This document shows positions 1 through 39,712 of a DNA stretch of 39,712 bases, one piece after another. Where the stretch lies: assembly GCA_024762925.1 (NCBI GenBank), contig JANTGM010000050.1, forward strand, positions 1 to 39,712, written 5' to 3'. The notes under the pieces are model-generated. The model worked only from the letters and a program-made list of their open reading frames with translations, searched no databases and had not been told where the DNA came from. This DNA comes from Kofleriaceae bacterium. GTDB taxonomy: Bacteria; Myxococcota_A; Polyangia; Haliangiales; Haliangiaceae. The position numbers and the translations under genes were made by a program. The stretch's first letter is position 1; every line of letters starts with the position of its first letter.

Positions 1-138
1 CTCCGACAGTTACTCAGATTTTCCCATGCTGGCCGTTGTTGGCCGGCCCACCGCCTGTAACCCCGATCGCCGCCTTCGCGCGGTGGCTACATCCTATGAC
101 TGGCCAGTCGTAGAACTACGCTAATCCAGGACCAATCC

Positions 139-1749
<1,611 letters not shown>

Positions 1750-1760
1750 GGAGAATTCTG

Positions 1761-4700
1761 ATGAGCACCGAGACGACGATGCCACCATTGGATATTGCAG
1801 AGACCCTGCAGGGCAAGAACATCATGCTGATTGGCAGCACAGGGTTTGTCGGCAAGGTCGCGATCAGCATGCTGCTTGATCGATACCCTGAGATTGGCAA
1901 GATCGTAGCTTTGGTGCGCCCAGGCATGGGCAATACCGCCGAAGATCGCTTCTTCAAGAAAGTCGCAACCTCGCCAGCATTTGACCCGGTTCGCGATCGC
2001 TACGGCAAGGGCTTCGATGCCTATCTGCGTGACAAGGTCTTGCCGGTTGGCGGCGATATCGGGCGTCCGCTTTGCAATTTTGGCGACGACGACTTTGCGG
2101 TCTTCGAGGAACTGGGCGGAATCGATGCCATCATCAACTCGGCGGGCCTGGTCTCGTTCACTCCATCGCTCGAAAGTGCGATTCGAATCAACGCAAAGGG
2201 CGCGCGCAACTGCCTGGACTTGGCTCGCAGGCTCGATGCCTCACTGGTACACATCTCGACGTGCTATGTCGCCGGTCGTCGTGATGGTGATGTCATGGAA
2301 GACGAGGAGGTCGTCGGATACTTCCCACGGCGCAATGAACTCGTTGACGATGACTTTGATGCCGACGCGGAAATTGCGGATTGTGAGCGCGTCATTGAGC
2401 AGGTGCGCGCCTTGGCGAAAGACCGACGACACATCTCGATGTTTCGAGAGAGGGCGCAGAACACTCTGCGTACCCAGCGGCGAGATCCAGATGACAAGTC
2501 CACGCTAAAGCTCTCGGTTGCGCGCGAACGCAAACTCTGGGTTCACGAGAAACTCACCGATGTCGGCATGAAGCGCGCAGAGCATTGGGGTTGGAGTAAC
2601 ACCTACACCTATTCCAAGTCGCTTGGCGAGCAGGTCGTTCTCAAGGACACGTCGGTGCGCTCGTGCATTGTGCGTCCGGCCATTGTCGAGTCGTCGGTTT
2701 CGTTTCCCAAAGTGGGTTGGAATGAGGGCTTCAACACGACGGCACCGCTTGTGTACGCCATGCTCAAGGGGCAGCGGCTTATCGTAACGGGAGACAACAC
2801 CAACCTCGACATCATTCCTGTCGATATGGTGTGCACGGCCATTGTCATGGCGACGGCTGCGGTCATGCGCAACGAGCACAAAGCGGTGTACCAAGCGGGC
2901 TCTAGTGGGGTGAATCCGGTCTCCTCGGAGAGGCTCTGTGAGCTCTCGGGGCTCGCTGTGCGCGGCTACTACAAAGAGCAGGCTGATGATGGCGTTGACA
3001 AGTGGAAGAACCGAATGCGGGCACGCCGTGAGGCCCATCCTGTCAGTCGAGAGACCTTTCATCGCCTCGGCACGCCTCAAGTAAAACGCTTTGTCGATCG
3101 CATCTCGAAAGAGATTGATGAACGCCTACCTCGATGGGGGGCGCCTCGTCTTGCTGCCTTCGCCGAGCGGGCGCAAGAGGAATTAGAAAAAGTCTCAGTG
3201 ATGAGCGAGCAGATCATGGATCTAATGGATCTGTTTGAACCATTCATCCACGACCATGACATCGCTTTTCGCTCTGACAATCTGACAGCCCTTTGGGACC
3301 GACTCCCAGACCGCGACAAAGACCGAATGATGTGGACGCCAGCCGAAATCGATTGGCGAAAGTACTGGATCGAGAGTCACTTTCCCGGGCTCATCGAGTG
3401 GGTCTTCCCTGTGCTCGATGATGAGTTTGGCGTCAAACCACGCTCGGTATACACCTACAAGGACATGCTTGAGCTGTTCGACTCTTCGGTCAAGCTCAAC
3501 AAGCACCGAGTCGCACTGCGTTTCCTAGAGACCGAAGCGCCGGATACGCCGCCCGTTGTCTACACCTACGAGCGACTGGGTGTTCTCGCATCTCGTACCG
3601 CATCGAACCTTCGTGATTGGGGAGTGGTTAGCGAAGACCGTGTGGCGATCATGGGCGAAGGGCGGCCCGAGTGGAGCATTGGCTACTTTGGAATCCTCAA
3701 ATCTGGGGCCACGGCTGTGCCGATGGACTCGCAGCTGTCTTTGGCGGAGATTGCCAATCTCCTCAAAGCGTCTTCGGCCAAAGCCTTTATAGTCTCAGAA
3801 AAAGTCTGTGAACGACTTGCGGAGGATGGCGACGTGGAAGCCGAAGAGGGGCTTGCGCGGGCAGCCGTGGTCGCTGCATTGCGAGGACTCGGGTGCGAGG
3901 CGAAAGTCGTTGGATACGACGACATTCTGGACCCGCCAGAGAACGACACCCCTGTCGCTCTGCCGCCTCGAAAGGGCGATCGTGTCGCTTCACTGATCTT
4001 CACGTCAGGCACCACCGGGCAGCCTAAGGGCGTCATGCTAACCCACAAGAACCTCACCTCGATGGCGGCCAAGCTGTCTTCGACATTCAGGCTCTACAAA
4101 CACGATGGGTTGCTGTCGGTGCTTCCGATGCACCACACCTTCGAGTTTTCTGCAGGTCTGCTCATGCCGCTGATGCATGGAGCGTCGATTACCTACCTCG
4201 ATGAACTGAACGCAGACGCTCTTAGCGCCGGTTTTAAGTGCGGCCACATCACCGGGATGGTGGGCGTGCCTGCGCTCTGGCAACTGCTGCACCGAAATGT
4301 GCGAAAGCGTGTGAGTGAGCGCGGTCCCCTGGTAGAGCGCGCCTTTGACGCGATCGTGGATGTCAATCGCGCGATTCGCGAGAAGACACCACTTGAAGTG
4401 GACCTTGGTCGCCTGGTGTTCTTCCCGGTGCACCGCGAGCTCGGTGGTCGCATCCGCCTCATGATCAGCGGGGGGTCGGCACTGTCCCCCGAGGTCATGA
4501 AGTCATTCCGCGGAATGGGCTTTCGCCTCTTTGAAGGTTACGGCATGACAGAGGCATCGCCTGTGTTGGCAGTGCAGCGTCCTGGTGATCCAGTCAAGGA
4601 AGGCAGCGTTGGGCGGGCACTTCCCGGGATTGCAGTGCAAGTCTTCGAGCCAAATGAAGATGGTATCGGCGAACTCATCGGCAAAGGCCCAAACGTGATG

Positions 4701-6254
4701 AAGGGCTATTACGAGAACGAGGAAGCCACCGGCGAGGTCATTCGCGATGGCTGGTTGCACACCGGGGATCTTGGCCGGATCGACGAGGACGGCAACGTCT
4801 TCATCGTTGGTCGCAAGAAAGAGATGATTCTCGGCGCCTCGGGTGAGAACGTGTATCCGGACGAACTTGAGGAGCTTTACGGCGACAGCGATTTTGTCAA
4901 AGAGCTTTCCGTTGTGGGGCTGCCATCCACAGGCACCGGAGAAACCGTTGCGGCTCTGGTGGTGCCCGACTACGAGCATGACGAGGAACTGTCCCGAGAA
5001 GCGGTTCGCGACTTGGTGCGCGAGCATGTGAAAGACGTTTCGAAGAAGCTGCCAATCTACAAACGCGTCAAGCTTTGGCACCTCTGGGATCACGACTTGC
5101 CAAAGACCTCGACGCGAAAGGTGAAGCGACGCGAGATTGTCGAGGAACTTGAAAAGCTCGAGAAGGTCGCAAGCAGTGCTTCGAATGCTCGTAAGGCTGC
5201 CGACGACGCGAGTGATGGCGATGCGGGCGATACGCGCTGGGTGCGCGATGTTGTGGCGCAGGTTTCTCAGCGCAAGCCGAGCGATGTGCGCCCCGATAGC
5301 CGAATGGAGTCGTTGGGCTTCGACTCGCTGATGCTAACCGAACTCACCGTGGCGCTTGAGGCGGCGGGCTTGCGACTACCGGATCCAAACGTCATCAACG
5401 AGCTTGAGACTGTCGGCGACCTAGAGACGTTGGCGGCACAACAGGGGCTCTCGATGGCGCGCGACAAAGCGGCAAAAGCGATCGTTGCGTCGAGCGAGCA
5501 CACGTTGGACGAGGACATCAAGATTCCGGGCGCACTAGCCAACGCTGGTCGCGCTGCACTCGGGACCGGGCAGGGCATGCTCTACAGCCGGTACCTCGAT
5601 ACCAAGGTTCGCGGGAAATCCTTCATCCCACCATTTGGGGGCTTTATTGTGGCAGCAAACCACAGCTCGCATCTCGACATGGGGCTCGTGAAGCACACAC
5701 TGGGCGAGCACGGTGACAAGCTTGTTGCGCTGGCTGCGAAAGACTATTTCTTTGAAGACCCGGTTCGCAAAGCCTACTTTGAGAACTTTACCAATTTGCT
5801 TCCCATGGAGCGGCATGGGTCGCTGCGGGAGTCGCTGCGCTTGGCGGGAGAGGTTCTGCGTGAAGGCTACATCTTGCTCATCTTTCCGGAGGGCACACGC
5901 AGCACGACGGGAATCATGACCGATTTCAAGCCCTCGATTGGCTACCTCGCCATGACAGCCGGTTGCGGCATTTTGCCGATGTATCTCGGTGGCACTCATG
6001 ACGCGATGCCAAAGGGGGCCTACCTGCCAAAACGCCAAGAGGTTGTTTCTAATGTTGGCCCGTTCCAGAGCTACGAGACCCTTAAGAAAATGACCGAGAA
6101 CATGAAGCGCTCCGAGTCGTATCGACACATTGCCTATCAAGTGGAAGCGATGGTTCGCGACATGGCTCCATCGCGATACGAGTGGACGCTAGGCGAAAGC
6201 GGTCGCATGCCAGCGGCAGACGCGGTCGTGACACAGAAAGAAGCAGGCGTATGA
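1761..6254 (+). CDS. Multidomain lipid enzyme: fatty acyl reductase, AMP-ligase, ACP, PlsC acyltransferase (ElbD-like)
   Basis: About 1497 residues in one chain. Domains in order: (1) NAD(P)-binding male-sterility-type acyl reductase with GSTGFVG at residues 25-31 and a YxxxK motif near 280; (2) AMP-dependent acyl-CoA/ACP synthetase with the P-loop [10 protein letters not shown] near 745; (3) acyl carrier protein with the phosphopantetheine serine S1189 in LGFDSLML; (4) PlsC-type acyltransferase with HSSHLD (H1301, D1306) and FPEGTRS near 1375. A plausible route is activation of a fatty acid, loading on the ACP, reduction to aldehyde or alcohol, and transfer to a glycerol backbone. The set resembles the multifunctional myxobacterial enzyme ElbD reported for ether lipid synthesis; I could not check its domain order. 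The start chosen is the ATG at 1761 with AGGGAGA (1748-1754) upstream. The frame is open from 1632, but that part overlaps the preceding gene. Confidence 0.9.
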
Positions 6255-7240
6255 AAGTCTTAGTCACCGGTGGCACCGGCTTTCTCGGTGAGCATCTTGT
6301 TCGTCAGTTACTTGAAGATGGTGAGCACCAACCCGTTGTGCTCGCACGTTCAAACTCGCCCATTCTCAAGTCGCTCGGAGTCACCCAGGTTCGCGGCAGC
6401 GTCTCAGAGGGCCCCGAACTTGAAGAGTGCCTAGCAGGCTGTGAAGGGGTTTTTCATTTGGCTGGTGTGGTGTCTCGTGATCCTGATGATGGCCAGCGAA
6501 TGATGCGAACCCATGTCGATGGCACAAGGCGTCTTCTCGAAGCAGCCGCACGGGCGGGCGTCCGGCGGGTGGTTGTTGCATCGAGCTCCGGAACCATTGC
6601 AGTTTCCGCGACCGAGCGAATCCACGATGAGCGCAGCGGCTATGCGACAGATGTTGCGGCAGGCTGGCCGTACTATGCTTCCAAGATCTATCAAGAGAAA
6701 CTCGCACTCCAACTTGGCAAAGAGCTCGGTTTGGAGGTTGTGGTTATCAACCCAAGCCTGCTTCTTGGTCCTGGCGATCGCCGGCTCTCATCTACAGAAG
6801 ACGTGCTCAAATTTCTGCGGCGCGAAATACCCGTTGTACCTCATGGTGGCGTGAACTTTGTCGATGTGCGCGATGCTGCGGCCGCCACAATCGCGGCTCT
6901 CACAAAGGGCGGCGACGGAGAACGGTATCTTCTCGGTGGACCCAATTGGACGTTTCAGGAGTTCTTTGGGCGGCTGGAGCGGGCCGCAAAGGTCGACGCT
7001 CCCAGGCTGAGGTTGCCTTCCAAGTGGCAGCGTTGGGGAGCGGGACTCATGGAAGAGGTCTATCGAGCAGCTGGCAAAGACTCCCCCGTCGACAAGATTT
7101 CTGTCGATATGAGTCAGCACTTTTGGTGGATCGATTCGAGCAAGGCATCTAGGGAGCTTGGCTTCGAGAGTCGTGATCCAGCGCTCACGCTGGTCGAAAC
7201 AGTGAGCTACCTGCGCCGCAACATCGCTACGGATCTGTAG
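6251..7240 (+). CDS. SDR-family NAD-dependent epimerase/dehydratase/reductase
   Basis: 329-residue extended short-chain dehydrogenase. The N-terminal GGTGFLG (residues 7-13) is the Rossmann dinucleotide loop and YYASK is the catalytic YxxxK. The C-terminal half resembles dihydroflavonol reductase / HpnA-like proteins, so the substrate may be a hydroxyl or keto group on a lipid or sugar. The ATG at 6251 overlaps the stop of the upstream multidomain gene in an ATGA, which indicates translational coupling and a shared role in the same lipid pathway. An open frame extends upstream to 6182 but lies inside the previous gene. The family is clear; the substrate is not. Confidence 0.85.
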
Positions 7241-7279
7241 CGGTAGTCTGGCGCTTGCCGAAGAGGCTCATCGGGCGGT

Positions 7280-8050
7280 ATGTCTGTGCGCATGGCGATC
7301 AACCTCTCGATCAATCTCAACAAGGTAGCTCTCTTGCGAAACTCGCGGGGCGCGACCAACCCCTCACCACGAGTGGCCGCTGAGGCTTGCATCGAAGCCG
7401 GTGTCCAGGGACTAACGTTACATTGGCGAGAGGACAATCGACACACGCGGGTCGATGACGTTCATGAGCTTTGTGCGTTGGCAAAAGAGCGCGGTGTGGA
7501 GTTCAACCTTGAGGGCGATCAACGAGAAGAACTCATCTCGTTGGCTCTGGAAATTCGGCCAACGCAGTTCACCTTGGTGCCCGTGACTCCCGGAGAAGTC
7601 ACAAGCGACCACGGCTGGGACTTGCCCAAACAACACGAAGTTGTTGCTCCAATTATGGAACGCATCAACGCTGCGGGGATTCGCAGTGCAATTTTCATGG
7701 ATGCCGATGCCGAAACCATGAAGCTCGCGGCTGCGACCGGGACACAGCGGGTCGAGATCTACACCGAGCCGTATGCCGATGCCTTTGGAACCGCCGATGA
7801 GGAGCGCGAGTTTCTGCGGCTGCAAGCGTGTTGCAAAGAAGCCGCAGCGCAGGGGCTTGGCGTGAATGCCGGCCATGATCTCGATCTCCGCAACATGCCG
7901 CGCATCGGTACTGGCATCCCGGAAATGCTAGAGGTGAGCATTGGCCATGCCCTGCTTGCGGACGCTCTCTATTTGGGGCTTGAAGAAACCATCAGTCGGT
8001 ATCTCAAAGTATGTGCTGGCGAGACGGTAGACGCGCCTATTACCTGCTAG
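7280..8050 (+). CDS. pdxJ: Pyridoxine 5'-phosphate synthase
   Basis: 256-residue TIM-barrel enzyme of the DXP-dependent vitamin B6 pathway; it condenses 1-deoxy-xylulose 5-phosphate with 3-amino-2-oxopropyl phosphate. PdxJ signatures are visible along its length: VALLRNSRG near the N-terminus, [42 protein letters not shown] and the C-terminal [11 protein letters not shown]. The segment before LRNSRG reads INLNK rather than the NIDH of E. coli, as in some other PdxJ subgroups. Start 7280 gives [10 protein letters not shown]; the ATG at 7292 fits the family N-terminus equally well. The 3' end overlaps the next gene by 40 nt. Confidence 0.95.
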
Positions 8051-8625
8051 GGCTAGGAGCAGCCATCCTTGTGGGGTGCGGTGCGCCTGTGGGTCCTGCA
8101 CCGAAGCAGGACTGTCGGGGTGGCAAGATCTGGCATCGCGAGGATGCCGCTCGACTTCGGGGCTGTGAGAGTGTGACAGGCGACCTGCACCTTGGCGGGG
8201 CACTCGACGAAGCGACCGACTTCGAAGCGCTAGGGTCGGTGCAGGGCAGCCTTATCATAGGGCCGAGCTACAAGCTCTCGAACCTCTCATCGCTTGGCTC
8301 AGTGGTGAGAATCACGGGTGATTTGCGGGTGGAGGGCAACTGGCGTTTACAGGGGCTCTTTCTTGGAAGCCTCACACAGGTGGCTGGCGCCGTGGAGATT
8401 CGAGACAACAGCAGCATGGCGACCTGTTCCCTGCACAAACTGCGGTCCTTTGGCGCACTGTACATCGAGCGAAACCGGAAGCTCGAACGAGTGGATCTCA
8501 GTGGGCTTGAGGCAAATGGGCCAGGTGGCGTGGTTTCAGGGCCCGCTCTCGGTGACGTGCTTGGGCCGCAGCGGATCCGTCAACGTGAGAATGCTACGGC
8601 AGAAACTCGGGCAAAAGGAAGCTAG
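8011..8625 (+). CDS. Lipoprotein with receptor-L-domain-like repeats
   Basis: 204-residue protein with a typical lipoprotein signal: a basic start (RDGRR), a hydrophobic run and the lipobox LVGC, so the lipidated residue is C23. After it come repeats of about 22-25 residues (for example [24 protein letters not shown]), similar to the receptor L-domain beta-helix found in bacterial surface lipoproteins. No catalytic motif is visible. The start lies inside pdxJ, a 40-nt overlap, and the signal peptide supports it because its charged n-region is encoded in the overlap. Function unknown; it may bind a ligand at the outer membrane. The last 30 residues lose the repeat pattern. Confidence 0.7.
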
Positions 8626-8655
8626 CGTCTCGGCCGTGTATTACGATTCCGGACG

Positions 8656-9837
8656 ATGAAAGATCTCGTTGTTCCATCGCTTGGAGAATCGATTACGGAA
8701 GCTGTTATCGGCAAGTGGCTCGTCGAAGTTGGTGGCCGTGTCGATGCCGACGAACCTGTCGTAGATCTGGAAACAGACAAGATTACGGTGCAGATGCCCT
8801 CACCAGTTTCTGGTGCATTGCTCGAGCAGAAGTATTCTGTAGGAGACACCGTGCGTGTTGGGGACATCATTGGCCAGGTGGACGAAAACGCCAAAGGGGC
8901 TGAACCGAAGGCGTCCGCTGTAAGTTCCACGTCGGCGGCCAAGCCAGCCCCTGCCGCCGAGCCTGCTAGCGAGCCAGTTGCCGCAGCAACCGCACCCGCA
9001 ATAGCCGCACCCGTACTTCCCGAGCGAGACGCCACGGGACGGATCCTATCTCCGTCCCAGCGCAAGGACATACGAGGAGGGAAAGCCAAGCTGCCAGCCG
9101 TTTCTGTCGCTGTGGCCGCACCTCGCGCTCATGAACCCACTGTCGAGGAAGTCGTTCCCATGTCGCCGCTGCGTCGAAGAATCGCCGAGCGACTGGTTCA
9201 AGCACAGCAGAGTTCCGCTTCGCTAACAACGTTTAATGAGGTCGACATGAGTGCCATCATCGAGATGCGCAAGCTCTACAAAGAAGACTTCCTCGAGACC
9301 CATGGGGTCAAACTGGGCTTCATGTCGTTCGCGGTAAAGGCTGCAGTCGAGGGCCTCAAGCTCTTTCCCGGGCTCAACGCCGAGGTTCGCGATGCTGCAA
9401 TCGTCTATAAGAAAAACTATGATCTCGGAATTGCTGTGGGTACCGAGAAGGGCTTGGTCGTTCCGGTCTTGCGTGATTGTGATAGGCGTGGATTTGCCGA
9501 TGTGGAGCAGGGCATCATCAGCATGGCGACCAAGGCGCGAACCAACAAATTGGTGCTCGATGACCTCGTCGGCGGCACCTTCACGATCACCAATGGCGGC
9601 ATCTACGGATCGATGATGTCAACGCCACTGTTGAACTTTCCCCAGACAGGCATTCTTGGGCTTCACAACATCGTCAAGCGCGCGATGGTCGTCGGTGATC
9701 ATGTCGAAGTGCGCCCCATGATGTACCTGGCCCTCACGTATGACCATCGGGTGGTTGATGGCAAAGAGGCTGTGCAGTTTCTTGTTGCTGTCAAACAGCG
9801 AATGGAGAATCCCCAGCGGCTCATGTTTGGCGTCTAG
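8656..9837 (+). CDS. sucB: Dihydrolipoyllysine-residue succinyltransferase (E2 of 2-oxoglutarate dehydrogenase)
   Basis: 393 residues. The N-terminal lipoyl domain carries the lipoyl lysine K42 in DLETDK. An Ala/Pro-rich linker follows, then the CoA-dependent acyltransferase core from about residue 165, with SASLTTFNEVDM, LGFMSFAVKA, FTITNGGIYGSMMSTP and the catalytic YDHRVVDG. TTFNEV and GFMSF place it with succinyl rather than acetyl transferases. The E3-binding (peripheral subunit) domain expected between linker and core is reduced to about 20 residues around ILSPSQRKDIRGGK. Neither sucA nor lpd is in the window, so E1 and E3 must be encoded elsewhere. No clear ribosome binding site precedes the ATG. 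Confidence 0.92.
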   Translation: MKDLVVPSLGESITEAVIGKWLVEVGGRVDADEPVVDLETDKITVQMPSPVSGALLEQKYSVGDTVRVGDIIGQVDENAKGAEPKASAVSSTSAAKPAPAAEPASEPVAAATAPAIAAPVLPERDATGRILSPSQRKDIRGGKAKLPAVSVAVAAPRAHEPTVEEVVPMSPLRRRIAERLVQAQQSSASLTTFNEVDMSAIIEMRKLYKEDFLETHGVKLGFMSFAVKAAVEGLKLFPGLNAEVRDAAIVYKKNYDLGIAVGTEKGLVVPVLRDCDRRGFADVEQGIISMATKARTNKLVLDDLVGGTFTITNGGIYGSMMSTPLLNFPQTGILGLHNIVKRAMVVGDHVEVRPMMYLALTYDHRVVDGKEAVQFLVAVKQRMENPQRLMFGV

Positions 9838-9923
9838 CGCGGGGCGCTCTCGCGACCGCAAGCCTCGCTATCCACCACAAGCCTGGCTAGACTTCCATTG
9901 GGTGCCATGTGCGCTCAGACGAG

Positions 9924-10367
9924 ATGGAACGCTGGTACGCACTCTACGTTTTTATGCCGATACTCGGCGGCCTGCTGGCGTGTGCGAGTTTTACCTTCAA
10001 GAATTCCTCTGCCTCGAGGCGGCTGCTCAACAAGCTTCTGCCATACAAAGCACTCGCGGGTGTGGGCTTGCTCGGAAGCTTTGCTGTGAATCTCTACGAT
10101 GCGCAGTTCAACCCCTTCGCCGGCTTCGATTTCTCTGTTCGATTCGGCGTGCTCATCCTAACCGTGTTGGCTGTTCAGTTTCTCCTGGGCTTCACGATGG
10201 GCTTTGGACTCGTCGCCAAGTGGATTCCCGGGGATACGGAACCCGAAGAGCGGGCAGAGGAGCTTCAGCGCAAGCTCATGCCATTCGAGGTACTCTTTGG
10301 CGCGATCGCGATCATCTCGGGGGCGCTGGCCCTCCTGTGGACGCGCAAGCCCGACCTCTTCTTCTAG
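9924..10367 (+). CDS. Small membrane protein of unknown function
   Basis: About 147 residues with four hydrophobic segments: roughly residues 4-20 (YALYVFMPILGGLLAC), 40-56, 70-95 and 120-137, joined by short charged loops, one of them acidic (PGDTEPEERAEE). I recognise no family. I chose the ATG at 9924; a GTG at 9909 in the same frame would add five residues, and neither has a good ribosome binding site. It sits between sucB and tRNA-Thr. Confidence 0.6.
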   Translation: MERWYALYVFMPILGGLLACASFTFKNSSASRRLLNKLLPYKALAGVGLLGSFAVNLYDAQFNPFAGFDFSVRFGVLILTVLAVQFLLGFTMGFGLVAKWIPGDTEPEERAEELQRKLMPFEVLFGAIAIISGALALLWTRKPDLFF

Positions 10368-10396
10368 CGGCAGCGTGAAGAAACGCTCCATGGCCG

Positions 10397-10472
<76 letters not shown>

Positions 10473-10793
10473 TTGTCCGAGCGAATGTCTCGAAGCGCGG
10501 GGATTCTCAAGCAACTTGAGGAAATTCGCAAGTCCTACAGGGGGAACCACCCAAATTAGTGATCTCACTGTGGATTTTTGGCCGAACACACAGAAATTGT
10601 GACAACTGCGACAGGCACGTCACAGGTTCCTAAGGCCTGTGAACGGTTCATCACACCGAGAATCCGGCGAAGTCCGGTTAAGTGTCCGAACGCACAGGAA
10701 GATGCCTCACCGGAACGTTTCGGAATAGCCCTTGCTTAAGGAAGTGCTCACAAGGCCGTTTTTCGTCCTGCATTTTCACAATAGGAGCATCTT
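10473..10793. other. Intergenic region between tRNA-Thr and the Crp/Fnr gene
   Basis: 321 bp without a convincing ORF. It serves divergent transcription of the tRNA (left) and the regulator gene (right). Two inverted repeats of GTGA/TCAC type occur at 10598-10624 and 10638-10655, and a small CCGG-N6-CCGG repeat lies near 10664-10677. The TAGGAG at 10782-10787 is the ribosome binding site of the regulator gene. I see no convincing sigma-70 promoter. Confidence 0.6.
10598..10655. promoter_or_regulatory. Candidate Crp/Fnr-type operators
   Basis: Two dyads with CRP-like half-sites: TGTGAC/GTCACA separated by 15 bp (10598-10624), and TGTGA-N8-TCACA (10638-10655). The spacing differs from the N6 of E. 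coli CRP. They lie about 140-195 bp upstream of the Crp/Fnr gene, whose recognition helix keeps the RET residues of CRP, so autoregulation is possible. Confidence 0.4.
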
Positions 10794-11537
10794 ATGTCAT
10801 TTAGCTTTGCCCGCCCTACATTCACCACCGCCGCTGAGGAAGAGAAAGCCCGTATCGGTGCTTCCATTGTTCAAGCCTCCCTTTTTAGCAGCCTCTCTCC
10901 GGAGGCCGTTGACGACTTGGCCAGGCGCGCATCCATCAAGCGTGTCGCCGCACGAAGCACGATCGTGAGCCAGGACGAAGCTGGCGAGTCGATGTTCCTA
11001 ATTATCTCTGGCCGCGTGAAAGTTGGCATCTTCGGAGAAAACGGCCGTGAAGTGACATTGTCGGTGCTTCGGCAAGGGCAGTGTTTCGGCGAGATGTCAC
11101 TCTTTGATGGGAAGGAGCGGTCTGCGAACTGCATCGCAACCGAGCCCACAACCTTGGCGGTACTACATCGACAAGACCTCCTGCAGCATATCGCTCGCTA
11201 CCCCGCAACCGCCCTGAACCTGCTTGGAGATATGGCGGGCCGCCTGCGCAGAGCTGATGAGAGCATTGCCCAACTCGCCTTGTGCGATGTCAACGAGCGC
11301 CTCATTCATCGGCTTGTACATCTGGCCGAGGAAGAGGGCACAGCAGCCGAAGAGGGCATTCTTGTTCGCCGTCGACCAACCCAGCAGGAGCTGGCTAACA
11401 TGATCGGTTCTTGCCGTGAGACGATTTCCCGAGCGTTTAACCAGCTTGCCCGCGAGGGACTGATTATCGCCAAAGGTAGGAGTCTTGTGGTGACCGAAGC
11501 GCTGATGGCACAAGTTGGCAAAGTCGCCGCTGCCTAG
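10794..11537 (+). CDS. Crp/Fnr-family transcriptional regulator
   Basis: 247 residues. The cyclic-nucleotide-binding beta-roll includes [16 protein letters not shown], which matches the CRP phosphate-binding cassette including its Glu, Arg and Ser. The long dimerisation helix follows, then a C-terminal winged helix with [21 protein letters not shown], where the CRP recognition residues R-E-T are kept. The CRP Ser128 position in the C-helix appears to be Gly, so the ligand may not be cAMP; there is no Fnr-type cysteine cluster. Target half-sites of GTGA type are predicted. The start has a good ribosome binding site (TAGGAG, 6 nt spacing). The gene is monocistronic, closed by the terminator at 11564. 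Confidence 0.92.
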
Positions 11538-11563
11538 CAAAGCATATCGCAGACGCACATCGA

Positions 11564-11594
11564 GAAGCTCGCCACCTTGGCGGGCTTCTTGTGG
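11564..11594 (+). terminator. Rho-independent terminator after the Crp/Fnr gene
   Basis: A 10-bp stem (GAAGCTCGCC with GGCGGGCTTC, one T-G wobble) around the 5-nt loop ACCTT, followed by TTGTGGTTTG. It lies 27 nt after the stop codon. Confidence 0.75.
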
Positions 11595-11613
11595 TTTGTG
11601 TGTGTACTTAGCC

Positions 11614-11632
11614 GTGACACAAATCGTTACAC
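11614..11632. promoter_or_regulatory. Candidate operator upstream of alr
   Basis: The imperfect dyad GTGACACAAATCGTTACAC (outer GTG/CAC, 5 of 7 positions symmetric) is centred about 28 bp before the TTGACA at 11651. It could be a site for the neighbouring Crp/Fnr protein. Confidence 0.3.
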
Positions 11633-11650
11633 AACCAGGAATACTTCGCA

Positions 11651-11680
11651 TTGACAGGGCTTTCCCCTCTGGAGGTTAAT
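11651..11680 (+). promoter_or_regulatory. Candidate sigma-70 promoter of alr
   Basis: A perfect -35 TTGACA (11651-11656), an 18-bp spacer and a -10 GTTAAT (11675-11680, 4 of 6). Transcription would begin about at the GTG start codon (11688). The GGAGG at 11671-11675 inside this stretch is an alternative reading as ribosome binding site, in which case the promoter lies further upstream. Confidence 0.4.
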
Positions 11681-11687
11681 CCTTTCG

Positions 11688-12842
11688 GTGGAATGGGGCC
11701 CGCAAATACGTCCAACCCGTGCCGTGGTGGATTTGGACGCCATTATCGCGAATACCAGGCGTCTGGCGAGATTGGCGGGCTGTGCGTTGTTTGCGGTGGT
11801 CAAGGCCGATGCCTACGGGCATGGGGCAACTGCCGTTAGTCTGGCGCTTCAATCGGCGTGCTCCGATCCAAGCGTGCTCAAGGGCTTCGCCGTAAGTCTC
11901 CTCGAGGAGGGGATTGAGCTTCGGGAGGCAGGTGTGCGGCGACCAATCTTGGTCATGGGCCCTTCGCTCATGGATGCGCACTCGTGCGTGGTGGAGCACG
12001 GGCTCATGCCAATGGTCTCGGACGTTCGTCATCTGAAACCCCTTGCAGACGCCGCGCAGAGCTCAGAACAAATCTTAGACCTGCACCTGAAAGTCGACAC
12101 CGGCATGGGCCGGCTGGGCATTCGGCCGAAAGCGCTGGCCTCAGCGATTGAGGAAGCCACATCTCATCCTGCGCTTCAGCTGCGAGGCATCGCCTCACAT
12201 CTCGCCTGCGCTGACAGCGACGATCCGAATGATCCGCGCTCCATGAGTGCCGAGCAGTTGCGGCTCTTTGGGCAGCTGGTTGCTGCGCACCGAGAATCGC
12301 TTGGGCCCAAGGTGCAGTTTCACGTTGCAAACAGTGCTGCTGTGCTTCGGTTTCCACAATCTCGATTCGACCTGGCCCGCCCTGGGATCGCACTCTACGG
12401 AAATGGCGGGGGCCAGGGAGATCGATTGGCCCAAGCAATCCGCCTTGTGTCGGAAGTGAGTCAAGTGCGGCGAGTTCCTGCAGGGGAGAGTGTCTCGTAT
12501 GGAGCTCGCTGGACGGCTGCTCGCGACACAACGGCTGCCATCGTTCCCGTGGGGTATGCCGATGGCCTGCCGCGAAGACTCAACCTTGAGGGCCGAGGGC
12601 GTGCGCTTATTGGCGGCAAGCGCTGTCCTATTTTGGGGACAATCTCGATGGACATGGTCGTCGTTGACATCACCGAATCTCCACAGGTCCGGGTCGGCGA
12701 GGAGGTGGTAGTGTTGGGCCGGCAGGGCAGCGAATGCATCTCAGTGTCGGAGATGGCCGGACTCTGTGGAATTAGCGAATACGAAGTGAGCTGCGGAATT
12801 TCGAAGCGCGTTCCAAGACAATATGTGGGTGGCAATGGCTAA
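11688..12842 (+). CDS. alr: Alanine racemase
   Basis: 384-residue fold-type III PLP enzyme that makes D-alanine for peptidoglycan. The PLP lysine is K39 in VVKADAYGHG. Further family motifs are HLKVDTGMGRLG, GIASHLACAD, FHVANSAA, DLARPGIALYG, the catalytic-tyrosine segment SYGARW, and VPVGYADGLPR followed by GTISMDMVVVD. The start is GTG at 11688. GGAGG lies 12 nt upstream, but a -10-like element 7 nt upstream makes a leaderless mRNA possible too. The 3' end overlaps the MlaE-type permease gene by 20 nt, so both are probably cotranscribed. Confidence 0.95.
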   Translation: MEWGPQIRPTRAVVDLDAIIANTRRLARLAGCALFAVVKADAYGHGATAVSLALQSACSDPSVLKGFAVSLLEEGIELREAGVRRPILVMGPSLMDAHSCVVEHGLMPMVSDVRHLKPLADAAQSSEQILDLHLKVDTGMGRLGIRPKALASAIEEATSHPALQLRGIASHLACADSDDPNDPRSMSAEQLRLFGQLVAAHRESLGPKVQFHVANSAAVLRFPQSRFDLARPGIALYGNGGGQGDRLAQAIRLVSEVSQVRRVPAGESVSYGARWTAARDTTAAIVPVGYADGLPRRLNLEGRGRALIGGKRCPILGTISMDMVVVDITESPQVRVGEEVVVLGRQGSECISVSEMAGLCGISEYEVSCGISKRVPRQYVGGNG

Positions 12843-13668
12843 CGAACAAGAGCCAGAGGTCACTATTGGCCAAGCGGTCGGGCAGGGTGTACGCGATGCC
12901 TTCTCGCCTGCCACTAGGCTGATCGAGACGATCGGTGGCCATGTCATCTTGGCCGCAAAGGCACTCTCTTGGCTTCCGCGCAGGCCCTATCGGCTGAGAA
13001 ATCATGTCGACGCAATGGAGTATGTTGGGTTTGGCTCACTGGCCATTGTTCTTCTTGTCGGGCTCTTCACCGGCATGGTCACAGCGCTTCAGAGTGTGCA
13101 TGTCTTTCGCATTTTTGGCTTTGAGCACATCGTTGGCGGGACCACTGGTGTTTCGATCGCAGCAGAGCTTGGCCCTGTGCTCACCTCCCTCATGCTGGCA
13201 GGGCGCGTGGGCGCCGGCATCGCGACCGAGCTTGGCACCATGCGAATTACCGAGCAGATCGATGCGCTTGAGTCCATGGCCGTCAATCCGATTCAATTCC
13301 TCGTGCTTCCGCGAATTGTCGCCGGCACGCTCATGACACCCATCCTGGTGCTGCTCTTCTTCATCATCGCGATGCTTGGGGCGTACTTTGTTGCGGTGGT
13401 CAACCTCGGTGGCGATGCTGGCCACTTCCAGCTCAACTTCGAGTTGATGGTAAGTTTTGAGGAGGTCGCTAAGGGCTTGCTCAAAGGGGCCATTTTTGGG
13501 TTCACCATCACGCTCATTGGCTGCTTCTACGGCTTTGGCGCCTCTGGTGGCGGCCGTGGTGTCGGGATCGCTACAACCAAGGCGGTGGTTGTGAGTTCTG
13601 TGTCAGTTCTCGTGCTCGATTATTTCATTACCGAGATTTTCCTCGTTATCTTCCCGGTCGGAACCTAG
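12823..13668 (+). CDS. MlaE/YrbE-family ABC lipid-transport permease
   Basis: 281-residue inner-membrane protein with five or six hydrophobic segments. The MlaE hallmark is present: ELGPVLTSLMLAGRVGAG, then ITEQIDALESMAVNPIQFLVLPRI. MlaE dimers form the membrane core of ABC systems that move phospholipid to or from MCE rings. The first 60 residues form a basic amphipathic lead-in typical of the family. Start 12823 overlaps alr; the ATG at 12835 in the same frame is an alternative. The MCE gene follows 96 nt later, past a terminator. No MlaF-type ATPase gene is present between or beside them. Confidence 0.92.
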   Translation: MWVAMANEQEPEVTIGQAVGQGVRDAFSPATRLIETIGGHVILAAKALSWLPRRPYRLRNHVDAMEYVGFGSLAIVLLVGLFTGMVTALQSVHVFRIFGFEHIVGGTTGVSIAAELGPVLTSLMLAGRVGAGIATELGTMRITEQIDALESMAVNPIQFLVLPRIVAGTLMTPILVLLFFIIAMLGAYFVAVVNLGGDAGHFQLNFELMVSFEEVAKGLLKGAIFGFTITLIGCFYGFGASGGGRGVGIATTKAVVVSSVSVLVLDYFITEIFLVIFPVGT

Positions 13669-13699
13669 ACAGATTTTCATGATTTTGCCTTGTCCACCT

Positions 13700-13743
13700 A
13701 CGCCCCATGAGCGCACGAAATGTGCTCGTAAAGGGGCGTTTTT
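13700..13743 (+). terminator. Strong intrinsic terminator between mlaE-like and MCE genes
   Basis: Outer stem ACGCCCC/GGGGCGT (7 bp, perfect), with an inner GAGC..GCTC stem around GAAAT, followed by TTTTT. It ends only 21 nt before the ATG of the MCE gene, leaving room for its ribosome binding site (GGAGGG near 13752) but not for a separate promoter. It may act as an attenuator that lowers MCE expression relative to the permease. Confidence 0.75.
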
Positions 13744-13764
13744 CGGCTGTCGGAGGGCGCTCGG

Positions 13765-15336
13765 ATGAAGGGCGTCTCGGCAGCGGTCAAAGTCGGCATT
13801 CTCTTTGTGGCGATGGTCGTGGGGTCCTACGGAGTGTTTCGCACCCTTAGCGATAAGCCCAGTGGTGAGTCGGACTTTGAGGTCTGGGCGCGTCTAGACG
13901 ATGCTGCGGGGCTTCCAGAAGGCTCCCAGGTGGTGGTTGCAGGTCTTCCGGTTGGCCAGGTTAGCAATCTTCGCATTGATGGACGCTTTGCCCGCGTAAC
14001 CATTCGCGTGAGAGATGATGTTGTGCTGTGGGACAATGCGGTGCTCTTTAAGAAGAGTTCCAGTCTCCTTGGCAACTTCTATCTGGAAATTGATCCGGGC
14101 AGTGCCGAATCTATTAGCGCTTTGGGTGAGGCAACACCAAGCAAACGCATGCCATCGGGCAGTGAAATCGTTCGTGTTGTCGAGGCAACGTCGGTCGATA
14201 TGCTTTTGCGCCGACTTGATGAGAGCCTGCCCAAAGTCGATGCTGTGCTGCTGAGTGTCCGCGACCTGAGTGAGGATGTTCGCGGTGTGGTGAACGGGCC
14301 GCTCGCCTCGGTGATGAGCCGCGTTGACAACCTGGTACAGGATGAGGCGGCCACTGTCTCGAACATATTGGAGCGTACCGATCGAACCCTCGCTCGCATT
14401 GAAGACATCACACGTGACATTCGCGGTGTGACGTCGGATGCAAACGTGCGCGTAAAGGGCATTCTCGACAACCTGGACAAGGCCTCAGGCGAGGCGCGTG
14501 ACTTGCTTGAGGTCGCGAAACTCGAAGTAGAGCAAACGGGTGATGCCCTGCGAGAACGCATCGACTCCATTGATGAAGTGGTGGACCCAACCGCATCGGT
14601 AATGCGGAAGATCGACGAAGAGGAGGGTACGCTTGGCAAACTCGTCAACGACTCGACCATCGCCGATAATCTCGAGGACATCACCGATGATGCCAACAAC
14701 TTCTTGGGCACGCTCTTCGGCATGCAAACCTACGTTGGGCTGCGCTCCGAAGTGAGTGTCTACTCCGGTCTGGCACGTCACTATGTCAGCATCGATCTTC
14801 AGACCCGGCCCGATAAGTTCTACTACATCGAGCTTAGCAAAGGTCCGCGAGGCAACTATCCAGAAATCGCTCTCAACTACGACTCGGTCTCCGACTCATG
14901 GCAGCGAACGATCAAAATCGAAGACGCCGTGCGCTTCACGTTTCAGTTTGCAAAGCGGTACGACTGGCTGACAATTCGCTATGGACTCAAGGACTCGTCT
15001 GGTGGCGTCGGTATCGATGGTTCTTGGTTTGACAATCGTCTGAAGGTGAGTGCCGACCTCTTCAACTTTGGCTTTGACGAAAATCCTCGCCTCAAGCTTG
15101 CGGCAGCCTATGAGTTCTTTGGTGGGCTCTATATCTTGGCCGGTATTGATGACGCGCTTAACTCCTTTGAGGAGATCGTGCCCGGTCCCTTTAGCGACCC
15201 CACGACCCCCGAACTCTTTGAAGAGATTCCGATTGGTCGCGATGTCTTCTTTGGGGCCATGCTGCGATTCAATGACCAGGATTTGGCCGCCCTCTTGACT
15301 GTGGGTGGATCGGCTCTCGCCGGCGCCACCAACTAG
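13765..15336 (+). CDS. MlaD/MCE-domain protein with predicted C-terminal beta-barrel
   Basis: 523 residues. One N-terminal membrane anchor (about 8-27) is followed by an MCE domain (about 38-118) with DAAGLPEGSQVVVAGLPVGQV and the closing LLGNFYLEIDPGS. MCE domains form hexameric rings for lipid transfer. Residues about 135-320 are long, mostly charged helices (predicted coiled coil). The last 200 residues read as alternating amphipathic strands with aromatic girdles (VRFTFQFAKRYDWLTIRYGL, RLKVSADLFNFGF, LKLAAAYEFFGGLYILAGI), as in outer-membrane barrels or a beta-rich cap. One chain could thus run from the inner to the outer membrane. An RBS-like GGAGGG precedes the ATG. The ATPase partner is not encoded nearby. 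The MCE call is sure; the barrel is inferred. Confidence 0.88.
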   Translation: MKGVSAAVKVGILFVAMVVGSYGVFRTLSDKPSGESDFEVWARLDDAAGLPEGSQVVVAGLPVGQVSNLRIDGRFARVTIRVRDDVVLWDNAVLFKKSSSLLGNFYLEIDPGSAESISALGEATPSKRMPSGSEIVRVVEATSVDMLLRRLDESLPKVDAVLLSVRDLSEDVRGVVNGPLASVMSRVDNLVQDEAATVSNILERTDRTLARIEDITRDIRGVTSDANVRVKGILDNLDKASGEARDLLEVAKLEVEQTGDALRERIDSIDEVVDPTASVMRKIDEEEGTLGKLVNDSTIADNLEDITDDANNFLGTLFGMQTYVGLRSEVSVYSGLARHYVSIDLQTRPDKFYYIELSKGPRGNYPEIALNYDSVSDSWQRTIKIEDAVRFTFQFAKRYDWLTIRYGLKDSSGGVGIDGSWFDNRLKVSADLFNFGFDENPRLKLAAAYEFFGGLYILAGIDDALNSFEEIVPGPFSDPTTPELFEEIPIGRDVFFGAMLRFNDQDLAALLTVGGSALAGATN

Positions 15337-15456
15337 CGCATGATCCAGCAACGATGAGCGCTGGCTCGTCAACGCGTACGGCGGCGAGAAGACGAGTGAG
15401 CACGCTCAATCTCTTTGAATCACCCGAGCGGTGCCAAAAGGGCCAGCAGACTTCTC

Positions 15457-15484
15457 TTGACTTAGGAGGCTCGCTCCCTATAGT
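15457..15484 (+). promoter_or_regulatory. Sigma-70-like promoter of yceD (near-leaderless)
   Basis: TTGACT (15457-15462), a 16-bp spacer and TATAGT (15479-15484). Only 11 nt separate the -10 element from the ATG at 15496, so the transcript would start about 5 nt before it. There is no ribosome binding site in between. Confidence 0.6.
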
Positions 15485-15495
15485 CCGCTGCTCCC

Positions 15496-16050
15496 ATGAA
15501 GGTGCCTCTCCGAGAACTGCCGCTCAAGCGGTCATTTGCGCTCTCCGCTGACTTTGTCGATGGACTTGTTGCGGGCTTGCCCATGCGAAAAGCGCTTGGA
15601 TCTGAAGCTTCACAGGCTGGAGAGGGGACCGCCGAGCTCGAATTCTACATGGAAGGCGACAATGTCTTTGCCCGTGGCTCACTGGATGCCTGGGTGGAGC
15701 TTGCCTGCAGCCGCTGTCTGGGAAACCTCCGGCATTCCATTCAAGAGGAACTCATGGTGACCTATCTTCCCGGTGGCCAGGTGCCCAACGAGGATGGCCT
15801 AGAGGCCGACGAGGAAGACACCGATGAGGGGGATGCGGTAGACACCTATGGCTATGAGGGGGAGGAGATCGATGTGGAACCGCTGCTTCGGGAGCGCGTT
15901 CTTCTATCTGTGCCCTATGCACCGCTGTGCAAGCCTGATTGCCTAGGCCTGTGTAGTAAGTGCGGCGCCAATCGAAACGATTCCGAGTGTGGATGCGATC
16001 GAAAAGTTCTCGATCCAAGACTAGCCGCGCTCAAAGACATTAAGGTATAA
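15496..16050 (+). CDS. yceD: YceD/DUF177 family protein (23S rRNA accumulation)
   Basis: 184 residues. It matches the DUF177 pattern: an N-terminal beta-rich half ending in VELACSRCLGNL (CxxC), a very acidic middle (DEEDTDEGD) and a C-terminal VPYAPLCKPDCLGLCSKCG with several Cys that look metal-binding. In E. coli YceD is needed for normal 23S rRNA levels and is encoded just before rpmF, as here. The gene opens the yceD-rpmF-plsX-fab cluster. Its ATG has no ribosome binding site but a promoter immediately upstream. Confidence 0.9.
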   Translation: MKVPLRELPLKRSFALSADFVDGLVAGLPMRKALGSEASQAGEGTAELEFYMEGDNVFARGSLDAWVELACSRCLGNLRHSIQEELMVTYLPGGQVPNEDGLEADEEDTDEGDAVDTYGYEGEEIDVEPLLRERVLLSVPYAPLCKPDCLGLCSKCGANRNDSECGCDRKVLDPRLAALKDIKV

Positions 16051-16074
16051 GCCCGCAGCTCAGGAACCGCTACG

Positions 16075-16107
16075 GCCTAGAAACAACTACAGCCTAGAAA
16101 CAACTAC
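16075..16107 (+). repeat. Tandem 17-bp repeat in the rpmF leader
   Basis: GCCTAGAAACAACTAC occurs at 16075-16090 and again at 16092-16107, a 17-bp period; a decayed half copy (CTACTTAGGAAAC) runs into the rpmF ribosome binding site. The core GCCTAGAAAC recurs at 19129-19138, before acpP. Function unknown. Confidence 0.8.
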
Positions 16108-16120
16108 TTAGGAAACCCCA

Positions 16121-16324
16121 ATGGCACTTCAAAAACGACGACTTGGTAGAACTCGCATTCATCACCGCCGCTCCTCATGGATGCGCGATGCAGCAAACCA
16201 CCCCAGCATCCAAAAATGCCCAAACTGTGAGGAGCCTAAGGCCCCACACCGCATGTGCATGAGCTGCGGCCAGTACAATGGTCGTCAGGTTGTTGCTGCT
16301 GTGAGCGACGACGCTCAAGAGTAG
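16121..16324 (+). CDS. rpmF: 50S ribosomal protein L32
   Basis: 67 residues, starting [20 protein letters not shown] (the classic L32 start is xVPKRRTSKSRRR). It has a zinc ribbon CPNC..CMSC with a typical [16 protein letters not shown] end. The ATG has AGGA about 9 nt upstream. Being next to yceD and plsX is the usual bacterial arrangement. Confidence 0.95.
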
Positions 16325-16368
16325 GCTTTTCTTTCCTCCAGGCCCCTGTGGGTTTGGACGGTTCCTAA

Positions 16369-17424
16369 ATGGTTGCTATCGCAGTAGATGCCATGGGCGG
16401 AGACAACGCCCCGTCCATTGAAGTGGCGGGTGCGCTCGCTGCTCTGCGCGAATCCCCTGGGCTGCGAGTTGTTCTGGTCGGCGACAAAGAGCGTTTGCAG
16501 CGAGAGCTTGCTGCATCGAACGCGAGTGAAGGCAAGCGCCTAACGCTGCGTCATGCATCTGAGGTGGTGTCCATGAAGGACAACCCCTCCAAGGTGTTTC
16601 GGAAAAAGCCCGACTCCTCGATGCGCGTGGCCACCGATCTTGTGGTTGATGGCAGTTGTGCAGGGTTGGTCTCGGCAGGCAACTCGGGCGCTGTGCTGGG
16701 CCACTGCCTCTTTCTCATGAAACGCATTGCAGGGGTTGAGCGCCCTGGCATTGTGCAAGTCTTTCCCACGCCAACGGGCACAGTCGCGATGTGTGACCTT
16801 GGAGCGAATATTGCGGTTACCCCAATAATGCTGGCCCAATTTGGCATCTTTGGCGCGGCATATGAGCGCGTTCTCAACGGGACCAAGAAGCCTCGAATCG
16901 GGGTCTTGTCCAATGGTACTGAGGACAGTAAGGGGACCGAACTCACCCGCGCCGCCTCCCAAATCCTGGCGCGGGCTGCTCAAGATCCAGAGGCAGAATT
17001 CGAGTTCCTTGGCTATGTCGAAGGGTCCGGCCTTTTCGATGGCCTTGTTGACGTGGTTGCGACAGATGGCTTCACTGGCAACGTTGTATTAAAAACCGCA
17101 GAGGGTGTATCAGAGGCGTTGATGCGCATGATCAAGACGGCGCTCACAAGCTCAGCACGAGCCAAAGTTGGGGCCCTGCTCGCCAAACCGGCACTACAAG
17201 AATTCAAGAAATCCATACACTATTCGGAGTACGGCGGCGCCATGCTGCTTGGCATCAATGGCATCGCCACCATCTCTCATGGGCGCTCGGATGCTCGGGC
17301 GATCTGCAACGCAATCTTGATGACCGAACGCTTTGCTGAGAAGCACTTGCTTGCACAGCTGAGCCAGGATATCGATCGGCACCAAGAGCTGTGGAAGACC
17401 ACCAAAGCTGAGGAAACCGCATGA
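16369..17424 (+). CDS. plsX: Phosphate acyltransferase PlsX
   Basis: 351 residues. PlsX converts acyl-ACP to acyl-phosphate, the acyl donor for phospholipid synthesis. Family marks: IAVDAMGGDNAPS at the N-terminus, VVSMKDNPSKVFRKKPDSSM, GLVSAGNSGAVL, DLGANI, IGVLSNGTEDSKGTEL, VVATDGFTGNVVLKTAEG and GGAMLLGINGI. It is full length. Its stop overlaps the fabD start in ATGA. A complete fabH, often found at this point, is absent. Confidence 0.97.
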   Translation: MVAIAVDAMGGDNAPSIEVAGALAALRESPGLRVVLVGDKERLQRELAASNASEGKRLTLRHASEVVSMKDNPSKVFRKKPDSSMRVATDLVVDGSCAGLVSAGNSGAVLGHCLFLMKRIAGVERPGIVQVFPTPTGTVAMCDLGANIAVTPIMLAQFGIFGAAYERVLNGTKKPRIGVLSNGTEDSKGTELTRAASQILARAAQDPEAEFEFLGYVEGSGLFDGLVDVVATDGFTGNVVLKTAEGVSEALMRMIKTALTSSARAKVGALLAKPALQEFKKSIHYSEYGGAMLLGINGIATISHGRSDARAICNAILMTERFAEKHLLAQLSQDIDRHQELWKTTKAEETA

Positions 17425-18353
17425 CGACAACGAAGACAGCCTTTCTATTCCCCGGCCAAGGGTCGCAAAAACCCGGTATGGGCAAGGACCTTGCCGAAGC
17501 ATTTGATGTCGCCAAGCAGACGTTCGCCGAGGCAGATGAAGCTTTGGGGTTTTCGATTTCACAGCTCTGCTTTGGAGGGCCGGCAGACGAGCTCAATCTG
17601 ACATTCAACAGCCAGCCCGCGATCCTGGCGACCTCAATCGCTGCACTGCGTGTCTTGGAGGCAGAACGCGGGCCTTTGAAGTTCGACCTCGCTGCTGGGC
17701 ACTCGCTAGGGGAATGGTCGGCACTTGTCGCTGTTGGCGCGTTGGACTTCGCAGATGCGCTGCGATTGGTCCATCTTCGAGGCCAGGCAATGCAGGAGGC
17801 CGTGCCCGTTGGCCAAGGTGGCATGGCGGCGATCATGGGGATGGAAGCCGATGCGCTGGCAGCGCTTTGCGTGGAAGCTGCCGAGGGCCAAGTGTGTTCT
17901 CCTGCGAATTTCAATGGTGGCAACCAGATTGTGATTTCTGGGCACAAAGCTGCCGTGGAGCGAGCGATGGCACTGGCCAAAGCCCAAAAGTCTCGAGCGA
18001 TTCCGCTCAAGGTAAGTGCGCCATTTCACTGCGCCCTAATGGCGCCAGCCGCTGAGAAGGTCGCCACTGCTCTTGAGGCTGTGACGATTGGCGAGATGCG
18101 AGTGCCAGTGGTCTCGAACGTGGAAGCGACGGCAAACCAAGATGCGAGCCGGGTGAAGGACCTCCTGGTGCGGCAGGTGACGGGTGCCGTCCGCTGGCAG
18201 GAGAGTGTGGAACTCCTGGCACGTGAAGGGGTCACGCAGAGCATTGAATTTGGGCACGGAGCTGTGATTAAAGGTCTCGTGCGACGCATCGCAAAAGAGA
18301 TGGTCGTTCAGCAAGTCGGACAGCCCGACGACATCAAGGCAGTGGAGCTTTAG
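17421..18353 (+). CDS. fabD: Malonyl-CoA:ACP transacylase
   Basis: 310 residues. It loads malonate on ACP for chain elongation. FPGQGSQKPGMG lies at the N-terminus and the nucleophile is the serine of GHSLGEWSAL; the catalytic His is in APFHCALMAPA. It is the usual length. The ATGA overlap with plsX suggests translational coupling, and fabG follows after 3 nt. Confidence 0.97.
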   Translation: MTTTKTAFLFPGQGSQKPGMGKDLAEAFDVAKQTFAEADEALGFSISQLCFGGPADELNLTFNSQPAILATSIAALRVLEAERGPLKFDLAAGHSLGEWSALVAVGALDFADALRLVHLRGQAMQEAVPVGQGGMAAIMGMEADALAALCVEAAEGQVCSPANFNGGNQIVISGHKAAVERAMALAKAQKSRAIPLKVSAPFHCALMAPAAEKVATALEAVTIGEMRVPVVSNVEATANQDASRVKDLLVRQVTGAVRWQESVELLAREGVTQSIEFGHGAVIKGLVRRIAKEMVVQQVGQPDDIKAVEL

Positions 18354-18356
18354 CAC

Positions 18357-19118
18357 ATGGCAATTCAAGACAAGGCACTCGATGGTTGTACCGCTCTGGT
18401 AACGGGAGGATCACGAGGCATTGGGCGCGCTATCTGTGTTGCCCTGGCAGCACGAGGTGCAAAGGTCGCCATTAACTATCGCTCTCGGGAAGACGCCGCC
18501 CAACAGACTGCTGAGCTTGTTGCGAAAGCCGGCGGAACCGCGGTTCTGGCAGGGTTTGACATTGGGGACGCGGAGGCGGCAACGGCGGGTGTTGCAGCGG
18601 TTGGCAAAGAGCACGGTCTGCACATCCTGGTCAACAACGCGGGCATCGCCATCAACGGTTTGATCATGCGCGTTAAACCTGCAGACTGGGAGCAAGTGAT
18701 TGGCGTGAATCTCACAGGCTCGTTCACCTGCAGCAAGGCCGCGATTCGCCACATCTTGAAGGCCAAGGAAAAGGGCCGCATCATCAACCTAAGCTCGGTG
18801 GTCGGCGAGTCTGGGAACCCTGGGCAGGCCGCATACTCGGCTGCCAAAGCGGGCATCCTCGGTATGACAAAGAGCATGGCAAAAGAATTCGCATCTCGGG
18901 GGATCACCGTGAATGCAATTACGCCTGGCTTCATCGCCACGGATATGACGGACGAGCATTTGCCCGAAGAGCAGCGAGAAGCCCTAGTTTCCTCGATTCC
19001 TTTGGCCCGAATCGGCGAGCCAGAAGCGGTTGCGGATGCGGTCGCATTCCTCGCAGGGCCCGAAGCTTCGTACATCACAGGGCACGTATTGCGCGTGAAT
19101 GGCGGGCTCTTGATGTAA
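18357..19118 (+). CDS. fabG: 3-oxoacyl-ACP reductase
   Basis: 253-residue classical [13 protein letters not shown] cofactor loop, NNAG, the catalytic Ser in NLSSVVG, YSAAK (YxxxK), and the FabG-typical [11 protein letters not shown] and [12 protein letters not shown] end. It reduces beta-ketoacyl-ACP with NADPH in fatty acid elongation. It lies 3 nt after fabD in the same operon. Confidence 0.96.
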
Positions 19119-19128
19119 GGTCCGCTGC

Positions 19129-19194
19129 GCCTAGAAACCAACCCAAAGAACTTCCGACCTGGGCAATCGTTCCGGGTCTGCTTGCAGCCTGCAA
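19129..19194. promoter_or_regulatory. Candidate regulatory elements upstream of acpP
   Basis: The 109-nt fabG-acpP spacer holds a copy of the GCCTAGAAAC repeat core (19129-19138), a small hairpin GACCTGG/CCGGGTC (19157-19179) and the perfect palindrome TTGCAGCCTGCAA (19182-19194). It matches no operator I know (not FadR-, FabR- or FapR-like). The repeat and palindrome are directly visible; a regulatory role is inferred. Confidence 0.4.
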
Positions 19195-19227
19195 TGTCAG
19201 GCACCCAAAACAAGAAAGAACAAACGT

Positions 19228-19467
19228 ATGACTCCCGAAGAGATCGAAACCAAAGTCAAAGAGCTCATTTGTCAGCAGCTCGAAGTATCAGAAGACCAAC
19301 TCAAGCCAGAGTCATCGTTCGTCGACGACCTGAAAGCCGACTCGCTTGCTGTTGTTGAGCTTGTCCTCGCACTCGAGCAAGAGTTTGACTTGGAAATCCC
19401 GGATGAGGATACCGAGCAAATCAAGACCGTGAAGAACGCCGTAGACTACATCAAGTCACACGTTTAA
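19228..19467 (+). CDS. acpP: Acyl carrier protein
   Basis: 79 residues, acidic, four-helix ACP. The phosphopantetheine serine is S39 in [10 protein letters not shown], and the C-terminal half [16 protein letters not shown] is typical. It carries growing acyl chains for FabD, FabG and FabF and feeds PlsX. The acidic residue usually found right after DSL is Ala here. Confidence 0.97.
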
Positions 19468-19487
19468 GAAGCCGACACCAAGTGTGT

Positions 19488-19640
19488 TTGAACTCGTTTC
19501 GACGCACTTGGCTCTGCCAAGCGGTGTTTCAAGCCTTTGGGCGGTAGCTTCTGGTGCTCTGTGCCAGAGAGCCATCCACAAAGGGAAATCCCGCGATTTT
19601 TGCCCCGGTTGCTTTCTGCTGAATGCTGCCGGGGCGTTTT
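19488..19640 (+). other. Structured leader RNA between acpP and fabF
   Basis: The acpP-fabF gap (199 nt, no ORF) holds overlapping hairpins. Stem A pairs CCAAGTG (19488-19494) with CACTTGG (19505-19511). Stem B, CTTGGC-TCT-GCCAAG, uses the same CTTGG and excludes stem A. Stem D is CTCTG-TGC-CAGAG near 19560, and TGGCTCT may instead pair with AGAGCCA. A GGG-AAAT-CCC stem lies near 19582, then the terminator at 19602. This arrangement resembles an attenuator or cis-regulatory leader. It matches no riboswitch class I recognise. Confidence 0.5.
19602..19640 (+). terminator. Intrinsic terminator just before fabF
   Basis: GCCCCGG (19602-19608) pairs perfectly with CCGGGGC (19629-19635), can be lengthened by GC pairs inside, and is followed by GTTTT. 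It ends 26 nt before the fabF ATG, so it either terminates upstream transcripts or attenuates fabF. Confidence 0.65.
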
Positions 19641-19666
19641 GCTACACACGAAATTAAGGTCAGCAT

Positions 19667-20920
19667 ATGCGTCGCGTCGTTGTTACAGGCATTGGTTTGG
19701 TCACCCCTTTGGGGCTGACTACTGAGAGCACTTGGTCGAGCTTGCTCGAAGGAAAGAGTGGCGCTGGCCCTCTAACGCAATTTGACTGTGAAAAGTACAA
19801 AACGCACTTTGGGTGCGAGGTCAAAGACTTCGATTGGAGCCCGTACATCGATAAGCGGGAGGCCAAGCACCTTGATCGGTTTTTGCAGTTTGCCGTTGCC
19901 GCGGGTATGCAGGCCATGGACGACGCAGGGTACGAGAATCGTCGGGTACCCGAAGGCGAAGAAGAGGATTGGGGCGTCTACATGGGCTCAGGCCTCGGCG
20001 GCATCAAGACCATCGAAGACACCCAGGCCAAGACCGCAGAGAAGGGCCCGCGCTATGGCTTCTCTCCGTACTTCGTGACCGACATTATTATCAACATGGC
20101 GCCGGGCCTCCTTTCAATCAAGACCGGTGCACAGGGACCAAACTTCGCACACGTGAGCGCTTGCGCAACCGGCACGCACTCCATTGGCGAGGCAGCACGC
20201 GCGATTCGTTGGGGCGATGCCAACGTCATGATCGCAGGTGGCACCGAAGCGACGCTCACCAGTCTTAGCATCGGTGGCTTCAACGCGATGCGAGCCCTCT
20301 CTACTCGAAACGATGATCCGACAACGGCATCGCGCCCCTTTGACAAGGACCGGGATGGATTCGTCATGTCCGAGGGGGCCGGTGTGGTGATTCTCGAAGA
20401 CCTCGAACACGCCAAGAAGCGCGGCGCCCGCATCTACTGCGAAGTCGCCGGGTACGGTGCAAACTCGGACGCTTTCCACGTCACCCAGCCCGCACCTGAG
20501 GGCGAAGGTGCCCAGCGCTGTATCCGGAAAGTTCTGAAAGACGCAAAGATGGATCCGACCGACATCGGCTATGTGAACGCGCACGGGACCTCCACCCACT
20601 TCAACGACAAGAACGAAACTGCTGCAATCAAGGCGACCTTCGGGGACTACGCTTACAAAACCGCGGTTTCCTCCACCAAGTCGATGACCGGCCATATGCT
20701 GGGCGCAGCAGGAGCTGTGGAAGCAGCGTTTTCGTGTCTTGCCATCGACCGAGGTGTCTTGCCGCCAACCATCAACTACCAGACACCGGATCCGGAGTGC
20801 GATTTGGACTACATTCCCAACGTGGCACGCGAGCTGAGTGTCGACGCGGTAATGAGCAACTCCTTTGGCTTTGGTGGTACCAATGGATCACTCATCATGC
20901 GTCGCTACAAGGGCGATTGA
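19667..20920 (+). CDS. fabF: 3-oxoacyl-ACP synthase II
   Basis: 417-residue condensing enzyme. The nucleophilic Cys is in [10 protein letters not shown], and the two histidines are in NAHGTST and in [14 protein letters not shown]; the GFGGTN end is intact. It elongates acyl-ACP by condensation with malonyl-ACP. The ATG at 19667 has TAAGG nine or so nt upstream. It closes the fab cluster, behind the structured leader. No fabH is seen, so initiation must be done elsewhere or by another enzyme. Confidence 0.97.
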
Positions 20921-20928
20921 GAAGCGAT

Positions 20929-21363
20929 ATGAAGTGGTACGCCGGCTCCGACCATGCGGGACTCGAACTAAAGAACGAGCTCATTGCTGTTCTGCGCGAT
21001 CGCGGATACGAGGTGGAGGACTTGGGCACCAAAGACGGTGCATCCGTCGACTACCCAGACTATGGCAAGGCCGTCGCTGAGCGCGTGGTTGCAGACGGCG
21101 CCCTGGGGCTCTTGGTCTGTGGAACCGGCAACGGCATCGCAATGTCAGCCAACAAAGTGCATGGGGCGCGCGCAGCTCTCGCGACTGAGAGTTTTACGGC
21201 CCGGATGGCCCGCCGTCATAACGATGCCAATATTCTCGTCTTTGGTGGCCGTGTTGTCGGAAAAGGGGTTGCAAGTGACGCCCTCATCGCCTTCTCAGAG
21301 GCGGAATTCGAGGGGGGACGCCACAAGCGTCGTGTCGACAAATTGATGGCACTGGAAGGCTAG
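20929..21363 (+). CDS. rpiB: Ribose-5-phosphate isomerase B
   Basis: 144-residue RpiB/LacAB fold. N-terminal [24 protein letters not shown], and [15 protein letters not shown] with the catalytic Cys; the C-terminal part has the His and Arg of the family ([10 protein letters not shown]). It interconverts ribose 5-phosphate and ribulose 5-phosphate, the latter being a riboflavin precursor used by RibB downstream. The start is the ATG at 20929; the frame is open further upstream but lies inside fabF. It sits 8 nt after fabF and 3 nt before nrdR. Confidence 0.95.
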
Positions 21364-21366
21364 GCG

Positions 21367-21828
21367 ATGCGCTGCCCATTTTGTGCAACCGCGGAAGATA
21401 AGGTAATCGACTCTCGAACTTCGAAGGACGGTTCGGAAATTCGTCGCCGGCGCGAGTGTACTGAGTGTGCTCGGCGCTTCACGACCTACGAGCGCATCGA
21501 GGAAGCGCTGCCGGTTGTCGTGAAGGCCGACGAGCGTCGCGAACCCTTTGACCGCAACAAGATCGCCAAGGGCCTGCAACGTGCCATTGGCAAGCGTCCC
21601 GTTCCGATTCAGAAGATTGCTGAGCTTGCCGAGGCTGTTGAGCGAGAACTTGTGGAAACGGGGGTTCGAGAGCTGCGAACAAAGGATATTGGCGAGCGCA
21701 TTCTCCCCAAGCTGCGCGAACTCGATGAGGTGAGTTACGTCCGCTACGCTTCCATCTACCGTGATTTTCGTGACATTGATGAGTTCGTCTCGGAGTTGTC
21801 GGATGTGATCAAGGCGCGCACGAGATGA
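21367..21828 (+). CDS. nrdR: Transcriptional repressor NrdR
   Basis: 153 residues. An N-terminal zinc ribbon ([18 protein letters not shown], four Cys) is followed by an ATP-cone ([20 protein letters not shown]). NrdR represses ribonucleotide reductase genes in response to ATP/dATP. Its position before ribD is common in bacteria. The stop overlaps the ribD start in ATGA. Confidence 0.97.
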
Positions 21829-22928
21829 GCGACGAGCGCTGGATGCGACATTGTCTCGATCTGGCGCGACAGGCCGAAGGCAAGACGTCGCCAAACCCCA
21901 TTGTTGGTGCCGTTGTTCTCGATAGGAAGGGAAAACTCGTAGGCGAAGGATTTCACGAACGCGCAGGCAAGGCGCACGCAGAAAAACTCGCACTGGCACA
22001 GGCCGGAAAACGGGCCAAGGGTGGCACGCTCTACACCAATCTCGAGCCCTGCAAGCACGTCAAGAATCGGCGCACCTCGCCCTGCGCCCCGGCGGTCCTT
22101 GAGGCCGGAATTGCGCGATTGGTGGTAGGGCAGGCCGATCCGATTCGCGCACATGGCGGCGGCGCGTCTTGGTTGGCGAGTCGCGGTGTATCGGTGACTC
22201 GGGGTGTGCTTGAGGCGGAGTGCAAGGAAGCCAACCGGGCTTTCATGATGTGGGCCCGAAAGGGACGCCCACTGTACGTGCTAAAAGTGGCCGCATCGCT
22301 CGACGGAAAAATTGCCACCAGGACAGGCGAATCAAAGTGGATCACAGGAACCGCAGCGCGAGCGGATGGCCGCGGCTTGCGGGCTCGGCTCGATGCCATA
22401 ATCGTCGGCGTTGAAACCGCCATTGCAGACGACCCTAGGCTTACCGCACGCGGAAAGGGCATGCGTGATCCGGTCCGAGTTGTGCTCGATAGTCGGTTGC
22501 GCACCCCGCTCGCGTCCCAGCTGCTGCCCGCCAATACCCGCTCTCGCGCAGGCGTCATCATCGCATCCACAGAGAATGCTCCAAAGTCGCGCGAGAAGCG
22601 TCTGGTGGCAGCGGGCGCGGAAGTGATGCGCCTTCCTCGCAATGATGCCGGCTACCCCTGCCTGCACGCCTTCTCCGAAGCCCTGGCTGCCCGTGGTATT
22701 GCTTCCGCCCTGGTCGAAGGTGGCGCTCAGGTGCACGGTTCCTTCCTCGAAGCTGGTCTGTGCGATGAATTGCGGCTGTATATGGCTCCAAAGGCCTTGG
22801 GCGGGCCTGGGCACGGCTGGCTCGGGGGACAGGGAATTGGGAAGCTGCAGGACGCATTTCGCCTCCGATGGCACGCGGAACCTAAGCGTCTTGGCGATGA
22901 CTTGCTCCTAATCGCTCGTCCCCGGTAG
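21825..22928 (+). CDS. ribD: Bifunctional riboflavin deaminase/reductase RibD
   Basis: 367 residues. The N-terminal deaminase has zinc ligands in HAE (here KAHAEKLAL) and EPC..SPC; the loop [14 protein letters not shown] is about three residues longer than the usual EPCSHHGRTPPC. The reductase half starts near residue 145 ([17 protein letters not shown]) and contains the typical [24 protein letters not shown] and [12 protein letters not shown]. It carries out steps two and three after GTP cyclohydrolase II. The ATG overlaps nrdR by 4 nt. Confidence 0.96.
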
Positions 22929-23013
22929 TGCTGGTCGGGTCTGGCCGCGACTTGGCTGCTTTGATCACACTTCAGCGCAAAAAATCCGCTCCTGGGTGAT
23001 ACAAGGGCCTCCC

Positions 23014-23619
23014 ATGTTTACCGGTCTTGTAGAGGACGTTGGAAGGCTCGAGCGCTGCGAGCGGCGAAGCGATGCCATCGTGTTCTCGGTTGCGTCTGAG
23101 GTGATCGCTGATAGCACCTTGAGCCTCGGCGATTCGGTGGCAGTGGACGGCGTTTGCCTCACGGTTACAGACTTTCGCAAGGGCCACTTTCAAGTACTGG
23201 CAGGAGCGGAGACGTTGCGCCTAACAACGCTAGGCAAGCTTCGTCCCGGCGGCAAGGTCAACCTCGAGCGCGCTCTCTGCGTCGGCGCACGGCTGGGAGG
23301 GCACATCATGCAGGGGCACGTCGATGGCATTGCCACCATGAAGAGCAAGCGCGACCTCGGTGCAAACGTCGAGTTTACCTTTGAGCCGCCCGCTGCACTC
23401 TTGCGATACATCATTGCCAAGGGCTCGATTGCGATCGACGGAGTAAGCTTGACCGTGAATCGATTGGAGGGTACTTGCTTCGGAGTTGCGCTGATTCCGC
23501 ACACGGTTGCAAAGACGAGCTTGGCAACAAAGAGCGTTGGCCAGCCAGTGAATATCGAAGTGGACATGATTGGCAAGTACGTTGAGAGCCTGCTTGGAGG
23601 ACACCTTGCTAGGACCTGA
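23014..23619 (+). CDS. ribE: Riboflavin synthase alpha subunit
   Basis: 201 residues with the tandem lumazine-binding repeats: [12 protein letters not shown] start, [24 protein letters not shown], and in the second repeat [12 protein letters not shown] and [10 protein letters not shown]. It dismutates two lumazines to riboflavin. I chose the ATG at 23014 because MFTG is the conserved start; the frame is open from 22996. The 85-nt gap after ribD shows no FMN riboswitch. Confidence 0.95.
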
Positions 23620-23656
23620 GACACAAAAGAACGAATCCCAAAGCCCTGAGATCGAT

Positions 23657-24835
23657 ATGACAACTCCCGCAGTGAGCGAGACCCAAATGAGTGAGCCGAG
23701 CACCATCGAAAAAGTAGAGGCAGCGCTGGCCGACATTCGCGAGGGCAAGATGGTGATTCTTGTCGACGACGAAGATCGCGAGAACGAGGGCGACCTCGTG
23801 ATGGCCGCCGAGAAGGTCACGCCGGATGCCGTCAATTTCATGGCGTGCCATGGCCGTGGTTTGATTTGCCTTACCCTTACCGGAGAGGCGATCGATTCGC
23901 TCAATCTTCCGATGATGGTGCGTGAAAACACCGCTTCGCTCGGCACTGCATTCACCGTTAGCATCGAGGCGAGAGAGGGCGTGACAACGGGGATTTCCGC
24001 TGCCGATCGTGCGGTCACGATTCAGGCCGCAGTCGCCGATAATGCAAAGCCTGCCGACCTGGTTTCTCCAGGTCACGTCTTCCCGCTGCGAGCGCGACCC
24101 GGTGGTGTCTTGGTGCGAACCGGGCAAACCGAAGGCTCAGTCGACTTGGCGCGGTTGGCAGGCCTAAAGCCTGCTGGCGTCATCTGCGAGATTATGAAGG
24201 AAGACGGCGAAATGGCTCGCATGGGCGATTTGGAGGTCTTCGGTAAAGAACAGAACCTGCGCATCATTACCGTCGCAGACCTGATTGCGTACCGCTTGCA
24301 GCGAGAGCGCATCGTGACCTGTGAGAAGCAGGGGCAGATTCGCCCCGACTTTCTCGGCGATGGGCCAGACTTTGACGTGATGCTCTACCGCACAGCGGTC
24401 GAAGAAACTGAGTATCTGGTTGTGACCCGTGGCGACATCAAGGCACTCGCGGAGGCGGATGAGGCAGTTCTGGTTCGCGTTCAGAGCATGAGCCCAATGA
24501 GCGATGCCTTTGGACTGAGGCCCGACATTCGAAGTTGTCTCTCGGCCATGGATGAAGCCGAGGCGGGCGTCTTTCTCTACGTCTACAACAAAGAGCGCGT
24601 CGATCTTGGGCGGGATTTTGAGCGGTCGGTTCTCAAAGAGAGTTCCAGGGCGCCCGCTACCGGTGGGCTCTCCGAAGTGCTTCGCGATTTTGGCTTGGGT
24701 GCGCAAGTCCTCGCAGAAGTTGGCTGCCGAAAGATTCGACTAATGAGCAATAGCGATCGCAAGATCGTTGGCATTGAGGGGTACGGCATCGAGATTGTCG
24801 AGCGCGTACCCGTACCGAGTGGCGAGCAGGAGTAG
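23657..24835 (+). CDS. ribBA: 3,4-DHBP synthase with degenerate GTP cyclohydrolase II domain
   Basis: About 392 residues. The N-terminal RibB half is intact: [47 protein letters not shown] and [15 protein letters not shown] with E and H ligands. The RibA half (from about residue 225) keeps its frame and C-terminal fold ([36 protein letters not shown]). However, where active enzymes have HSECLTGDVFGSLRCDCG it reads [18 protein letters not shown] (residues 272-290), so all three zinc cysteines are gone; the RQEGRGIGL loop is replaced by [12 protein letters not shown] cyclohydrolase activity is therefore unlikely. The start is uncertain: 23657 (chosen) and 23687 are both ATG, and an upstream frame from 23570 overlaps ribE. 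Confidence 0.9.
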
Positions 24836-24841
24836 AGAAAT

Positions 24842-25312
24842 ATGGCAACTGTAAAGAACGGGCAGCTCTCAGCCAAGGATGGCAAATTCGCGATCGTAGC
24901 GGGGCGCTTTAATCACTTCGTCGTAGACGCGCTCGTTGGTGGTGCACAGGATGCAATCACGCGGCTTGGTGGCAGTAGTGATGATGTCACCGTGTTCTGG
25001 GCGCCAGGTGCATTTGAAATTCCGCAGCTCACCAGAAAAGTTCTGTCTGCGGGAAAGTTTGATGCTGTCATTTCGCTGGGTGCGGTCATTCGCGGTGCAA
25101 CTCCGCACTTTGACTACGTGGCGTCGACTGTCGCCCGTGGCATGGCCGATATCGCATGCGATTCGAACATCCCTGTCGCCTTTGGCGTTCTCACAACTGA
25201 CACCATCGAGCAAGCGATCGAGCGCTCGGGTACCAAGGCGGGCAACAAGGGGTTCGAGGCAGCCATGGCGGCCATCGAGATGCTGGATCTCTTTCGCCAG
25301 ATTGACGGCTAG
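24842..25312 (+). CDS. ribH: 6,7-dimethyl-8-ribityllumazine synthase
   Basis: 156 residues. FAIVAGRFNHFVVDALVGGA, the AFEIPQ motif (WAPGAFEIP), ISLGAVIRGATPHFDYV with the catalytic His region, and PVAFGVLTTDTIEQAIERSG with the C-terminal KAGNKGFEAAMAAIEM are all typical. It condenses DHBP with the pyrimidine from RibD. It lies 6 nt after ribBA. Confidence 0.97.
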   Translation: MATVKNGQLSAKDGKFAIVAGRFNHFVVDALVGGAQDAITRLGGSSDDVTVFWAPGAFEIPQLTRKVLSAGKFDAVISLGAVIRGATPHFDYVASTVARGMADIACDSNIPVAFGVLTTDTIEQAIERSGTKAGNKGFEAAMAAIEMLDLFRQIDG

Positions 25313-25323
25313 GAGCAGAACCG

Positions 25324-25749
25324 GTGGCAGGTATCCGAACGCGCGCCCGAGGTCAGGCTCTGCAAATGCTCTACGCGCTTGATGTGAGCGGTGGAGCCGA
25401 GCCCGATCCATCTGTTGTTGCGACTCGCGAGAGCTTTGATATTGGAGTGGAGGCCGAGGGCAATGCCTTTGCAGAAGGCATCGTGGACAACGCCAGGGAG
25501 CATCTGGCGCAGATTGATGAAGAGCTCCAGGGTGCCTCAAAGAACTGGCGTCTCGATCGCATGAGTACGGTTGACCGCAACATCCTGCGACTCGCGACAG
25601 CAGAGCTGATGTTTGATCCAAACGTGCCCACCAAGGTTGTGATCAATGAAGCCATCGAACTTGCGAAGCGCTTTGGAGCCACCGAGTCGCCAGCCTTTGT
25701 AAACGGCATTCTTGACAGAGTGGCCGCCAAGGTGCGGGAGCAGAAGTAG
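25324..25749 (+). CDS. nusB: Transcription antitermination factor NusB
   Basis: 141 residues, all-helical. RTRARGQALQMLYALD at the N-terminus and the C-terminal LRLATAELMFDPNVPTKVVINEAIELAKRFG are diagnostic. NusB with NusE binds boxA of rRNA leaders. The start is GTG with AGGAG 8-12 nt upstream. ribH-nusB is a conserved pair. Confidence 0.96.
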   Translation: MAGIRTRARGQALQMLYALDVSGGAEPDPSVVATRESFDIGVEAEGNAFAEGIVDNAREHLAQIDEELQGASKNWRLDRMSTVDRNILRLATAELMFDPNVPTKVVINEAIELAKRFGATESPAFVNGILDRVAAKVREQK

Positions 25750-25750
25750 G

Positions 25751-26275
25751 GTGAAGCTTCGCTTCATGCCAGCGACGTTGTCGCATTGGGATGAATTGAA
25801 GGCTCCAGAGTGTTCACCAGAAGTGGGACCAGGCGACTTGGTGCTGAGCTTTTTCTCAAACGAGCGCCCACTGCATGGGGCTGCAGGGCTTGCCGATTGG
25901 CGCTTGTATGGACAGCTCTCTCGTCTCATTACCGCGGGGCATTGCGCTGGTGGCCGTGGAGAGAGTCTCATGATGCCAGCAGGTCCGCGCCTGCCCTTTG
26001 AACGCATCTTCCTCTTTGGTCTTGGCGACGGCAAACGCATGAAGGATGCTGAATACTCAAGCTACGTCACCACGATTCGCGCTGCGTTGCGGCTGGCGGG
26101 CTCTAAGAACTATTCTGTGCAGCCGCCAGGGCGTGCAACGGGCCTCATTGCGGCGAAACGGGCTGCAGAGCTGTGGCTTGAGCAAAGAGATGCAATCGAG
26201 GAGCGGGTCACGTTAATCGATTCTGAAGGGGCCTACAAAGAAATGGGTGACTTGCTCGTAGGCCAGGACGCATGA
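25751..26275 (+). CDS. Stand-alone peptidase M17 (leucyl aminopeptidase) N-terminal domain protein
   Basis: About 174 residues, starting with GTG one nt after the nusB stop. GPGDLVLSFFSNERPLHGAAGLADWRLYGQLSRLI and the later PFERIFLFGLGDG follow the pattern of the macro-like N-terminal domain of M17 aminopeptidases (lgvf.der.l.g.a..lD....g.ls, ...vlLvGLG). The metal-binding catalytic domain is absent, so no peptidase activity is expected. It may be a regulatory or binding domain. Its stop overlaps the CheW gene start in ATGA, which suggests coupling. Confidence 0.6.
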   Translation: MKLRFMPATLSHWDELKAPECSPEVGPGDLVLSFFSNERPLHGAAGLADWRLYGQLSRLITAGHCAGGRGESLMMPAGPRLPFERIFLFGLGDGKRMKDAEYSSYVTTIRAALRLAGSKNYSVQPPGRATGLIAAKRAAELWLEQRDAIEERVTLIDSEGAYKEMGDLLVGQDA

Positions 26276-26715
26276 GCCGTCTGCAGGTCGTGCGATTTGT
26301 TGTAGGCGAACGCCACTACGCACTGGATGTGATGGTGGTGAAGGAGGTCGTGGTGCCCAAGGATCCGCAGCCGGTGGTAGGGCAGCCGGCCTTTGTCGAA
26401 GGGCTGGTGGAGTTGCGTGGCGAATACGTGCCCCTCATCGACCTGCGGGGCCGTTTTGGCGCTGATGTGCCTTCAAAGGACTGCCGTCTACTGGTTCTCA
26501 CCTGCCTTCAGCGCGAAATTGCGTTACTTGTAGATAGCGTCGGAGAGGTCCAGTGGATCGAAGCTGCCAGCCTGCGCTCTGCGCCCGTGAATACCAACAC
26601 GGCGGGATCGCAGGCCGTCGATGCGATCGCTGACATCAATGGCACCATGGTCATGGTTCTGCGCGGTGAGGCTCTGCTTTCGGAGGCAGAGTGGGCCCAA
26701 GTACTTCCCCTATAG
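26272..26715 (+). CDS. CheW-like chemotaxis coupling protein
   Basis: 147 residues. It fits the CheW fold: QVVRFVVGERHYALDVMVVKEVV at the N-terminus, VEGLVELRGEYVPLIDLRGRFG (the IxxRGxVxPVIDL pattern) and IALLVDSVGEVQWI. In chemotaxis arrays CheW links receptors to CheA. No other che or receptor gene is in the window, and the gene is coupled (ATGA) to the M17-domain gene, so it may serve a non-motility signalling complex or be an orphan part of one. Confidence 0.85.
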   Translation: MSRLQVVRFVVGERHYALDVMVVKEVVVPKDPQPVVGQPAFVEGLVELRGEYVPLIDLRGRFGADVPSKDCRLLVLTCLQREIALLVDSVGEVQWIEAASLRSAPVNTNTAGSQAVDAIADINGTMVMVLRGEALLSEAEWAQVLPL

Positions 26716-26918
26716 GGCCTCAGAGCGGGCTAGAGCCGAGTCGTCTTGGCCCCGTGGGATTCAAGACTCGTCTTGCTTCAGATGTGGCATTTAAACGACT
26801 CAAGGGAATCGTCTCCGACGAGCAAATCCTAGTCATGCTGAGCAAGAGTATCTTTCGGGCGGGCTTCGTCTGGAAAATCGTCGATGCGAGGTGGCCGACC
26901 TCTGTGCCAACTCAGTAA
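26691..26918 (+). pseudogene. Fragment of 3-methyladenine DNA glycosylase I-like gene
   Basis: The frame encodes LKGIVSDEQILVMLSKSIF and then RAGFVWKIVDARWP, which resembles an internal part of TAG-family glycosylases (…DDRxLxxMTKxIFQAGFVWKVxExKWPGF). The family is usually about 200 residues; here about 45 residues are recognisable, the N-terminal part has no family likeness, and a stop follows ARWP within five codons. The 5' end overlaps the CheW gene. I read it as a decayed remnant; a novel short protein is possible but less likely. Confidence 0.5.
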
Positions 26919-26950
26919 AATTCTGGCTTGCTCAGTGGGGGGAACTCTGC

Positions 26951-27820
26951 TCAGAAGTCGTCGATTCTGTCGACGAACGTGGGGTAGTCGACAAAGGGGT
27001 TGCGGTTTCGCTGAATGCCAAAGATGTCTTCGTTGCGGTTTCGCTCGGCAATATCGACTGGGTCGATCGCATGCCAATCCCGAAGCATGGTTTCCTGCCA
27101 CGGAACGAGATCGGCTCTGTTGACGGCGGTTTCTGCGCAGCATGAGAATTCACCTTCGTAACGCACGGCCATGTAGAAGTAGATGCGCGCAAAATCGCCC
27201 TTGAGCGCATCGGGTGGCTCAAAGCAGGCGCTTCCAGGTTCGGTGCCTGCGACGTTGCACAGACCTCGCTTACTGCCATTTGAGCTTGTGTAGGTTGCGC
27301 TGATGACCGGGCCCAGGGGAAGCTGTGAGCGGGTATTGTTCACAAAGCCGTCGGCGGGAATGACCGCGACGAGGTCTTGATGCTGGTTAGGTGCCGTGGC
27401 GCCGCCCCACCATGATTTTGGCCAACTGTGTTCTCGATTGAAGCAATCCCCCTCGCGAGTGTAGTTGCCACAGGCTTGCTCCGGCTGCCAACACTTGCTT
27501 GAGTAAAAATCGTAGATGCCAGTGCAGCCCTCACGGCCTTGGTCCAGCGCTTGATAGGCATCGTAGAGGGCATCAAAAGAGAGGGAAACGTGATCGGCCG
27601 CAAGTTTGCGGTGAAGAGCTCCCACGAGTTCGGGCCCTGTAAGGCCGCTTCCGATATCGGCAAAGTACGCCACGCCGGCTGCTGTTGGCGAGGCGTGCTC
27701 AGGCGGCACCGTGGCATCAGCCCCAGCTCCTCCGCCCGCATCGGCTACGGTTCTTACATCATCACGACATGCAGCGGAGGCAGACAGCGCGAGTGCGACG
27801 AGTACGACTTGGCGAAACAC
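26951..27820 (-). CDS. Secreted endonuclease I (lipoprotein)
   Basis: 289 residues from a GTG at 27820. A signal peptide FRQVVLVALALSASAAC with Cys at 18 suggests a lipoprotein. After an Ala/Gly linker the endonuclease I (EndA/BsnI-type) domain has DCFNREHSWPKSW (catalytic His), then QDLVAVIPADGFVNNTRSQLPLG (Asn metal ligand) and several paired Cys (CTGIYDFYSSKC, CGNYTREGDC). The DLHH stretch common in the family is DLVAV. It probably degrades DNA outside the inner membrane. The frame remains open up to 28045, through the tRNA gene, so the start was chosen by the signal peptide. A TACACT lies 6 nt before the GTG. Confidence 0.85.
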   Translation of the reverse strand: MFRQVVLVALALSASAACRDDVRTVADAGGGAGADATVPPEHASPTAAGVAYFADIGSGLTGPELVGALHRKLAADHVSLSFDALYDAYQALDQGREGCTGIYDFYSSKCWQPEQACGNYTREGDCFNREHSWPKSWWGGATAPNQHQDLVAVIPADGFVNNTRSQLPLGPVISATYTSSNGSKRGLCNVAGTEPGSACFEPPDALKGDFARIYFYMAVRYEGEFSCCAETAVNRADLVPWQETMLRDWHAIDPVDIAERNRNEDIFGIQRNRNPFVDYPTFVDRIDDF

Positions 27821-27949
27821 GGAGCAAGTGTAGCGCGATGTCGTGTCGACTCGATGCGTCCATCCGTCGACGCTTGCGAATTGCCACCCTTCATAGAGAG
27901 AGGTAGAGAAAGGCGGGCGGAAAAACGCGCGTACGCACTTCGATATCGC

Positions 27950-28035
27950 TGGTGGGGCAGGCGGGACTCGAACCCGCACATCCTTACGGATAGGAGATTT
28001 TAAGTCTCCCGCGTATACCATTTCGCCACTGCCCC
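27950..28035 (-). tRNA. tRNA-Leu (anticodon TAA)
   Basis: On the minus strand: acceptor GGGGCAG/CTGCCCC, anticodon stem GGAGA/TCTCC with loop CTTAAAA (anticodon TAA), a long variable arm (TATCCGTAAGGATG) as expected for a class II tRNA, T arm CGGGTTCGAGTCCCG, discriminator A and an encoded CCA. Total 86 nt. It lies 129 nt upstream of the endonuclease gene on the same strand. Confidence 0.97.
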
Positions 28036-28114
28036 GATTCGGCACCTAGATACCACAGCCAGGTGTGCGCGCAAATGCCTAGTCACGAGCACTCTGCAGG
28101 CGTAGCTTAGACCC

Positions 28115-28510
28115 ATGGTCTCGCTTCCTCCAGCCGCAAAACGCGTGCTCTCGATCGCCTTTGTGGCTGCGATGGTCTTCTTTGGCGCCCGAACCTGCCA
28201 GGTGGAATCGGCCGATTGTGAATTGGTGTTTCGATTTAAAGAGGCGGCTCCTGGCGGTCTCATGGAATTGCAGGTTCGCCTATTTGAGCGGGGCGATGCG
28301 ACGGAGCCCATCGGCACCTTCAGCAAGTTCTACGATGGAACCCCAGGCGCGCCGGCTCGTTGGCCATTGGTCATTTCGACGGGGACCTACGTGTTGGAGG
28401 GAACAATACGAACTGGCTCGGGAACCTTTCCGTTTGAGCGCGAAATCACCCTGGTGGACGGCGAAGCACTTTCGGTCTATCTCGATCGCTATCTGCGCCA
28501 GTCGAGCTAG
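28115..28510 (+). CDS. Small exported or anchored protein of unknown function
   Basis: 131 residues. One N-terminal hydrophobic segment (about 10-26, VLSIAFVAAMVFFGA) is preceded by KR, so it is a signal or anchor; Cys at 28 and 35 could form a disulfide. The remainder reads as beta-strands (LMELQVRLFERG, GTYVLEGTIRTGSG, REITLVDGEALSVYL), like a small Ig-like or carboxypeptidase-regulatory-like fold. No family recognised. A weak TAGTCA-17-TAGCTT lies 6 nt before the ATG. It converges on the methyltransferase gene and shares a CTAG stop. Confidence 0.65.
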   Translation: MVSLPPAAKRVLSIAFVAAMVFFGARTCQVESADCELVFRFKEAAPGGLMELQVRLFERGDATEPIGTFSKFYDGTPGAPARWPLVISTGTYVLEGTIRTGSGTFPFEREITLVDGEALSVYLDRYLRQSS

Positions 28511-29886
28511 GCGCTTTGTCGAAGAATCGCAAGCGACTCCACCTGTGATGTGCCAGGCATAAAGTCATATAGGCGCACGCTCTCGACTGTGTAGCCCGCT
28601 TCCTTTAGGGCAGCTAGGTCCTTGGCGAGGCTTGCGGGCCCACAGCTGAGGTAGGCGATGACCTTGGGATTTGCCCGAATCAGTAGCTCTCGGCCGCTCT
28701 TGCCAAGGCCTTTGCGCGGAGGATCGACGACCACCGCATCGGCACTCGTGAGCATGTCCAGAGGAAGGTTCGTGGCATCGGCCCTCAGAAACTCCAACTG
28801 GGACTGCAATCCTGCCTCGGTCGCCGCAGCTCTCGCCGTTGCGATCGCCTCAGAATTACTCTCAACTCCGAGCACACTATAGCCGCGGGCGGCCAGGGCG
28901 AATGAAATCGCGCCAACTCCGCAGTAGAGCTCGACCACTCTCGTGCCCGCGGGTAGCGCCAGCCCCTCTGCCAGGTCTGCGAAGGCCTTGGCGGATTGGT
29001 GGCGATTGAGTTGCCAGAACGCACCGGGGCCAAGATGGATAGCAACGCCAGATGCATCTTCCTCAATGGTTGATGAGCCGAGAACTGTGGTAATGGCGTC
29101 GGTAAGAAGAACTCCGGTGGTTTGATCGTTGTTGCATCTTGAGACGCCCGTGACTTCGGGCTCAGAGTAGATGCGCTCTGCCAGGGCGAGCACGTCATTT
29201 TGGGGCATCCCGCTGGTGCAGATGAGAAGCACTGAGACGTCGCCGGAAGCGCCACAGCGAATCGTGGCATAGCGCAAACCCTCGCTGCCTTGCGCGCCCT
29301 CCTCGTAGACTCTGGAGCCAAGGGCATTCGCGTGCCTGGCAATCGCTCGGGCCACCTTGGCAATGGCAGGCTCGACGACTTGGCACTCGAGCGTGCTGAC
29401 AACTTGGTGGCTCCGCGGCTTGTAAGCGCCCAGAAGAATCTCCTCTCCGCGCTTCGCGATCACGTACTTGCCCTTGTTTCGGTAGTGCGTAGCGGGTCCG
29501 GGCTCTGGTGGCTGCACACGGGGAGCGCCAGAGAGTCGTGCGTCAAGAGCGGCTTGCACCAAGCGGCACTTCTGCGCTCGTTGTCCTTCGGCGTTGAGAT
29601 GTTGCCAAGCGCAACCACCGCAGGTGCCAAATGCTGCGCAAGGTGGGAGTGTGCGCGAGGCAGAGACATCGGATGTCCGTTCGGTAATTCGCGCCCAAGC
29701 ACGTGGCTTGTGTGGGCTTTGATGCTCGATTTCGACCCACGCGCTCTCGCCGGGTAAGAGATCCGAGACCAGAAACTCCATTGATGGGCTCTCTTCTGAG
29801 CCGTCCATACGTGAGGACGCAGACGCCACACCAAAGCCGTCTGGAGACAGACCATGGGCAGTCACGTGGTGGCGTTGTTTCGACAT
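28507..29886 (-). CDS. TrmA/RlmD-family RNA 5-methyluridine methyltransferase
   Basis: 459 residues from the ATG at 29886. An N-terminal TRAM-like beta segment is followed by a [4Fe-4S] cluster motif CAAFGTCGGCAWQHLN with a later Cys in LECQVV, as in RlmD (RumA). The SAM-binding part has QLNRHQS, VVELYCGVGAISFALA and DPPRKGLG. The catalytic Cys is in YLSCGPASLAKDL, and the ending VESLAIL gives the base Glu. Which RNA uridine it modifies (23S U1939, U747 or tRNA U54) cannot be told. The frame is open upstream to 29916 but MSKQ is preferred. It is divergent from mnmA, with 40 bp between starts. Confidence 0.9.
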   Translation of the reverse strand: MSKQRHHVTAHGLSPDGFGVASASSRMDGSEESPSMEFLVSDLLPGESAWVEIEHQSPHKPRAWARITERTSDVSASRTLPPCAAFGTCGGCAWQHLNAEGQRAQKCRLVQAALDARLSGAPRVQPPEPGPATHYRNKGKYVIAKRGEEILLGAYKPRSHQVVSTLECQVVEPAIAKVARAIARHANALGSRVYEEGAQGSEGLRYATIRCGASGDVSVLLICTSGMPQNDVLALAERIYSEPEVTGVSRCNNDQTTGVLLTDAITTVLGSSTIEEDASGVAIHLGPGAFWQLNRHQSAKAFADLAEGLALPAGTRVVELYCGVGAISFALAARGYSVLGVESNSEAIATARAAATEAGLQSQLEFLRADATNLPLDMLTSADAVVVDPPRKGLGKSGRELLIRANPKVIAYLSCGPASLAKDLAALKEAGYTVESVRLYDFMPGTSQVESLAILRQSA

Positions 29887-29887
29887 G

Positions 29888-29914
29888 TTGACAGGCTTAC
29901 AGGCAGCGTATACC
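29888..29914 (+). promoter_or_regulatory. Candidate promoter of mnmA
   Basis: TTGACA (29888-29893, perfect), a 15-bp spacer and TATACC (29909-29914). The -10 ends 12 nt before the ATG at 29927 and no ribosome binding site is visible, which suggests a leader of about 5 nt. The spacer is short for sigma-70. Confidence 0.45.
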
Positions 29915-29926
29915 AAGCCGGCTCAA

Positions 29927-31018
29927 ATGACTCAATCGAGCACAGATGCGCCAATCGTTGTCGGTCTTTCCGGTGGCGTGGACAGTGCTGTGGCGGCAGC
30001 GCTGCTGGTGGAACAAGGGCATCACGTCATTGGCATCACAATGCGGCTCTACGATGCGCAGGGAACCACGGCTGCAAGTGGAAGATGCTGCGGGCCGCGG
30101 GACATCACCGATGCGCGGAAGGTGTGCGACGTTCTCGACATTCCGTTCTACGTTGTCGACTTCGCTGATGAGTTTCAGGAGGCGGTCGTCGACGACTTTG
30201 TCGACACCTACTTGCGAGGGCACACTCCAAACCCTTGCATTCGCTGCAATCAAAGCATCAAGTTTACTCCGCTGCTGCGACGCGCTCGACAGCTGGGGGC
30301 AGAGACACTCGTGACAGGCCACTACGCTCGCATTGAGACCGAAGGCGAGCGCTTGCTCTTGCGTCGTGGGGTCGATCGCCAAAAGGACCAAAGCTATTTT
30401 CTCTTCTCAATGCCGACCTCCGAGTTGGCTTCGATTCGGTTCCCTCTTGGCCTTTACGACAAAGACCAGACGCGCAAGATGGCGGAGCGCTTTGGCCTCC
30501 CCAATGCGACTAAGAAGGATTCTCAGGAAATTTGCTTTGTGCCGGATGGTGACTATGCTGGCTTTGTCGAAAAGGCTGCCACAAAGCGCGGCCTTAGCTT
30601 GCCAATCGCCGGTGATATCGTGACCGAAGACGGAACGGTCGTAGGGCGCCACAAAGGGGTCCATCGCTACACAATCGGGCAACGACGAGGCATTGGCGAT
30701 GTCAAGCTGGCCGGGGGTGGCCCCGCCTATGTGACTCGCCTCGATGTAGCTGGCAACCGACTGATCGTGGGTTCAGCCGGGGAAGCTCCAGCGCCGCGCT
30801 TCACCATCGAAGGAGTTCGCTGGTTTATCGAGGAGCCGGGTGGCGAGCTTGAAACAATGGTCCAGCTTCGGCACCGCGGCACTCCTGTCGCCGCAACGGT
30901 GTTCGCGACCGGAGATACGGCGACGGTTCAGCTGCGAGACGATGCGATCGCGGCGCCTGGCCAAGCCGCTGTCTTCTACGATGGAGACACCGTGCAGGGC
31001 GGCGGTTGGATTCGCTGA
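29927..31018 (+). CDS. mnmA: tRNA-specific 2-thiouridylase MnmA
   Basis: 363 residues. The PP-loop is GLSGGVDSAVAA near residue 12; the catalytic Cys are C104 in NPCIRCNQSIKF and the one in SQEICFVPDGDY. The C-terminal beta-barrel parts (HRYTIGQRRGIG, YVTRLD, ATVQLRD and PGQAAVFYDGD) are intact. It thiolates U34 of Lys, Glu and Gln tRNAs. I chose the ATG at 29927; an ATG at 29885 would add 14 residues but runs through the promoter and is not expected from the family N-terminus. Confidence 0.96.
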   Translation: MTQSSTDAPIVVGLSGGVDSAVAAALLVEQGHHVIGITMRLYDAQGTTAASGRCCGPRDITDARKVCDVLDIPFYVVDFADEFQEAVVDDFVDTYLRGHTPNPCIRCNQSIKFTPLLRRARQLGAETLVTGHYARIETEGERLLLRRGVDRQKDQSYFLFSMPTSELASIRFPLGLYDKDQTRKMAERFGLPNATKKDSQEICFVPDGDYAGFVEKAATKRGLSLPIAGDIVTEDGTVVGRHKGVHRYTIGQRRGIGDVKLAGGGPAYVTRLDVAGNRLIVGSAGEAPAPRFTIEGVRWFIEEPGGELETMVQLRHRGTPVAATVFATGDTATVQLRDDAIAAPGQAAVFYDGDTVQGGGWIR

Positions 31019-31024
31019 GCCAAG

Positions 31025-34000
31025 CTATTCGGTGGTCTTCTCGCTGAGTAGGACCAGCGCTCGATTGGTGACCACTTCGCTCGAGAAACTCTCTCGCCAA
31101 AGTGGGTTGCTCAGCGCAGCGAGTTTGCGCTCAAAGCCTGCGACTGCCCTGGCGAGGGTCGCCTCTGAATCGGGCGAAGCTGTTGCCTCAAGAAGAAGGT
31201 AGTGGGCGTAGACAATCTCTTCTTCGGAGCCCTCGACATAGGTCTGGGTGTCGAGGATCTCCATCGCCTTGGTCGAAAGATCGATGGCTGGCGCCATGTT
31301 GCCCAGCCGGTGTTCGGCCTGCGCCTGTCTCGAGAGGGCCATCGCGCGCGCGCCCGATAGTGAGGCTGTGGCCGCTTGCTGGGCCGCTGTGGCCGCGTAC
31401 TCAATCGCCTTCTCCGCATCGCCGGTGTCGGCTCGTTTGAGCAGAGCTTCCGCCATGCCAATGCCAGCGTTGATGAGAACGTAGGGGGATTTGATTTCGC
31501 TGGCGTACTGATAGGCGAGGGTAAGGCGCTCCAATCCAAGCTCGATGTCACCTAGCATGACGGCGTTGAGTCCCGCGTAGATGAGCGAGTCTGCTTCACT
31601 CCACCTCGACTTGGTTTCTCGATGAAGACCCAGCGCGCGCTCAAAATAGGTCCTGGCGACCGTGTACTGGCCCACTTCGTTGAGAATAATTCCGCAGACC
31701 GAAAGGTTGTCGCCGGCCCGCGCTTGGTCGCCATCGGCCTCGCAGAGACTCACACTTCGCTGAGCGCAACGGATCGCGTCTTCGAACTCACCCAAGCACA
31801 TGTGAATGACAGCCAAGTGATTGCTTGCAATGCGTTCGAGCCCCGGATCCCGGTTGCGCTGGACCTCGGCGATGATTGGTTCGTAGATCTGCTTGGCGTC
31901 GGCGTATCGGGCACGGACCAGAAAATTTCTGGCAAGGCTGATACGGGCTCGCGTCTCATAGCTTCGCACACCGAGTGACTCAAAGATTCCGAGTGCCTCT
32001 TCTGCGCGCTGCTGTCCAGCTTCGAAGTTTCCCGTTCGCTCAAGAGCCTCTCCCATGACTCGAAGAGCCTCCCCCTGCATCAGAGGAACAGCAGCGGCCG
32101 TGGCGATGTCGTGGGCTCTTTGGGCTCCTTCGATTGCTTGGTCAAGCACGCCTAGGCGCAAGAGTCGTTCGGCCGAGTGCACGACCAGCTCCGCTTCTTC
32201 GGCGCTGCCAGACGCACACAAAGGCTCAAGTGAAACCAGATCGGCTCCTTGATGCTCTGGTTCTCCAAGGTCGCGATAGGCCCGTGCACGCCCAAAGTAG
32301 GCTTCGCGAAGCAAGTCCTCGCAATGGGCTTTCTGGCCATTGCAGTCACCGAGTACTGCAATGGCTGTGGTGTACGCGTCACGCGCACTGGCGGTCTCAA
32401 AGGCGGCGAGGGCGACCCGGCCAGCGCGCAGCCACTGCGTCGCAGAGGCGATGACTTCTCCGCCGAGTTCGAGATGCCTTGCGACGATTGCTGGTGGCTC
32501 ATCGAGACCAGAGTCGGCACGGAGCGCGAGCAGCTTGCCGAGGTTCGCATGCGTTGTGCGCCGGGGGCTGGCAGAGAGAGAAGAGTAGACGACCTCTTGA
32601 ATGAGCCCATGTCGAAACGCAAACTCACCGCCCTGGCTTTGAACATCTGCTTGGTTGCTCTGGACCAGCAGCCCCTCTTCAACGAGCTCTTGCAAGTGAG
32701 GCCCAACTGCAGAGCCGACGAGTTCTTCGAGAATGCTGGAGCGAAATGTCTCTCCAATCACGGCAGCTCGCTGCAAGACAGCCCGGGTGCGTCGCCGTAA
32801 CCGGTCGATTCGAGCCACCACGCTGTCTCGAATGGTGGCAGGAGTTGCATCCCAGCCAACTTCCCGAATCGTCCGGCACAGCTCTTCTATGTACAGCGGA
32901 TTGCCACCAGCGCGGCGAGCGACTTCCGTTGCGCCAGCGTCCTCGAACGACTCGCCAAGACGGTCTTCGATCAAGACGCCTCGTTCGGGTTGTAAGAGTT
33001 CTTCTAGTCGGATAACCGCGACCGTCTCCAGCGCCTGGGCACCTTCAAGGTCGTGCCGCGCGCTCAGAACGAAGATACAGGGGAAGTCGCGAGTTTGACG
33101 ATCGAGTAGATATCTAACAACACCAATGCTGGCGTCATCAGCAAGGTGCACGTTCTCAAGCACGACGACGCTGGGGCGCTCTCCTGCCAGTGTCCGATGC
33201 ACAAGAGCGATGGTCTCTGCGCAACGTTCACGAAGGGCGGCAGCAGCATCTTCGTTGATGCCCAAAGCGCCATCTCGCAGCTCCATAGCCAGCTCGAAGC
33301 TCTGCGTGGCATCGATAAGCTCTTCTTCACTCACGGACTGGCGAAGACAGGAGGCCAGGCCGTGGGCAAGCTGGGCCCGAGCATGCTCACCGCGCCCAGG
33401 TGGCAGATTGAGCGCGGCCTGCATGTGCTCAATCGCCAGGCTGAGGGGCGCACCCGATGACTGTGTGGTCGCAGAAATTGCGATGAGCAGTGTCTCGATG
33501 GATGTCTCTTCGAGGCGGGCAACAAACTCCGCAATCAACCGACTCTTGCCAATCCCACTGTCACCTTGGATGAGCACTCCTGTGGGCGAGCTGTGCAGAG
33601 CGGCTTCCTGGAAACTTTGCCAGAGTTGTTCGAGCTCCTCGGTTCGACCAACAAACCGTCCGCCTCTGTCGCGGAGTGCACGTCTGCGATCATCGTGGCC
33701 GCTGGGCCCAGTGAGTTCCAAGACCCGCAGTCGTCGACTTCGATAGCGCCGCGCCGCCAATTCCCGGAATTGAAACTGGGCCGAAGCTACGCGCCCAGCG
33801 CCGCCACTGAGCAGGGGACGATAGGGCTCGGCGCCACGCGCCAACTCACGGGCCTCGTTTAGCGCATCGCCGCGAAGCTGATAGGTGTCAGCGCGCCGCT
33901 GGGCTACCACACCCGAGCGCGCCGCTGAGCGCAGGCGAATCGGAAGACCTTGGGCATCGGCCGCTCGCGTGAGTTCTCCCGCATCGAGAGCGTAGTGCAT

Positions 34001-35314
34001 TGAGCTTGCAATGTTGTCTTCGCCGGCAAGCTCAAGCCCAAAGATGGCCACCACCTCTTCGTCACTGTGCTCGTGAACCACGGCACCGTGCTTGTACGCA
34101 AGGTCGCAGAGCGTGCGGCTCACCTGCAGACGTCGGGACTCATCGCCCCCATCCAATCGCAAGATCGCGATCACAACACGGCGCTTGTCAATAAGACTGG
34201 CTAGGGAGAGCGGCGGCTGCTCGATGCTGCCACTGTGATCTTCGAGATCCGAGTCGCTCTCGCCAGAGTCGGTGAGGGCCAGTCGCAGACTTGTTTGGGT
34301 TTTCTCGCCAATGAGCGCCTCGGGAATCTTGTTCGCTTCTGTGATTGCCGACGGGAAGAATGCTGGCGCAGGCGCAAGGTCGGTTTGCGTTTGCTCGTCA
34401 GGCTCCGGTGCGCAGTGGTCGCGAAGCCAGGTGGAGAGCGCTTGAGCATTGGATTCTTCGGAGAGTTCTCGCCCCGATTGGGCAAGCACGCTCGATATCT
34501 CACGGGCAGTTCCGCGTTGCTCGGGATCACGCTGCAGTGCGCGCATGATGGCATTGCAGAGCATCGCTGGCAGATCGGGGCGAATGCTCGCGAGATGGGG
34601 TATCTCGAAGTCACGAACAGATTTAAGGATTGCTCTTAGATCTCGCCCAGTAAAAAGCTTACGCCCTGCGAGAAGTTCCCAGGCGAGAATGCCAACAACA
34701 AAGACGTCCGAAGCAGCCGTGGGCGAGTCTCCGCGGGTTTGCTCTGGAGACATATAGCGCGGCTTGCCACGGAGGCGCTTTGATGATGGCGCCGCAACAA
34801 ACCGAGCGCGTGCCACCCCGAAGTCGAGGATCTTCACAAAGCCTTCGCGGCTCAGAAGGACGTTGTGCGGCGAGACATCGCAGTGCACGATGCCAAGGGG
34901 AACGCCCTGACGATCCGCTTTGCGATGGGCGTAGTCGAGGCCAGAGGCGACTTCGGATAGTAGGTAGGCTGCGACGGCTGGTGGGAGCCTCTCGCCCGGG
35001 CCTAGGGCCTGGAGAGCCGTACGCAAGTCGACGCCTTCAAGAAGCTCCATTGCAAGGTAGAGTTCGCCATCGGCTTTGCCAAAGTCGAAGACCTGTACGA
35101 TGTTGCGGTGGTTGAGCGTCACGGCGATTCGCGCTTCATCAATGAAGTTGCGAATGAAACGCGCCTCGCTGGCAAACTGAGGTTTGATGCGCTTTAGAGC
35201 GAGAACCTTTTCGAAGCCTGCGATGCCGACTGTCTTGGCCATGTAGACCTCGGCCATACCTCCTTGGGCAATCATGCCAAGGATGTGATATTTGCCGAGC
35301 CGCTCGGGAGCCAT
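31025..35314 (-). CDS. Ser/Thr kinase - cyclase-like - AAA ATPase - TPR regulator (PknK-type)
   Basis: About 1429 residues. Kinase domain 8-270: GQGGMAEVY-type loop (AQGGMAEVY, 16-24), K41, HCDVSPHN (144-151; the HRD Arg is Cys), DFG 164-166 and SPE. Residues about 375-520 look like a class III nucleotide cyclase homology domain (GAVVHEHSDEEVVAIFG), but I see no complete set of metal Asp residues, so it is probably inactive. A STAND/AAA_16-type ATPase begins near 560 (GRTEELEQL), with the Walker A GDSGIGKS near 580. About 880-1400 is a chain of TPR-like helical repeats. Such proteins integrate signals by phosphorylation and NTP-driven switching. I chose the ATG at 35314. It is divergent from rnc with 29 bp between the starts. 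Confidence 0.88.
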   Translation of the reverse strand: MAPERLGKYHILGMIAQGGMAEVYMAKTVGIAGFEKVLALKRIKPQFASEARFIRNFIDEARIAVTLNHRNIVQVFDFGKADGELYLAMELLEGVDLRTALQALGPGERLPPAVAAYLLSEVASGLDYAHRKADRQGVPLGIVHCDVSPHNVLLSREGFVKILDFGVARARFVAAPSSKRLRGKPRYMSPEQTRGDSPTAASDVFVVGILAWELLAGRKLFTGRDLRAILKSVRDFEIPHLASIRPDLPAMLCNAIMRALQRDPEQRGTAREISSVLAQSGRELSEESNAQALSTWLRDHCAPEPDEQTQTDLAPAPAFFPSAITEANKIPEALIGEKTQTSLRLALTDSGESDSDLEDHSGSIEQPPLSLASLIDKRRVVIAILRLDGGDESRRLQVSRTLCDLAYKHGAVVHEHSDEEVVAIFGLELAGEDNIASSMHYALDAGELTRAADAQGLPIRLRSAARSGVVAQRRADTYQLRGDALNEARELARGAEPYRPLLSGGAGRVASAQFQFRELAARRYRSRRLRVLELTGPSGHDDRRRALRDRGGRFVGRTEELEQLWQSFQEAALHSSPTGVLIQGDSGIGKSRLIAEFVARLEETSIETLLIAISATTQSSGAPLSLAIEHMQAALNLPPGRGEHARAQLAHGLASCLRQSVSEEELIDATQSFELAMELRDGALGINEDAAAALRERCAETIALVHRTLAGERPSVVVLENVHLADDASIGVVRYLLDRQTRDFPCIFVLSARHDLEGAQALETVAVIRLEELLQPERGVLIEDRLGESFEDAGATEVARRAGGNPLYIEELCRTIREVGWDATPATIRDSVVARIDRLRRRTRAVLQRAAVIGETFRSSILEELVGSAVGPHLQELVEEGLLVQSNQADVQSQGGEFAFRHGLIQEVVYSSLSASPRRTTHANLGKLLALRADSGLDEPPAIVARHLELGGEVIASATQWLRAGRVALAAFETASARDAYTTAIAVLGDCNGQKAHCEDLLREAYFGRARAYRDLGEPEHQGADLVSLEPLCASGSAEEAELVVHSAERLLRLGVLDQAIEGAQRAHDIATAAAVPLMQGEALRVMGEALERTGNFEAGQQRAEEALGIFESLGVRSYETRARISLARNFLVRARYADAKQIYEPIIAEVQRNRDPGLERIASNHLAVIHMCLGEFEDAIRCAQRSVSLCEADGDQARAGDNLSVCGIILNEVGQYTVARTYFERALGLHRETKSRWSEADSLIYAGLNAVMLGDIELGLERLTLAYQYASEIKSPYVLINAGIGMAEALLKRADTGDAEKAIEYAATAAQQAATASLSGARAMALSRQAQAEHRLGNMAPAIDLSTKAMEILDTQTYVEGSEEEIVYAHYLLLEATASPDSEATLARAVAGFERKLAALSNPLWRESFSSEVVTNRALVLLSEKTTE

Positions 35315-35327
35315 CGCCACAGTCGCG

Positions 35328-35337
35328 AGTATATAGT
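35328..35337. promoter_or_regulatory. Shared bidirectional -10 region of the kinase gene and rnc
   Basis: AGTATATAGT is nearly self-complementary. On the plus strand it gives TATAGT (35332-35337), 6 nt before the rnc GTG; on the minus strand TATACT (35333-35328), 13 nt before the kinase ATG. Only 29 bp separate the two start codons, so both mRNAs would be leaderless or almost so. No good -35 is visible for either. Confidence 0.5.
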
Positions 35338-35343
35338 GCTCGG

Positions 35344-36066
35344 GTGGCAAGCGCGCGAGACAAAGCAAGTGGCGGAAGTGAAACTGTGGACCGAGGCGCG
35401 CTTGAGGCAGCTTTGGGCCACCGCTTTTCCAATCCGAAGCTGCTGCAGACGGCTTTGACCCACCGCTCCTATGCCAATGAGCACAGCGCTGAGGGCTGCA
35501 AAACGAATGAGACGCTGGAGTTTCTCGGTGATGCCGTGCTCGATTTGGTAATCGGCGAGCACTTGATGGAGCGTTTCCCCAAGTTGGGCGAGGGCGACCT
35601 GTCGATGACTCGTGCGCAGATGGTTAGTGAGCAGGGACTTTGCCAAGTTGCCAGACCGCTCGACTTGGGTTCATGGCTGCGCCTTGGTCGTGGCGAGGAG
35701 CGCACAGGGGGGCGAGAGAAGTCCTCGCTATTGGCGGATGCCCTGGAAGCCGTAATTGCAGCGGTTTACCAGGATGCTGGCTTCGAGGCCGCCAAGGCAT
35801 TGATTCTCTCGCATTTCGCGCCACTCACTCCGGCAACTCCGGGCCAGCGAACTGACTACAAGACAAAGCTGCAGGAACTTGTGCAACGGGTTCACAAGTC
35901 AGCCCCTGTCTACGAACTTGTCGGGGAAGATGGCCCTGACCACGAAAAAGTGTTTGAGGTCGCTGTTATTGTCGATGGCTCCGAGCGAGCGCGCGCGAGC
36001 GGGCGCAGTAAAAAGGCCGCAGAGCAGGCCGCGGCCGCCTTGGCCATGGAAGAACTCTCTTCGTAG
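35344..36066 (+). CDS. rnc: Ribonuclease III
   Basis: 240 residues. The catalytic signature NETLEFLGDAVLDLVI is present, with a second acidic cluster (LLADALEAVIAAVYQDAG) and a C-terminal dsRNA-binding domain (DYKTKLQELVQ … GRSKKAAEQAAAALAMEEL). It cleaves double-stranded RNA in rRNA and mRNA processing. The start is GTG at 35344, with no ribosome binding site but a TATAGT 6 nt before. The 3' end faces the DUF6178 gene across 3 nt. Confidence 0.95.
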   Translation: MASARDKASGGSETVDRGALEAALGHRFSNPKLLQTALTHRSYANEHSAEGCKTNETLEFLGDAVLDLVIGEHLMERFPKLGEGDLSMTRAQMVSEQGLCQVARPLDLGSWLRLGRGEERTGGREKSSLLADALEAVIAAVYQDAGFEAAKALILSHFAPLTPATPGQRTDYKTKLQELVQRVHKSAPVYELVGEDGPDHEKVFEVAVIVDGSERARASGRSKKAAEQAAAALAMEELSS

Positions 36067-36069
36067 CAG

Positions 36070-37746
36070 CTACGCCATGTCCGTTGCGAAGACCAGTCCG
36101 CTCAGGAACTTCGCTTCGACCGGGACATCCGTCGCCAGGTCCTTGAACAAGTCGGAGAGTTCGCCAAGCCATGCCGCGGTTAGCGATGCAAGAGAGTCTC
36201 GAGCTTCGACGACACCAGCCTCGTCTAAGAGTTCTACCAGTTTTGCTGCGGCAGCATTCCTCTTGTCTGACTGCAGGCCTGCTCCGGAGACCATATCGCG
36301 AAACGCATTGAGCTCGCTGCGCTGAAGCGGTGCGGCACTTGGAACCTTGCCCGATGCTGCCCGCAAAAGGGCAGTGCGAGCGAAGTCGTCGAGCTCTGGC
36401 CGAGGTTCGGGATGGGCGGCAAGCGCGTTAAGATCCACACCGAGAGCATCCGCAATGGCAACGCGTAAGGCGAGGGCCTTGAGGGCATCGGCGAGTTTGG
36501 CAAGGTCATCGCGCGACTCAATAGGTCGCATCTGCGTAGACCCTGGCTCGTCGAGGCACTCAGGATAAAACGGCCGCTTGGATAGAACTGCTTCCAGAAT
36601 GAGAAGCGTATCGGCATCGGCGCAGATGGCCCGTGGAGCAATCATGCGTGCGAAGCGGGCAAGGCGGAGGCAAAGCGTGTAGCCCACCCGGTGCAGTCGC
36701 GTGAGCGAGATGCTGCGAAGAGCTTCGATGGCTCTGTGCTCGTCACCACCGCTGACATACTCAAGTCCGAGAGCGGCCGTTGCCGTCGCATGCAACGTGG
36801 CCAATTCGAGCGCTTCCGAGTTGCCCGGGCTCAAGCTGCCTGCCGAAAGCACGCGATTGACAAGGTAGAGCAGGGCACCCTGCATCGCTTCGATTTCCTC
36901 GCCATCTTGCAGGGCGTCGAGCGTCTTGGCGAAGAATCCTCGGCCCATGATGGGTTCGATCATCGGGGCCGGCAGATCGCTGGCAATCGGCAGTTCGCTA
37001 GGAATCTTGGCCGCACCGAGAAACTCTGCCGTGCCTTCACCGATGCTGACCTGTGCTGGGTCCAGGGGCCGGAAGACCTCCAGGGCCTCGTAGAAGTCGA
37101 CATACCCCAAGTCCGCCATACGGCCAGAGCGCCAGCGGTAGCTCATCTCCTCAAGGTGCGCTTTGGGTTCTGCTCGCGCCGCCATGAGGGTCATGCGCGC
37201 TTCCGTTAGATCGTAGCGGTAGAGGTCCTCAATGATCGAATAGATGAGCTTCACCTGAACTTCGTCCTGGGCGGTGATGACGATCTGAAAGAACGTATCA
37301 GGTGTCTCGAAGACATCTCGATCCTCGTTGTCCGGAACCTCTTCGCCGAGGCTCTTGTCGTAGATGATGCAGAGCCGGGCGAGGGTTAGCGCGGTGAGCT
37401 CTGGATCCATGCCGTTCCACACCTTGCCAAAGAATTCGAATCCGTTCTCCTGCAGGGCGGCGAGCCAGGGCAAGAACGCTTCGATGGAAGGCAAATCTCG
37501 ATCCCAGATTTCCATGTCCACACAACCCTGAATCTGCTCCGGGCTGCAGAGTGATAAGAGTTCTACTGAGTCCCCAAGACCCACTTCGGCGATTAGATGG
37601 TAGAGGTCGGTAACGGCGAGAGCTTGCACCTTGTCTTCGGCATCGTCGCCAGAAATCAGCGCATCCATGCGCTTGTCGGCCCGAGGGCTGGCAAGTGCGG
37701 TGCGAAAGCGGTCGAGGGGCAGGCTTGTCTTGCTAGGTGTGCTCAT
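36070..37746 (-). CDS. DUF6178 family protein
   Basis: 558 residues from the ATG at 37746. The N-terminal half matches the DUF6178 pattern (LAVTDLYHLIAEVGLGDSVELLSLCSPEQ, DMEIWDRDL, LPWLAALQENG), a family of unknown function I know chiefly from Deltaproteobacteria and Myxococcota. It is helical throughout, with no signal peptide, membrane segment or known catalytic motif. GGGAG lies 10 nt before the start. The frame is open upstream to 38202, but that part overlaps tilS. Divergent from tilS, convergent with rnc. Confidence 0.75.
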   Translation of the reverse strand: MSTPSKTSLPLDRFRTALASPRADKRMDALISGDDAEDKVQALAVTDLYHLIAEVGLGDSVELLSLCSPEQIQGCVDMEIWDRDLPSIEAFLPWLAALQENGFEFFGKVWNGMDPELTALTLARLCIIYDKSLGEEVPDNEDRDVFETPDTFFQIVITAQDEVQVKLIYSIIEDLYRYDLTEARMTLMAARAEPKAHLEEMSYRWRSGRMADLGYVDFYEALEVFRPLDPAQVSIGEGTAEFLGAAKIPSELPIASDLPAPMIEPIMGRGFFAKTLDALQDGEEIEAMQGALLYLVNRVLSAGSLSPGNSEALELATLHATATAALGLEYVSGGDEHRAIEALRSISLTRLHRVGYTLCLRLARFARMIAPRAICADADTLLILEAVLSKRPFYPECLDEPGSTQMRPIESRDDLAKLADALKALALRVAIADALGVDLNALAAHPEPRPELDDFARTALLRAASGKVPSAAPLQRSELNAFRDMVSGAGLQSDKRNAAAAKLVELLDEAGVVEARDSLASLTAAWLGELSDLFKDLATDVPVEAKFLSGLVFATDMA

Positions 37747-37820
37747 GGCTGGTCGCTCCCAGGCTGTTGCCACAGGATGCGGACATATACAGCAACAATG
37801 CGACCCCGCAAAGGGGAGGC

Positions 37821-37849
37821 TTGCTTCTGGCGCGCTGCGCCCTGACAAT
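37821..37849 (+). promoter_or_regulatory. Candidate promoter of tilS (leaderless)
   Basis: TTGCTT (37821-37826), a 17-bp spacer and GACAAT (37844-37849). The -10 ends 6 nt before the GTG at 37856, so transcription would begin at the start codon itself. An in-frame TAG right before the GTG excludes a longer protein, and no ribosome binding site is present. Confidence 0.5.
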
Positions 37850-37855
37850 GCGTAG

Positions 37856-39046
37856 GTGGACGCTCGGCTCTTGGATCCCTTTGCAGGGCAACTCTTGGTG
37901 GCTTGCTCCGGCGGAGCCGATTCCCTAGCACTAGCACACCTGGCCGTTCGCGCTGCAACCGAGCAGAGCCGGCCCCTTCCCGTGATTGCCCATATCAACC
38001 ATGGCTTGCGAGCAGAGGCCAGTGCTGAGGCCGCCGCAGTTCGAGCCTTCGCCAGCACCCTTGGAGCGGTGTGCATCGTGCGTGAGGTGCGCTTGGATTC
38101 CAAGGGCGCATCGCTTGAGGCGCGAGCACGCGAGGCACGATATCGAGCGTTGGACGACTGTGCGGCCGAAGTTGGGGCGAATTGGGTTCTCTTTGCGCAC
38201 ACCCTATCGGATCAGGCCGAGACCGTGTTCATGCGCATCGTGCGCGGCACCGGTCTTGTCGGGCTCTCGGGAATGTCGCCGACCCGCGGCAAGTACGCGC
38301 GACCGCTTCTCGGCGTCACCCGAGAGGACACCGAGGCGTATTGCAAACAGCACAACCTACAATACACCCACGATCCGATGAATCGAGATCTGCGCTTCAC
38401 TCGGGTGCGAATTCGACATCGATGGCTTCCTCAATTGCGAGAGGAAAATCCGCGAATTCAAGACGCTCTCTGTGGCTTGGCGGATTCGGCCCGCGATCAC
38501 CGAGACGTACTCGACTGGGCGGCAGAGACAGCACTTCGCTCGCTCGAGACGGAAACCGGTTTGCAGCTTGGCGCGAGCTTTTCCGAGCTTCCCGACTCGT
38601 TGGCAGCCCGAGTGGTGGCTCTGTACACTGAGCGTGGGACCTCTCGGCCCCTGGAGCGCGCCCATGTGGAGGCATTGCTCAAACTCTGCCGATCGCCCAC
38701 AGGTGGATCCCGGCAGCTGAGCCTTCCCGGTGGAGAGGCAATTCGCGTGTATGACGAGCTTCGTTGGGCTGGGACGGCCGCCGCGACAAAGATCGCGGTT
38801 CCGCCTGGCTTTGCAACTCGTCGCTGGCAGTTTGGCGATCGCATGCGCCCAGCCCGGCTCAAGGGACGGTCGCGCAAGCTAAGTGATTTGTTTGCCGACG
38901 CTAAGATACCTGCCGCAGAGCGCCCAAACGCCTGGGTTGTGACCTCAGAGGAGGGGGAAATCATCTGGGCGCAGCACATTGGTCATGCACACGGCTGGAG
39001 CATTCCGGTAAGGCTCACCCGCTCTGAGGAGCAAGTCCCTGAATAA
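37856..39046 (+). CDS. tilS: tRNA(Ile)-lysidine synthase
   Basis: 396 residues. The PP-loop SGGADSLALAHL lies at about 18-29; HINHGLRAEASAEA and the ARYRAL, AHTLSDQAETVFMRI and SRKLSDLFADAKIP segments are typical of TilS, including the C-terminal domain. It makes lysidine at C34 of tRNA-Ile(CAU), needed for AUA decoding. The start is GTG at 37856. tilS-ftsH is a common gene pair, and ftsH follows 122 nt later. Confidence 0.95.
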   Translation: MDARLLDPFAGQLLVACSGGADSLALAHLAVRAATEQSRPLPVIAHINHGLRAEASAEAAAVRAFASTLGAVCIVREVRLDSKGASLEARAREARYRALDDCAAEVGANWVLFAHTLSDQAETVFMRIVRGTGLVGLSGMSPTRGKYARPLLGVTREDTEAYCKQHNLQYTHDPMNRDLRFTRVRIRHRWLPQLREENPRIQDALCGLADSARDHRDVLDWAAETALRSLETETGLQLGASFSELPDSLAARVVALYTERGTSRPLERAHVEALLKLCRSPTGGSRQLSLPGGEAIRVYDELRWAGTAAATKIAVPPGFATRRWQFGDRMRPARLKGRSRKLSDLFADAKIPAAERPNAWVVTSEEGEIIWAQHIGHAHGWSIPVRLTRSEEQVPE

Positions 39047-39061
39047 GCGGCGCAAATCCCT

Positions 39062-39101
39062 TGCCAGCGGGGCGCGAAGGAATGAAGGTAGCGCGCTGGC
39101 A
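39062..39101 (+). other. Hairpin in the tilS-ftsH gap
   Basis: TGCCAGCG (39062-39069) and CGCTGGCA (39094-39101) form a perfect 8-bp stem with a 24-nt loop. No T-run follows, so it is not a standard terminator. It could be a leader structure for ftsH or an mRNA end. The gap (122 nt) has nothing else I can name. Confidence 0.35.
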
Positions 39102-39168
39102 CTTACCTGCCAAACCACTACACTTCCGTGGCGGCCTTTCCCCGCACTAACAACTAGGTAGATTCGCT

Positions 39169-39712
39169 TTGAAACAATCCCATAAAACGATCCTTCTCTG
39201 GGTCCTATTGATCCTCATGTTCGTGAGCGTCTATCGACTCTTCACTGGCGATGGCAGCCAAGACGAAGAGAAGAGCGTCAAAGACCTGCAAGCTCTCGTC
39301 GCGAGCCCCGAGACCGCCAAGACCATCAAGAAAGTCGTTGTCCAGCCACGGGCAAACGACAGCGCCAAGTACGTTGTTCACTACCAAAGTGGCAGCGCAA
39401 AGACGGTTGTTCTTGGGCCCTACAATGGCGCAGGCAACGAGATCACGAAGGCGCTCAATGTGAATGGCGTACCGTGGACCGTTGAGCCGAAAGAGAAGAG
39501 CACGTTTTGGGAGTCGCTGATTATCTCGTGGCTTCCAATGATTTTCTTGGTCTTCATCTTTTTCTTTTTCATGAAGCAGCTGCAAGGCGGCGGTGGCAAG
39601 GCCATGAACTTCGGCAAGTCAAAGGCACGTCTTCTCACCGAGAATCAGGGAAAGATCACGTTCAAAGACGTTGCAGGCGTCGAAGAAGCCAGGGAGGAAG
39701 TCGAAGAGATTA
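39169..39712 (+). CDS. ftsH: ATP-dependent zinc metalloprotease FtsH (partial, N-terminal part)
   Basis: 181 codons before the window ends. Starting from TTG at 39169: KQSHKTILLWVLLILMFVSVYRLF (first membrane helix), a periplasmic domain of about 90 residues, then SLIISWLPMIFLVFIFFFFMKQLQ (second helix), then GGKAMNFGKSKARL and KITFKDVAGVEEAREEVEEI, which is the conserved start of the FtsH AAA domain. The Walker A and HEXXH motifs lie beyond the window. TTG is the first possible start after an in-frame TAA (39148-39150); the next ATG would cut off most of the first helix. Confidence 0.95.
   Translation, partial: MKQSHKTILLWVLLILMFVSVYRLFTGDGSQDEEKSVKDLQALVASPETAKTIKKVVVQPRANDSAKYVVHYQSGSAKTVVLGPYNGAGNEITKALNVNGVPWTVEPKEKSTFWESLIISWLPMIFLVFIFFFFMKQLQGGGGKAMNFGKSKARLLTENQGKITFKDVAGVEEAREEVEEI

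Follow-up and report, generated by a model that had tools for sequence, protein, structure and literature searches.

In Veillonella parvula, MlaD is a protein of 419 aa in which a transmembrane (TM) helix, an MCE domain and about 150 helical residues are followed by a ten-stranded barrel, an architecture called "long MlaD" (Grasekamp et al. 2023, PMC10665443), and the barrel has been found in the outer membrane by fractionation (PMC10665443). A barrel was inferred in 103 diderm MlaD sequences, the main text of that report not naming Myxococcota, and barrel-type long MlaD tends to co-occur with the absence of MlaA and MlaC (PMC10665443). In V. parvula, mutation of mla gives rise to loss-of-asymmetry phenotypes, which are suppressed by tamB (PMC10665443). 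Other MCE systems are built differently. The short MlaD of the MlaFEDB complexes of E. coli, Acinetobacter and Pseudomonas has neither a tunnel nor a barrel, and its partners are MlaC and MlaA. PqiB and LetB of E. coli form long periplasm-spanning assemblies, in the case of PqiB with a helical tunnel, but each of their chains carries several MCE domains, their partners are of the PqiA/LetA type rather than MlaE, and they have no barrel of their own. Mycobacterial Mce1 (8fed) has an anchor, one MCE domain, a long helical tunnel and MlaE-like permeases. It is a heterohexamer in which each chain gives one strand to a small common barrel (PMC10665443).

We analysed a stretch of 39,712 nucleotides from a Kofleriaceae bacterium (contig JANTGM010000050.1 of GCA_024762925.1), here called the window, whose mce gene encodes a member of the barrel-type long MlaD kind, which is widespread in Myxococcota (Table 1). 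In common with V. parvula long MlaD, the protein has an anchor, one MCE domain, a helical region of about 150 residues and an adjoining mlaE, with no MlaA, and it is predicted to end in a barrel of about ten strands with a hydrophobic exterior and aromatic girdles. Unlike the V. parvula protein it has 523 aa and a short helix after the barrel, its locus lacks mlaF (an unlinked tandem MlaF is a candidate) and a MlaC homologue is kept; many Myxococcota, also unlike V. parvula, have a barrel-type mce gene on its own. The MCE fold and the MlaE permease are shared with MlaFEDB, and a long periplasm-spanning MCE assembly would be shared with PqiB and LetB. Mce1 resembles the window protein in its anchor, single MCE domain, long helical tunnel and MlaE-like permeases, and differs in being a heterohexamer with a small barrel formed in common by its chains. 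The initial annotation could not tell whether the architecture was known, and novelty to science has to be rejected, since long MlaD with a barrel has already been described as a transenvelope bridge (PMC10665443).

Table 1. Features of the mce locus and of the unlinked tandem MlaF gene (window positions unless a contig or locus is named)
Feature	Position	Strand	Basis
mce (523 aa), MCE protein of the long MlaD type with a C-terminal beta-barrel (predicted)	13765..15336	+	intact ORF, Pfam, AlphaFold2
N-terminal inner-membrane anchor helix (predicted), residues 2-29	13768..13851	+	AlphaFold2
MCE/MlaD domain, single copy, residues 39-112	13879..14100	+	PF02470 E 7e-14
Helical tunnel region (predicted), residues 144-318	14194..14718	+	AlphaFold2, mostly pLDDT 41-73
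C-terminal beta-barrel (predicted), residues 321-502	14725..15270	+	pLDDT mostly >90, OpcA match, alternation and conservation tests
Additional hairpin within long barrel loop, residues 367-384, poorly conserved	14863..14916	+	AlphaFold2, alignment
Final barrel strand with beta-signal-like G-x-x-L-x-F	15253..15270	+	41-sequence alignment, AlphaFold2
Short helix after barrel, residues 504-522, family motif FNDEDLK	15274..15330	+	AlphaFold2, alignment
mlaE permease, directly upstream of mce	12823..13668	+	PF02405 E 1e-71
yceD, rpmF, plsX, then fabD, fabG, fabF, downstream of mce	15496..17424 (yceD-plsX)	+	YceD by Pfam; plsX/fab by sequence reading
Tandem MlaF, 541 aa, two MlaF-type ATPase domains in one chain	L072:4752-6377 = contig C52, 13751-15373		two ABC_tran domains

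The anchor, MCE domain and long helical stretch that had been read from the sequence of this gene product are recovered by AlphaFold2, the MCE domain also by Pfam PF02470. In structure comparison the anchor helix superposes on the MlaD TM helix of 6xbd and 7cha, and the MCE part, with strands spanning residues 37-140 in the AlphaFold2 model, on E. coli MlaD 5uw8 (VIA Z 18.0, 1.6 Å over 99 residues). PF02470 matches one stretch of the protein, which is therefore not of the PqiB/LetB type with several MCE domains, and a sequence-profile match to Mce1 8fed covers residues 6-249. The scores against the models for actinobacterial Mce (TIGR00996, 66.6 bits) and proteobacterial short MlaD (TIGR04430, 52.9 bits) are below the respective curated cut-offs of 140.5 and 135. 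Over the C-terminal 200 residues nothing in Pfam or NCBIfam reached E ≤1.

In the AlphaFold2 model of the full protein the C-terminal block consists of strands at residues 321-331, 337-348, 351-360, 367-373, 378-384, 388-399, 402-409, 412-421, 426-433, 442-452, 455-462 and 493-502, with pLDDT about 90-97 except in the loops near 361-384 and 465-490, and the strands were unchanged when residues 312-523 were modelled in isolation (mean pLDDT 88.6, pTM 0.79). The block matched OpcA 1k24 with Z 17.4 (2.7 Å, 138 residues) in the full model and Z 16.9 (2.8 Å, 138 residues) in the domain-only model, and omptin Pla with Z 14-15 (14.2 with the domain-only model); the domain-only model also matched a Legionella porin (Z 14.8) and the designed ten-stranded transmembrane barrel TMB10, 8uzl (Z 14.4). 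Soluble calycin-type barrels (nitrobindin-like and Rv0813) matched more weakly (Z 11-12). Plain Foldseek with the barrel domain as query gave nothing under E 0.001, the top rows being outer-membrane proteins, and there was no sequence match of the barrel to any solved structure among the matches listed. OpcA, the omptins and TMB10 are ten-stranded barrels, and because these are the best structural matches we read the barrel as one of ten strands, in which residues 367-384 extend one of the loops as a hairpin. The monomer prediction proposed in the initial annotation thus yields a beta-barrel in both the full and the domain-only model, with outer-membrane barrels as the best matches, and not a soluble globular C-terminus. 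The barrel had been placed in the last 200 residues; its presence there holds, while its modelled extent is 320-502, followed by a helix of 19 residues.

The question of a membrane barrel or a soluble domain was also addressed in an alignment of the window protein with 40 full-length relatives from Myxococcota genomes (41 sequences), one relative being a paralogue from the same genome. The polar/nonpolar alternation of the barrel strands, which had been noticed in the single sequence, had a family average of 1.48, a value reached by none of 5000 within-strand shuffles (0.77 ± 0.16), and the identical test on the MCE strands gave p 0.14. Such alternation is by itself silent on which face points outward. 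The hydrophobic face of the barrel strands is 7% charged and 75% hydrophobic and the polar face 38% charged, and the aromatics of the hydrophobic face gather near the strand ends in many strands (e.g. 330, 353, 389-391, 406, 449-451, 494 and 502), in line with the aromatic belts suggested earlier. The polar face is the more conserved one (entropy 1.32 versus 1.60 for the hydrophobic face), the difference being modest (permutation p 0.037), whereas in these proteins the MCE strands show the reverse (hydrophobic face 1.46, polar face 2.24). Judged from conservation, this pattern is opposite to that expected for a soluble barrel, and since the hydrophobic face is variable and the polar face conserved, the former is likely to be a lipid-facing exterior, unlike a soluble core. 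Among the conserved residues of the polar face are R327, R405, D418, D431, R442, D462 and several glycines, which would be expected if this face packs inside a narrow membrane barrel. In the last strand G497, L500 and F502 are conserved in 98%, 80% and 100% of the 41 sequences, and G497-x-x-L500-x-F502 bears what we take to be a resemblance to the outer-membrane beta-signal.

The matches to nitrobindin-like and Rv0813 barrels, and the shortness of the barrel strands (7-12 residues), would be compatible with a soluble calycin/nitrobindin-like domain that binds lipid and caps a long MCE tunnel in the periplasm, outside the outer membrane. We consider this very unlikely, as outer-membrane barrels match better (Z 14-17), the variable face is hydrophobic and the conserved face charged, the reverse of a soluble barrel and of the protein's own MCE strands, and the last strand has a beta-signal-like motif. 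The Veillonella barrel, furthermore, fractionates with the outer membrane (PMC10665443). A soluble globular C-terminus was rejected as improbable, the fold matches and the per-face conservation favouring a membrane barrel; the models support a transmembrane-type beta-barrel, which would presumably be inserted in the outer membrane.

Between the MCE domain and the barrel there are 149 helical residues, which would reach about 22 nm if continuous (AlphaFold2, low confidence). Helices 181-222 and 228-270 are amphipathic, with family-average moments of 0.41 and 0.35 against 0.17 for shuffled sequences (0/1000 as high), and this is compatible with a tunnel whose lumen is hydrophobic, like those of PqiB and Mce1. 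The protein would presumably be a hexamer, as had been assumed in the initial annotation. To our knowledge, a ring of six barrels has been shown for no protein. Such a ring was judged unlikely by the Veillonella authors from their own models (PMC10665443).

The same architecture, which the initial annotation proposed to look for in Myxococcota, was found there: of the 188 Myxococcota genomes sampled, 121 contained the domain when searched with a profile of the barrel alone. The gene is carried by, among other named organisms, Polyangium fumosum, Minicystis rosea, Nannocystis exedens and Labilithrix, and the 80 loci kept in a scan of named genomes were all from Myxococcota or from loosely named delta-/proteobacterial and bacterial bins. 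MlaA (PF04333) was present in 38 of the 188 genomes and was not found in the genome of the window or its relatives. No genome of the 188 has both the barrel and MlaA, while 24.5 would be expected if the two were independent (Fisher p 9e-22, a value inflated by the relatedness of the genomes, with the MlaA families perhaps amounting to a single clade or a few). At family level the barrel occurs in 28 families and MlaA in 8, none being common to both, and the exclusivity may reflect few evolutionary events. This mutual exclusivity supports the earlier proposal that no separate outer-membrane partner such as MlaA is needed, and the split by lineage supports a barrel that has taken over the outer-membrane role of MlaA. 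It also offers a sharp comparative test within one phylum, with barrel lineages without MlaA and MlaA lineages without the barrel. The literature searched, from which subscription papers and preprints were outside the scope, contained no work on MCE or Mla systems of Myxococcota and no tandem MlaF; that strict barrel/MlaA exclusivity in the sampled Myxococcota is not described there is weak evidence of its novelty.

MlaC (PF05494) behaves differently, being present in 37 of the 38 MlaA genomes and in 94 of the 121 barrel genomes, and the genome of the window keeps a homologue (E 9e-32, contig C103). The barrel therefore goes with the lack of MlaA and not with the lack of MlaC, and the retention of MlaC in 94 barrel genomes means that the periplasmic chaperone is not simply dispensed with. 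This uncouples MlaC from MlaA and raises the question of the role of MlaC in barrel lineages. At the MlaC locus (L071:337-5056) the adjoining genes encode a TolC-family outer-membrane efflux protein, a CDP-alcohol phosphatidyltransferase and a myo-inositol-1-phosphate synthase; the TolC-family gene adjoins MlaC in 4 of 8 other genomes checked.

The gene order crp-alr-mlaE-mce-yceD-plsX-fabD-fabG-fabF, in the window with an rpmF-like ORF between yceD and plsX, is conserved in genome G030 and partly in other genomes, and places mce beside genes of fatty-acid and phospholipid synthesis. The closest neighbours of the window protein in a tree of all 41 MCE sequences are those of G005 and G030, and the other families lie apart. 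An mlaF gene was sought in the window by tblastn with both MlaF proteins of contig C166, and as this gave nothing at E 0.01 an overlooked mlaF was rejected. The mce loci of the relatives come in three arrangements, mlaE-mlaF-mce (e.g. G005, of the same family as the window, G036 and G062), mlaE-mce without mlaF (the window, G030 and families f25, f35, f42 and f53) and mce alone (many Polyangia), and one family thus has two states, with operonic mlaF in G005 and none in the window organism.

The best matches of the operonic MlaF of G005 in the genome of the window are the two halves of the tandem MlaF protein (50 and 48% identity), and no mlaE or mce gene lies near its gene on contig C52. Walker A and Walker B are present in both halves, and the signature motif is LSGGM in the first and often altered in the second (ISEGQ, ISAGQ, ISNGQ), with ISGGQ in one relative. 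Tandem MlaF occurs in 38 of the 188 Myxococcota genomes, all 38 of which carry barrel MCE, and is missing from all 21 genomes for which a single mlaF adjoining mce was listed. The 13 mlaE-mce loci without mlaF that were read directly are all in tandem-carrying genomes, and the tandem was not found in the sampled genomes with the three mlaE-mlaF-mce loci. Judged from sequence, the tandem protein is probably the ATPase of the mlaE-mce transporter of the window.

It is not the sole candidate, since two more MlaF proteins are encoded on contig C166. Both genes are intact, and their products could power the mlaE-mce pair while the tandem protein serves something else. This we find improbable, because the C166 proteins are only 41 and 37% identical to the operonic MlaF of G005, to which the tandem protein is closest, and because the presence of the tandem follows the mlaE-mce arrangement without mlaF. 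With the tandem MlaF as the favoured ATPase, we lean slightly towards the view that in many Myxococcota one asymmetric double ATPase, with unequal signatures, drives an MlaA-free bridge in trans and replaces the MlaF homodimer. An unlinked tandem MlaF as energy source was not met in the literature searched, which is again weak evidence of novelty. If true, surveys of MlaF by neighbourhood only would label such systems ATPase-less; in the published survey of long MlaD, where mlaF is usual in the cluster but MlaDE clusters were also included, MlaF was detected by synteny only (PMC10665443), and an unlinked tandem MlaF would therefore have been missed. The tandem protein would be a single-chain asymmetric ATPase for a MlaE transporter in which each ATP site can be mutated separately, and thus be useful for studies of mechanism.

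Taking together the computed domain content, the barrel-type fold, the lack of MlaA and of an adjoining mlaF, and the tandem MlaF elsewhere with its co-occurrence, we consider it quite likely that the window protein is a myxobacterial long MlaD forming an MlaA-free lipid bridge between the two membranes, with the tandem MlaF ATPase acting in trans. At the inner membrane the N-terminal helix and MCE domain would be seated on MlaE, the permease, and six copies would form an MCE ring that is continued through the periplasm by a helical tunnel with a hydrophobic inside. Every copy would have a ten-stranded barrel of its own at the C-terminus, inserted in the outer membrane, and the barrels would hold the tunnel mouth there. 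Since the barrel interiors are charged and narrow, lipid would most likely enter or exit at the tunnel mouth or barrel periphery and not through each barrel. ATP hydrolysis would most likely be supplied in trans by the unlinked chain with two MlaF domains, and the system would carry phospholipid from one membrane to the other with no need of MlaA; the direction would be retrograde if Veillonella and E. coli are a guide.

The barrel could also be in the outer membrane of a system with another cargo or direction, namely anterograde export of lipid or another hydrophobic molecule instead of Mla-type retrograde removal. That mce adjoins the plsX-fab biosynthesis genes and that MlaC is kept separately would fit with export, but the MlaE-type permease and the MCE homology to retrograde Mla, the asymmetry lost in the tamB-suppressed V. 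parvula mla mutants (PMC10665443) and the barrel/MlaA exclusivity make it rather unlikely. The preferred reading, a myxobacterial long MlaD, would extend the transenvelope MlaD model to Myxococcota.

Further MCE and Mla genes were seen in the genome. A second barrel-type MCE protein (L041:7650-9140, minus strand, contig C88) is 33-35% identical to the window protein over its full length; its gene has no adjoining mlaE, and genes resembling FtsE/FtsX and peptidases are found within a few kb. In the tree this solo paralogue and its G005 counterpart form a long-branched sister group, a pair flagged as a possible long-branch join. Contig C166 (L040:91-5316, minus strand) has the six genes mlaF-mlaE-mlaE-mlaF-mce-mce, with MCE proteins of 338 and 350 aa without a barrel, and looks like a two-subunit MCE transporter. 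A fusion of ABC ATPase and MlaE permease of 527 aa (L042:4846-6429, minus strand, contig C97) was considered as a general partner of solo MCE genes and rejected, as it is rare (4/188 Myxococcota genomes). Elsewhere in the window, a gene at 31025-35368 (minus strand) encodes a serine/threonine kinase of 1447 aa that also has AAA ATPase and TPR regions, a type often met in the signalling of myxobacteria, and one at 1632-6254 (plus strand) encodes an unusual one-chain lipid enzyme of 1540 aa with a fatty acyl reductase-type domain, an AMP-binding acyl ligase, a carrier-protein site and an acyltransferase.
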